A DNA stretch of 64,000 nucleotides. It comes from Gonatopus flavifemur (Eukaryota > Arthropoda > Insecta > Hymenoptera > Dryinidae). Shown here piece after piece: positions 1 to 64,000 of this stretch. Every line of letters starts with the position of its first letter. Within the stretch, counting starts at the first letter, position 1. The DNA lies in the NCBI GenBank assembly GCA_018340375.1, contig JAFFJZ010000009.1, positions 11,858,501 through 11,922,500 on the forward strand, in the 5' to 3' direction. A model generated the notes under the pieces. It was not told the origin of the DNA and searched no databases. It saw nothing but the letters and a program-made list of their open reading frames with translations. A program made the position numbers and the translations under genes.

Positions 1-17
1 AAATTCCATAACGTCTG

Positions 18-123
18 CACTGAATTTTTGCAGTACAAATGTGCTAAAATTTTCCGGTACATGTACAGGTTAATTGCTTCCAGTACATGTACTGGAATTT
101 TCCGGTGAAATTTTTTTACAGTG
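18..123. mobile_element. short hairpin MITE, CACTG-type ends
   Basis: The sequence starts CACTGAATTTTTGCAGTAC and ends with the reverse complement of CACTGTAAAAAAATTTC. The arms share TTTTCCGG and GTACATGTA palindromes, so the whole unit folds on itself. Flanks are TG and CA, so no clean target duplication is visible. The CACTG start resembles the other CAC-type MITEs in this window. It encodes nothing. Confidence 0.5.
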
Positions 124-139
124 CATTTTCCTTGTTTTA

Positions 140-375
140 AGACGAGATACTCGTGATCTAATCTTAACCCTTTCAAATTTTCATGCCTTTCTCTGATAAC
201 GGAACTCACGGTCGTGATCAGAATACAGCAATATACCTTCTCCATTCAGGATATGATACTCGTGATCATTTGTACAGAAATATACTCGTGATATTTCTTC
301 ACTGTTAACAATACTCGTGATCGTTAACAGTAAATGACATTGAAATTTTGGTCACGATACACGCGATCATGATCA
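140..375. repeat. cluster of ATACTCGTGATC motifs
   Basis: The 12-mer ATACTCGTGATC or a close variant occurs at 147-158, 256-267, 282-292 and 311-322, with a related GTCACGATAC/CGCGATCATGATC block at 351-376. The copy at 311 lies between inverted CTGTTAAC and GTTAACAG (302-330), making a short stem. Spacing is irregular, so it is not a simple tandem repeat. It may be a degraded repeat or a binding-site cluster; no protein is assigned. Confidence 0.5.
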
Positions 376-556
376 TAAAGAATATTCTCAAACAATTGCC
401 TAAGATCTTCCTTTTTAATCAAACGTAAACATAATATGAGTATCATACCACTATCCCTTTAAATTTTCCATTTTCATTCTCACGACTCTACATTTGCAAT
501 GATAGATTAAATAACCCCGAGTATAATCAATTGTGGATTTCTCTGATTTATTTTAG

Positions 557-740
557 TGACTCGATCCATGAAAGAAATAGCATCAGACCTCCAAGCCTAC
601 AAAAAACATATTTCCAATAAACAAAAATTAATTAACACACTCGGGAACAAACTAAATAAAAAGGCTCTATACAGGACAAAACAAAAAATTGTCTCACTTT
701 CCTTTTCTCCCAGTCCATGCATTAAAAACCCTCTATTTTA
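557..740 (+). CDS. possible host exon, weak
   Basis: A pyrimidine-rich stretch ending TTTATTTTAG precedes an open frame of about 60 codons, with the basic, helix-prone stretch MKEIASDLQAYKKHISNKQK from the fourth codon on. A plausible donor could lie near 690-695 (ATTGTCTC), but none is strong. The product is not recognised. The composition is K/Q/N-rich, as random AT-rich sequence can also be. It might be an upstream exon of the gene represented at 5.2 and 7.25 kb, but this is only inferred from strand and proximity. Confidence 0.2.
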
Positions 741-1358
741 GTCGGTGAAGAAATTCTTATGAATTTCAATTCAGACTAATGTTAATAGCAAGGTATTTTG
801 TTCCGGCGGAATCCCTGGACGTGACAATGTTAAGCACTGTCCCAACTATTAGTGGTAAGCTATGATTTATATTTATCGTAAACCATCTTTATACCTACGT
901 AAATTTAATCTGCAGTCAGCAGAAACTAAATACTGTGTATGAGTGATAATTGTATTCTACCAATATTTTTTTTCCGGTCATAATTATATATATATATATA
1001 TTAAAATTATGAAATAAATCAATTCATCTCAAAAATAGAAGGAACTTTGAAAACACTTGTCAGAAATTATACATGTCCTTTAACTAATAATGAATGGAAT
1101 GGGTGGGTATAATCATGAAATCCATCATTGCTCAATGTGAATTCCGGAAACATAAAATCACAAGAATAGTTCTGGATGGTAATTTTTGTTCAAATCCTTT
1201 CCAACTTCGGAAAAACATTGAGTTGTAATTACGATATCTATATTACGTTGCAGAATGTATCAAATAAAAATCCTACAAAAGCTACATCAAATGTCTTTCA
1301 TACACACGGTATCAGTAATTTTTTTATGTGCATAATAATGAAAATATTACTATTCCAG

Positions 1359-1465
1359 ATAATGGACAGACTGAAAATAATTCGGAAAAAACAAATTGGT
1401 GGATGATTCAACATCCGCTGGTGACGCTAGTCCTGAAAACACGCAAAATGTGGAGAGTGAAAACG
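1359..1465 (+). pseudogene. decayed exon, phase-1, frameshifted
   Basis: An acceptor (TACTATTCCAG) and a donor (AAACG|GTAAAT) bound a 107-bp segment. The first third reads NGQTENNSEKTN in one frame. The rest reads VDDSTSAGDASPENTQNVES in another, so a one-base indel has broken an acidic, S/T/N/E-rich exon. Both junctions fit splicing after the first base of a codon, as for the exons at 5077, 5232 and 7249. It is probably part of the same host gene or a duplicated piece of it. The product is unknown. Confidence 0.4.
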
Positions 1466-1969
1466 GTAAATAACGGAAAGATTTGTGGAACAGTGGACCC
1501 AAAATATAGGAGCTGGCGGCCGCATGATGGGGGCCATCAATTTCCACATTTTGAGATATCATTAATCTTTTGCATTCTTTGTATATATATGTATATATAC
1601 ATATTATATATAAGTATATACACTGAGAAAAGTATTTATTTATAGTTAACAAATCCCATATTTGCTTATGGGGAAATAAATATTGAGTTGTTATCATCCA
1701 GCGTCATATTTGAGATCATTTTTTGTATCAAATCCATATTGTTTAACTGTTGACAAACCGTGTTTTCGTGCGAAATTCCTGTTTTATAATTCTAAAACTT
1801 GGGAATGTACATCAGAGCATCATTAGATTGCCTGAATGTGATATGAGGTTGAAAAACTTGTCGCATAATTTGCTTTGAATATTCGTGAGAATGAGTCAAA
1901 TCAAACGAAATTGGAATAACACTCTGGAATTAATCAAATGGAATGATGAATTATGCAGGAGAATATTAT

Positions 1970-2547
1970 CACTGTTAGAAAAATATGTCTTAAATTTAAT
2001 GATAATTATTATAAAATTTTTCACAGAATATTATTATTAGATTTAACAATGTATTTTATAATAAAAATTGTGTAATCAATTCGATAACTGTTACGAATTT
2101 TTGTCAAAATACAAAAAAATTAAGATTGGAAATTCGATTTATCACCAAATTTCTTCACGCTTCGTGAATTTTATGTTCTCGACATTCCTCTGGAGTGAGT
2201 TCGTAATCATCAATGTAAGTCAAGCAATTGAAGCACAAAGTTTTGGGACCTAACGGGGAATCGAACCTGCTTCCCTACCTAACTTAACCTATTACGACCT
2301 AACGGTTCAAACACCTTGACTACATCACGATTGAAGGAACCGATTGAGAAATACGATGTGGTTTCAGATATCATATATGCTGACGTCATGACATCATACA
2401 TGTAACAGAATTCTATCACAAAAAATTCATGAAAAAGTGAAATTTCATTGGAAAAGTTGTAAATCCCAGAATATTATTGATTTTGAAATGCACTTATGAA
2501 ATTTCATAAGAATTCTTATATTAAATTCAAGAAATTTTCTAACAGTG
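1970..2547. mobile_element. TIR element, CACTGTTAGAAAA ends, ATTAT duplication
   Basis: The left end CACTGTTAGAAAAATATG and right end (reverse complement CACTGTTAGAAAATTTCTTG) match over the first 13 bases and loosely further. Both ends are followed outward by ATTAT (1965-1969 and 2548-2552), a 5-bp direct repeat that contains the AT/TA dinucleotide. No transposase is present, so it is non-autonomous. A tRNA-like promoter core lies inside at 2243-2325. The ends resemble those at 13844-14694. Confidence 0.6.
2243..2325 (-). repeat. tRNA-like (SINE-type) core
   Basis: On the minus strand a B-box GGTTCGATTCCCC (2255-2267) follows, at tRNA-like spacing, an A-box-like TGTAGTCAAGGTG (about 2313-2325). 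No full cloverleaf can be drawn with confidence, so this is called a tRNA-derived repeat core and not a gene. It lies inside the 1970-2547 inverted-repeat element. Confidence 0.4.
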
Positions 2548-3300
2548 ATTATAAAGTTGAACAAACTGAATGAGAAGTTACGGTGAAATATTTTAATAAT
2601 TTTGTAGGAAAATTCAGCCTACAAGACTGTCTCTCATATTCTTTCCGGATAAAAAGGATTTCTTAAAACGCAAGAAAATTTTCAATGTTCCATGGTTATA
2701 CATATATACTGAACTATATATTCTGCTGCAATATAGATCGAGAGTCAAAATCAAATTCAAGGTGTTCATGTCGAATCAAATTTCTTAATTATTAACAAAT
2801 CTGTGTTTGAGAGGAAAGAACCGTATCCACATTGGAGAACTGAATTATTGTGTTGAAATTTAATTTGAAATTTGAGTCAATCAACCATTCTTTTCTTCAT
2901 ATTCTTAGTTTACTGGTATTGATCCGATGAAAATCTTGTACTTATCAAACCGTCTATTTGTAAATTAGGAATCGTTTATTACTTGAGGGAAAAATAAAAT
3001 CATTCACATGAAATAAATGGACTAAATGAACGATTTGTTTGTTCTGAATGTCACATAAAATCAATCGTATGTATGCCAACCATGATATTTATTGACAGTT
3101 ACCATATTTATTCATAATTAATGAATATTTTTGAACAGACGCTAAATGAATATATTTATTCAATATAAGTCAACTCTTCTCTCAGTGTATACATATACTT
3201 GTATGCTCACAGTACGATGTTGAATAGCGAATATTCATATCTTGTTTCTCCCCCATAGATATCTAAAAAATACGCTCTAATCGGGAAAAAGGCTTTTTGA

Positions 3301-3478
3301 AACAGAGCTGCCAATCTGGCGATTGGCACCGCCATTGAGGGGGATAGTACCCCTACCATTTTTCATACACATACTCTCACTTCCACACGAAACCTACACA
3401 TACATGTAACTTATAAACATGGGACGATAGTGGGGGTACACTTCTCCTCAATGGCGGTGCCAATCTGGCAGCTCTGTT
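3301..3478. mobile_element. hairpin MITE, ACAGAGCTGCCA ends
   Basis: AACAGAGCTGCCAATCTGGC at the left pairs with GCCAATCTGGCAGCTCTGTT at the right. A second pairing block, CACCGCCATTGAGG with CCTCAATGGCGGTG, follows. Arms are about 40 bases, with a loop of about 100 bases. There is no coding potential and no clear target duplication. Confidence 0.65.
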
Positions 3479-5076
3479 AGGAAATATCAAGAAGTTTCAA
3501 TTAGAGTGAATAAAGGACTCATATGGACCTCACATTCATATCTTCGCAAAACAAATGAGAAGATATCAGTTCCAAAAGAAATGGGAGAATTTTCTCGATC
3601 ATCTGAATGAATTTCTTTATAAAGCATTCCATAATAGTTGGTACCGATTTGTACTACAGAGATTTGAATAATTCATATTTTTAATTCAATTATACAAATA
3701 AAATATGAGATAAGAATTTTTCGATGTTTCAATGACTTCTTTATGATATTTCACAGAATTTTTCTCAATTATTATATGAAATTTTATATGAAGTCTTTTG
3801 GACAGGTAAAAAAAGTCACCGATGTAATCATTTACAACTGACATACTATGATGTATTTTAGAGATATCGTTAATGTTTTTTAGATGACTTTAAATACCCC
3901 CAAAGAATTCTCAGTTCAAATTAAAAGATCAATTTTGCTTCGGTCATCCTAATGAAATTGAATTGCCCGGTCATATGAACCTTCTCATGCCGTATGCGCA
4001 AATCTAATTTACACACGCGACTAAGGTAATGAAGTGTCTCGTGTATCCTCCCTGTCCATCCCTTCCCTTCTGTTCTGGATCATTGGATCCCTCATGGCGA
4101 TGACTTCGAAGGATCGACAACCTATCCGTGTCGACGACTAGGCCCACTCTGCAATTAGTCAGTGAGTCAGTCAGTCGAGTGTGAATTGGTTTCTGTGTCT
4201 CCGCAGTGGTGATAAGCGGCACCGTTAAACACGTGGTGATTAAGATGAATTCAATGTAAAGAAGTCTGGAAGGAGTAAGCCGGACTGGACATCAGCTCCT
4301 CCAATTGGGACCTTGAGACCTGCGAGGGTGTTCAACTCGACGACTCATGGCCATTCCCTTCCCTTTTTCCTACATCGATGCAAATCACGGGACGAATCGA
4401 TAAGTCATTGATAAGTTATATTGATATTCATTGTTTTGTGACTCTTCTAGTCGGTTCACTCAAATCCATGGATTTTTTCATATAATTCGAAGCATATCGT
4501 TATATTAGATTTAATGATTATCCGCTTGTGATGGTGAGAATGGCGAATGTGTGGTGAGCTCACAGTTATTTTCTAAACTTGTTCTTTTATAACTCTTTTG
4601 GAACGTTCATTAAACATGTAAATTTCCTTACTTGGTTTGAATTATATTCTCGAATTTCAAACTCAATTCTTGTCTCGAATTTATTTTCAATGTTTCTAAA
4701 TTGCTCTTCGGGTGATTACTGTTTCACCTTTCGTTATGTTTATGGCTCTCTTCTAATTACTTGTTTTTCAATACCACACAGACGAGCATCCGGTGTATGT
4801 ATGTTGATTTTAGCTCAGACTAAAACAAATTTGGTGCACTTTTGGAATTATGTGTTTTGTGTGAGATGTCACGGTCTCTTTCGTACCTATACTGTCTCAT
4901 TTTCTATGATATACACATGGTATACACAAAATATAGATCTGTAATTATCCGTTATAACCATACAGTATCATACGCTATATTACATAATTACAGATATTTG
5001 ATTTATTTGTGTTGATAATTGAATTCATCTCATAAAAAAATTGGTTTGGTATAAAATGCATCTCATCATTTCACAG
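3479..5076. other. no gene seen; GC-richer patch at 3.96-4.39 kb
   Basis: Most of this stretch is AT-rich non-coding DNA. From about 3960 to 4390 the base composition rises in GC. The motif TCAGT, an arthropod initiator-like word, recurs at 4159-4175. This could be a promoter or 5' untranslated exon of the plus-strand gene downstream. There is no TATA box at a decisive distance, and no coding frame supports it. Confidence 0.2.
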
Positions 5077-5163
5077 AAACATAATCAAATGAAGACTCTC
5101 ACCCACTGCAACAACCTTCAACATTATTAGAAAAGTCGACCATAAAAGTATCTACTTCGAATG
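5077..5163 (+). pseudogene. decayed copy of duplicated 87-bp exon
   Basis: The acceptor ATTTCACAG is followed by 87 bases closely similar in length and sequence to the exon at 5232-5318. In the phase implied by the intact copy there is a TAA as the second full codon, and the donor reads GCACAT in place of GTACAA. The rest aligns residue for residue (SNEDSHPLQQPSTLLEKS against SNGDFPSLQRPSALPEKS). It is therefore a tandem exon duplicate that has lost function, or an alternative exon with a rare GC donor and a stop. Confidence 0.55.
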
Positions 5164-5231
5164 GCACATATTATTATTCAGTTTTATGTTTGGAAAATGT
5201 TTAATGATGTACAAAAATCATAATTTTACAG

Positions 5232-5318
5232 GAACATCATCAAATGGAGATTTCCCATCATTGCAACGACCTTCAGCATTGCCAGAAAAGTCTGCCACAA
5301 AAGCATCTATTACGAATG
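5232..5318 (+). CDS. 87-bp symmetric phase-1 exon, S/T/P-rich linker
   Basis: TTTTACAG precedes the segment and G|GTACAA follows it. The length is 29 codons with both boundaries after the first codon base, so it can be skipped or duplicated without changing frame. In that frame it encodes TSSNGDFPSLQRPSALPEKS then ATKASITN, a low-complexity Ser/Thr/Pro/Ala sequence typical of a flexible linker. The neighbouring copy at 5077 arose by tandem exon duplication. The exon at 7249 enters in the same phase, so all three can belong to one gene. The parent protein is not recognised. Confidence 0.5.
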
Positions 5319-5593
5319 GTACAAATTATTACAGTAAAACTCTTCAATGAAAATACTCACTTTCTTTCTCCAACGCAAGGCAAAACCCGTTCGAATGAGA
5401 AGGAGGGTGAATGTTCTTATTCAGGGGTTTTACTGTACTAACTTTTATGTTTCAGAAATGCCTGATGATATGCACGGAATGTGTAAAATAATTGCAATAT
5501 TTAGTCATTATGTATATTCTTCTGTGTTGACAAACAAAAATTTTAAATCATACCACTTCCTAATATTGCAGATTTGCCTGGTAGAATTGGTAA

Positions 5594-6438
5594 TACCATA
5601 ACCCTGGTGAAAATCGAACGTGCTTGAAACACCGTCAAAGCGTGCAATAAAGTGACAGAAGCGTTTGTGAAAAGTTTCGACCGCCAAATGACTCTAAAGC
5701 AAATTTGGTTGAGCGTGCTATCACATTTCCTTGAACGTCCAACGCACCCTTCTTACTGAATACTCTTCTCCAACTCTTCAATACCTCTTTCCTGATGTTT
5801 ACGATGTTTCGGTAGTGAAGGTTTTCAACACGCTTATGGGACTTCCCTTGTGTATATGTTTTGATTGTTGAGAATTATATGATTTTGAGGTTAGAATGTT
5901 TAGAGGGTATTCTTCACCTTTTATACCAGTTGTTAAGCTAAAAGATTTTATTCGTATTCAAGATACATTTACCAATATAATTACTAAACAACAATTGTTT
6001 TTAATTATCGAACTGTAATTTGATGATGTTTGATATGTGCAAGTTAATTAAATTCTTTTGCACATTCAATGATTACATGGGATATTGAAATTGATTTGTA
6101 AACTTTCAGAATGAAAAATCATTTTAATTCAACGAGAAAGATTGAATTTAAAGCACATCCCCTTATGACACAGTTCATCAGTTTTTCAATCACCGATGTT
6201 AGCCTAGCGGTGAAGGTCTGTCTCCCGAGTTCAGAAGTTTTTGGTTCGATTCCCCTTTGCAAATTCTTTTTTTTCACTTTCTTTGGGCTCACTTTCATGC
6301 ACGCTTCACATCCGCCAAATCACTCCTCCGAAACGCTTATGATACTTTGAATTGACCCTTCGATTACTCTTATAGGACTCTCCAATAACGTCTTTGTAAC
6401 TCTTCCCAGAACGCTCAATTTTCACCAGGGAAATGGTA
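5594..6438. mobile_element. TIR element, CCCTGGTGAAAAT ends
   Basis: TACCATAACCCTGGTGAAAA at the left matches the reverse complement of the right end (TACCATTTCCCTGGTGAAAA) in 18 of 20 positions and continues as TCGAACG / TTGAGCG. The interior has words such as GAACGCTC and AAAGCGTG repeated in both senses, and a tRNA-like core at 6194-6262. No transposase frame is present. A partial relative of one end appears near 46190-46270. Confidence 0.5.
6194..6262 (+). repeat. tRNA-like (SINE-type) core
   Basis: An A-box-like TTAGCCTAGCGGTGAAGG (6199-6216) and a B-box GGTTCGATTCC (6243-6253) are spaced as in a tRNA. Acceptor-stem pairing is poor, so it is a tRNA-derived repeat or a pseudo-tRNA. It lies within the 5594-6438 element. 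Confidence 0.45.
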
Positions 6439-6686
6439 ATAATGAAATGATTCAAATCAGTGAGTTATATTTATATTTATATACATTTCTTTCAATCATT
6501 CCCTTTATTCCTGTAATGAAAAGAAAATCTCACTTCTGTGTATTCTTTCAAATTCCCTTTCAATAACAAAATATATCAATCCACGCTGTATGTGAATATT
6601 CTAAGAATTTCTTGGAAATAATATTTTGTCACTTCGTGATCAGAGAATATGGTTGAAATATGGTTTTGTCAAATGCATCTTTTGAA

Positions 6687-6977
6687 AGGATACCAGCGTA
6701 TAGGTGGCTCCATCTGGTGGTATTTTCTTCTTTACCAAAATATTCGAAGCTGAATGCATAAAAAAGTCTGAAATTTTCAGGGATGAATCTTTAGAGGTTC
6801 ATACAAAAAATTTTTTTTTGCTTTTTTTCGAAATTTGAAAATCGGGCTCTTTACAGACCTAAATGAACTTTCGAAGATTTATCCCTTGGAATTTCAGACT
6901 TTTTATGCATTCAGCTTCGAGTATTTTGGTAGAAAAGAAAATACCACCAGATGGAGCCACCTATGCGCTGGTATCCT
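6687..6977. mobile_element. hairpin MITE, AGGATACCAGCG ends
   Basis: AGGATACCAGCGTATAGGTG at the left pairs with CACCTATGCGCTGGTATCCT at the right. The arms continue for about 130 bases (CTCCATCTGGTGGTATTTTC, GCTGAATGCATAAAAAAGTC) with few mismatches. A short loop rich in T and A lies near 6800-6860. The unit has no coding capacity. High arm identity suggests recent spread or gene conversion between arms. Confidence 0.75.
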
Positions 6978-7248
6978 CTTAATGGAAAAGGAAATTATTC
7001 TTCATTAAACTAATGAATTAGTTCAATCGTAACCGTGATGACGAATCATTACTCATTCAACCATCAAAATATTAGATTTCATTTTGTCATAAATAATTAT
7101 ACATCAAGTGTATTGAAAATCAAGTGGATTATTATAAGAAGTGGAGAATTCATGTGTTACTCCTTGTAAAAAAGTCAGAAGAACTCTGTTAACAGGATAA
7201 CGTCTATCTTCGTAATAATTATCTTATTCGAATTATATTTATTCTCAG

Positions 7249-7523
7249 CTGTGCAAGAGTTTAATAATATAATTAAAGAAAATAACAAAGGAATCCAAAT
7301 GTTCATCCAGCGTGGAATAAACGGGGCAAAACGGAGCATTTTATACGATATTAAAAAACACCATGTTGCAATTATGGATTCAATCGTGAGAGGCGAGAAA
7401 ACTGGTCTCGTACTGTCAGACTTGAAGAGCAAGTTGAATTTGCAGAATCCCATTTCAGATTTTGATGCATTTTGCAAATTTGATATGCAACTCAAAGAAA
7501 AGGACGGCATGGCTAAATTGACG
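7249..7523 (+). CDS. host exon with DUF4806-like sequence
   Basis: A polypyrimidine tract ending TATTCTCAG and a donor ACG|GTAATT flank 275 bases open throughout: 2 bases finishing a codon (phase-1 entry) plus 91 codons. The N-terminal part (VQEFNNIIKENNKGIQMFIQ) is basic and helical. The C-terminal part (NLQNPISDFDAFCKFDMQLK, then EKDGMAKLT) resembles the start of the DUF4806 domain of insect proteins, where a P-[IL]-x(3)-[ED] start leads into a helix. DUF4806 has no defined biochemical role. The following exon is not identified; the gene must continue beyond or into the repeats to the right. Confidence 0.6.
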
Positions 7524-7677
7524 GTAATTATTCATTTGTAAAACTTCAAAATTGATAAAGTTAACCTTTTGAGACCCAGTGTGGCTTACAAGTCACATAA
7601 CACTTTCACGGCTGTTCCACTGTAATCACAGATTGTTTGAACATAGAATTTTCCCCAATCATTACATACATCAATTC

Positions 7678-7959
7678 ACACGCAGAGAACCCTTGAGATA
7701 TTACATCACCTAACCTTTCGTGGATTTTCATCTCGCAATTGACGTGAAACAAAATCAACCGATTGATGATTTTTTGTCACCAACCTGCTTGGTTTTTGGA
7801 TCTCCAACTTCACGGTCAAATAATGTCACCGAGATTTGAAAATTATGTTCTCCGATGTTGTGATGTTTTTTCACGCAGTCGAGGTAAGGAATCATCTAAT
7901 CGCAAGATGAAAAATCAAGAAGTTTAGGTGATGTAATATCTCGCGAGTTCTCTGCGTGT
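7678..7959. mobile_element. MITE, ACACGCAGAG ends
   Basis: ACACGCAGAGAACCCTTGAG at the left and ACACGCAGAGAACTCGCGAG (reverse complement of the right end) match in 17 of 20 positions, and the match continues through ATATTACATCACCTAA. Inside, shorter inverted blocks (CATCTCGCAATTG / CTAATCGCAAGATG) extend the fold. There is no open frame and no obvious target duplication beyond CA/TA-like dinucleotides. Confidence 0.65.
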
Positions 7960-8780
7960 AGTTCCTTATTTTCATTTCTAAACGCATCAATAATTTTTTG
8001 GGACATTTATGGGGTAAAAATGGGGAAAAATACAAAAAAAACTGTTTTTGCGTTAACCCTAGAACTACAAACCGATTTTCTTTTACCTGTAAACTACAGA
8101 CCCATTTTTTTACCTGTAAACTACAAACTGGGGTAAATATTTACCCCACGGATTTTTTGCTCGTAAAATCGTTCTAGAAGCAGCAATTTGACTCATAAGT
8201 ACACGAATCCCCAATGGAAATGCACCATATATGACCCACATATGACCCATATATTCCCCATATATAAACCATATATGGATCATATATGTTATGAGTAATC
8301 CAAACAAACAGTATGAGCATTGCAAGGATTAAAATTGGGCCTTCAATTGAGGGTCCCCATGCAATAACCACGTAGGCACTCGAGAAGCGGCATAATTGTT
8401 GTCCAAGCCGTGACGTCAAGGGTCGAAAAAAAAATTCGGAATTTCTAAAATCTAGAGATACTGGGCCAAAGGGCTTGAAAAATGGACATGAGTCTCCGTT
8501 CACGATTTTTTTCTAGGATCAGTAGTTTTCGAGAAAAAAATAAAAACTATCTATTCTTTCGCACCACAAATCAATGTTTTCCAATATTAAACTCGTTCAA
8601 ACTCGGTCATTTTTCTATGTATCTTGATGAATCTTGCGGATTCTGATTTGTAAGACTTCCCTGAAGACAACAGCGTATAAAAAATTCATCAAAGTTGATA
8701 ATAAATTACCAATTTTGTAATCCGAAGTGAAAACCCTGTTTTCCATGCTTTGCATTGAAAAAGTGTCAGGGGAAGTATGA
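7960..8780. repeat. non-coding stretch with two short tandem repeats
   Basis: At about 8075-8140 a 30-bp unit containing TTACCTGTAAACTACA occurs twice, plus a partial third. At about 8222-8290 words of the form CATATATGACCC recur about every 11-13 bases in decaying form. The rest of the interval shows no supported gene. Confidence 0.4.
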
Positions 8781-10580
8781 GCTACAAAAAACTTCCAGCG
8801 ACAAAGTTGTTCACTAGTATATCGACAAACTTTGTGGAAAGTTTCAGATCGATTGGACTCTTCAACAGAAAGTTTCCCATATTAACCCCTACAAGGATGG
8901 ATGGGGAAATCCTACACGATGAATGTTGAATGGGTTTATATGGGAATTTCCATTTCAATTCATCGCAGTCTTCTATATGGATGTCTGAATGGGTTTCAGT
9001 AGGAAAATGAATTATATGGGCAGGCATAGGTTGTTTCTGGAATATAGGGAATGAATAAGTGCTTTTGGGAAGTAGTCGATTGAAATTACTGTTTGTTCCC
9101 AGCGAATGGTTCATAGATAGCGTTAGGAAATTTCCCATTTGGTCCAACGAGAATGAATCGGAAAATTTCACGAGATCAGTGTTGAATGAGTTTGTATAAG
9201 GAATTTCCATTTGAATCTGTCGCAGCCTTCCACAGTGATTTTGAATAAGTTTCAATGAGGAAGTTCTGACATCAAATTATATGGGCAGGAATATGTTATT
9301 TCTACAATGCAGGTAATGAATAAGTTCGTTCTAAAAATATCCAATTGGAATTATTTTTGGTTTCCAATGAATGTGTAATGGGAGGCAGTGAGAAGTTTCC
9401 CATATCCCCGGTTGAAAGAATTCGTTTATTTTCGCCAAGTCTCACTAAATCACATTCAATCTTGGAGGATCTTCCCATCAAATCTCATACGGCAGTTTCT
9501 CAATGAGATTTGCTCAGAAGAATGAATTCTTTCAATGTGACTCTGGTTGAATCTCGGACAATGTTCTGGCCAAATCTCATGAAATTTCATTTGTCTGATT
9601 CGATGGATTCATATGGATTCTTTTAACCAGGGTTTGGTTCCTATCAGAGTCAATGGGAAATTTCTACAAGATACACATTGAATGAGTTCGTATGGGAAAT
9701 TTCCATTCGAATCAATCGCACCCCTCCACATGAATTCCGAATAGATTTCAATGGGAAATTTCTGAAATCAAAGAGTAGGCAGAAATGTTTTGTTCCTAGA
9801 ATATAAGTAATGAACGAGTTTTTGCGAGGATAATGCATTGGGTTTTTTGTTTATTGTAAATAAATGTGTAATCGGAATTTGTCCACCTCTATCCCTCACA
9901 GAACAGGTCACATTCAAACCTATTCAATTCATCAATTGGATCAAATCAGATTTTTGTCCTCGGAATTTCAAATTTGATCTTATTCAATGTGCTTCTTCTA
10001 GGTTTTTCTCACTTCGTCTCATAGGAATAGGGAAATAGGGAATGTGGGAAACTTCCTATTGACATCTCATTGGATATCCATTAAGGACAAATTAGCACCC
10101 TTATTGATTATTACCTAAACGAACTCGTTTATTACGTACATTACCGAAAAAACCTATCCCTGCTCATGAAATTTGGTTTCAGAATATTCTCCATTGAAAC
10201 CTATTCAGAATTCATGTGGGAGAATACGTTGGGTTTGAATGGAAATTTCCTATACAAACTCATTCAACGCTTATGTTGTGAAATTTTCCGGATTTATTCT
10301 TATAGGAGCCGATATGGGAAACTTCGACTGGCCACTCAATCAACATTCTGTGAAAACGAGCAGTAATCCCAGTTGCGTATTTCCCAAAGGAACTCATCCA
10401 TTACTTGAAGATTAGGAACATCCTATCCCTGCCCATGGAATTCGGTTTCAGAAATTTCTCATTCAAACCCATTCGGAATTATTGTGAGAGGCTGCAGCAG
10501 ATTTGTATGAGAATTCCCCATTCAATCCTATTGAAAATCATCTCGTGAAATTCTCCCATTCATTCTTATAGGAGCTATAT
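8781..10580. repeat. imperfect direct and inverted repeats with GGGAAATTTC words
   Basis: Blocks containing ATGGGAAATTTCCATTCGAA, a cytosine-rich CGCAG/CACCCCTCCACATGAATT block and a TTCAATGGGAAATTTC block recur at about 8880-9000, 9140-9260 and 9640-9780. They reappear in the opposite sense at about 10166-10330 and 10430-10570. The minus-strand frame at 8782-9255 only reflects this repetition, since the same peptide-like pattern recurs in it. The copies are diverged, so this is an old repeat cluster or the arms of a decayed foldback. Confidence 0.45.
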
Positions 10581-10892
10581 GCGGAAGTTTCTATTGCTGC
10601 TTATTCCCTACCGTGCGTTCATCGAAACCGATGGAACCCTTCATATTTCCAATGGGCTATTATCCATTGAATCATATGATTACAATATTTCCCATTCGGT
10701 CTTCTTCATTCTGAATGTGCACCGGAGTAGTTCTCATTGGCCTCATTCGAGCCCATTCATTTCAGATCGGTTTCTATGGGATCTTTGAAGTAAGGAGTGT
10801 GGTCCTGAAATTTGGTTATAAGACACGATACTCAGGGTTCCCAAGGTATAATGAGTTCCAGCACCGCCAGGGAGTTGTCTCGGAACTTAATA

Positions 10893-10992
10893 TATATATG
10901 TATATTTATACATATATATACCAAGTATATCACGTGACCATATTTCCTATATATCACGTGACCATATGTCCTATATACCACGTGACCATATT
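10893..10992. repeat. AT tract followed by three 24-bp units each with CACGTG
   Basis: A (TA)-rich tract at 10893-10920 is followed by three units of the form TATATCACGTGACCATAT. The core CACGTG lies at 10931, 10955 and 10979, exactly 24 bases apart. CACGTG (TCACGTGA in two copies) is the E-box bound by bHLH or bHLH-Zip factors. No gene lies immediately beside it, so a regulatory role is a guess and a minisatellite is the simple reading. Confidence 0.6.
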
Positions 10993-12060
10993 AGATATTT
11001 AAAAATTAGCAAAACTGATTTGATGCATTCCGATATGTATTCGTACCATGGGGATAAAAATGAATGAAAAATATAACTTCCATTCATATTGGAAAAATCA
11101 TGGACTGATCCAAATGATGAATCTGATAGGGATGAATATTTGAAAACACATTAATGAAATATGTATTTACATTCATATACCAACGTTTTTCTTCCAATAT
11201 GCAAGTGATTCAAAATTACCTGTAAGAAAATTAAGTTGAAAAACATCAATAACACATGAAATCGACAAAATTATTTTCGTCTCCCAGGTTATGCGGGATC
11301 TTGATTGCCATTTGGGGAACAGTCATCATCGGGAACGCGCATCAATTCTCTTATGAACTTTCAATGATAACATTTTCGAAGTGCAGAAGATATTTGAATC
11401 TGGATCCTACCTATCGCCTATGATAACAACCTATCACTAAACCTAATCACCTAACGACCTAACCTACACCGACGTGTTTTCCGTTGAAACAAATATGTTG
11501 TACATATAGTCGAATGTCGGTAGTGGGGAGAATAGCTCCATTTGATATGACGCAGAATCGGATCAAAAAATTGATGGAGCCCTGAGGAAGTTGAAATTCA
11601 AGGGGCCTTTCCAGAATCAATGAATATTGTCTTGTTCTTCTTAAAATCAAATTATCCACAAGAACAAAGTGAAATATGATTTAAATATCGCGTATCCGAA
11701 TGCGAACTGAGCATAAATGAAAATATTCATGGAGTTTGAATCATTTTTTTTATGAGAAAAAACAAACATGTATTTTCATATTTTTTCAGAGGATAATTGA
11801 TAGGTATATTAAATTCAATAGAGTGTGTGAGATTTTCCCATGTTCAATTGAAAATTCGTTCCAATGAACGATTTACACTTTATCGATATACATGAAAAGT
11901 GAAATTTGCAACAAAGTACTTCTAGAGTACGGTTTATTCCTTATTTGATGTGATTTCGAATCGAATGGCCTATTATGACAAATTTTCGAAGTAATTTTTG
12001 ACAATAAATCTTTGTGAAGTATCTATCGTACCAATAGTTCATGATAATCAGAGTAGAAAA
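10993..12060. other. no gene seen
   Basis: AT-rich sequence without a supported exon. At 11400-11470 the pyrimidine-purine words CCTAAC/CCTAATC recur several times, resembling the flank of the tRNA-like core at 2.2 kb, but no A and B boxes can be placed. Confidence 0.3.
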
Positions 12061-12067
12061 AACTCAC

Positions 12068-13840
12068 TGCGCTCCCAATACATCAGTCAATTTCTCCATC
12101 GGATAAAATTTTGTGGACGTCTACTACTTATTCGCAGGAAATTTATTCCACAAACTGCCTAGTCATTTTGAAAATAACATCTCTCTATTTCACTTGCTAA
12201 TCACTTGAAAAATCATTGCAAGTGTACGAAAGTTATGATGATAGTACATTCTTTTATAAAATGCAACTTTGTATCTTCGTCACTCTATGAAAGGAGAATG
12301 AAGTTGTGGAACATTGTTTTCTTGATATACTAATATTCTCAATACTTTTCCAGAAAAAATTCAATTACTGTCTCTGATGAGTGACCTAATCTATGGGCAC
12401 TGGTCGAGTATTCGTTGGCGAAGTATTTCAAAATATAACACTCGATGAATGTAATAGATTACCCTAGTTAAAGTCTCTCAGCAATTCATGAGAAAATGTT
12501 CTCGATAAGCTTATGAATACATACTCATTCGTATTCATGACGCATCATCAGCACAGATTCATAGGACTTAAAGGTTTACTTATGAATGTCCTGTTCAAAA
12601 ATCCATAATGCCTCATGGTAAGAACATTTTTTTATGACTTGCTATGCGACTGCAATCAGGGAAGGTAATCACCCAGCAGAGACAGTAATTGAATTTTGTC
12701 TGGAAAAGTATTAGAGAATATTGGTATATTAAGAAAACAATGTTCCACAACTTCATTCTTCTTCCATAGAGTAACAAAGATATGTTATTTCTACAATAAA
12801 AAATTTGTATAACCTGAAATAACCAGGGACTTCGTTGAAATAAATGTCCTGCGGATGAATAGTAGGTATCCGCCAAACTTTAGTCGATGAAGAAATTGAC
12901 TGATATATTGGGACCGCAATGAGTTTTCTCCACTCTGATTACCATGAACTATTGGCACAATAGATACTTACCAGACATTTATTGTCGAAAATTACTCCAA
13001 AGGAACTGCATTGAACTACACATGTAATGATAAATAATAAGACTTGAACGAATTATTATTAGAGAAAACTCACTGCGGTCCCAATATATCAGTCAATTTC
13101 TCCATCGACTAAAGTTTTGTGGATACCTACTACTGATTTGCAGGGAATTTATTTCAACAATATGCCTGGTTATTTTAGTTTATACAGATTTGTCATTGAA
13201 AAAATAACATCTCTTTATTTCACTTGCTGATTACACGAAAAATCATTGCATGTGTACAAAAGTTATGATGATAGTACATTCTTACACAAAATGCAACTTT
13301 GTATCTTCGTCACTCGATGAAAGAAGAATAAAGTTGTGGAACATTGTTTTCTTGATATACTAATATTCTCAAATACTTCTCCAGAAAAAATTCAATTACT
13401 GTCTCTTCTGAGTAATTACTCCCCCTGGTTAAAGTCGCATAGCAAGTTATAAAAAAATGTTCTCACTGTGAACCATCATAGATTCTGCAACAGGACATTC
13501 ATAAGTAAACCACAAAGTCCTATGAATCTGTGCTGATGATGCATTATGAATACGTATGAATATATATTCATAAGCTTATCAAGAACATTTTCTCATGAAT
13601 TGCTAAGAGACTTTAACTAGGGTAATCTGTTACATTCATCGAGTCTTGTATTTTGAAATACTTCGCCAACGAATACTTGATCAGTGTCCATAGATTAGGT
13701 AATCACTCAGCAGAGATAGTGATTGAATTTTTTCTGGAAAAGTATTTGAGAATATTAGTATATCAAGGAAACAATGTTCCACAACTTCATTCTTCTTTCA
13801 TAGAGTGACGAAGATACAAAGTTGCATTTTATGAAAGAAT
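12068..13840. repeat. double nested palindrome, four related blocks
   Basis: A block starting AAACTCACTGCGCTCCCAAT (about 12060) is repeated in direct sense at about 13066 (AAACTCACTGCGGTCCCAAT). Reverse-complement versions lie at about 12640-12930 and 13480-13840. Shared words include ACATTGTTTTCTTGATATAC, TACTTTTCCAGA and TCATCAGCACAGATTCATAG. The region is a large palindrome centred near 13.0 kb whose two halves are themselves partly palindromic. No transposase frame is present. Confidence 0.7.
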
Positions 13841-13843
13841 GTA

Positions 13844-14694
13844 CACTGTTAGAAATATCTGATTGAATTTTCAATTACATGTAATGGAAGCAACTTCCAC
13901 TCACGTAATTGAAAAATAATTCGCACTGTACTTGAAAATTCAAGAACCAGTTCTTTGAATTCCATGCACATGTTCTTGATTGTTGAGAGAAATCATGATT
14001 GAAAATTCAATAACAAGTTCTTTGAATTTCATGCACATGTTCATGATTGTTGAAAAAAAAATCACCTTCACCAGATGTAAACGCGGGACGTCGAAGTCGG
14101 ACGCCAAAGCTCTGTTACTCAAGCGACTGCCACTTATGTGGAAGGGAGCATTTTCCTGCTTATATGACCTTGCGTTCATTCTTCAAACTTGTGAATCAAG
14201 ATGCACTTGTAATCTAGAAACACTGAACAAACCGCGGATCTAACTAGTACATAGTTGAAGTGGATACGTGGATGACTTCGTCAAAGCGTTAGTATACAGG
14301 GTGACCCAAAGTGAGAAAAATTGTATTTCAAGGGCGTATTCTGCAGCCGTAATGCAAGAATTTCCCGTTTTTTTGAAGCTTAGTTTTCGAGATATGAGCA
14401 TTTTTAGATTTTTCTTCAAATCCAAACACACTTGGATCGTTTTTGTTATTTTCAGTTGGATGCCATTAGAGCCATGATTTGATTATAATTATAATGATAT
14501 TATTATGTTATTATACTGGATTAAATTTTTCTACGTTTCTTCAATTACCTGTACATTAATTTCAATTTTCATGCACAATAACTTGAAAATTCAATAACAT
14601 GTATTTGGACTACTATTTCAGTTCACAAAAATTGAATTTTCATTCACATATGTACATGAAAAGTACATGAAATTTCAAGAAATTTTCAACAGTG
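13844..14694. mobile_element. TIR element, CACTGTT ends, TA flanks
   Basis: CACTGTTAGAAATATCT at the left matches the reverse complement of the right end, CACTGTTGAAAATTTCT, in 14 of 17 positions, and TA flanks both ends. Subterminal words (TTGAATTTTCAATTACATG, TTCATGCACATGTTCATGAT) recur in both orientations, including a direct duplication at 13930-14045. A fragment at about 14297-14420 starting ACAGGGTGACCCAAAGTGAG looks like the end of a separate element inserted here. There is no transposase. Confidence 0.55.
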
Positions 14695-14899
14695 TATGTA
14701 TATCAGATGTTAATAAGAATGTCGACAATGATTACAGCGAGCAGCGTGATTATGAGGATGATGATGATAATACCTTGTTTACAAGGATGAATATATATAC
14801 CTCCATCACAGCACGTCACATTGCGTCACGGCAGTCAAGTTAATCAGTAATCATGTCTTGATACGCAGGCTACGTCTAACTGGTAGGAAGGCACTGTAA

Positions 14900-15330
14900 T
14901 TCCTACATTTGAGACACCAGCCTGAATCGTCCCTTCTCTCTCATTTTCCTTCCCTTGCATTTCTCTTATCATATGCTCTTGTGCGTGTTATATCCTCTCC
15001 CTTTGCGTGTGTGAATCATACTTACATCTTAGTGTATGTGTTTTACTCCCTCTGCACTCCCTCTCTTTTTCTCTGTCTATACCGATTCGTCTCTGTCGAT
15101 TAGTGTCTCGTTCCTTCTTTCTCCTCCTCTTATTCGTTCAATGTATAATCAACTGAGTCGAACCGTGAACGTACACGCGATGAGTTTAATCATGCGAAAT
15201 TGCTCTGTAGGTCTATACTGTACCTATCTTCACTTCGACCTCTTCTCGTTGTCAGAGCTCGCTCGCATTTTAGCAAGCAAGAGATCGATACTGCCATCTG
15301 TGCCCTGAGCCTTCTCATCATCCCTTAGAG
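14900..15330. other. pyrimidine-rich, GC-elevated non-coding region
   Basis: Long runs of CTCTCTC and TTCCTTC on the plus strand with CpG-containing words (TCTCGTTCC, ACGCGATG) contrast with the AT-rich surroundings. Such composition is common in insect promoters and 5' leaders. No exon, splice site or TATA box can be fixed, and open frames here are low-complexity translations. Confidence 0.25.
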
Positions 15331-15336
15331 AGAAAA

Positions 15337-15377
<41 letters not shown>

Positions 15378-15382
15378 AAAGA
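15331..15382. repeat. (GA)n microsatellite
   Basis: About 50 bases of almost uninterrupted GA dinucleotides with a few AAA interruptions. GAGA-type tracts can bind GAGA factor in flies, but no gene context supports that here. Confidence 0.85.
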
Positions 15383-15788
15383 ATAGATGAAAAACTCATC
15401 GCAGGATCTTCAAGTGTATGCGTATTTACTTCCCATGTGGAAAAAATGTATAAAATTGTACACAATTGGTATACAATTGTATACGATTTGTATAAAATTC
15501 GTCTACAATTGCATACGTCAAATGGATGTTGCAAGCCGCGAAAGACCGCACAGCGAATCTTCGCTGCAATAACTAAATTGTATACAATTTCGGACATTTT
15601 TTCCATATACAGGTTGGTTGAAAAGTTTTGAAAGTGACACCTATTAACCAGAACAGGAATCAAAATTTATACGCTATTTTTATATTTCATCCTTCATTTG
15701 AACACACACACAATTTTATTCCGATCTGTCAATTCATTCTTTGTTTACAAGCCATTCGAAGTTGACGTGTCAGTGTATTTTGTGGAAA

Positions 15789-16850
15789 TGGAAAAATCCA
15801 AATATCGTGCAGTGATAAAATTCTTTGTTTTGGAAGGTTTATCAGCAACAGAAATTCATACTAAAATAAAGAAAGTGTTGAAGGAATCTGCTCCTTCATT
15901 CCCAACTGTACGTCGATGGGTTTTAGAGTTTGAACGTGGTCGTACAAGCGTTGAAGATCAATCACGTAGTGGACGTCCAAAGAGTGCAACGAAATCAGAC
16001 GTCATTGAGCAAGTCTACGATATTGTTTGTAAATATCCGAGTTTGACTAAGCGTGAAATTGCTGATACCATTGGCATCTCGGAAGAACGAGTACTCCATA
16101 TTTGACACGAAGAATTACATATGAAGAAGGTTTTGGAAAGTTAGTGCCGCATTCGTTGACAATTCAACAAAAACTGAATCGAAAACAAATTTCTCAGCGT
16201 AATTTGGAGCGTTTTGAGTAGAATAAGACCGATTTTTCGCGTCGTTTCGTAACTGTGGACGAGACTTGGATCTACCATCATGATCCTAAACTGAAACAAG
16301 AACGTTTACAGTGGACTGAAGCTAGTTTTTCAGCTCCAAAACGGGTGAAGTCAGAACGATCGCCAAAAAAGGTTTTAGCATCGGTTTCTTGGGACGCAAA
16401 AGGAGTTTTGTTGATTGATTATCTCGAAAAAGGTGAAACAATTGACTCTGAATATTATTGCAACCTTTTGGACCAGTTGGATGAAAAAATTCGTGAAAAA
16501 ACCGGTTTACGGAAGAAAAAAAATCATTTTTCATCAAGACAATGCACGTGTTCACACAAGTGTTCTGGCGATGACTGAACTGAACAAATTGAAGTACGAA
16601 TTGCTTGAACACCCACCGTATCCACCAGATTTGGCTCCCTCTGGCTGTTACCTCTTCAGAAATTCGAAACAATTCCTTCGTGTAAAGCTGTAATTTCATA
16701 AGGCGTCGAGCATCAAGCGTCAACATTAGAAAGAAAGAGAGGTCACACAGTTCTTCTCTTTCCTTCTAATGTTGACGCTTGATGCTCGACGCCCCATGAA
16801 ATTACAGCTTAAAGCGTTTTTCGTCGAATGAAGAAGCTATTGCAGCTGTG
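15789..16850 (+). pseudogene. mariner transposase, frameshifted
   Basis: Reading starts at the ATG giving MEKSKYRAVIKFF. The N-terminal helix-turn-helix region contains GRPKSAT and REIADTIGISEERV. A TGA ends the first frame at 16103-16105. The catalytic region is recovered in another frame (VDETWIYHHDP from about 16252). A further shift precedes HQDNARVHTS and YPPDLAPSGCYLF. The last catalytic position of the mariner D,D34D triad reads Gly (PSGCY where PSDY is expected). The C-terminal part is split by the hairpin insertion at 16686. With frameshifts, a stop and a lost Asp, it cannot encode active transposase. Confidence 0.9.
16686..16809. mobile_element. 124-bp hairpin MITE with TAA duplication
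   Basis: The unit starts AGCTGTAATTTCATAAGGCG and ends with its near-perfect reverse complement. Arms are about 55 bases, paired through GTCGAGCATCAAGCGTCAAC, with a loop of about 14 bases. TAA lies at both sides (16683-16685 and 16810-16812), and deleting the unit plus one TAA closes the mariner sequence. A 3-bp TAA/TTA target is known for PIF/Harbinger elements, so assignment there is possible but not proven. Confidence 0.75.
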
Positions 16851-17116
16851 GAACAGTATTTTGCGGAGCTTCCGGAAAATCGTTACAGAGATGGTATCAA
16901 ATTATTGGGGGATCGTTGGAATAAGTTTGTTGAAGTTGAGGGAGACTATATTGAATAGAAAAAATCATTTCATCAAAAAATACACATTCTTCCATTTTTG
17001 CTTTCAAAACTTTTCAACCAACCTGTATTAGGTGTGCAAGTTGAAACTCGGCTTCAAGTTGGTTGCATGGAACAAAATATTTGAACGCATCCAATTCGTC
17101 CGCCATTTCGCATATA

Positions 17117-18410
17117 CGAGGGTGGATTGATAAGTTTCCGGCCTGACCAAGAAAAACAACGTTTTTAAGAAGTTTTTTTTTTCTATTTCTCAACATAATC
17201 TCCTCCAAGGCTGATACATTTCTCATAGCGGTGTTCTAGTCTAGTAATGCCATCTCTATAGACTGATCCGTCAAGCTCCTCAAAATACCCATTTACACCT
17301 TCGATTACTTCTTCATTGTGCGCAAATCCCTCACCGCCAAGCCATTTTTTGAGGTCAGGAAACAGATAATAGTCACTCGGGGCTAGGTCTGGAGAGTAGG
17401 GAGGGTGCGGCATTAATTCAAACTTCAGATCGTTGATTTGAGCCATCGCAACGATTGACGTGTGCGCTGGTGCGTTATCGTGATGAAACAAGATTTTTTT
17501 CTTCGCCAGATGAGGTCGTTTAATTTTCACTTCGTGGCTCAAACGTTGCAATAAGTCTGCGTAGTATTGACCAGTGATAGTTTTACCCTCTTCAAGGTAA
17601 TCAATGTATATAATACCTCTTGCATCCCAAAAAACAGTAGCCATAACCTTGTTCGCCGAAAAAATTGTTTTTGCCTTCTTTGGAGTTGGTTCCCCTGGTC
17701 CAATCCACTGTTTAGACTGTTCTTTGGTTTCAGGAGTGTAGTGGTGGACCCAAGTTTCATCAACGGTTACGAATCGACGCAAAAATTCGCTTGGATTACG
17801 CTTATACAACGCCAAATTGGCGGTAGAAATGTTCTTTCGAATCAATTTTTGGTCGACTGTTAGCAAACGCGGCACCCATCTTGCACAGAGCTTTTCCATA
17901 TACAAATGTTGGTGCAAAATATTTTGTACACGTTCATATGACATCTTACAGGTCTCAGCTATCTCACGAACTTTCAATCTGCGATCTTTCAGCACTATTT
18001 GATGGATTTTTTCGATCATATCTGGAGTTGTGACCTCAATGGGGCGTCCTGAGCGAGGCTCATCAGAGGTGCTCACACGACCCTTTTCAAACTCGGAAAC
18101 CCACTGCTTAAAGGTTGAATATGATGGGGAGGATGTCCCCAGTGTTGAGTCCATCTCTTCTTTAATTTCCTCAGGCGTTAACCCCTTCAAATAAAAGTAT
18201 TTGATGACAGCACGATTTTCCAGCTTTTCCATTTTTACGAAAAACACAGAGGCGTCTTGGTCAGCGTGCTCTCAAAACTAAACTAACATGGCGATCGGAC
18301 TGAAACTATAGCTACAAGCTATCTAAGGATGGTACTATAGAACGCCACCTCAAGGTAGGTCTAGTGGCGCCATCTCTTGGTCAGGCCGGGAACTTATCAA
18401 TCCACCCTCG
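17117..18410 (-). mobile_element. mariner element 2, structurally complete
   Basis: Terminal repeats beginning CGAGGGTGGATTGATAAGTT extend about 33 bases with one mismatch (TTTCC against TTCCC). Each end is flanked by TA (17115-17116 and 18411-18412). The element is 1294 bp, the usual mariner size. It sits inside the older element at 17028-18665 and carries one full-length transposase frame. Intact ends plus an open frame mark the youngest layer in this nest. Confidence 0.95.
17183..18247 (-). CDS. mariner transposase, full-length D,D34D
   Basis: This enzyme cuts and rejoins the mariner ends at TA targets. The frame is 354 codons; the likely start is the sixth codon (MEKLENRAVIKYFYLKG, 18232), giving 349 residues, the normal family length. 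The N-terminal half holds paired helix-turn-helix regions with GRPIEV between them. Catalytic aspartates are D163 (TVDETWVHHY), D257 (HHDNAPAHTS) and D292 (LAPSDYYLF), numbered from the first Met, with 34 residues between the last two. WVPRLL, the WVPHEL-like linker motif, is present. No frameshift or stop is seen. Activity is inferred only from completeness. Confidence 0.95.
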   Translation of the reverse strand: MFFVKMEKLENRAVIKYFYLKGLTPEEIKEEMDSTLGTSSPSYSTFKQWVSEFEKGRVSTSDEPRSGRPIEVTTPDMIEKIHQIVLKDRRLKVREIAETCKMSYERVQNILHQHLYMEKLCARWVPRLLTVDQKLIRKNISTANLALYKRNPSEFLRRFVTVDETWVHHYTPETKEQSKQWIGPGEPTPKKAKTIFSANKVMATVFWDARGIIYIDYLEEGKTITGQYYADLLQRLSHEVKIKRPHLAKKKILFHHDNAPAHTSIVAMAQINDLKFELMPHPPYSPDLAPSDYYLFPDLKKWLGGEGFAHNEEVIEGVNGYFEELDGSVYRDGITRLEHRYEKCISLGGDYVEK

Positions 18411-18665
18411 TACTTAGATCAATGTCGTCATATTTGAAGGAGCAGCACTTCATGAATATCGGAGATGTCCGGAAGTGGCTGGATAACTATTTCGTTTCAA
18501 AACCACCAAGTTCCTATCGTGAAGGCATTGATCTACTACTCGATGAATGACGAAAGACTGTAGATAATAACGGCGAATATTTCAATTGATAATTCTTGAT
18601 AGAAGTATTTTGTTAATAGAATTAAATTTGACAAAAAAAAGTCGAGTTTCAAGTTGCACACCTAA

Positions 18666-19077
18666 TAATTTGCGTTCCTTTGTGTCTCGGGGGCAGAGTT
18701 CTCTCTTTCTCTTGATTCGCCCCTCAAGGGAGTATTTTTCATTGATGTTGCATGTTTTCTTTATGTATACAATTGTATACATTTTTGGACCTTCTTTCCA
18801 CATGGGAAATTAGGAATCAGCGATAGCTTTGATACTATATTACACCAATTAATCCAAAGACGGCAGAATGTAAATTCATCACATCCTTTCAACAGTTGAC
18901 GTTTCGAGTTGCTTCGCAACACGATGCTAAAATACTCCGGAACAGTAGCCCAATTTTTGTATTCTCAAGTAGGATTTTTGAATTTATGTTACTACGTCCT
19001 GTTGCGGCCCTGTACTCGGGCCAATTTCAGCATTGCCTCGCAACTCATCATCAAAACTGGGATATATCACCAACCTA
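18666..19077. other. no gene seen
   Basis: This interval contains the right end of the CCCATGTGG unit (to 18806) and about 270 bases of unassigned sequence. Open frames here are unsupported. Confidence 0.3.
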
Positions 19078-19260
19078 CATATTTATTTATTTATTTATTT
19101 TGTTTATACGGGTATAAAAGACCCTTTGGTACATTATTTGAACCACATTATATATATCATGCAACAAAGCATTAAGCATCATGTTAAGCTCGACTACATG
19201 CATCTTAAATTACAACAACAGTTAACGTGTATAATTATAGGTGAAAAGGACAATTAGATA

Positions 19261-22109
19261 TTAAATTTGACAAATAAGAGAAAGAGAATTTCTAAGATCA
19301 GAATGAGATGGAAATAATTCAAGCACATCACTGTAAGAATTAGCTAGGATAGATATCCGATTTACCGGATCAGAATAACCGTATCTCGATTTATAAGAAA
19401 TTGGATTGAACAATTTAGGGCGTCTTAATGAACGACAAGGGACATTAAAACGTACAAGTCCAAGCAGTTGAGAGCAGCGAATTTTCCCATTAACAATTTT
19501 ATACGAAAATGAAAAATCATTGAACAAACGACGTGATTCCAAGGAAGGCAAGTTAAGTAGAGCCATAATCAATGAGTAATCATGACAAGTGACGCTCAAC
19601 GGACGGCCTATCTGGTAGGCAGCAAAACGCAGAAACTTATGCTGAACTCTTTCCAAGTCTGTACAATCCCGAATTAAATGAAGACTCCAAATTTGAGACG
19701 CCTACTCAAGATGACGTCTAACTAAAGTACAATACAGTGTTCGAAGTGCAACAGGATCACAAAAATCTTCACAAACGCGCTTGATGAATCCGAGAGATTT
19801 CATGGAAGTACCAACTATGTAATTGTAATGATCTGAGAAGTTAAAACGAGAGTCAAATGAACCTCCAAGATCACGAACAGTATTTATAGGTGATAACAGA
19901 GAATGAGACAAGTTATAAGGAAAATGAATAGCATTTTTACCTCTATGAAATCTTATCACATGGCATTTAGTGAGATTAATTGACATATTAGATAGCACAC
20001 ACCAAGATTGTAACCGATCCAAATCAGATTGCAGATTTTGAGCATCTCTGTAAGTTCTTATAATCATAAACAGTTTCAGGTCATCAGCAAAAAGAAGATG
20101 TGTGCAGTACTTGAAAATCGTAGAGATATCATTAATGAAAATAATAAATAATAAAGGACCTAGATGTGAGCCTTGCGGTACACCTGAGGATACAAAAAAT
20201 GAATCAGAAAAATATTGAGAGACACGAACTGATTGCGTACGATTCAGAATATAACTCTGTAACCACGACAAGAAATTGCTGCGAGTACCTAAATTACTTA
20301 ATTTATTCAACAATATAATATGATCAACTCTGTCAAAAGTCTTTGAGAAGTCTGTATATATAGTATCCACTTGGGCACTTGGATCAAGCGCAGAGGACAC
20401 GACATGAGAAAAAATAGACAAGTTAGTTACGGTAGATTTCCCAGAAGTGAAGCCATACTGGAAATCAGAAATTATATCAGAAAACAGTGGTGTTATTTTA
20501 TCAGTAACTATATCTTCGAAAATTTTCTGCATAACATTCATGATACTAATTGGTCTATAGTTTCTCACGTCAGAACGGTCCCCACATTTGAAGATAGGAG
20601 TAATTAAGCTGGATTTCCATTGAGAAGGAAATATTCCGGAGGATAAAGAGCTGTTGAAGATCAACCACAAAGGCCGAGAAATGACGAACTTGCAAGATTT
20701 TAGAAAATTAGGATGAATACCATCATCACCAGGACCGGAAGAAGTTTCCAAGGATGAGATTTTATTGAACACTTCACCGATATTGATGGATGAATCGGAA
20801 AGATTGACATTGAGAGTAGATTCTGGTAAATTACAAGGAACAACGGGATAATTTTGATAAACTGATCTGAAATGAGATGCAAATGAGTTTGGAATAGCAA
20901 TACCAGTATTGCCAATAGTACCGTCTAAATGCATCACCAGGGGTATACCGTTCTGATTCCGCTTACTATCAACAAAGTTCCAAAAGCTTTTGACATTTGT
21001 AGGAATGGACCCTTGAACGTAATGAAGATGAGACAAGTAACATTGGCGAGTCGAAACTTTACATTGAGCTCGCAAGTGACTAGAGATTAGGTAATCTCCA
21101 AAGCAATTTGACTCTTTGTACCTATTGTGAGCAATTTTCTTTTGACGAATAAGTTTAATCAATTCCGCAGAAAACCATTTCAGATAAGAACTATTCCTTA
21201 ATACATACTTGGGTGCGAATGAATCAACTGCATTATATAAATGAAGATACAAAAAATCAACAGCTTCAATAACATTAAGATTACGCAATTCATCGTCCCA
21301 GTTGATAGAACCGAAATATTCACAAATTGCACTGTGATTCGCCTTATTGAAATTATATTTGATGATTTTATTGGGGACCAGTAAAACACTTTCACGAAGG
21401 TTGAGCTTAGATACAAGAGAAGGATGAAAGTTGTCACACGCGAGAAAAGGATCCAGAGCAATATTGACATCAATACGATCGTTATCAGAAAAAATAAGAT
21501 CAAGTATGTTACCATGGGAATTCCTGAAAGTATTGAGTTGAAACAAATTCAATTCATTGAAATATTCGAGAACATATTGCGCAGAAGTCATTTCATTCAG
21601 AGTTGAACCAGGTCACACTGAGAAAGATAATTTGGAATCAATATTGCTCCAGGAAATATGAGGTAAATTGTAATCCCCGTATAAGTATAAGGAGTTAAAG
21701 TTCACTTGAGGAGGATTTCGCCAACGCTTTTACAATGGTCCAAGTATATTGAAGAATCCGAAGAAGGTGGAATGTAGACAGCCCCAAACAACAACGACAA
21801 AGAACCAAAATGAACTTTGACGTAAAGATGTTCAACTTTGGAATAAGAAGATGAGACGACACAGCTCCGATGGGTATCCTTAACGGCGATTAAGACACCA
21901 CCTCCCCGTGAAAATTGACTGGTGAGTCCGTTTCTATCCATACGATAAACTGCATAGCCATGTAAACCAATTTCAGAAGATAGAATATCCTCGCGCAGCC
22001 AGGTTTCAGATAAGATAATAATATCATAACATGGATCTGATATAGCAAGAGAGCAATGAAGTTGATCAAGTTTAGTTCTCAAGCCACGAACATTCTGATA
22101 ATACACCAA
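19261..22109 (-). pseudogene. LINE ORF2: AP endonuclease and reverse transcriptase, broken
   Basis: The N-terminal endonuclease starts YYQNVRGLRTKLDQL and contains IIILSETWL and FSRGGGVLIAVK (21702-22109). The frame changes between there and 21591. The long middle frame carries the reverse transcriptase, with SGPGDDGIHPNFLK, YRPISIMNVMQKIFE, DFSKTFDRVDH, SGVPQGSHLGPLLF and the catalytic FADD at 20080-20091. A TAG at 19702-19704 interrupts the C-terminal region, which continues as LERVQHKFLRFAAYQIGRPL. The frameshift and stop predict no functional protein, although all domains are recognisable. Confidence 0.9.
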
Positions 22110-22117
22110 AGGGTCGA

Positions 22118-22936
22118 TTAAGCGTTTCTTCTTTGGTGAGCAGGCACTTTCCTAGGTATCCCATTGAAATAGCGAATAGTCCTTGAAGGGTCATTTAGAT
22201 TTTTCAACTCTTTACGTAAGTTCGACAGATGATTCCGTTGCTTCAAGGTACGATCTTGCGATATTCTAATTGAACCATTGTTCAACGATTTGTTACGAAG
22301 AATCTCAATGGGTATGTTCCGTGATGCAAATGTGACACAGATCGGACGAGTTTGAAAAGCATCCTTCTTTTTACCGATACGACGAATCTGCAAATTGTCG
22401 TAAGTATCAGGTCTGATTTTTTGAAGAAGATCAGTAACTATAACATGATCAGGAGACTCATCCCTCGAAGATTCTTCAACGTTGAAGAGTAGAATGTTAC
22501 ATGCCCTTCGATGTCGTTCATTCAGCTCATCTATCAAATCTTCCTCATTGTAGAAACCTTGTGAATAAGAAGGGGCAGACGATTCCAAGGTGGATAATCT
22601 CGTGGATAATTCCGCCACAGTGTTGGATAAAGAATTTAATTTGATCGCAAACGCGTTGAGCTGGTTGCTGAGTTTCGAACAAGCAGAATCAACGATGCTC
22701 TGAATTTCCGATGTAAAACCTGACTGATCCAACACGCTATCAAATTTTTCCGCAAGATCAACAGAAGTATCAGAAGACGGAAGAGGCCCCTTGCAGTCAA
22801 TCAGTACTCCATTATGCCATGGATGGTGACTTCTCGCTAAACACGACGAACCAGGATGAGATATAACACTGCATGAAGCACAAGATACCGGTTCATCCAC
22901 AACTCTGGAACATCCTTTACACACTTTTTTAGGCAT
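22118..22936 (-). CDS. LINE ORF1, PHD-like finger and coiled coil
   Basis: The protein of 272 residues begins MPKKVCKGCSRVVDEPVSCA; an upstream in-frame Met exists at 23026, but the CxxC finger start favours this one. Cysteines and a histidine spaced C-x2-C-x8-C-x2-C-x4-H resemble the PHD-type finger of some LINE ORF1 proteins. A predicted coiled coil follows (LNAFAIKLNSLSNTVAELST and the next heptads). A basic RNA-binding-like domain then contains NERHRRACNILLFNVEES. ORF1 proteins bind element RNA. The frame is intact and ends 9 bases before the first Met of ORF2. Confidence 0.85.
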   Translation of the reverse strand: MPKKVCKGCSRVVDEPVSCASCSVISHPGSSCLARSHHPWHNGVLIDCKGPLPSSDTSVDLAEKFDSVLDQSGFTSEIQSIVDSACSKLSNQLNAFAIKLNSLSNTVAELSTRLSTLESSAPSYSQGFYNEEDLIDELNERHRRACNILLFNVEESSRDESPDHVIVTDLLQKIRPDTYDNLQIRRIGKKKDAFQTRPICVTFASRNIPIEILRNKSLNNGSIRISQDRTLKQRNHLSNLRKELKNLNDPSRTIRYFNGIPRKVPAHQRRNA

Positions 22937-23030
22937 TTTGAAGTTTATATGATTTATATGATAATACAAAAGTTTTTGAATTCCAATAAACGGCAAGTAT
23001 GAGATCCACTGTACCGAGGTAAACACACAC

Positions 23031-23570
23031 GCACACGCGAAGAGTGTCTTATCATACGTGAGTACACGAGATGTGTATAAGTATCAACAAACAGGATAGA
23101 CCTCGTGGAAACAAAATGTAACGACGAGTGAATAAATCAATGTATTAGGAATAGACTCACTAAAAATCGCGTGCAAAAACCCAGTCGTTCGGAGAAATTT
23201 ACACAATAAGCCTACTAATGGAACAATCAACAATATAACAAAGAATAAGAATTAAGTGTGCACGATAAATCATCAAATTACGAAATTTTGTAGAGAGCGA
23301 AACATTTTACGTTGTCACAACTATACTGCGGTTCTCAACTTCTCCAACATATCTAAATGGTAATGAGAATTGAAAGTATTGAGAACTCTACTTTTTCTTA
23401 TGGTAAATTTTATGACAATTAGGAATTCAAGGAATAGTATTAATAATAAATTATGTGGAAGGGGACTGTAATGGGTTCAATATCAATGAAGGAATCCAAT
23501 TTATGTTAGTAAACTTTACTCGATATCAAGCGAGAGACATATAAATTATATCAAGCATGGGATACACAAG
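23031..23570. other. LINE leader or flank, no gene
   Basis: AT-rich sequence upstream of ORF1. It may include the 5' untranslated region of the LINE. No promoter motif or exon can be supported. Confidence 0.3.
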
Positions 23571-23574
23571 ATAG

Positions 23575-24935
23575 ACCGTTTTGAGTGATATAGTCAAATA
23601 TCTCTGAAACTTGTTGGGATGGAGAAAAATGTTACGGATGAAAAGTTGGAAGTATGGCGCTGACTTTGAAAAATCCCTCAGAGGTCATTTTGAAGGTCAT
23701 TTAGAGGTCAAGATGGTTTTTTTGAACCGGACCTCCATTTCTTTACCATAGCATTTGAAAGCTGGTTTCAAACCGTTCACGAAACACTGGTCATGGACCC
23801 CCTTCCGTCCAATGGGGTGCAAGTTGTGGACCGTCGAAGTCATTGATGACCGCGCGCGCGGACTGGGGCTACCGACAGCGTGAGAGCTTGGTTAGGCGTG
23901 ATGTTTCCAGTAGAGAGACAAAGATCGGTGATTACCTCAACTTTCCGGTGAATTATCTGAGAGCCCGAAGGATTCTTGTGTCTGTTCGAATGCGCATCTC
24001 AATCAACGTTATGTGTTATGGTTAATACTTTCAATGCTTCAAGCAACCCTTCAACAATTTTTGAGTGTCGATACTCATTCATGACCCTGATTGAATCAAG
24101 TGGAATGATTCAAAGGATTTCAATTGCAATAGTAAATCGCAATAAACCCAACACATAACTGCCACTCATGATAAGCAGAGATTCGATGTTTCCATTTATG
24201 TATGGATTCTTCCCCTTCGCTCTCTCCCAAAGATTGTGACGGATTCCAATGGAGATCAAAGTTCATTTCATTGTGAAGAAAAACATAAACATAATCAAAC
24301 GGGAACAGCGAGTCTCTGCTTATCATGAGTGGCAGTTATGTGTTCGGTTGATAGCGATTCACTATTGCATTTGAAATCCGTTGAATTGATCCATCCGATT
24401 CAATCAGGATTATGAATGAGTATCGACTCTCAAAAATTGGGGTCTCAAGGGTTGCTTGAAACATTGAAAGTATTCACTATAACACATAACGTCGATTGAG
24501 ATGCGCATTCGAACAGACACAAACATCCATCGAGTTTTCAGATAATTCACCGAAGGATCAGGGTTATTACTAATCTTCGTTTCTCTACTGGAATCGTCAC
24601 GCCTATCCACGCACTTACGCTCTCGGTAGCCCCAGTCCGCGCGCGTGCTCATCAATGACTTCGATGGTCCATAACTTGCACCCCAATGGGCGGGAGGGAG
24701 TCCACGACCAGTGTTTCGTAAAGGGTTTGAAACCAACTTTCAAATTCCATGATAAAAAAATGGGGGTCCGGTTCAAAAAAACCATCTTGACCTCTAAATG
24801 ATCTCTGAGGGATTTTCCGAGGTCAGCACCATACTTCCCCCCTGTAACTCTGAACTTTTTATCCGTCACATTCTTTTCCATCTCTACTAGTTTCGGAGAT
24901 ATTTGACTATATCACTTGGAATGGTCCGCCCGGTA
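23575..24935. repeat. foldback with ~610-bp arms
   Basis: The left arm begins GACCGTTTTGAGTGATATAG and the right arm ends with the counterpart (CTATATCACTTGGAATGGTC). Long stretches pair, such as GAGGTCAAGATGGTTTTTTT with AAAAAAACCATCTTGACCTC and TGCGCATCTCAATC with GATTGAGATGCGCA. The arms meet around a spacer of about 130 bases near 24.18-24.31 kb (TAACTGCCACTCATGATAAG on one side and its complement on the other). Divergence between arms is modest. There is no transposase; open frames in the arms mirror each other. Confidence 0.8.
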
Positions 24936-25359
24936 TAAATTATATCGCTAATATAAATTTGATTGTCCACCTTTGCTACTGTGAGTAAGAGCGAGATTTA
25001 TCTGAGATGACATTGATGTATATACTTTTTAAATTGACGAATGATGTCTTCGATGGTAAATGTCTCATTTAATTCCTGGGATGGAGGTTCTCTTCCTTGG
25101 AAGTGTTTTTCCTTTGGACGATGATATTCAGAATGTGTCGACACAATTCCACTGATTTGGTTTTGTGCACTATGATATCACTAGCATTGCAATTATATGA
25201 TACAGTAGCCTCTGGTTTCAAGCGTAAGCTGTGTCCTCATTTCACTCAGTACTCAATCTTATGCGAGAAAAAGACGCAGATAGCGTTTAGCGACGTTTAT
25301 GAAGGGGACCTACTGTATAACATCGATATTTATATATACAGGGTGTCCCATTTTAATCT

Positions 25360-26614
25360 TTAAATGCAAATATCTCAAAAACATGCATCTTAAACCAAAA
25401 GTACTTCATACCAAAGTTGTTATACGAAGAGGGGGCCACGGAACTACGATATCAGTTTCATCATAGATGGCGTTATGATCGATTAAAATGGGGTCAAGAT
25501 CATTTTTTTGAACGGGAACCCCCACTTTTCATTGCATATCTTGATTCTACGCAAGAAACTCAGTAACTTTTGCTTGAAAAGTTCTCCTGAATTTTTGAAG
25601 ATGGCGCCACAATCGATGAAAAATGAAGTCTATGAAATAATATGCGGATATTTTGTGGAATGCATCCAAGAGCCGAAATATCTCATTCGAATGTTGTTGT
25701 TAAGAGAGGGGATGACACAATGGCGATATCAGTTCCATAGTAGATGGTGCTGTGGTCAGTAGAACTGGGGTGAACTTCAATTTTTTAAATGGAAACTCCT
25801 ACTTCTTATCGCATATCATGATTCTATGCGGAAAAATGAGGAAGTTTTGTTTGAAACATTTTTCCTAAATTCTTGAAGTTCAAACAGTGGGAAATGAAGT
25901 TGATGAAATAGTTCTACTGCATTAGGGAAGTTACATTGAATTGAAGTAATTTACAATGTTTTGGCCATGACATTTGTTGTGTTTTGTGTTCGATTTCTTT
26001 TCTGAAATTATTATTGTTTTGATTCGTTTGTTGAGCGTTGCTCACACACAATGCAGTAGAACTTTCTCATCAACCTCATTTTCCACCGTTTCCATCTTCA
26101 AGAATTTAGGGAAAATGTTTCAAACAAAAATTCCTCATCTTTTCGCGTAGAATCATGATATGCGATAAAAAGTAGAAGTTCCCATTTGAAAAATTGAAGT
26201 TGACCTCATTTTTACCGACCACAGCGCCATCTATTATGGAACTGATATCGCCATCGTGTCGTCCCCTCTCTTGACAACAACATTCGAATGAGATATTTCG
26301 GCTCTTGGATGTATTCCACAGGATATCCGCATATTGTTTCATAGATTTTATTTTCCATCGATTGTGGTGCCATCTTAAAAAATTCAGGAGAACTTTTCAA
26401 GCAAAAGTTACTGAGTTTCTTGCGTAGAATCAAGATATGCAATGAAAAGTGGGGGTTCATGTTCAAAAAAATTATGTTGACCCCATTTTAATCGATCATA
26501 ACCCCATTTATATCGCCATCTATGATGAAACTCATATCGTAGTTTTGTGGCCCCCTCTTTGTATAACAACTTTGGTACGAAGTACTTTTGGTTCAAGATG
26601 CATGTTTCTGAGAT
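25360..26614. repeat. palindrome fused to the left end of the DD41D relative
   Basis: Sequence from AAATATCTCAAAAACATGCA reads in reverse complement at 26600 (TGCATGTTTCTGAGATATTT). Intermediate blocks pair too (GAACTACGATATCAGTTTCA / TGAAACTCATATCGTAGTTT; TTCACTTCTT-type centres near 26.0 kb). Arms are about 620 bases. The block looks like two facing termini of a related element, with nothing coding left. Confidence 0.65.
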
Positions 26615-27126
26615 ATTTCCATTTCAATTTTTATATCGGAATAACTCAAAAACAAGGAGTTTTGGAGGGAAATGTTCCGAACAAAAGTTGTGAGATTCCG
26701 AGGGGGACATCTGATGGTGACCTTAACTTTGGCCTCGAATCTCAACTTCAAGGTCATTCAGAGGTCAACTTTTGTTTCTTGAATGAAATCTGCTATTTTT
26801 GACTGCGAATTCAGATTTGACGTTGAAAAACAAGGAACTGTTGTCTGAATCATTTTTCCGAATTCCGTACAGATGGCGCTCTAATCGATAAAAAATGAGT
26901 TTCATGAAACACTCGTATTGCTTTCTGTGTAAAACGACATTTAATTTCCAGTGTTTACTTTCAGCTTCTGAGGATTACCGTTGCCATTAGAGTTACCCAA
27001 TGTGCACCAAGAGGAGGTTGAGCGATCGGATTTTGCACATCTTTGTGGCCCTGAAAAGGGCAGATTGTCTGGACTGTAGAGGTGTGTAATTTTTCACGAT
27101 AAACGCTCTGCAATATGTATGAAAAT

Positions 27127-28217
27127 TCACCGTATCAAATGTTCGATATTTGCACCGTTGACCTGTTGGCATAACCTAATTCGTCTCTGAAAATGTGGTT
27201 CTAACCACAAAAACACATGACGTGGAATTGTTCGGCATACAGTTCGTATTCGGCGTTTCATGTCATCTCTGGTCGTTGGTGGTCTTTCATGAACTACATC
27301 TTTGATGTAACCCCATAAGTAAAAATTCAAAGGGGTAAGATCCGGAGACCTAGCCGGCCAGGCAATGTATCCACCGCGACCAATTCATCTGTGTGGGTAA
27401 GATGTGTTTGAGAAATTTCTGACAATTGCAACGTTATGAGGTGGTACCCCATCATATTGAAGCCACATCCTGTTCCGTGTGTAGAGATCAACATCTTCCA
27501 ACATCCTTGGTAATTTGTCCCGAATCAATTGCAGATAATTTCCCTTCCTAACAGTATGTTGGAAGAAATAAGGATCAATGATCTGACCACTAAAAATCCC
27601 ACACCACACATTCAGAGTCCAGCGATGTTGATTGTCAACTTGTCGATGTCATCTGGAATTTTCAATTGACCAATAATGACAATTATGTCTCTTCATAACA
27701 CCGTTACTGCGAAATGTTGCCTCATCACTGAACATCACGTGATTGAAAAAACCAGGCGGTTGCTACGAGGCCCATTGGCGAATTCAACCCTACGTCTAAG
27801 ATCATCTTCACTTAATGCTTGCACCAATGTAATGTAGGAAGGATGATATTCACCAGATCTTAGTATGCGGTGTGCCGTTGATCTTGGGATACCTAATTGG
27901 AGCTGGATTTCTCTGGTACTAACGTGAGGATTCAGGTGCACCATTCCTAAAACGGCTACTGAGCGTGCATCCATGCGATTTCCATCATAACGCCTTCTGA
28001 CTCGTGGAATATTCATTCTCCTAACTCGTCTTTCTATTGAGCGTATCGCCTGAAGTGAAGGCTGGCGTCTATTTGGATACCTTCCTCCATACAATCTTGA
28101 TGCTGCACCGTAATTACGTCGACATTCTCCTAGTATCAGGAGAATATCAAGTATTCCATCCCAAGGATAATCCATGGTATTGAGACCTTCACAACACTGA
28201 TCAAAGATCTTCTCCAA
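27127..28217 (-). pseudogene. DD41D-type transposase, broken
   Basis: The N-terminus (ILGECRRNYGAASRLYGGRY PNRR region) matches the DUF4817-type helix-turn-helix of insect transposases. HVSTREIQLQLGIPRSTAHR is the second DNA-binding part. The catalytic core is recovered across stops: FSDEATF near 27720, then VWCGIFSG, QYDGVPPHN and SPDLTPLNFYLWGYIKD. The spacing from the second Asp to the third position is 41 residues. That third position is Asn, not Asp (PLNF), and stop codons lie after HR (about 27387) and near 27655. It is therefore inactive. Confidence 0.85.
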
Positions 28218-28929
28218 GTTTGAATCGTATATCGAAAAGAATTTGTGAATGAATGAAGGATATTAACCATTCCGTTTCACTTATGTTTGCAAACAATGCT
28301 CTAGTATGAACTTTCTTGTTCATGATGGACACAAGTATTGTTGTGTACTTGTGTTTGGCAACAATTCACAGTAACGGTACTATGGACAGACATAATTGGC
28401 AATATTGATCGATGGAAAATCCCAGCTAGGTCTCCGGATCTTACCACTTTGGATTTTCACTTATGAGGTTTCATCAAATTTTCAGGGCCACAAAGATGTG
28501 CGAGATCCGATCGCTCAACCTCGTCGTGATGCACATTGGGTAACTCTCATGACGACGGTAATCCTCAGAAGCTGAAGAAAAACACTGGAGAGTTCAATGC
28601 CGTTCTACACAGGAAGCAATACGAGTTTTTCATAAATTTCATTTTTTATTGATTAGAGCGCCATCTGTGCGGAATTCGGAAAAATGGTTCAGACAAAAGT
28701 TTCTTGTTTTTCAACGTCAAATCTGAATCTGCAGTCAAAAATAGGGTATTTCATTCAAGAAACGAAAGTTGACCTCTCAATGACCGCGAAGTTGAGATCC
28801 GAAGCCGAAGTCAAGGTCACCATCAGATGTCCCCCTCGGAATCTCACAACTCTTGTTCGGAACATTTTCCTCCAAAACTCCTCGTTTTTGAGTCATTCCG
28901 ATATAAAAACTAAAATGGGACACCCTGTA

Positions 28930-29310
28930 TATATATGTATACAGCGGAGAAAATTTCCTCCGAGATCGCCTATTTTATAGTTCAAAATTAGTAATTATAG
29001 TAAAATTAAAAAAAAATAGAAGGACTTGTCCGATTGCAATAAGAAAAATGGTCCTTGGGGAAGGGTGTGAAGAAGGTCCTCCATAAATTTCATTCAATGT
29101 GGTCCACTCGGTCCAGAGTTATCCCAGGTACAAGTACACACATACATACAGACGAACCCACGGATTATCAATCAGTATTGTATGAAATGAAAAACTATCC
29201 AACTTCCAATTGGATTACCCAAATATTTTAGAAGATACGGTCAGAGCGTACGATAGTGGGTGCAATAGGCACTTCGTGCTGGTATACTACGTATACCGAT
29301 GAGTGCCTAA
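28930..29310. repeat. ~380-bp interspersed repeat, copy 1
   Basis: From TATGTATACAGCGGAGAAAA to GGTATACTACGTATACCGAT and GAGTGCCTA, this segment matches 49751-50111 along its length. Shared words include GGTCCAGAGTTATCCC, CCACGGATTATCAATCAGTA and ATATTTTAGAAGATACGGTC. It has no inverted termini and no open frame. It directly abuts the transposon ending at 28927. The type of element is not recognised. Confidence 0.65.
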
Positions 29311-29837
29311 AAATGGGCGGTTGGATTTAGAACATGCGACGTGAAGTCGTAATAATCCACCTGGGAAGAAAATGAATACGATTATGTATTAAAAGTAACC
29401 GAGTTGCTTGTAAGAATGAAGATTACCTCGGGAGCATTGGAAATGCAATGCTCATTGAGTCCAACCGTCGACCCAGCGTAGAGGATCGGAGTCCTACAGC
29501 GTACCACGTAGAATTAGGTCTACGTACTCAGAATCATAATTCGCCCTGGTTCCACCGCTCTAGGTTGGCCAATATCCAGTGTTCACGAACACCTGTAATG
29601 ATATAAGGAATGAATCAAAATGAAATAAGAATTGAAATAAGGAGCGATAACTATATACATCACCTGGCTGGATCTCGCAACATAGGTTACCTGTAAAATA
29701 AGGAAGAATCATATGTAAATAGATTATAACATAGATTATTAAAGTTAAGTGGTTGGAATAATAATAATAAAGTTTTACCTTAGAAATGGAAACCTCCGTG
29801 GAGAAGGATATCCTTCGCGTCAACACTTATAAAATCA
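29311..29837. other. unassigned, GC-elevated patch
   Basis: The region 29311-29570 is less AT-rich, with CpG words (GTCGACCCAGCG, CTACGTACTCAG), but gives no splice-bounded frame. It could be part of the adjacent 380-bp repeat family or a decayed exon. Nothing is recognised. Confidence 0.2.
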
Positions 29838-30616
29838 CCCATGTGGAAATTGCCGGAGTTGACGAATCGCCCAGTACTGGAAAGGTTGTATTTGCCAGAC
29901 TTCGGCAAAAACAACTGTTCCTGTTGTTGCAAATTAATTCAAATGCTCACAACTTTATATGTTACCAAATAGTTCATCCACTTTTCAATTACAATTTCGT
30001 CATATATATGAATACTAATAGAGATCGTTTTCACATACATAGAATGATTTTAGCAATTACATATAGCGTTACAAATACATAACGGGTGTCGGTCGACAAA
30101 CATTACTTGACTTTTGTTAACTGGAGATAAGAAGCGAAGGAAGAGAGATTCTTCATAGTTTCTTGGAGTTAAGACGTCCTTCGATATTCGTTTTTAATTG
30201 CTTGATTCCATTCGATCCTTGAATGTCAAAAGTTCAGTCTCTTTTGTTCCTTTTCTTTTTACTTTGTCCACGTGGTGTATAACTTTTATATAATTTTCGA
30301 AAAGGATTTACTTCCGTATACTTTGAGTGTATCGACTTGACTGTCTGCTCCTCTATATTTTTGGATCCCCTATCCCCTCTCCTTCTACATTTCTCCTTCC
30401 TTATTAAATATCCAGTATTAATTCTCTCTCCTCACTTCTCTACCTCTATGTCTCTTTCAATTGACACGTTACACTGTCCAGGCCCATTACTGTTTTTCAA
30501 CTGGACGTACATGTTCGACGAAGTTGAGACGGTATTGGTTGGCGTGGACAGACAGGGTTGGGCCAGTAATGAATCAATACTGACCGGGAAATACACGGAT
30601 GATAGTGTAACGGAGC

Positions 30617-31490
30617 CGCGCCGGTACTGTGCCAGAGTTGGGATGATCATTCAATACATCCAATCGACAATGAAGGGCCAGGATCGGTAGGGCAATGGCT
30701 AACTACAAAATCGGTAGTCGAACTACGTTAAAATTATGTCCATGGAAATCCGGCTGTTATGGTAAACCAAAGCGGCACCAGTGTTGCCCCAAAGTTGGGA
30801 TTATCATTTCATAGATTTGATAGCCGACTATATGCCAGTATCAATATGGCACTGGCTGACTACGAAATCGATGTTGTATTGTCGTTGGAATCGTAGCGAT
30901 GGGGATCAGGCGATTAGGGTGAGCCGAAGCTTTACCGGTACTGAGCCAGAGTTGGGATAAACATCCAATATATCCAATAGGCGATCGACTGCCAGGATCG
31001 GTAGGGCAGTGGCCAACTACAAAATCGGTAGTCGAACTACGTTAGAATTATGTCCATGGAAATCCAGCTATTATGGTAAACCAAAGCGGCACCAGTGTTG
31101 CCCCAAAGTTGGGATTATCATTTCATAGATTTGATAGCCGACTATATGCCAGTATCAATATGGCACTGGCTGACTACTAAATCGATGTTGTATTGTCGTT
31201 AAAATTGTAGCGATGGGGATCAGGCTATCAGGGTGAGCCGAAGCTTCACCAGTACTGAGCCAGAGTTGGGATAAACATCCAATATATCCAATAGGCGGCT
31301 GAGTGCCAGGATCGGTAGGGCAATGGCCAACTCCAAAATCGGTAGTCGAACTACGTTAAAATTATGTCTATGGAAATCCGGCTGTTATGGTAAACCACAG
31401 CGGCGCCAGTACTGAGCCAGAGTTGGGATTACCATTTCATATATTTGATAGCCGACCATATGTCAGTATTGGTATGGCACTGATTGGCTA
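30617..31490. repeat. 157-bp tandem repeat arranged as 314-bp dimers
   Basis: The word CCAGGATCGGTAGGGCA recurs at 30678, 30992 and 31306, exactly 314 bases apart. Half-unit words (GCGCCGGTACTG, GCACCAGTGTTG, GAGCCAGAGTTGGGAT) show a monomer of about 157 bases. The dimers are more alike than the two monomers within a dimer, which is the pattern of higher-order repeat amplification. Frames running through it are not coding. Confidence 0.8.
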
Positions 31491-31998
31491 CGAAATTTGT
31501 AATCAACTGAATCAGTATAGCCACTTCTTCGCCCACCTAATATGGTGAATGAATCAGGTCATTTTTGCTACCTCATGGCGCAGCTTTGGTGAACCACCAG
31601 ATGCATGTTCATTCAGGGATTTCTTTTGACGAAAGTTGATAACCGATTCCAAAGCCAGTCAGTCCCCCATTAGTTCGGGCACATTGTTTTCGACCTAACA
31701 TATCGTACTCCCTCCAACTCTGGCTCTGTTCTGGCGTAGCTTTGGCTCATAACAACACCCGATCTCCCCTATTTCAATATTCTGCCAATAATATTATTAT
31801 AATGAACAGAGTTCACGCGAGTCATGTAAACCAATGTCTGGTTGTTCGTATATATGTATATATTCTAAGAGCCAGCAATCTCCATGCACGCTCGTTAGAC
31901 GTATTCAAATTTTCTCGTACATTTATCAGACACACACAGAGGTTTAGGCGTTCTTAGAGTGTAGTTCTACGTAAAATCGTCGATTTGAATTCCCAAAT

Positions 31999-32086
31999 AT
32001 GTCTTATAATAGAGTGAAAAAATATCGTGAACTCCAAAAAGTTTCAGTCGATGATACAGATTCTGACAATGAAGAAAATAACCAAG
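31999..32086 (+). CDS. candidate first coding exon, unknown protein
   Basis: An ATG is followed by 29 codons reading MSYNRVKKYRELQKVSVDDT then DSDNEENNQ, and ends CAAG|GTTAGTAT, a strong donor in phase 1. The basic then acidic Ser/Asp/Glu composition suits the N-terminus of a nuclear protein. Phase 1 is compatible with the exons near 5.2 and 7.25 kb, but those lie upstream, so they would belong to a different or duplicated gene. It lies within the CCCATGTGG-bounded unit, between two satellite arrays. The downstream exon is not identified. Confidence 0.4.
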
Positions 32087-32689
32087 GTTAGTATATGATA
32101 TAATCAGCATTTATGGTATTTTTACACCATTCAAACTACTTACAACCCTAACAGATCCCCAATAGTTTTCTGCTTGAAATTTTCAATAAGAACGCAAAAA
32201 GTAAAGGAGTTTTCAAGGAGCTCATAATGAATACAATATATTTATGGAGAACTCTTTTAGAATTCTTGTGCTATTTGGGAAACTATTTTGAAAAGGAATG
32301 ATTGTCAGTAAGTGTTTTCAACCAGTAATTCACTATTGACCCGATACCGATACCGATTGTACTCAAATAGCACAAGCACTTGTCAAACATTCCAAGCTTG
32401 TGCAAGCTTGTTTCAAGCAATCTAAGCATGTGATCACGCATAGAATGTGCAAATAATCCACACGGTAAACAATTTTCCAAAATCACACCCGATTATGTCA
32501 ATTCATTATGACAAATGGTGTGGTACTGGCGAGGTTGTATTTGCCACAGGTCGGCAAAAACAACTGTGCCTGTTCAGCATTATTACCGTTTTCCAACTGT
32601 CGCCGAACATTCACAAAATTTCAGACGGTATTGGCTCGCGTGGACAGATGGTATAGGGTCAGTATCGAATGAATACTGTCTGGACAATA

Positions 32690-33150
32690 CCCAGGATTTC
32701 GAGAAACGGTACCACGCCAGTATTCAGCCAGAGTCGGTATTATCATTCCATATGTACAACAGACGGCAATATGCCAGTAATGATATGACTCTGGCTGACT
32801 ACAAAATCGATAATCGATTGATGTTGCAATTATGATCTTGGCAATTCGGCTGTTGTGGTCAGCCGGAGTCGCGCCAGTATTGAGCCAGAGTCGGTATTAT
32901 GATTCAATATGTTCGATAGACGACATGGTACCAGTATTGGTGGGACTCTAGTTGACTACGGAATCGGTACTCGATTGACATTCAAATCACGATCTTGGCA
33001 ACTTGATTTTTGTAGTGAGCCGGAGTCGCGCCAGTATCAAGACAGAGTTGATATGATCATTCAATACGTTCGATAGAGAACAATGAACCAGTATTGGTAG
33101 AATCTTGTTTCACTACGGAGTCTATGGTAAATCGCGTGACTTCAAGGGAA
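32690..33150. repeat. 157-bp tandem repeat, second array
   Basis: CGCCAGTAT-containing words lie at 32714, 32871 and 33028, each 157 bases apart, within units carrying AGCCAGAGTCGGTATTAT, CGATTGA and ATCTTGGCAA. The units are diverged relatives of the 30.6-31.5 kb array. No dimeric pattern is seen in this array. Confidence 0.75.
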
Positions 33151-33189
33151 TTGGTGCAATAAATAAGAATTTAAGTGGTGCGTTGTCAA

Positions 33190-33265
33190 CTCGGAGATTA
33201 GCTGATGTGATAGAGACTCTGTTCCTCACTCGCAGGTCCTGGGTTAAATCCTTGCCCAGTGAACT
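33190..33265 (+). repeat. tRNA-like (SINE-type) core
   Basis: An A-box-like TTAGCTGATGTGATAGAG (from 33198) is followed at tRNA spacing by a B-box-like GGGTTAAATCC (33241-33251) preceded by CGCAGGTCCT. Stems are imperfect. A poly-T tract occurs 90-100 bases downstream (33358-33368). It is probably a tRNA-derived repeat. Confidence 0.35.
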
Positions 33266-33729
33266 CTCATGAAACCACTTCCAAAGCGTCTTTCTCAGAT
33301 AACGGTGATGAGAAAAATAGATTCACAAAGTTTTGAAAGTTCAAATTCAATGTATTTCTTTTTTTTTTACTTGAAATTTAACTCCGGGGATCTCTAATCA
33401 CCAGCACTGTGCTAGTACTGGGTTGGGTCAGAATTCCTACATAGGATGTATTATTTTGACCCTCTACCACTTCTCATCCAGGTGTGGTAGAACAATTGGT
33501 TCTGTTGCCATGCCAGAGTTCCACCATAGTAGGCACACACCAAATATCGCTACCGACGTGGTGGTAAATGTTTCACTGGCCCTTATGTAAAATGATGTTA
33601 TCATTCCGACTCCTTGCCAGTACCGTCCAAACCACTGGCCCCATAAGGGCAAGGTTGGATTTGCCAGTACTGGCAACTCTGGCAACAGTACCGCGCCAGT
33701 AGCGGCCCGTGTGTACATTTCCACATGGG

Positions 33730-34182
33730 CACTTAACACTCGCGAATTAAAGAACGATACGACACACTTCCCGAGATAAACTTTACGAATTATTAATATA
33801 GAACACGCGACGTGAATCGGGAACAAGCTGTACGATGACAGTTTTTGAACAACCTCTCGAGTGACTGTTTTGGATCGCAGTATCGAAGTATCGAAGTATC
33901 GAATTATCGAATGCGCGGAAATAGGAACAGCCTGCGTTCTGAACAAGAGAGAGGTATGAATCGTGACAAACGCTCGCGTCCGCTAGGATCGTGGTAGTCT
34001 CCTGCGTGAGAAATGAACCCTTTCGGGACTATGGAGAGGTGCCAGTGCGGGTATCATCACTTCTCGATCAGGTCTAGTCTATTAACATTAGACGTTCGGC
34101 TGAAAAGGTGAGAGAGTTCAGGTCGTTGTACCCAGTACACGGCTTTGTACATAGGTTTTGCGTAGGGGAGGTGGTCGACGGT
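33730..34182. other. no gene seen
   Basis: Unassigned sequence between the satellite-bearing unit and the LINE tail. A triple GTATCGAA repeat (about 33880-33905) is the only local structure. Confidence 0.3.
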
Positions 34183-34528
34183 TATAGATAGATAGATAGA
34201 TAGATATGTTTATTTATGTTCTAGGATGAACATCCTGTGGAACAATTGAGAAAGAAGTATAAACAATAACAAAGATATTATATACAAAAATACTTATATA
34301 TATACAGCATTAAACCAACAGCCCGAAAAGCAAAAAGAAGGCAGAATGAATGAACTTAAAAATAAAGATGAAATGAGAATGAGAGTGAGGATGAGATTAC
34401 AAAGGTGTGAGAAATGAAAATACAGATATAAGATAAAGATACAATAGTTATAAATGCGCAGAATGAAGATGAAGGCAAGAAAAGCGTAAGATGAACCACG
34501 ATGAACCTACTTGAAAAGGAGTATATGT

Positions 34529-37330
34529 CTATGAGTGAGAAAGGGTGGAGGTGAGCAAGAAGTCATAATACCTCTTTTTGAAGACGTTAGGGGAAGAGCT
34601 ACACTTGATGTTATCTGGGATCTTGTTCCAGAGTTTACTACCTGTTATCAAAAAAGATTTTTGATATGTGGTAGTACGATGCAGTGGTATTTTAAGGAGC
34701 CCCCTATTCGATCTAGTGCAACGAATTGCATCAGAGGTACCAAAGTTAAAACGATCGTAAAGAAAAGGAGGATCCTTGAAAGCAAATAGATGATGCAAGT
34801 ACGACCCCAGGAAAAATTTCCGTCGCTCAGAAAGTTTGAGCCAGCCGAGGCGCGTGAAGAAAGGAGAGATCTTGACATCTTTCCTGAGATTGAAAATAAA
34901 CCGCACGCAGGCATTCAGTTTACGCTGCAGACGTATACTGTCTCCTTTGGAGAGATCAGTGAGAACTAAGCAACAATAATCAAAATAGGGTATAACTAGC
35001 GTTGAAATCAGTTTAGTTCTCATCTGGATAGAGAGTGCGTTGCCATTAAGTCGCAATTGGTAGAGTGCGCACGAGACTTTCCTGCAGACAGAAGTTACTT
35101 GCTCATTCCAATTGAGAGAAGGTGTCAGAATAATCCCAAGCGATTTAAGCGAAGAGACAAGATTTATAGGGGTGCCCTGAAGTATGATGTCCGGTAAGGA
35201 GCGAAGAGAAATATCGTTGACGTAACGTGGAGAACCAAGGATCATGCAATTGGTTTTCAAGGGGTTCAGAATTAGGTAGTTGGTGGAGCACCAGCTGGCA
35301 ATTCTCTGTATATCGTCATTCAATTTCGAGATACATTCGTCTATGAGAAAAGGTGAAGTATGCAAATAAATATAAAAGTCATCAGCGAATTTAAAGAGTT
35401 TACAATGGTGAATAATCGAATTTATGTCGGTGACATACAGTGCGAATAAGAGAGGGCCCAGGCGAGAGCCTTGGGGAACACCTGAGGTAACTGGAGTCCA
35501 TTCGGAGCAACCTTTAGAGCTTCTAACTGATTGCGTGCGACCAGATAGATAGGACCAAAACCACTTCAGCACGGGGGTAGATATATTGAAAGGAGCGAGT
35601 TTTTGTATAAGCAAAGAGTGGTTAACGGTATCAAAAGCTCTTGAGAAATCAAACCCCACCAAAAGAGTGATCATGCGCTTATCAATCGCTTCACGAACAT
35701 CATCAGTCAATTTTAAAAGAGCAGTTTGAGTGGAGCGGTGTTTGATGAATCCACACTGATATTGGTCAAGTAGAGAATTCTTGGTCAAAAAATCACACAA
35801 GAAGTGATGGACGATCTTTTCAAGTATTTTAGATGACTCACAGAGAATGGAGATAGGGCGAAAATCACGTGGAGTTTGTGGAGATCTTGTTTTAGGTATA
35901 GGTGTAATGAAGGAGCGTTTCCACGCCATAGGAAAGAGAGATAGCATGAGAGAGGAATCGAATAAGGTCAGTAGGAATGGAAAAATGGACGGAGCGATCA
36001 GGTTAAGGAATCGACCAGGAAGCCCATCTGGAGGAATAGTATTTGAGTTAGAAAAATGATAGAAATGTAGCAGATCATGAGGAGTCAAGTGAGGGAAAAA
36101 GAAAAGGTTATCACTGTAGCCGAGACTTTGGTCGAGAATGGGCGGTGGAGGACAGGCCGGATGAAAGCCAGCAGAGAAGTGTAAACTAAGCTCGTTCACA
36201 CAAAATTTATCCGCGGGCGGATGATTACTATTAGATTTGATTATTCTCAGGGTACGAAGTTCTCTCCAAAGTGTGCGTGAGTCGGGAGTGCCCATCAATC
36301 TGTCGTTATAATATTGACGCTTCGCATTCCTGAGAGAAGTAACAACGTTGTTCCTTAGTCGTGTGAAGAGTAGATGACATTCAGGATTTCTTGTGCGGAG
36401 ATATGTCCTCCTCGCAGTGTTACGTTCACGGATGAGATTACGAATCTCCTGAGTTATCCAGGGAGAAGGAGGACGTCTGGGAGTGAACCTTCTGATCGGT
36501 ACTTCACTATTGTATAGATCAGTGAGATAATCATGGAAAACCCCAACACACTCATCAATATTTGTAATACCCGAGTTCCCGATGTTCAGCAAAATCAATG
36601 GTATATCAATATCTTGCCCATTGATACGCGAGTAATCACGCACAGAGACGATCTGCTGTTGACTTATGGGTAGATTGAAAGAGTATTCAATTGAGATCAT
36701 GTCATGCCGAGATAGAAAAGGCATTTCCTTTTGTTCATGGTCAATCACTTTAGAGAGATCGTCCACTACACATAAGTCAAGCGAGGTAGAAGAGATGGAC
36801 GTGTGATGAGTGGGGCCGTAGGGGACAATGGCCAGATTCAGACTAGAGAGTTTTTTACGGAGATAAGTACTATCAGGAGATGAACGGCACAAGTCGGTGT
36901 TCCAGTCACCCATAATGATTTTGTCGTGATAGTCAGTACTCGGTGTAGAGATCACCGTTTCCAAATTAGCAAATCCTATTTTCGGAGGTCTGTAAACTAC
37001 ACCAATGAGTACTTTGCGCATACACGTGCTGGAAACCTGGACGAATAGATATTCGGGTTGTGGACAAGTGGCATCGTACTCAGATTTCTGTATAATTTTG
37101 TATTGGAGATCCTGTTTAATATAGAGACAGACCCCCCCGCCAATACGACCCACCCTATCGCAACGAAAGACCACATATCCATCCAATGAGCAGAATGAGT
37201 CATCCATGTCACTCCTAAACCAGGTCTCAGATACCGCAATAACATCGTACTTATTCGGATTCTCAGTGCAGAAAAAATCAGAGAATTCATCAAAATGAGC
37301 CATAAGTGATTGTGCATTAACATGACACAT
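34529..37330 (-). CDS. LINE ORF2: AP endonuclease and reverse transcriptase
   Basis: The 933-codon frame has no stop. Residues 1-220 form the apurinic-type endonuclease (CHVNAQSLMAHFDEF, VIAVSETWF, IIMGDWNTDL, LSRHDMISIEYSF). The reverse transcriptase follows from about residue 440, with PPDGLPGRFLN, FRPISILCESSKILEK, QYQCGFIKHRSTQTALLKL, FDFSRAFDTVNHSLL, SGVPQGSRLGPLLFALYV and catalytic FADD at 648-651. The C-terminal thumb region has RLQRKLNACVRFIFNLRKD. In the cell it would nick DNA and copy element RNA at the nick. The frame may extend a little upstream of the first Met. The clade is CR1/Jockey-like at the level readable here. Confidence 0.92.
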   Translation of the reverse strand: MCHVNAQSLMAHFDEFSDFFCTENPNKYDVIAVSETWFRSDMDDSFCSLDGYVVFRCDRVGRIGGGVCLYIKQDLQYKIIQKSEYDATCPQPEYLFVQVSSTCMRKVLIGVVYRPPKIGFANLETVISTPSTDYHDKIIMGDWNTDLCRSSPDSTYLRKKLSSLNLAIVPYGPTHHTSISSTSLDLCVVDDLSKVIDHEQKEMPFLSRHDMISIEYSFNLPISQQQIVSVRDYSRINGQDIDIPLILLNIGNSGITNIDECVGVFHDYLTDLYNSEVPIRRFTPRRPPSPWITQEIRNLIRERNTARRTYLRTRNPECHLLFTRLRNNVVTSLRNAKRQYYNDRLMGTPDSRTLWRELRTLRIIKSNSNHPPADKFCVNELSLHFSAGFHPACPPPPILDQSLGYSDNLFFFPHLTPHDLLHFYHFSNSNTIPPDGLPGRFLNLIAPSIFPFLLTLFDSSLMLSLFPMAWKRSFITPIPKTRSPQTPRDFRPISILCESSKILEKIVHHFLCDFLTKNSLLDQYQCGFIKHRSTQTALLKLTDDVREAIDKRMITLLVGFDFSRAFDTVNHSLLIQKLAPFNISTPVLKWFWSYLSGRTQSVRSSKGCSEWTPVTSGVPQGSRLGPLLFALYVTDINSIIHHCKLFKFADDFYIYLHTSPFLIDECISKLNDDIQRIASWCSTNYLILNPLKTNCMILGSPRYVNDISLRSLPDIILQGTPINLVSSLKSLGIILTPSLNWNEQVTSVCRKVSCALYQLRLNGNALSIQMRTKLISTLVIPYFDYCCLVLTDLSKGDSIRLQRKLNACVRFIFNLRKDVKISPFFTRLGWLKLSERRKFFLGSYLHHLFAFKDPPFLYDRFNFGTSDAIRCTRSNRGLLKIPLHRTTTYQKSFLITGSKLWNKIPDNIKCSSSPNVFKKRYYDFLLTSTLSHS

Positions 37331-37384
37331 TCTTAACGAACGGAAAACTTCATCAGAGTGAGAGTTTGAGGGTCGAATCGGGAG

Positions 37385-37877
37385 TCACCTAAGTTGATCA
37401 AAGTCCCTGTTAGATGAGATGACGATAACATTTGAGGTATTATCTTTTTTCACCAGAATACGTCCATTCCTCGACCAAGTATGGAGATATCCTTTAGACT
37501 TCGCAACTTTCTTAGTTTCTGCGAGAAGAGAGGCTATATCAGACGGCAGATATTCATTAAGATAAAGCCTAGACTTAGGTAGAGAGGGATTAATATCAGA
37601 CGCGTCGACTCATCCTGTAGAACGTTTGGCCTCAAGTATTTTCGTTCGGAGAGAAGGATAATCAAGCTCCATAAGGATGGTACGTGGACGCGATGTAGTT
37701 TTGGTGGAGCGAAGACGAAATGCTCTCACAATGTTAGATTGGGTGATCTGAACATTAAGATGAGCCAAGACATCCATGATACGGCTCGGAATGAATTCAT
37801 CAGGTTATACACCGTCAAAGAGTAAACGCTGGTTAGGGAATTTCTGGACAAAGACGGACACACTCCTCTTTGGGCCG
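37385..37877 (-). pseudogene. LINE ORF1 C-terminal part with two stops
   Basis: Reading back from the TGA at 37385-37387, the frame gives the conserved ORF1 tail: RLYLNEYLPSDIASLLAETK, then KVAKSKGYLHTWSRNGRILV and KKDNTSNVIVIS, as found after the RNA-binding region of many LINE ORF1 proteins. In-frame TGA (about 37609-37611) and TAA (about 37805-37807) interrupt the upstream part, which still reads VFVQKFPNQRLLFDGV and EFIPSRIMDVLAHLNVQITQ. The N-terminal part is cut by the foldback at 37878-38004. Confidence 0.8.
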
Positions 37878-38004
37878 TAGCGGGGATGGGGGCCAAATCA
37901 ACGAAAAGACAAATCAACGAAATCAGTGTTTGAAAAGAGAGAGTGTGACGTACCTCTCTTTTCAACCAACTTTTCGTTGATTTGGTTTTTCGTTGATTTC
38001 GCCC
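37878..38004. repeat. foldback at the ORF1 junction
   Basis: GGGCCAAATCAACGAAAAG then CAAATCAACGAAATCA on the left pairs with TTTCGTTGATTTGG and TTTCGTTGATTTCGCCCC on the right. A second stem, TTTGAAAAGAGAG / CTCTCTTTTCAA, encloses a 12-base loop. It separates the recognisable ORF1 tail from possible ORF1 start sequence beyond 38004. Confidence 0.65.
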
Positions 38005-38200
38005 CATCCCATAGCGACAAAGCGCAGCCGACCATGGGAATTAGCTAGTAGCCACCCTCTTACGGCTGAAAACACGACGAGGCCACTCTCTCGCGGCCAG
38101 AATAATTCCGAAGCCTGTGATGGGTCGGATAGTGAAAAGTCACTAGAATCACTGGGGCAGATAATCAAGTTTTGATATTTCGATCGCGGTCAAAGAAAGC

Positions 38201-41200
38201 TCCTTTGTCTTAACGTTTCACATTCCGTCCAATTGCGTACGCGAAATATTCGTTTACAGATTTCGGTAGCATCATCGATTTATCCCGTCAGAACGGGTCA
38301 ATTTCCGGTTGAAGTCCGGACTTATAAGTCTATAAGTGTATGATTTAATACGTTTGTAACTAAGAAGTTAGATTGGTTATTTCTTGTGTATCTAAGTTTA
38401 AGTTTGATTTGAATTCATGTTCTGTACCAAAACTTCCTTGATTAAGCAGAGTCCTGCGAAATCACAATAAATATTGTAATTTAACCTATTTGATTTCGTT
38501 TTTTTTAATAATCTGTGACCTGCGTTCCCCAAGTGACTTTTCAAGAACCCTGGAATCCGACGAGCCAGAGGCATTTAAGGTCTTCGATTAGAGATGATTA
38601 AAATCATCAACGCATGCATTTAGAGTCACTTTGAAACGTCACAAACAGAGCACGGTCCAAATTGGATCAACTGTTTATATTCAACTGCTGTTTCTCATAA
38701 CTCAAAACCGATGAGAGATATGTCAAGAGAATTTTTAGGGAATATTTGAGAAATTGTAAAATCTTACCAACGGTATATTGTACAAGGCGGTCGATTGACA
38801 TCAGAGAATCCGATGTAATGAGAAGAAAGAGGGATCTGACTTGAGTGACCCTTTCCTACACAGTATAAAAGTGTTTCTTTGAATCTAACGAATCGTTATT
38901 TGCATAAGTGGAGACAAATATTATATCAACGGAAATAATTATTTCTTCATGTAAAAAAATGTATGCTCTGGAATAAGAAGTAAATAATAAGTTTGTTCAA
39001 ACTAACAAAATATTGATTTCAGCCAAAGAAATATTTATTCCAACCTATCCAAATAACGATTTCTTAAATTCAAAGGAATACTTTCATCTGGATACTTATT
39101 GTGAGAATAATAATGACAAGTATTGGATTCCAATACTTTTTGATTGAAAGAAAGTTTCTGCACCTAACACTTTCGAATATTATTTTCGCAAAAAATATTC
39201 AAGCTAATATTGTTTTGTAAGGGAAGTGGGGACCCCTCTAATTGTGGGGGCCCCTAGGCGGTGCTTAGTCCGCCCATATGGTGAATCCGATACTGCTTAG
39301 TGTTGACTGGACCATAAAATTGTTTCCTAGCGGATGATTCTGCAATGTCGTTCAACTAATGAAATTCCTACCACAGTTTAATGTCTGTATAATCGTGACA
39401 TTCAGTGCGATAAATATATTTATTCATTAACAATTACCTTAATCGTCTGTGTGACCAAATTCAGTTAGCTGAACGAGTATCTTATGTTCTTTCGTTTATG
39501 AATTCAGTTGGAATTGTACACCACCGCAACCAATGCATAATGCTGAAATTACTTCTATTCATCTTCAAAATGAAAAATAAACAAATATCACGGATATTAT
39601 GGTTATAACCATAATATGTATACATCCAAAATCTAAACCATTACTTCGAAAATACAGACGAAGTGTATGAAACAATTATATGCCTGAAATGGAAACATAA
39701 GTTTAGGAAACTCGGTGTAATCAGACATTGCTTTCAGTGATGGACAATTTCTCTCAAGTTTTACGTCGAAAAATTATTCTTTGAGTGATTCGAGATATAC
39801 GTTTCACATTACCGCAACAAGAGGTTGACAATGAAAATTGTAACAGGGAATGTAGCGAAGTCTGAGGGAAAGGAGATTCAAAATTTCCTCTTGTTTCATA
39901 ATCAGAAAAACAAAGATCTTTTCATCCTCTCTCTTCTCCACGAATTTTCTTTTCTCTTCCGCAATCAGTACCTCCCAGCCATTTGTCAGAAATTATTAAG
40001 AGATTTTTCCACTGATCTGTATCGAGAACTCTGTTCTCAAGCTGTAATTGAATATAACGAGGTAGAATTTTGTCAGTGTTAATATTCAACCTTCAATACT
40101 TTTACCGCTTCGAAACAAACTTCACGTTGCGAGATAAAACTTGGTTATTCCGTAGCCTCATTTTGTTTATGAAGTATATCAAGTGATTTGAAGTGTGTGT
40201 TTTGTTCATTTTGTATGTGGAATGTACATCAATTCGAAGAATAATTTCGCTTACAATTGAAAAAACATGTATTTTGGTCTTCTTTTCCATATGGTTTTGA
40301 TTCGAAGAAGAGACCAAACTATTTTTCAAACTCAAATACATTTCCTAGGATACTTCACATTTCTCCACATTCAACGGAGATTCAAGTTTCGTGTTTCAAA
40401 CTCGTTCATTTGGGAATTTGCAATTGCCTGAACCGCTGATGACGATAACTGAGCACGTGAACGTGATTCGGATATCATCCATGTACGCACCATAATCATC
40501 ATTATAATTATCCATAGAAATGTATTCTTCACGGAGCAAGGAACAACCAACATCAGAGAGGCACGCACACTGAAGTAAGAGACGTAAAACCTCCCATAAG
40601 GTTCTGTTAGGAGGGTCGTTTTCGTTATCTTCAGTGAAGTTTGCTTTTGAGCGTCAACACAAATTGTCGCCCCCGGATGACTGGAGAGTCAGCTCGACTC
40701 CGGAACCGGTTCTAAAAATATCGAATCACCTCTCTCCTCTGCTTCCCACTATTCGTGAGATTCTCTACACGTGTACAAATATCTACAAGCTCGCGCGCCT
40801 TTTTCACTTCTCACTTTGGTTCAGAAACCAAAGACAAAAATACGTGATGAATGTTTCATCTATAGCGCGTTTTCGGGTGTCGCGTTCGTGTTTCGTTGCA
40901 TGGATGCAAACAGAGGGAGAGGGAAAAATGACAGAGAGAAAGAGAGTAAGAAAGAAGACAGCTGGAAAAGAGGAAAAGTGACTTTTGTCAGATGCCATTA
41001 CGGTGTACATAGCGTACTGAGCGCGAGGAAAAATGAAGGAAAAAGAGGTGGGGCAAAAAAACAAAACTGCCTGTGTACAAGTTCATAATAACACAATATG
41101 TTCGTTCTGTGGTAAAAAAAAGAGAGAACGGATGCATGAATGGGGTATATATGGGAAAGATTTTTTCAGATAAGAAGGGTAGAGTCATTTATTACTGGTA

Positions 41201-42040
41201 TGGAAAACAAAATATCAAGCGAGAACTTGAAATGGACAGCATTCGAATTTCGTTATGGTAGCTGAAAAGAATTCTTCTCAATTGTTATGAAAGAGTTGAT
41301 GAAGAATATATGTAACGAATGCAAGTGAGATTTGATTGAAATAAGTTGAATTTCTGTTGTATTTGAGTTGTCTTTGATTCCGTTGGAAATTTATTTTTTC
41401 GCTTCGTTCTTTAAAAAATATATTATTTCATGTAATTCCTCATGAACTCAATCGAAATACGAATGATCGGAATAGTAGGATTGTAATGAGTTTTCTGCTT
41501 ATCCAATGAATGAGACATTCAGGTGCCAAAAATTTTCCCCAAAAAGTGAAAATGTATTCTCATGAAAAAGATTCCGTAGAATTCAAAGAACTAATTTTGT
41601 AAAGCTGCGTCAAGGGTGAATTTATTCAGAGTCACAACGACCAAAACAGTCAAAAAAGGTTGTTTTGCGTATGAAAAGGAACGAAACGATCAGCAATTCT
41701 GAAATAATGCATAGTTGAGTACCTTGAAAGAATGAACAAAACAAACTGTCAGTGATCATAAATTAGAAACAGTGAATTATTCATCAAGAGGGGAAAGTGA
41801 GAAGTTTCTAAGGAATATGGAGCCTCGCTCAACCGAATGTAAAAACCATACTATTTGAATATATTTTAGATTGTCAGTACTGTAAATTCAAGTGCGGAGC
41901 CTGTTCAAGGTATCGGTGGAAGGAGTGGCTGTTGTGGGCCTCAACTGCCAAGGAAGCCTTATTGGCAACGGGGTCTCTTATGTATTTCATAAGTCTGCTC
42001 TTGCAATCCTACTCTCTGAATTTGAAACAGTGAAATCTCA
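38201..42040. other. long stretch without a supported gene
   Basis: There is no convincing exon. AATAAATATTG at 38467 with a T-run could be a polyadenylation signal of an unknown unit. Around 39825-40080 an 85-codon frame is open but has no homologue that I recognise and no splice sites. At 40.58-41.1 kb GC and CpG content rises (CTCGCGCGCC, TGTCGCGTTCG), which may mark a promoter or decayed exon. At 41.87-42.04 kb there is no feature besides GC-richer words. Confidence 0.3.
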
Positions 42041-42043
42041 CTG

Positions 42044-42219
42044 ACTGCAGCAGTGATGCCAGGAAAAAGAAGTGCGGACCGAAAAATCAGCCCCTCCATT
42101 GTTCACACAATGACACGTTCGTATACGTGTGACTCATATGTATACGAAAGTTTCATCGTGTGCACGGTAGAGCTGATTTTTCGGTCCACACCGTCTTTCC
42201 TATCATCACTGGACTGCAG
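42044..42219. mobile_element. hairpin MITE, ACTGCAG ends
   Basis: ACTGCAGCAGTGATGCCAGG and GTGCGGACCGAAAAATCAGC on the left pair with GCTGATTTTTCGGTCCACAC and ATCATCACTGGACTGCAGT on the right. The loop is about 80 bases and contains a CGTATACG palindrome. No frame and no clear duplication are seen. Confidence 0.6.
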
Positions 42220-42360
42220 TCCCAGGCAGAAGGCCAACATCAATTTTATATGAAATTGATATCTAGCCGATCAATATTACGTGAACAAAATTTGGTCAGC
42301 TATTTCAAGATCGACACTCTTTTTCAACCTATTTTCGATATCTTTTGAAAGCACACTATA

Positions 42361-44392
42361 CAGGGTGGGGCATTTAAAGTGTCGCGGGCGTTTTTTCCAA
42401 AAATAAAATGAGATACGAGAAAATTTTTCGGACAAAAATTGTAGGGTATCGAGGGGGACATCCGATGGTGGCCTTGGCTTTGACCTCAAATCTCATCTTC
42501 AAGGGCATTCTGAGGTCAACTCTTGTTTTTTAAATAGCATCTCATATTTTTTACTGCAGATTTGGATTCTAGGTCAAAAACCAAGAAACTTTTGTCTGAA
42601 CCATTTTCCTGAAATCCGCAAAGATGGCGCTCTAATCGATATTGTTCCATACTGAATCTGACATTAGAATAACTCGAAAACGAAGGGTCTTGGAGGAGAA
42701 TGTTTCGGACAAAAGTTGTCTGATTCCAAGGGGGACCCCTTGAACTGAAACGGAGGTGATGGGGTATAACAGACAAAACACAACACATTTCAATCGTCTA
42801 CATCACTTGGATAATTTTAATGCAGTAGATGCTCAAAATGATGGCCTTCGACTTCAATACACATTTCAAAACGTTTTACAAAAGATTGCTGAACTCGTGC
42901 TAAAATATCTTCATTGATGCTCGCGCATGCATTGATGATTCGTTGACGCATATTCTCAGGTGTAGTCGGTGCTTGTTGATAAACTGTATCTTTTATGTAT
43001 CCCCATAAAAAAAAATCTGGAGAAGTAAGATCCGGAGAACGGGCAGGCCAATGAACTGGTCCACGACGTCCTATCCATCGTCCAGGATAATCTCTGTCCA
43101 ATATTTCTCGAGCTGTGACTGCATAATGGGATGGACAACCATCGTGTTGATACCACATATTCAATCGTTCCTGAATAGGTATGTCTTCAAGTAATGTTGG
43201 AAGTACTTGATCTAAGAAATGTCTGTACTTCTCTCCATTTAGCGTATCTGCAATGAAGTACGGTCCAATTACTCGAGATCGAAAAATACCACACCAAACA
43301 TTCACAGCCCATTGTCTTTGATGCTCTACTTGACGTAACCATCTTGGATTTTCTGTCGCCCAGTAATGCATATTATGTCGATTTACTTGACCATGATTGG
43401 TGAACGTCGACTCATCAGAAAATAATATGTTGATGAAGTTGTTATTGTGCATTTGCGCTAGACCCCATCGACAAAACTGTACACGATTTTCGAAATCATC
43501 ACCGTGAAGGTCTTGATGCAAACAAATGTGATACGGATGGAATTTGTGACGTTTCAGTATTCGAAGAACACTTCTTCGAGAAATTCCCGAATGGAGTTCA
43601 ATTTCACGAGAGCTCACGTGTGGATTATTGGCTACTGCAGCTAGTACATTAACTTCCTTATTTTCTCCGCTAACAGTTCTCATTCGATGTCGTTTTTCCC
43701 TTGTAACACTTCCCGTTTCTGAAAATAATTTTGTAATGCGTTGAAAATACCTAATGGATGGCGTTGTTCTTTCAGGAAATCGTTCTGCATACAAGTCATA
43801 TGCTTGTCTGGGGTTCTTATGCACTTCACCGTAAATGTAGATCATATCGATCTTTTCAGAAACCGTCTATCGGATATCCATGATTTTCAATTTGTCATAA
43901 ACCAAGTAATAATCAAATGTAACTGACAAACTGACTTTCAAAATCGTGAATTTTCACTGAACCCCGTCGTTTGTTTACATCGCGTGAGCTCTGAATGGTG
44001 GTAATGTAGACGATTGAAATGTGTTGTGTATTGACAACTTTTGTACGAAACATTCTTTTGCAAGACCCTTCGTTTTCGAGTTATTCAAATGTCAGATTCA
44101 AAATGGAACAATATCGATTAGAGCGCCATTTTTGCGGATTTTAGGAAAATGGTTCAGACAAAAGTTTCTTGGTTTTTGACCTAGAATCCAAATCTGCAGT
44201 AAAAAATATGAGATGCTATTTAAAAAATAAGAGTCGATCTCAGAATGCCCTTGAAGATGAGATTTGAAGTCAAAGCCAAGGCCACCATCGGATGTCCCCC
44301 TCGGTACCCTACAACTTTTGTCCGAAAAATTTTCTCGTATCTCACTTTATTTTTGGAAAAAACGCCCGCGACACTTCAAATGCCCCACCCTG
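42361..44392 (-). mobile_element. DD41D transposon, copy A
   Basis: The ends are CAGGGTGGGGCATTTAAAGT and its near-perfect complement, within inverted repeats that continue for about 350 bases (GCCCTTGAAGATGAGATTTG, CTAGAATCCAAATCTGCAGT). TATA flanks both ends (42357-42360 and 44393-44396). Length is 2032 bp. The transposase carries one early nonsense codon. Copy B (56035-58043) is nearly identical in reverse orientation but lacks 23 bases in one terminal repeat. Confidence 0.93.
42817..43881 (-). pseudogene. DD41D transposase, nonsense at codon 5
   Basis: Starting at the same ATG as the intact copy, the frame reads MDIR, then TAG where copy B has TAC, then continues open to the end. From the next Met (43845), 342 codons remain, which would lack only the first dozen residues. 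All catalytic motifs are kept: LFSDESTF, YQHDGCPSHYA, SPDLTSPDFFLWGYIKD. The two copies differ by few residues (VQF against SQF; FTNHG against FINHG). Whether a re-start could yield protein is unknown, so it is called a pseudogene with reservation. Confidence 0.75.
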
Positions 44393-44396
44393 TATA

Positions 44397-46430
44397 TGAC
44401 AGAAACTCTTTCATAAACACAGTTTGAGAACATTTTTATCGGAAAAAAATTTCGAAGGTGATTTAATATACAATATCAATATGATGTCAAAGTGACATCC
44501 AGTCGGTATCATTTCTTATTTTTCCTTGCTACATGTAAACAACCATACTGTATTTATCCAACAGTGTTTTCTTATTGTGTACTACTTGTAGCGCTCTCTG
44601 AGTTGTATATCTCATAATGATCTTCGATACAATATTCATGACATTCATGAAGATCATTCGGAAAGAATAAAAACTCAGAATCGACTCACACAGCACCCAA
44701 TGTCTGACACTGAGGAAAAAGATTCGTTGATTCAAATAAGTTTTGTTTATAGTAAATAATTCGTATAGTTGAATACGGCCAAAGAAAAATTTAATCATAT
44801 CTAGTCAACGCCATAGTTGATAAATACAGCACATGTTTCTTTGAGTCAACTCCATACCGATGATGATTCGATAAATCTAAGTTTAAGTAGAAGTCATATT
44901 CATTCAAATCAATTTCGATCAGTTTGAACCGAATAAATGATTTGGTTTTAATTGATAAATATAAATTTCTTCACTCAACACAATGTTTGGTGATAATGAA
45001 TAAGTTTTATTTGTATGAAGCGATATCTCTCAAAAATGTTCAATCAAATGCGTTGATTTATCAGAAGAAAATCTTTTTCTCAGGGCAGTCATATTTCTAG
45101 AATATTACAGTGTCACTCAGAACATTCTGTGTGGAATATTTATATACAAGATTCTATAGATATTGCAGATACAATATGTCGTTAAAAATGTTCTGAGTAT
45201 TTCCCAAATGAAAAATTGCACATAAAATGTTCTGTAATGTTTTGGAAATCAACGATGGGAATTATGCTGAACTTGTCGCAAATAAAATATTCTGAACAGG
45301 GATGGATTCAATGCGGACGGGGTCAATAGGGTCAGAGGCTGCAGGACCTCCTCGTTTTTTCCATTTTCCTCTTGGAAATTGTTTTTCTGTACGTTCAACA
45401 ACCCATGACCTTGTCGGCCCTGATTCTGAGAATATGACAGTAGCCATATTTTATATAGCAAAATGAAACTTCATACACTTGATCTAGGACTTAGTAAGAT
45501 GTACAAGTCAAGATCGGAAACAATCCCCCTCTCATGACCTATTCACTTTTCGTTTCAGACCATTTTGAATTGATTAGTTTATATCCCACAGAGAAAAATT
45601 TTTGAAATTCTTTCATCAATTTACTCCAGCACATGATAAGTTTTCAAAGGGCATTTTTTCAGGAAACGAATTTTTATGCCACGGAAATCTGCCCTTATAA
45701 GAAAGCTCCTTATATTCTCCTTATTATTCTTCATAACAAAGCTACTGAAATTCATCGTTGATAGAGATCAAGATGAGCTCGAAATAGTGACCACTGTACG
45801 ATAGAATCGATCTTGATTCCGATCTTGATTGTTTCGATGTTCCCATATTGATATCAAATTTTTCTTGATTCAAGTGAAATTTTCCAGGCTCAAGAAAAAA
45901 ACCAGAGGGCTCCACCCCCTGACTGTTTCGCTGAGCAGTCCGACCCCCTTCAAAATTCGCTCCGCTCATTTTTAACAAATCGTGGCCTACCTATGCTCAC
46001 TTATCTCGCATCTTCAACAATTTAGATATCCAGGGATATATGAGAAGGCAATCATCGGTTTTTCGCTCGACTGAACATATTTTTGATGTAACATTCAGAA
46101 AACCTACAACTAATTGCACACCATTTCTTATATCATGTTCAAATGATTTGGGAACATGTTTCTCAACAACTGCAGAATTCGGACAACTGTCCTAGTGAAA
46201 ATGAAGCGTGGAAGAGCGACGAGAGCGTGAATTGAGTGTCAATTGAGCGTAACGAAGAGTCATCTGGGTGTGATTTGAGAAGAAATTTGTTTCAATGACT
46301 ATTTTCTTCACTTTAGGATTCTTACTGGAGTGGAGTTGTCATACTGCTAACCAGCTTTTGAAGAGTGTTCGGATACAAGAAAGCGTACAAGGGGAGATTG
46401 AAACTATCATTTTCCCTGAAAATTTGATCC
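44397..46430. other. no firm gene; one weak exon candidate
   Basis: Mostly AT-rich sequence. On the minus strand an acceptor-like ATATTCTCAG (about 45426-45435) precedes an open, GC-richer frame reading TRSWVVERTEKQFPRGKWKK then RGGPAASDPIDPVRIES, ending near 45262. No donor is convincing and an alternative frame is also open, so it is noted only as a possible exon. Near 46190-46270 lies a partial relative of the CCCTGGTGAAAAT element. Confidence 0.25.
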
Positions 46431-46790
46431 CAGATTTGAATTCAGCACCCCCGAAAACTTACAGAACCCATGTTCCATATAAATCTGTCAACAAAAGCGG
46501 AAGCAACTCAATTCACGTCCGAAACATTGGATTCACCATATTGAATTAGTTTCCTGCCTACAGATTTGGATTCAAAACCTTCGAAAACCCCTTGAGCCTC
46601 GTTTCATATGAATCCAGCCATAAATGCAAAAATGAATAAACTTAGGTTCTCCATATTGGATCCGCCATCTTGAATTTGTTCATTGGCGTCAGATTTGGAT
46701 TCCTCACCCTCGAAAACCCCTAGAACCCAAGTTTCATGATAATCCATCGATTCAAGCCAAAGTAACGAATATTCAAAGACTGTGGAGAAA
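46431..46790. repeat. three diverged ~130-bp tandem units
   Basis: CAGATTTGGATTC (or GAATTC) followed by CACCCTCGAAAACCCC and CCAAGTTTCATATGAATCC recurs at 46431, 46561 and 46690, a period of 129-130 bases. The units are diverged and encode nothing. They abut the left end of the unit at 46809. Confidence 0.65.
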
Positions 46791-47378
46791 ATGACTTATA
46801 TATATACACATGCAGAAATTGACGAACGACCCAGTACTAGAATAACGTTATTTGCCAACTGCCAACTGTTGGCAAACAACGTTGGAATAAACCCGGAATG
46901 ATAACGCTGATCAACACTGGTAAGGCGTCGTTCACCAATACTGGGTCAACGTTAACATCAACCCTGAATCAGTACTGGTTTTTCATTGTATACCAACAAT
47001 GATATTAAACGTGCACATAAATGATTCAGTTAACTATGAAATAATATTCATTTTTGCATAATATTATCATACGAATGAATATAATCTCTTAGTGTAGTTC
47101 TGAAATTGATGAAAAAAATAAGAAAAATGAACGCTACCCATATATTACAGCGATTGTAAAATAATTTCAAATAATTCACAAAAAACTTATTGGAACCCTT
47201 GTCGATCTCGTACTGTATGTGTAATGGATGTATGGAAACATGTTACAATGTCAGTTGCTAGAACCGCGTTCTACAGCAATCGAACTCCCTGGTGGAAATT
47301 ATCTTAATGAAGATATTCAATGATAACAAGCGTTCAAACTGTGGGGGTCAATAGAGAAAATCTCATGGCCCTACACGC

Positions 47379-47445
47379 GGAATCGAACCTAACACAAAAT
47401 CCTAACCCTAATGAGAGGATAACGCTTTGACCAGTACAGCTGTAC
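47379..47445 (-). repeat. tRNA-like (SINE-type) core
   Basis: On the minus strand GTACAGCTGTACTGGTCAAA (A-box region) is followed by the B-box GGTTCGATTCC (47379-47389 as GGAATCGAACC). The anticodon-arm equivalent is AT-rich and unstable. It is a tRNA-derived repeat core more likely than a gene. Confidence 0.4.
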
Positions 47446-47489
47446 GCCAGTTATGAATTCTGACATCATGTATAAACTAATATTGTATA

Positions 47490-47696
47490 GTCGGTGTGAG
47501 GAGTCCGGTAACAGATCTAACGGGAATATTTTTGAACACGTTGTTATTGATGAATTTCAAATATTCTTCTCCGACTGTATACTATTAAGAATGTTTCTCT
47601 TATCATTCTGATGAGTTACAAATTTTCAAATAACAGCAATAACATATTATATAAAGATATTTTCGTTGAAACTGTTACCGGAGTTCTTACACCGAC
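47490..47696. mobile_element. MITE, GTCGGTGTGAG ends, TA duplication
   Basis: GTCGGTGTGAGGAGTCCGGT at the left and GTCGGTGTAAGAACTCCGGT (right end complement) match in 18 of 20 positions, and both continue AACAG. TA lies directly outside each end (47488-47489 and 47697-47698). At 207 bp without a frame, it is a Tc1/mariner-style non-autonomous element. Confidence 0.75.
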
Positions 47697-47698
47697 TA

Positions 47699-48219
47699 GA
47701 CTAGACTTGCAAATTATTCAGTATCAGTAATAATTTTTCTGTACCGTCAAACCGGTACCTACGAGATGCATTAGAAAAGATCAATTAAAGTGACGTGTTT
47801 ATCCGATTCAATCATCCGTCGGTTGAATATAATAATCTATGAGCCTGTGTGAAAATTACAGTTCGGTTGACAAATGTGAGGTTAAATTTATGTGATCAAA
47901 TGGATGAATTATTTTTGTGAAATGTGTGGTGGTTATTTCTTGAATAATGTGTATCAAAAAATCTGTTAGTAAGTGCAAAATGAATTAGTAAATCAGTCAT
48001 AGCTGCTGTAACATGTCAAAAAATCGTAATTTGTTGATGCAGTGAAAATGAATTTTCTTCAAATACTTACATCAGTACTTCTAGGCAAAAACTCAGAGAT
48101 CATATTAATTTTGTAATAAATATGAGTCATGAAGAACTCATTTGATCAAAAATATGTCAAAAAAATGTTCAAAATGAATTGCAAAAAACTTGGATTATTC
48201 ACTTGCAGCTCGATGGATG
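47699..48219. other. no gene seen
   Basis: AT-rich sequence inside the 46.8-49.7 kb unit, without supported features. Confidence 0.3.
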
Positions 48220-49140
48220 GTTTTACTTTTCAAATTGAAGAGTACTCTTCATGTTGAAATTTTCAAATTTGAGGACAAAGCCTAATTTTCTGAGTTGAAT
48301 CCGTTGTTAGGGTGATGATAAACTTGTAGGAAGAGTTTGAAAGTTGGGTGGAATCTATATTGATCAGGAAAGTCAATATCGTGTGGCAAAAGTTAGAAAA
48401 TCTGTCAACTTAGCTTACGGCAGATGGGTATTCTATCAGCTTTTCTTCACTGAATGAAATCTAGGCAGGAGAAATGTATCAAAATTTAGTAAAGTAAAAG
48501 TTGGTACAGAGTAAGAGAGGACAGATATATTCATTGAATTTTATTGGTTATTATAAAAATTTTGATAAATGAGTAAAGACTATGTATAGCTCAATTTATC
48601 GTCTCTCAATATTTTTGGTCAATGATTTTGTATTGTGTGCATTTTTGTATCTTTTCACTAGTAGGTTGAGGAAACATGTGTATGGAACCTGTTCCATAAA
48701 TATAATAAGATTCATTCGTAGGAACATGATACAACATTATTGGAACAAAAATATTAAAAAACGACATATTGGATCTTCTATAGCCTTTCCTTATTTATCA
48801 ACATTTTTATAATAACCAATAAAATTCAATGAATATATCTGTCCTCTCTTACTCTGTACCAACTTGATTTCACTCAATTTTGATACATTTCTCCTGCCTA
48901 GATTTCGTTTAGTGAAGAAAAGCTGATAGAATACCCATGTTGAGTTGACAGATTTTTTAACTTTTGCCACACGATTTGGACTTTCCTGATCAATATAGAT
49001 TCCACCCAACTTTCAAACTCTCCCTACAAGTTTATCATCACCCTAACAACAAATTCAACTCAGAACCCAAGGCTTTTTTCTCAAATTTGAAAATTTCAAC
49101 TTCAAGAATACTCTTCAATTTGAAATTTTCTCATGTTTAG
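48220..49140. repeat. foldback with ~340-bp arms
   Basis: TTTTCAAATTGAAGAGTACT on the left pairs with its near complement at about 49105-49125. Further paired blocks include GTGATGATAAACTTGTAGG / CCTACAAGTTTATCATCAC, ATCTATATTGATCAGGAAAG and ATATATTCATTGAATTTTAT. The spacer (about 48570-48800) is unique. Arms are about 90 percent alike by eye. No transposase is present. Confidence 0.75.
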
Positions 49141-49557
49141 AATGACTTTTATACGAATATTGTGAATTTATAAGTCATTTTACATCTCAGGCTAGATAAT
49201 TTACCAAATTATTTTGTACAGAGCGGTTATTCAAAATGATCTGGGAATATTCTTATTCCAAGAATTGATTCTAAAACGAAGAATATCTTATGAAGTCACT
49301 AAAAATTAGAGGGGGTTAGTCTTTTAATGAGAGGATTGGTTTAGAGGAAGAGTGAAGAATAAATTCCTCTCAATCCTAGAATATCGTTTTTTCGGTGCAT
49401 GGTTATATCGCAAGTAAAGAATATAACACATCTGTTCGTATGTTGCTGAAGTTTGAATCGTTTCTTGAAACGAATGAATAATCCCAAAACATGTGAAGAA
49501 GTCAATTCGAGAACATGAATAATTTCTTCAAAATTTTGCCGTATCACACCACACATA
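49141..49557. other. no gene seen
   Basis: AT-rich sequence between the foldback and the right subterminal repeats of the enclosing unit. Confidence 0.3.
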
Positions 49558-49750
49558 ATGGACAACGTTGAACGAGTTTCAAATCAACGTTGGCAAATCA
49601 GCATTGACTATCGGCGTGACAACAACATTTTACTGGTTGTTACTTCAATCACGTTACAACGTTGGCAACCAATCCTGGTAATCAGTGTTGTACCAGTACT
49701 GTTTCGATTGTTATGGTTGGTTGGAAGTCGGCATTTTCTACATGGGTACA

Positions 49751-50111
49751 TATATGTATACAGCGGAGAAAATTTTCTCCGAAATCACCGATTTTTCGAG
49801 AGGAAAATGGAACAAAACTAGCAGGGCTCGTCCGATTTTGATGAAAATCAAACGGTCTTCCGGAAGGGGTTCGAGGAAAGTTTCCTATAAATTTCAACCA
49901 ATTTGATCCACACGGTCCAGAGTTATCCCGAACACATACAGACAAACAGACAGACAACCCCACGGATTATCAATCAGTATCCAATGAAATGAAGAACTAT
50001 CTAACTCCCAATTGGATTCCTCAAATATTTTAGAAGATACGGTCAGAGGGTACGATAGCAGGTGCAATAGGCACTCCGTGCTGGGTATACTACGTATACC
50101 GAAGAGTGCCT
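49751..50111. repeat. ~380-bp interspersed repeat, copy 2
   Basis: This matches 28930-29310 from TATGTATACAGCGGAGAAAA to the palindromic GGTATACTACGTATACC and GAGTGCCTAA, in the same orientation. As in the first copy, its left edge touches the end of a TIR-bounded unit (49745). Confidence 0.65.
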
Positions 50112-50220
50112 AATGATTTCCGTTCCAGCGACAAGAAAAATCCTCTTATTTCAAGAAATCCTCCCTGTGAGTGCATAAAAATATGTTTTGTATCGAATAT
50201 TTGAAAATATTTCATTCCAG

Positions 50221-50417
50221 AAGTTCAAAACTATTGGCAGAATGTAAATTATCAAGAATTAAGTCAATATATTGACATTGTCAAAACCTTGGAATTGACG
50301 CGAGACAAAATTTCACTACATGCAATGTGTTTAAGGGATGCAAATGTGATTTATAAAATCTATCGATACATGCTTCGCCGCAGTTCATTTGCATCTCCTC
50401 AAAATGAAGAATATTAA
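50221..50417 (+). CDS. terminal exon of an unrecognised host gene
   Basis: A pyrimidine-rich ATTTCATTCCAG acceptor is followed by an open frame entered in phase 1 and ending in TAA at 50415-50417: 64 codons. It starts VQNYWQNVNYQELSQYIDIV, continues KTLELTRDKISLHAMCLRDA and NVIYKIYRYMLRRSSFASPQ, and ends NEEY. Helix-forming, amphipathic composition and balanced codon use distinguish it from the AT-rich surroundings. The product is not identified. The phase equals that of the other host exons, so it could be the last exon of a long gene that spans the repeats, which is conjecture. Confidence 0.45.
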
Positions 50418-51500
50418 AAACTTTGGCAAAAGTTTAATGATTAAAAAATTCTCATTTCAAAAGTTTCATAAACGTTCCATGGAAACCTAAATAAGACTAC
50501 AGCGTACGTTCTTGGTATATACATGCGATGTTTTCTGAACGTCCCGAAACATTTTTAGAACATTCCAATGTTTCAGAAGACGTTCCAAGGATGTTGATAG
50601 TACCTCCCGGTGCTGTATAGGATGCAATCGTTTTCAATTAAAATTCACGATATGCTGGCTTGATCGTTACAAAACGATATAGATTCTTCCTTTCATGTTT
50701 CCTTGATGGAAGCATCTGAATAATAATGCAGAAGTAGATATTTTCTCGGTTCCCATTCCACAATAATATCCCCCCCGATAGCACAGAGTTTGTGAAGAAT
50801 TCTTCAAGAACATCATTTGAACCCTAGAGTTCTAAAAAAGTTCTTCAAGAATTCATCGACGGACTATCGGTGCTATCTGGGTCATCTGGTAATAACTTTT
50901 CATCAAATTGAGAATAAGGAGTCATTATTTTCCTGGTATACAGAAAATTTGATGGAAATTCATTGTATGACCGTGAAAGCACAAACATTGCAATCATATT
51001 GAAATAATATTAAAGATTATTATTTCGTGAATTGGGTTATGATTTATAAGATAGTGACATGATATGGCGCATGTATTTGATCCGTCAATAATAAGTAGAT
51101 CAATAACATATAACATTGCAACATCTCAGATGTTATAATACATTATATTTTATTCATTGGAATAAAAGGCAATGCAACGTCGACGCAACATTGATATGTG
51201 TCTAATAAGTATTTGGAATTCAAGGTGCCGTACGGAATTGATAATCATCAAACACTCTCAAACAGTTTCAATACTATCCTCTCAGAATCTGAATTCAAAA
51301 CTTGAATACGTCCATATGTTACATGACAATTGACAATTTTATCGTAAAAATAAAAAATAAAATATTATTTCCGGTTGATAGAATCAGAATGATTCATCTA
51401 CAACGCGCATGCGCATTATGTTTCTTTCAACGATCACATCATTTCGTTAATCGATATTACTTGAACGAATCGATATTCTTCTCATCTCTACATGCGAGTT
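50418..51500. other. no gene seen
   Basis: AT-rich. At about 50595-50630 the words TACCTCCCGGTGCTGTATAG match, in reverse complement, a block at 58915-58935 (CATACAGCACCGGGAGGT), both beside CGTTC/GAACGT-rich sequence, so a diverged repeat family is present at both places. No exon is supported. Confidence 0.3.
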
Positions 51501-51507
51501 ACCAGAT

Positions 51508-51963
51508 GTAGAAGTACGAGACCGGAATTTTTTTGTGAAACTCACACTTTTGCTGTTTGAAAATGATAAAAAATATTTCATTCAAAATAATCTCCATTGC
51601 TGTTTCTACATTTTTCCCAACTTTCTGGCATTTTATTAATGCCCAGCCAAAAAAACAGTCCCTTTTTTGGAGCGAACCAGTCCATCCTACATTTTCATAT
51701 GAATTGAAGTGTTGCTCAGCAAGGGCGTGTCCCATTAACATGAATAGATAATCGAAGGGAGCCAAGTCTGGAGGATAAGCCGCATGCGGTAGCATCTCCC
51801 AACTGAATCCCTCGATCGTTTCCCGGGTCCGGTTTCCTTTGTAACATGAGGCATTATCGTGGAGCGAGAAGACTTTGTGTTGCCTTTTCCCGTATTTCAC
51901 TCGTTTTTCACGCAATGCGCGATTCAAATCGATCATTTGCTGTTGGTAGCGATCAGTGCTGAC
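51508..51963 (-). pseudogene. mariner transposase, C-terminal half (host of the insertion)
   Basis: The frame reads TDRYQQQMIDLNRALREKR, then the second catalytic motif SLHDNASCY and, 34 residues after its Asp, PPDLAPFDYLF, so it is D,D34D mariner. It continues ALAEQHFNSYENVGW and ends at a terminal-repeat-like TACGAGACCGGAATTTTTTT (from 51513). The 5' part of the same gene is not upstream but 10.1 kb away at 62067-62353. The junction falls within a Val-Asn/Ser-Thr codon triplet that is present on both sides. Frames beyond the DYLF motif show further damage. Confidence 0.85.
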
Positions 51964-52210
51964 TAGGGTGGTACGAAAAAATTCACTCTGATATTTCCGA
52001 GTCACTATAGTGCGGAAAAGTTGCAAATGGTGGATACATGAAAAACAGAAAAAAATTATGAAGATCGGATAATATCTTCCGATCCCGCAAAGCGTCCAAA
52101 GATTCGAAAAAATGATGAATTTCATAATTTTTTAAAATTTGCCACCCGTTTTGATTTCCAACGCTATAGTTCAGAAACATTGGAATTGCTAGTGCTGAAC
52201 GAGAAGAAAG

Positions 52211-52727
52211 GATATTGCTATAAGTAGAAAATATTTCTCAATCGCGTCGAATCTCCTCGAATCAATAAAAAACCGTTTTCCGGTGTTTTTGGCAAATTCG
52301 AAAGCAGATTAGGTTTGGTCAGCAATTGGTCCAAAGTCACAAATATGTGGCTCCTCGCTTGTTTAGAAATATCTAAACGACCCAGAACTCACCACAAAAA
52401 GGTGGTTACACTTCGAGTTTTTCCACACCCTTCCCTTCATCCAACTATCAAGGGTGTGTACAATTTACATATATATATTTTCTCTTCTCATTTTAGAACT
52501 TATTAACGCTATCATTATCATTTTTCAATCATTTTTCTAAAATTTGCCCGGTGGAACTAACTTATAATCAGACTCCTTCGTGAGATTAGGTATTATAGAT
52601 TATAGATCTAGATTCCAATGTTGTTCTGATAAATCCATCCCTCGATTCAAACCCGCATCTCTGAGCGAAGCTTCCGTCACCAATTCCACACACCGCTCGA
52701 CGGCTTGCGTATGGTAGGGAAATTCTC
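52211..52727. other. subterminal part of the hAT-like element, no gene
   Basis: This lies between the terminal repeat and the 3' end of the minus-strand gene remnant. It would be the 3' untranslated part. A short AT-rich tract is present; no other feature is seen. Confidence 0.3.
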
Positions 52728-53960
52728 TTATTCTCCAGTTCGGATGTTACCTGAATTTATAACAGGATGAATTTCATCATCTGTAACTCTTCGAAGGAGA
52801 GGTGGGGATGATAATTTTGTCAGGTTCCAATCCATCATTCCTGAATAATCTAAGGCATTGAAATTCAAAGTAGGAGTGACAAAGTTTCTGATATTCTCAC
52901 CTCTCGAAACACGCTGCCTGGCTTCCAACACTTTCCTCAATCCTAACTCTCTTACATTTCTCCTCTCATCGAAGATCATAGCCAACAATGAATTTTCAGG
53001 GTGGGCGGAAAACGAGTTTCGTTCGATTACAGAGAACACTACTTTTTTCAGATCATCTGACAAGTATCGAGATGTTTCAATTGCTCTGTCTACATGAATA
53101 GGTCCTTCTGTAATGTACTTACTACATTTCATTTCAAACCAGACAGGCATGTAAGATTTCAAAATGAATGTCACGATATTTTTTGAAGCTCCTGAGCGAT
53201 TTTTCACACTTACATATAGTCGAAGGACTCTATCAGCACAAGTGGGCCACCTGGCGTGTGAGATCGGGCTGGGGTCACGATTTAATAACTCATTTGGAAC
53301 GTTGCCATTTTTAACTGCTTGACTTATGTCAAGAAGATATCTTTGGTCTTCGCTCAACAGTTTTCTGTCCACTAGTGGGATGTCACAATCAATTGGATTG
53401 GTTGAAAATCTACTATTGGGAGTTTCTTACAACTCTTGAGACTTTTCAAAATTGGTCCACTAAATGATTTTGGGCCAATTGTTTCCCCATCCAAATATTG
53501 AAAGAGATGACGGGAAGGTAACTCAATAAAATGAAGTAACTAAACAGCCCATTGTAATGGTGGTCCAAGATACAATTCAAGTTGTCTACACGGAGAGAAA
53601 TTTGTAGTTAAATTTACTATGTTATTATTGTTCCCGAGGAACAGACTGAATTCTGTCGGATTTTACTATGAAGGGCATATTTTTACTATGGTACAACAAT
53701 AGAATGCTGATCATATTTACTATGTTTTATTGGGGAACCCGTAATAGTTCAGTCTGTTCCTCGGGAACAATAATAACATTGTAAATTTAACTATAAATTT
53801 CTCTCCGTGTAATAACACCAATTTTCCACTCAGTATTAGTATTTGTACCATCACAGCCAACGATCTCTAAATATTCTGGTGAAATGCCATTTCCAGTAAG
53901 GGATCATAAAATGATAGATGCAATGTCTTCAGCAGACCGGGATTTGGGGACAAGTAACAT
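52728..53960 (-). pseudogene. C-terminal two thirds of arthropod GCDGT-family protein (candidate hAT-like transposase)
   Basis: From 53960 leftward the minus strand reads ISPEYLEIVGCDGTNTNTEW, is cut by a MITE (53589-53809), then resumes LGPPLQWAV, a stop at the Cys position of the family's CLLH motif, ELPSRHLFQYLDGETIGPKS and SLKSCKKLPIVDFQPI. A frameshift leads into the long open part (52728-53372: LSEDQRYLLDISQAVKNGNV, HARWPTCADRVLRLYV, VIERNSFSAHPENSLLAMIF). This protein family is common in arthropod genomes and unnamed. An Asp in GCDGT followed by C-x2-H and an RH motif is reminiscent of hAT transposases. That link is inference, supported by the hAT-type ends around it. Confidence 0.7.
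53589..53809. mobile_element. MITE, CACGGAGAGAAAT ends, TA duplication
   Basis: CACGGAGAGAAATTTGTAGT at the left pairs with the right end (ACTATAAATTTCTCTCCGTG). A second paired block, CCCGAGGAACAGACTGAA / TTCAGTCTGTTCCTCGGG, lies inside. TA is at 53587-53588 and 53810-53811. Deleting the 221 bp and one TA rejoins the surrounding protein frame without a shift. Same family as 61417-61691. Confidence 0.85.
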
Positions 53961-54042
53961 AAATAAACATAACCAAGATCTTATATGATAGAATAATGTT
54001 CCTCTTCCACTGTTCGGCGAAACTGTTTTGATTCAATGCTTC

Positions 54043-55668
54043 CTAAGTGTGTATTGACGGCGGGCCCCAGCTACGCCCAGGGTGGGTGCCCATGCTACCC
54101 AACGTGGGGCCAACCCTGGGATGATAACATCGTTCCCAGCTTGGCCGTATTGCTTTGCCCGAGAATTGGTAACACCACGGGCCCAGCATGAACCCAGACC
54201 ACGCAATCAATACTGCCCCTTCCTTTTTGTTTTGAAATTGGAAAATCCCTAGCATGTACATACCATGGGGCCCATCCCAGGCCAGCATGGGCCCCATCCT
54301 GCCAATATGGGCCCAAGACTGGGCCAGAGTGGGACTAAAATTCTTACACGCTGAGGATTGTACACACATGCCCGGGATATGAATTCATCCCAATCTTGGC
54401 CTCACGCTGGTCCAAATTGGGGCCAAGTTTAAATGTGCCCGCACAGAGATTCATTATCTCCATTTTTTTTCAACTATAATTGCATGGAAAAGCACAACAG
54501 GGCCAAGATTGAGCCAACATGGGCCCCATCGTCATTCCCCAATACTGGGTTGAAGAGGATGGACCCAGCCTGGGGCCCATTGTCTTTATAGGCAATACAC
54601 GCTTGGGTTTCTATAACTGAGGTATCATCTTCTCTTCCGTCAAAATAAATACCACGTAGCTCATTTAAATCCTGTTGACTTTTGTTTTGTAAATCACTTC
54701 TATTGCGGCTCTTTTCTTTTTAACTTTATATCAACAACTTTCGAAGTATCTGTTTCAGTTACTACCCAAGTGTGTATTGACGGCGGGCCCCATCTACGCC
54801 CAGGGTGGGTGCCCATGCTACCCAACGTGAGGCCAACCCTGGGATGATAACATCGTTCCCAGCTTGGCCGTATTGCTTTGCCCGAGAATTGGTAACACCA
54901 CGGGTCCAGCGTGAACCCAGACCAGGCAATCAATACTACCCCTTCCTTTTGTCTTGAAATTGGAAATTCCCGAGCATGTATACAACTTTCGAAGTATCTG
55001 TTTCAGTTACTACCCAAGTGTGTATTGACGGCGGGCCCCATCTACGCCCAGGGTGGGTGCCCATGCTACCCAACGTGAGGCCAACCCTGGGATGATAACA
55101 TCGTTCCCAGCTTGGCCGTATTGCTTTGCCCGAGAATTGGTAACACCACGGGTCCAGCGTGAACCCAGACCAGGCAATCAATACTACCCCTTCCTTTTTG
55201 TCTTGAAATTGGAAAATCCCTAGCATGTATACAACTTTCGAAGTATCTGTTTCAGTTACTACCCAAGTGTGTATTGACGGCGGGCCCCATCTACGCCCAG
55301 GGTGGGTGCCCATGCTACCCAACGTGAGGCCAACCCTGGGATGATAACATCGTTCCCAGCTTGGCCGTATTGCTTTGCCCGAGAATTGGTAACACCACGG
55401 GCCCAGCGTGAACCCAGACCAGGCAATCAATACTACCCCTTCCTTTTTGTCTTGAAATTGGAAGATCCCTAGCATGTATATAGCATGGAGCCCACCCCGG
55501 GCCAGCATGGGCCCCATCCTGCCAATATGGGCCCAAGACTGGGCCGGAGTGGGACCAAAATTCTTACACGCTGAGGATTGTACACACATGCTCGGGATAT
55601 AAATTCACCCCAATCTTGGCCTCACGCTGGTCCAAATTGGGGCCAAGTTCAAATGTGCTCGCACTCAG
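54043..55668. repeat. GC-rich repeat, four copies, two in exact tandem
   Basis: Units start TGTGTATTGACGGCGGGCCC at 54048, 54771, 55019 and 55268. The first and last run about 400 bases to CAAATGTGC-CGCAC. The two middle ones are cut at 248-249 bases and joined in tandem. Each middle unit ends with about 35 bases of the host gene (ACAACTTTCGAAGTATCTGT) that also stand before the 54771 copy, so amplification happened after insertion. GGGCCC/GGGCCA words pair across the unit. Open frames on the minus strand here are translated repeat. Confidence 0.75.
54600..54757 (-). pseudogene. fragment of the GCDGT-family protein, middle region
   Basis: Between two copies of the GC-rich repeat the minus strand reads SRNRSDLQNKSQQDLNELRG then IYFDGREDDTSVIETQ. 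The YFDGR-(K/E)-D-D-T word precedes the GCDGT region in this family, as it does here. A second frame (VVTETDTSKVVDIKLKRKEP) overlaps, so at least one shift lies upstream. It belongs to the same gene as 52728-53960, separated by the repeat at 54043. Confidence 0.55.
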
Positions 55669-55674
55669 AAGCTG

Positions 55675-56030
55675 AAAAAAAAACACTGGAGGGTTAAATG
55701 TCGTTTTACACAGAAAGCAATACGAGTGTTTCATAAAACTCATTTTTTATCGATTAGAGCGCTATCTGTGCGGAATTCAGAAAAATGGTTCAGACAAAAG
55801 TTTCTTGTTTTTCAACGTCAAATCTGAATCTGCAGTCAAAAATAGGGGATTTCATTCAAGAAACACAAGTTGACCTCTGAATGACCTCGAAGTTGAGATC
55901 CGAGGCCAAAGTCAAGGTCACCATCATATGTCCCCCTCAGAATCTCGAAACTTTTGTCCGAAACATTTTCCTCCAAAACTCCTTGTTTTTGAGTTATTCC
56001 GATATAAAAATTAAAATGGGACACCTTGTA
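55675..56030. mobile_element. solo terminal arm related to the 25.3-28.9 kb element
   Basis: From AGAAGCTGAAAAAAAAACAC to AAAATGGGACACCTTGTA it matches about 28567-28929 in the same orientation (AAAGCAATACGAGT, GTTCAGACAAAAGTTTCTTG, TTGAGTTATTCCGATATAAA). It abuts copy B of the DD41D transposon, sharing its flanking TATA. One terminal base pair differs (CACCTTG against CACCCTG). No partner arm is nearby. Confidence 0.75.
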
Positions 56031-56034
56031 TATA

Positions 56035-58043
56035 CAGGGTGGGGCATTTGAAGTGTCGCGGGCGTTTTTTCCAAAAATAAAGTGAGATACGAGAAAATTT
56101 TTCGGACAAAAGTTGTGGGGTACCGAGGCTTTGCCCTCAAATCTCATCTTCAAGGGCATTCTGAGATCAACTCTTGTTTTTTAAATAGCATCTCATATTT
56201 TTTACTGCAGATTTGGATTCTAGGTCAAAAACCAAGAAACTTTTGTCTGAACCATTTTCCTGAAATCCGCAAAAATGGCGCTCTAATCGATATTGTTCCA
56301 TTTTGAATCTGACATTCGAATAACTCGAAAACGAAGGGTCTTGCAAAAGAATGTTTCGTACAAAAGTTGTCAATACACAACACATTTCAATCGTCTACAT
56401 TACCACCATTCAGAGCTCACGCGATGTAAACAAACGACGGGGTTCAGTGAAAATTCACGATTTTGAAAGTCAGTTGGTCAGTTACATTTGATTATTACTT
56501 GGTTTATGACAAATTGAAAATCATGGATATCCGATACACGGTTTCTGAAAAGATCGATATGATCTACATTTACGGTGAAGTGCATAAGAACCCCAGACAA
56601 GCATATGACTTGTATGCAGAACGATTTCCTGAAAGAACAACGCCATCCATTAGGTATTTTCAACGCATTACAAAATTATTCTCAGAAACGGGAAGTGTTA
56701 CAAGGGAAAAACGACATCGAATGAGAACTGTTAGCGGAGAAAATAAGGAAGTTAATGTACTAGCTGCAGTAGCCAATAATCCACACGTGAGCTCTCGTGA
56801 AATTGAACTCCATTCAGGAATTTCTCGAAGAAGTGTTCTTCGAATACTGAAACGTCACAAATTCCATCCGTATCACATTTGTTTGCATCAAGACCTTCAC
56901 GGTGATGATTTCGAAAATCGTTCACAGTTTTGTCGATGGGGTCTAGCGCAAATGCACAATAACAACTTCATCAACATATTATTTTCTGATGAGTCGACGT
57001 TCATCAATCATGGTCAAGTAAATCGACATAATATGCATTACTGGGCGACAGAAAATCCAAGATGGTTACGTCAAGTAGAGCATCAAAGACAATGGGCTGT
57101 GAATGTTTGGTGTGGTATTTTTCGATCTCGAGTAATTGGACCGTACTTCATTGCAGATACGCTAAATGGAGAGAAGTACAGACATTTCTTAGATCAAGTA
57201 CTTCCAACATTACTTGAAGACATACCTATTCAGGAACGATTGAATATGTGGTATCAACACGATGGTTGTCCATCCCATTATGCAGTCACAGCTCGAGAAA
57301 TATTGGACAGAGATTATCCTGGACGATGGATAGGACGTCGTGGACCAGTTCATTGGCCTGCCCGTTCTCCGGATCTTACTTCTCCAGATTTTTTTTTATG
57401 GGGATACATAAAAGATACAGTTTATCAACAAGCACCGACTACACCTGAGAATATGCGTCAACGAATCATCAATGCATGCGCGAGCATCAATGAAGATATT
57501 TTAGCACGAGTTCAGCAATCTTTTGTAAAACGTTTTGAAATGTGTATTGAAGTCGAAGGCCATCATTTTGAGCATCTACTGCATTAAAATTATCCAAGTG
57601 ATGTAGACGATTGAAATGTGTTGTGTTTTGTCTGTTATACCCCATCACCTCCGTTTCAGTTCAAGGGGTCCCCCTTGGAATCAGACAACTTTTGTCCGAA
57701 ACATTCTCCTCCAAGACCCTTCGTTTTCGAGTTATTCTAATGTCAGATTCAGTATGGAACAATATCGATTAGAGCGCCATCTTTGCGGATTTCAGGAAAA
57801 TGGTTCAGACAAAAGTTTCTTGGTTTTTGACCTAGAATCCAAATCTGCAGTAAAAAATATGAGATGCTATTTAAAAAACAAGAGTTGACCTCAGAATGCC
57901 CTTGAAGATGAGATTTGAGGTCAAAGCCAAGGCCACCATCGGATGTCCCCCTCGATACCCTACAATTTTTGTCCGAAAAATTTTCTCGTATCTCATTTTA
58001 TTTTTGGAAAAAACGCCCGCGACACTTTAAATGCCCCACCCTG
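56035..58043 (+). mobile_element. DD41D transposon, copy B, intact transposase
   Basis: CAGGGTGGGGCATTTGAAGT at the left and CAGGGTGGGGCATTTAAAGT (right complement) sit within inverted repeats of about 350 bases. TATA lies at 56031-56034 and 58044-58047. The 2009-bp unit lacks 23 bases near 56127 that copy A keeps in the equivalent arm; apart from this and scattered substitutions the two copies agree. It is nested in the hAT-like element, next to the solo arm. Confidence 0.95.
56523..57587 (+). CDS. DD41D Tc1/mariner-superfamily transposase
   Basis: Start chosen at MDIRYTVSEKIDMIYIYGEV (354 residues) over an upstream Met 20 codons earlier, because this one matches copy A and the domain start. 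Residues 10-60 form a DUF4817-type helix-turn-helix (NPRQAYDLYAERFPERTTPS). HVSSREIELHSGISRRSVLR follows. Catalytic residues are D156 (LFSDESTF), D247 (YQHDGCPSHYA) and D289 (LTSPDFFLWGYIKD), with 41 residues between the last two. D,D41D is the signature reported for rosa-like elements; a closer family name needs a tree. No defects are seen, so it may be active. Confidence 0.93.
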   Translation: MDIRYTVSEKIDMIYIYGEVHKNPRQAYDLYAERFPERTTPSIRYFQRITKLFSETGSVTREKRHRMRTVSGENKEVNVLAAVANNPHVSSREIELHSGISRRSVLRILKRHKFHPYHICLHQDLHGDDFENRSQFCRWGLAQMHNNNFINILFSDESTFINHGQVNRHNMHYWATENPRWLRQVEHQRQWAVNVWCGIFRSRVIGPYFIADTLNGEKYRHFLDQVLPTLLEDIPIQERLNMWYQHDGCPSHYAVTAREILDRDYPGRWIGRRGPVHWPARSPDLTSPDFFLWGYIKDTVYQQAPTTPENMRQRIINACASINEDILARVQQSFVKRFEMCIEVEGHHFEHLLH

Positions 58044-58047
58044 TATA

Positions 58048-58566
58048 TGTGTAAATAGATGTATGAATGAATTTACGTGTGTATATTTGTATATTAGTAT
58101 ACGTATATATACATATATGTATATATATACAAGCTTTCATAATTCTTCGATTTGAAATGTTCCTGTCATGACATTTTTTAAATAAATTGATATGAGATCG
58201 ATGATTTATATTCATTCATCAGGAATTCATTTTTATATCAACAGCGTTGCTCAAATCTGTTGATGGGTCACATTTCTAGTCCTCAATTTCGGTCAAACCA
58301 AATTTCTAACGGAATCAACCCACCAAAAATTCACGTTGAATAGAATAACCAATGACGCACAGAATTTCCAGCCGATAGACACCCTGAAAAATACGAATGT
58401 TACCATCCGAGCATGCTTTCTTTCTACCAAAATACTCTAATTTGAATTCATAGGAAAATCCATACTTCAGACCGTTCGGATAACCACACACTTTTTTCGG
58501 TAGAGTGTCTCAGTCCCGAAGGTCAATCTTCCCGAAAGTCCGATACACCGAAATGCAAAATCCTGT
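58048..58566. other. no gene; TA-rich microsatellite at 58.09-58.13 kb
   Basis: A TATATAC/GTATATA-rich run follows the DD41D element. The rest is unassigned interior of the hAT-like element. Confidence 0.4.
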
Positions 58567-58881
58567 CCCAGCCAGCAAAGTGCTTCCAAATTCACGTCTC
58601 CGCTACTAGCAGTGCTAGTGGGAGCAACGTAGTAGCTTTTTCATTACCGTGAGACTGCATGTTACCATAACATATATATGATTCAATTTATAACGTAGCA
58701 CTACCTCAGCGCTACCAGTATTATCATGAAGCGCTACCAAGTAGTGCTCCTAGTAAAAATATGACCAAGTTGCTCCTATTTCCATACATAAATGAAGCCA
58801 TATATATACAGAAGATTTTTAACTGTATAAGTGAATGGTAGCACCACTGCCAAAAGCGCTGCCTTGATTTTGTTGGCTGGG
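58567..58881. mobile_element. MITE, CCCAGCCARCAAA ends
   Basis: CCCAGCCAGCAAAGTGCTTC at the left and CCCAGCCAACAAAATC (right complement) match over 13 bases bar one. The interior has many GTAGCACTACC / AGTAGTGCTCC / GCGCTACCA words in both senses, giving several small stems. No frame or clear duplication is present. Confidence 0.55.
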
Positions 58882-59105
58882 GTGTGTTGAACATCTACAA
58901 ATCCTGGTATTACCCATACAGCACCGGGAGGTCTTTTCAATGTTCAAAAAACGTGCTTAATTACACAGAGAACGTGGAAATAACGTTTCGGGATGTTCTA
59001 AGAACGTCACATGTATGTCCCAGATTGTATGGCGCAAATGTCCCGGTTTGTTCTATTCATTTGCACCGTGCGACGTTCTGGAAACGTGTTCAATAAAGGT
59101 TTCCA
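58882..59105. other. unassigned, shares block with 50.5-50.6 kb
   Basis: ACAGCACCGGGAGGT and AACGTTTCGGGATGTTCTAA words match a reverse-complement block near 50540-50625. It encodes nothing recognised. Confidence 0.3.
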
Positions 59106-59358
59106 CACTGAGAAAAAAATTTATTCCAGTCAAATAAATATTTATTTGTCCTGTACCAAAGAAATATTTATTAGAATTGACAAAATATTCTTTGGAACCA
59201 AAATAATTCATTGGAATCAAATAAACGATTAAAACCATCTATTTAATTCAAATAAATTATTTTGGTTCCAAAGAATATTTTGTTAATTCTAATGAATATT
59301 TCTTTGCTACGGGACAAATCAATATTTATTTGACTAGAATAAATTTTTTTTTCAGTGC
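59106..59358. mobile_element. palindromic MITE, CACTGAGAAAAAAA ends
   Basis: CACTGAGAAAAAAATTTATT pairs with the right end AATAAATTTTTTTTTCAGTG. The arms run almost to the centre (AATATTTATTTGTCC / GGACAAATCAATATT; AATATTCTTTGGAACCAAAA / TTTTGGTTCCAAAGAATATT), with a loop of only about 30 bases. CA flanks both sides. The short ORFs in it are mirror images. Confidence 0.75.
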
Positions 59359-60620
59359 ATTACGTTGTGCGAAGCTGCGCATATGTTTTTGAAGGTTAGT
59401 TTTCATGAAAGTATGTTGGGAAAACATGAGAACGGCCCGTAGTAGATGAAAAGAACGAGTTAAGAACGTATTCAGGGGCATCCAAAATGCAAATACTCTA
59501 AATATTTAAAAAACTTACTCCTCGGGGACCAAAACACGCAAAACCAAGTGCATGTTTTCAAAACGTTGAGAGAACTTTCTGTGCTTTCTGGGTAGTGAAA
59601 CCAACGATGCCTAGTTGGCTTGGAACACCCCAAATCTTATTTTCAGAAATCCATTGTTTTCATAGGTATTGAACACACGGTGGAAGCTGCAATGTTGCGA
59701 CAAAATTTCAGTACCTTAAAATATAATAGTTAGATGGCTAGCAACATCTAGGAATATTTCAGTATATCGAACTTTCGGGAAAATGGACCTTCGGAACTGC
59801 GACACTCTACCATTTTTTTCAATGTACGAAGCACTTGCAAGTGTCTAGTTTTAGGCTAGTCAAGCGTTACAAAACTCTCGAATCCCTAGATCATTTCAAC
59901 TTGGAAATATTTGAAAAAGTAATATTTCTGATCCCTGTTACACTTGTACTTGTTGAATTGATTTACCGATGAAAATTTCATGCTTTCGACAATTACGCAA
60001 CGTTTGCTAGCTCCGCAAAAAGAAATAGACGCAATTATTGGTATTAGAAGTATGAATGATGTAAATACTCATTGTTAGATGTAGATTTTCGATAATGAGA
60101 TTTGTTTTCTGAAATGGAATCTGACTTATAAATGAAACTGAAACTGGCACCCGTAAAGCTAGCAGCCGATTATCATAACTTTTTCCACAAAACTTTCATC
60201 AAAGATTCAAATATCTGAGACATTTAGTAGAATGCCACTCAATTGATTTTTGGTGTGAACACAGCTGGAACCACATTGAATCAAAAGTTACAACAATTAG
60301 CTACTAGCTTCAGGTTGCTGGTTTTAGCTTAATGATTCATAACCTCCATTCGTATTATTCACAAATTTGAATGAGTTTGAATTGTAAATGGAACTATGAG
60401 TTACCCTTCAACTGATGAATCAAATTGTTTTTCTCCAATTTTATTCATATTTTATCAAATTTTCTCCATGAATAATGAAGAAAACAGGTATAAAATGGAA
60501 TTATTCCGGCCCCGATGGGAGCCCTGTTGATACCCAATTAGGTTGTAATGATTTTTGCGTCACATTCACCATTTAATACTTGTTAAGCCCCGATTATTAT
60601 GATGGCATTACTGATGGAAT
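59359..60620. other. no gene seen
   Basis: AT-rich interior of the hAT-like element between two remnants of its gene. Parts of the missing central coding sequence might hide here, but no frame can be supported. Confidence 0.3.
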
Positions 60621-60622
60621 TT

Positions 60623-60835
60623 CTACACGGGGTCATGTGCCACGGACTTTTTAACAACTGAAAAACTCACTCTTGTGTTGGTAAGCTTACTGGCTGATTT
60701 GAATCTCTCTTCAAAACAACATCGAAGCACGTCCTCGTATGTTGCGAGATTATGTGGCAGAAAATCCTTCATATGGCCAAATATAGGACACACAAAGGAC
60801 TGTCTCATCAGTTTCTTGGACATAGTTGTATCCAT
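60623..60835 (-). pseudogene. probable N-terminal fragment of the GCDGT-family protein
   Basis: A 70-codon minus-strand frame reads MDTTMSKKLMRQSFVCPIFG, HMKDFLPHNLATYEDVLRCC and FEERFKSASKLTNTRVSFSV, then KKSVAHDPV. The LxTYEDVLRCC word is typical of the N-terminal region of the same arthropod family as 52728-53960. It lies upstream in the right order and strand. The frame ends soon after, so the gene is broken or spliced. Assignment is from recalled family character, not an alignment. Confidence 0.4.
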
Positions 60836-60978
60836 ATACTGATCCGATATCGATTTTCCTAACGTAAAGATTATATCAGCACAATATACTGAACACTATG
60901 TTGAAAAGTGCCATGAACGGTACACCACTACACAACACAATGGACTGCACTCTATACAGTTTACTTACTTTGATTTGC

Positions 60979-61364
60979 ACGGAAAAAAAGGTAGTTGCAG
61001 CAACTACTTAAATAGTCGATTTTCGACCATCTACTTCAGTAGTTGCTGTAGCTACTTAGTAGTCAGGACAAGTAACACGTTACCTGTCTCGACTAATTCA
61101 AAATACCTCAAGCATTTACGTTAGTTAGTGCAACTATCGAGTCACTTGTCCTGACTACTAAGTAGCTGCAGCAACTACTTAGTAGTCAGGACAAGTAACA
61201 CGTTACCTGTCTCGACTAATTCAAAATACCTCAAGCATTTACGTTAGTTAGTGCAACTATCGAGTCACTTGTCCTGACTACTAAGTAGCTGCAGCAACTA
61301 CTTAAGTAGATGGTCGAAAATCGACTATTCAAGTAGTTGCTGCAACTATTTCTTCTTTCCCGTG
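60979..61364. mobile_element. palindromic element with internal 123-bp duplication
   Basis: The ends CACGGAAAAAAAGGTAGTTG and CAACTATTTCTTCTTTCCCGTG pair, followed by GTAGTTGCTGCAGCTACT-type stems. A 123-bp block starting AGTCAGGACAAGTAACACGT occurs at 61061 and again, identically by eye, at 61184. Each copy is itself palindromic (AGTCAGGACAAGT / ACTTGTCCTGACT). TA follows the right end, and TG precedes the left. Confidence 0.7.
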
Positions 61365-61416
61365 TACTCACTTTGTACTGTTGCTAGTCCAATTGAGAAT
61401 AACAACTTGATAACTA

Positions 61417-61691
61417 CACGGAGAAAATTTTGTAGTATACATTGCATAAAAAATGTGTTCAATATTACTATGTTTTTGTAAAGTTGGACCATAATATGAT
61501 AATGATTTAAATTACGATAGATTATAGTAAAATTGGAAACAAAACAAAGAAAGGTTACAATGTCTCAATCGTAAAAAGGGATGCATGCGAAGCATTTCTG
61601 AATAAACGTTCAGTGATTTCAGTCAGAGTGTCAGTATAGTCCAGCGTTACAAAATAATTGTAGTAATCTATACTACAAAATTCTCTCCGTG
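61417..61691. mobile_element. MITE, CACGGAGAAAATT ends, TA duplication
   Basis: CACGGAGAAAATTTTGTAGT and the right complement CACGGAGAGAATTTTGTAGT match in 19 of 20 positions and continue into ATA. TA lies at 61415-61416 and 61692-61693. Same terminal family as 53589-53809. There is no frame. Confidence 0.8.
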
Positions 61692-62066
61692 TAACGGCAC
61701 TGTTATATCACGTCCTGCAACGTGACACATGAGAGAACTTCTGCGCTTCTCTTCGTGAATTCCAGGAAATTCGCGTGATTAGAAGATATTTTGTACACAC
61801 AGAAATACTTTGCTTTCTCATTCAGCATTACCAGTTGCAACTTCTTCACACTGTAGCGTTCGAAATAAATATGGGAGACGAATTTCAGAAAATTATCAGA
61901 AAATTGTGGAATTCATCATTTTTTCGAAACTTTGGGTGCTTTGCGGGATCGGAAGATATCATCCGATCGTGATCATTCTTTTTGTTTTTCATTTATTCAC
62001 CAATCGTAACTTTTCCGCACTATAGCGAGTCGGAAATATCAAGTTGGATCTTTTCGCACCACCCCA

Positions 62067-62353
62067 GTGTTGACGGTTTGCCCAGGTTTTGACAGCTCAT
62101 AATAGATTACACCCTTCTGATGCCACCAAACACAGAGCATTGTCTTCTTTTCAAAACGATTTGGTCTTGTAGTGGATTTTGATGATTTACCTGGTTTCAC
62201 CCATGATTTCCGACGCTTAAGATTCTCAAAAGACTTTCTTTTGTATCTGTCGAACAGCATTTCACGAGTGATTTTTCGGTTTTCTTGCTGTCTTTCATTC
62301 ACTTCATGTGGGACCCATTTTCCCACTTTCCGACTCTTTCCCATGGCTTTCAA
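62067..62353 (-). pseudogene. mariner transposase, middle part (host of the insertion)
   Basis: The minus-strand frame reads KWVPHEVNERQQENRKITRE (the WVPHEL linker of mariners), MLFDRYKRKSF, then a deletion that removes the first catalytic VTGDEKW-type motif, RRKSWVKPGKSSKSTTRPNR, MLCVWWHQKGVIYYELSKPG and QTVNT. It then runs into the hAT-like terminus. The next mariner residues (TDRYQQQ) are found at 51963 leftward. The N-terminal region beyond 62353 is missing. Confidence 0.85.
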
Positions 62354-62369
62354 ACGGATGGAGACGTGT

Positions 62370-62910
62370 ATTCCGCAGCGTTATCAGTCCTGGTTCACCA
62401 CTGGCCCAGTCTCGTATTACGAAAGCAGTTGTATTACTACAGAATGAATTTGGTTCCTGATCCCCTACCAATTCAGTATTAGGGCGATTTTACAGCAATA
62501 CTGTTGGAGTATCATGTTCTCATGTATTTTACAATGTAATTAGCGCTGGCTCAGTACTGGTGTAGCTTGGGTCATTCGAAATACAGTTGGTTTGGATTTT
62601 GAATCACGGCCGATTTCGTAGTGAGACAATGTTGTATGAATACTAGCTCGTACAATGTTGCCAACCCTGGTTTGATGCTGGGACAGTGCCGTCTCCTAAA
62701 ACGTGGGTCTTTGCTCAGCGGTGAAGATCGAGTACTGGCGCAAAACTGTTTGTCTATGGCAACCAATACTTTTCGAAATCCGTCCAACAATTGGTGCCAG
62801 TTGAGAAACAGTAATGACCCTGAATAAAAATCGTTGTTTCTGCCGGACTCCGGCAAATACAACCTTGCCAGTACAGCGCCTCTTGACAACTCTGGCAGTT
62901 TCCACATAGG
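62370..62910 (-). mobile_element. fragment of the CCCATGTGG family, right-hand end
   Basis: The edge TTTCCACATAGG (62899-62910) and the words GGCAAATACAACCTTGCCAG and GTTTCTCAACTGG-type sequence match, in reverse, the left subterminal region of the 29838 unit. The remainder has the family's CAGTACTGG / TGCCAG words. The other end is missing where it meets the mariner remnant. Confidence 0.5.
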
Positions 62911-63621
62911 TAGTCTCGTAGTCTCGTGCACCCCAAGTCAATCATGTGCGATTCGTTGTTGGTACAAAAATCAGATGCTAGATGCGATGAATCTCGTCTA
63001 GTATGAAATATTTCTGTCCGAGATACTGTAGCATTTCACAACAGAACATTGACAATACTTTAGTAGTTTAATATCTGAGGGCTAATAATATCTTTTATCA
63101 GGACTCTTCAGATTATTTTTGGTAATCTTGAAGAGGTTTTTCGGAAATTCGAATGCTTTTGAGAATTCTTTGCGAAGGTTATTTCGGTATTGATTGACGA
63201 GCATGAGCAACCGTTTGAAACAATTTGCACGGACTTTGTGTTCCCAAATGCGCAAAAATAGGCTGTAAACCTGCGATTCTACAGTGAGAGAAAAATTGTG
63301 AGGAAGGATAAAAATCAATGCAATAATTATTCCCATATCAACGCGGCAACTCGGAGACAACTTGACAACATTGTTTCCAATGGGAAGTTGGTATGGTGAA
63401 ATATTAAAACCAAATATTGGAAAGATGTCCACATGTAAATAGAATAATTTCAAAACCAGATATTAGTAGACTTTCACATTCTACGAGAGGAAAAATTGAG
63501 GTCCTTGTCGGTGAATAAACATGAATCTACTATGTGAAATGAAATTATTTATAAGGTATTGCGAATTCCCCAGTGAAAAAGGTTCATATATGCGCTGTAT
63601 ATAATTATTGGAGTTTATACA
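62911..63621. other. no gene seen
   Basis: A 123-codon minus-strand frame (63082-63453) is open but has no recognised similarity and no splice context. It is not called. Confidence 0.3.
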
Positions 63622-63895
63622 CCCTAGTAAAAAGGGATTATATATGGTCTGTATATAGTTATTGAAGTTTATATAAGTATTATTAAAATTTATATAGTTA
63701 TATATGGAGTTATATATAAAAACTTGAATTGTTATATATAGTAAAAAATCGGAATAATTCTTTTCATATAGAATTATCTCAAATTCCATATATACCACTA
63801 TACATAACTATATATGTGCATATATTAATTTCAATAATACTTATATAAACTTTAATAATTATATATAGACCATATATAATCCCTTTTCACTAGGG
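63622..63895. mobile_element. AT-rich palindromic MITE, CCCTAGTRAAAAGGG ends
   Basis: CCCTAGTAAAAAGGGATTAT at the left matches the complement of the right end (CCCTAGTGAAAAGGGATTAT) in 19 of 20 positions. The arms continue ATATGGTCTGTATATA / TATATATAGACCATAT and TTTATATAAGTATTATT. The loop centre is about 63730-63790. No frame is real here. Confidence 0.75.
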
Positions 63896-63930
63896 CATGT
63901 ATTATTAGAATTTATATAAGGACATATATA

Positions 63931-64000
63931 CCCATGTGGAAATGTACACACGGGCCGCCACTGGCGCGGTACTGTTGCCAGAGTTGCCAGTACTGGCAAA
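63931..64000 (+). mobile_element. left end of a CCCATGTGGAAAT unit, cut by the window edge
   Basis: CCCATGTGGAAATGTACACA followed by CGGGCCGCCACTGGCGCGGT and TGCCAGTACTGGCAAA matches the inverted right end at 33655-33729 with one or two differences. The element continues beyond the window. Confidence 0.65.

Follow-up and report, generated by a model that had tools for sequence, protein, structure and literature searches.

A hAT-like transposon with long inverted ends interrupts a mariner gene in Gonatopus flavifemur

The ends of hAT transposons start with YARNG, and nTnnnnAn is one described type of hAT target. According to PMC3942097, the inverted repeats of hAT elements are usually short (10–25 bp), while PMC4763223 describes roles of the CxxH and RW motifs in hAT. 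The families DUF659 and DUF4371 are given as hAT transposases in PMC3985635, and PMC10512250 reports nnnTAnnn as the target of TcBuster-type hAT elements. Here, we analyzed a window of 64,000 nucleotides from Gonatopus flavifemur (the whole stretch of DNA under study), in which an initial annotation had noted a hAT-like element splitting a mariner gene. This observation is confirmed, and the results support the earlier reading in its essentials. We consider it highly likely that a cut-and-paste hAT-like transposon inserted once into the mariner gene, died and was swollen by at least five later insertion blocks.

The interrupted mariner gene and the inserted element

On the minus strand, the mariner reading frame stops with ...KPGQTVNT at the right junction and resumes with TDRYQQQMIDL... 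from the left junction, so that the codon run is indeed split at both sides (QTVNT and TDRYQQQ) as first described. The Pfam model Transposase_1 matches the right half with an E value of 2.7e-20 and the left half weakly (E 0.11). A 320-base query, consisting of both mariner flanks fused over one 8-mer, was searched in the genome (636 Mb, 402 contigs) and gave 1585 candidates at first look. All 40 scored matches are continuous across the junction at 86–89% identity; 33 span all 320 query bases, the other seven start by base 8 and end at base 316 or later, and the target length of some matches is 311–324 bases. As uninterrupted copies span the fused-flank junction, the mariner was intact before the insertion.

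Table 1 Features of the mariner gene and of the inserted element, in window positions
Feature	Position	Strand	Basis or remark
Mariner gene, 5' half	62067..62380	-	Pfam Transposase_1; reading frame; empty-site search
Mariner gene, 3' half	51499..51963	-	Reading frame; empty-site search
Whole inserted element	51964..62066	- (coding strand)	10,103 bp; end alignment, flanking duplication, relic matches
Left-type end and inverted repeat, starts TAGGGTGG	51964..52263	+	End comparison across copies
Right-type end and inverted repeat, TGGGGTGG when read inward	61759..62066	-	End comparison across copies
8-bp target duplication, left copy GTGCTGAC	51956..51963	.	7/8 identical to 62067-62074
8-bp target duplication, right copy GTGTTGAC	62067..62074	.	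7/8 identical to 51956-51963
Core block 1	51964..53588	-	Shared; C-terminal transposase relic, residues 496-774 of 779 (tblastn); 232-aa stop-to-stop frame at 52728-53426
Later insertion, 218-bp inverted-repeat element, CACGGAGA ends	53589..53806	.	Absent in L017, L019, L024, L026 and C207 copy, all continuous there
Core block 2, transposase relic	53807..54045	-	Shared; relic match
Later insertion, 562 bp	54046..54607	.	Absent in L017, L019, L024, L026
Core block 3, transposase relic, YFDGR region	54608..54764	-	Shared; relic match
Later insertions, 5.9 kb	54765..60632	.	With most of the 249-bp x3 tandem array and the 56030-58051 transposon
249-bp x3 tandem array	54734-55480	.	Mostly inside the 54765-60632 block
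Nested transposon, ~365-bp inverted repeats, 378-aa open frame	56030..58051	+	Second copy in window
Core block 4, N-terminal transposase relic, residues 11-71 at 60817-60635	60633..60976	-	Shared; relic match
Later insertion, 388-bp inverted-repeat element	60977..61364	.	Absent in L017, L019, L024, L028
Core block 5	61365..61416	-	Shared with other copies
Later insertion, 275-bp element, CACGGAGA ends	61417..61691	.	Absent in L017, L019, L024, L028 and C207 copy
Core block 6 including right end	61692..62066	-	Shared with other copies

The inverted ends of the inserted element are evident from self-alignment of the window, where 51962–52262 and the reverse complement of 61759–62068 share 77.1% identity over 314 columns (E 5.8e-60). 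About 240 bases of subterminal similarity had been described; the similarity is present, and is really the remnant of inverted repeats that measure 348–474 bp in related elements. The 8-bp direct repeat with one change also holds, and agreement at seven or more of eight bases would occur by chance at a fixed place with a probability of 25/65536. The target site in the mariner gene reads GTCARCAC. A fit to YARNG had been noted for TAGGG, which is the left end; the right end (TGGGG) does not follow the motif.

As a next point, the ends were examined at 15 places, namely the window and 14 others, where left-type and right-type ends can be distinguished. At six of these, both types are paired in inverted order, comprising the window element (10.1 kb) and five further copies of 3.2 kb (L017), 2.1 kb (L018), 2.8 kb (L019), 3.8 kb (L022) and 13.8 kb (C207). 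One place (L024) has the left end and a shortened right end, and the remaining eight show one end or pieces within the fetched stretch. An uninflated copy of 4–5 kb had been expected; none of the five paired copies is of this size, whereas relatives with long open frames (3.7–4.1 kb) put the size before the later insertions at about 3.7–4.1 kb. Each paired copy has its own 8-bp duplication and, together with the uninterrupted mariner copies, this supports one insertion event as the origin of both mariner halves and both ends.

None of the six duplications is perfect, as the flanking 8-mers agree at seven of eight bases in every case. Exactly one mismatch in six of six duplications would be unlikely if taken alone. 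A special meaning of this pattern was considered and dropped, because the divergence of the copies predicts comparable numbers: five paired copies differ from the column majority by 6–9% and the C207 copy by 21%, corresponding to about 0.9–1.4 and 3.0 expected mismatches, respectively. Age is therefore a sufficient explanation.

The internal 10 kb had been read as a single swollen element, and the comparison of copies bears this out. Six core blocks with a total of 2792 bp are shared with other copies, while 7311 bp in five blocks (218, 562, 5868, 388 and 275 bp) are not. Four of the five unshared blocks are cleanly absent from four or five other copies. In place of the largest one (54765–60632), other copies carry 230–670 bp of their own sequence, which indicates that part of the original element was lost there. 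The nested transposon within this block has its second copy at 42352–44397 with 98.1% identity. Such nesting of transposons is in itself ordinary.

Two simpler origins of this arrangement have to be weighed. The ends differ at about a quarter of their bases and one duplication base is changed, as might be found if they came from unrelated elements enclosing a chance composite of 10 kb. However, the two end types occur together in six copies around the same core, and fusing the flanks over one 8-mer restores the mariner site exactly; hence this origin is ruled out for practical purposes and the single element holds. An assembly artefact is also very improbable, since a misjoin would not place an 8-bp duplication and inverted ends at a run of mariner codons, and the same pairing recurs at five further places.

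Transposase relatives and target-site preference

The minus strand of the window element carries relics of one protein, in eight pieces with four stops covering 514 of the 779 residues encoded by the related element L062. Residues 72–320 of the related protein had no tblastn match anywhere in the window element, and a single stop-to-stop frame (232 aa) remains; this copy can no longer encode its own enzyme. Across the genome, the transposase domain has at least 150 matches (896 candidates, 150 scored), and 38 of the 150 scored matches contain a frame of at least 750 aa without a stop inside the match. Four related elements were followed over their full length. L062 measures 3764 bp and encodes 779 aa; it starts with TAGGGTGG, as does L065, which measures 3673 bp and has a broken frame. 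L063 (3983 bp) and L064 (3982 bp), both encoding 794 aa, start with TAGACCG. All four are flanked by perfect 8-bp duplications and have inverted repeats of 348–474 bp with 82–96% identity. The 97.6% identity between L063 and L064 suggests recent movement. We infer that the protein of 750–800 aa is the transposase.

The initial annotation had seen a fit to the target nTnnnnAn, and this preference is well backed by the relatives. In 29 distinct young elements (a set excluding the old copies L035 and L051; L049 yielded no end), T occupies position 2 of the duplication in 28 cases and A occupies position 7 in 23, with both present together in 23/29. There is an additional enrichment of TA in the middle of the site (T at position 4 in 16/29, A at position 5 in 15/29), and no comparable bias is seen in the eight bases beyond the site. 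The 18-base end of the sister family (the TAGACCGG family) occurs 197 times exactly in the genome and is preceded by nTnnnnAn in 170 cases, where the A and T frequencies of the outer flanks would predict about 9%; as both ends of one element share one site, these ends represent closer to half as many independent sites. For 28 listed end pairs of this family, spaced 3.7–4.1 kb, six bases of the site can be read from both sides, of which the pattern fixes two; 22 of the pairs agree at all six. The signal is weaker in the window's own family, with A7 in six of six and T2 in three of six right-hand copies. Sister-family ends begin with TAGAC and lie outside YARNG.

Conserved residues and predicted fold

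Pfam scans of 31 distinct proteins of the family gave no match to any hAT model, which counts against an assignment to hAT, and none to BED, DUF659, DUF4371, P element, THAP, MULE or FLYWCH models. The hATC dimerization domain (Dimer_Tnp_hAT) was likewise unmatched in the 31 proteins at E values up to 1 or 10, and the peptide PCHTQAVER sits at the place corresponding to it. The best weak Pfam matches, with E values from 0.0074 upward, concern unrelated families; Pfam, NCBIfam and PADLOC yielded no informative match to the family proteins, and a sequence search of the PDB found nothing above chance. In a homologue search with the A1 profile, the best 120 of 323 matches (E up to 10) all belong to the same family, carry no Pfam domains and provide no sequence link to hAT proteins. 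Those relatives that have an organism name point to an arthropod host, most of the listed matches being without one. In viral contigs, 62 stretches fit a peptide pattern and none encodes a relative. Literature searches among open-licence PMC papers brought up no description of the family, and none of these papers matched six of its conserved peptides; it may bear a name in Repbase or Dfam.

Several residues are invariant in the alignment: C132, C134, C159 and C161, forming a CxC...CxC pattern (100/100 rows), C440 and H443 of a CxxH motif (108/108 rows with a residue) and R536 and W537 of an RW motif (111/111). The predicted model of the family protein P0026 shows an RNase H-type DDE domain with a helical insertion between the second D and the E. 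We propose D337, D411 and E723 as its catalytic residues; E446 and E621 are equally conserved, and E723 was chosen over them because of its position in the fold. The model points to a catalytic domain of RNase H type that is interrupted by a helical insertion bearing RW, with CxxH near the second D. In Foldseek's own ranking of this model, ISCth4 comes first (1e-4), and the next two places go to the transposase of the Drosophila P element (6.6e-4 and 7.2e-4); Hermes has no row among the best 50, an absence that is no evidence. Following realignment of the Foldseek candidates, the predicted fold is closest to Hermes (13% identity), with an alignment crossing the insertion; here it is the P element rows that are absent from the best 50, which again is no evidence.

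The P element in the Foldseek ranking is one reason to consider the P superfamily, which also has 7–8-bp duplications and, according to PMC2775673, long inverted repeats in Galileo. P element and THAP domains are unmatched in the Pfam scans. This placement is disfavoured and appears unlikely. A Mutator-like element is a still poorer candidate, and a very improbable one. Long inverted repeats and duplications of 8–10 bp are typical of such elements, the repeats of L062–L065 are of this kind, and Aedes MULEs with repeats above 100 bp and 8–9-bp duplications are reported in PMC5225508. However, the family lacks a match to MULE or FLYWCH models, Muta1 is described as having no target preference in contrast to the strong one found here (170/197), and the reported MULE proteins of 416–554 aa are smaller than the approximately 750–800 aa of this family.

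Most likely, the enzyme excises the hAT-like element at the long inverted ends and links it to the two strands of a palindromic nTnnnnAn site at points eight bases from each other; the duplication remains after repair. The anatomy of ends and sites shows these steps. The predicted fold suggests that excision probably takes a hAT-type route in which hairpins are left on the flanking DNA. In the window, a single insertion into GTCARCAC most likely duplicated the site; the element died thereafter, and at least five later blocks of transposons and repeats swelled the remaining core (about 2.8 kb, some internal sequence having been lost) to 10.1 kb.

Relationship to known transposons

In its mode of action the element resembles a hAT, and the name hAT-like is supported by the target sites of the sister family and the Hermes-like predicted fold. 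The element is not placed as a member of hAT, because it has no short inverted repeats and no BED or hATC match; the lineage may lie within hAT as a divergent branch or beside it as a sister. It is conceivable, at somewhat below an even chance, that the proteins of 750–800 aa represent a major lineage beside hAT, arthropod-wide, recently mobile here and unseen by profile libraries, which would combine the hAT fold and hAT-type target choice with long inverted repeats and, at the N-terminus, a different metal-binding module. If true, the hAT fold would have gained, or kept, long inverted repeats and a BED-free N-terminus, and transposases of this lineage would account for many arthropod proteins now called 'uncharacterized'. 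Automated annotation calls the family proteins 'hypothetical' or misnames them; one relative (P0122) carries the database label MAU2 cohesion factor. Should the lineage prove to be what it seems, a considerable part of the unnamed repeats and genes of arthropods would become assignable, a hAT-type enzyme whose DNA-recognition end is unusual would become open to study, and inverted-repeat length versus hAT-type target choice would be directly testable.

Compared with known systems, long inverted repeats are what the family has in common with Galileo of the P superfamily, whose duplication is given as 7 bp (GTAGTAC; PMC2775673) versus 8 bp here. TcBuster-type hAT elements, compared here by their described target, show the same 8-bp duplication and mid-site TA enrichment, whereas the dominant signal here lies at T2 and A7. 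The hAT families DUF659 and DUF4371 are likewise transposases with an RNase H-type domain, and neither model matches any of the 31 scanned proteins. Hermes (hAT; PDB 6dwz, 4d1q, 6dww) has the closest predicted fold; in place of a BED finger match, the family has the invariant CxC...CxC, and its inverted repeats of 348–474 bp exceed the 10–25 bp usual in hAT according to PMC3942097. With hAT as a whole, it shares the 8-bp target site duplication, the nTnnnnAn target, the predicted fold and the CxxH and RW motifs.

Site bases of old and discordant copies

In the window's hAT-like family, each of the six old copies, which pair a left-type with a right-type end, carries exactly one mismatch in its target duplication (6/6). 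The mean mismatch number is explained by age; the uniformity of a single mismatch, taken alone, is unlikely. In the sister family with TAGACCGG ends, site bases disagree in 6/28 paired ends, differing at 1–3 of the 6 bases. Such disagreement could stem from recombination between copies, among other possible causes. As the discordant elements on contigs C1 and C75 have an identical odd site pair, and both C292 elements likewise match each other, some of these pairs may represent larger duplications.

At the related 3764-bp element L062, the 60-base flanks beyond both duplications are partly similar to each other in inverted orientation (local score 32 vs 10–16 in nine other elements), as if the element had landed in a palindromic repeat.

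Further copies and nested insertions

Besides the window element, another member of its family is swollen, with paired ends 13.8 kb apart. At another genomic place, L023, an end belonging to this family lies in two parts separated by about 8.7 kb, which suggests another insertion. The nested transposon and its second copy in the window are inverted relative to each other, 98.1% identical, and have inverted repeats of ~365 bp.

The window also contains palindromic, MITE-like elements, two of which have CACGGAGA ends in common with TA flanking each side, as well as a tandem array with kin.

Coordinates of copies, repeats and discordant pairs (window positions unless a contig or L023 is named)
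Feature	Position	Remark
Nested transposon	56030-58051	378-aa open frame matching Pfam DUF4817
Second transposon copy	42352-44397	
Tandem array	54734-55480	249-bp unit x3, matches 98%
Array kin	54039-54444; 55259-55664	
Palindromic elements	53589-53806; 61417-61691; 60977-61364; 59106-59357; 48228-49125; 63586-63929	
Second swollen copy	C207:2412893-2426685	L020 + L021
Split end, L023	9760-9652	end bases 2-111
Split end, L023	917-850	end bases 110-177
Discordant TAGACCGG pairs, G000	C1:1154011-1158001; C75:18545-22490; C20:121157-125150; C35:276106-280105; C292:178298; C292:216160	

Related and similar proteins

Among viral proteins, the second structural match was an uncharacterized bracovirus protein (BFVD O92526), which is weak (E 4.4e-3). 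The Frankliniella fusca relative P0122 is, as judged by alignment, a transposase-family protein, despite its source name 'MAU2 chromatid cohesion factor-like'.
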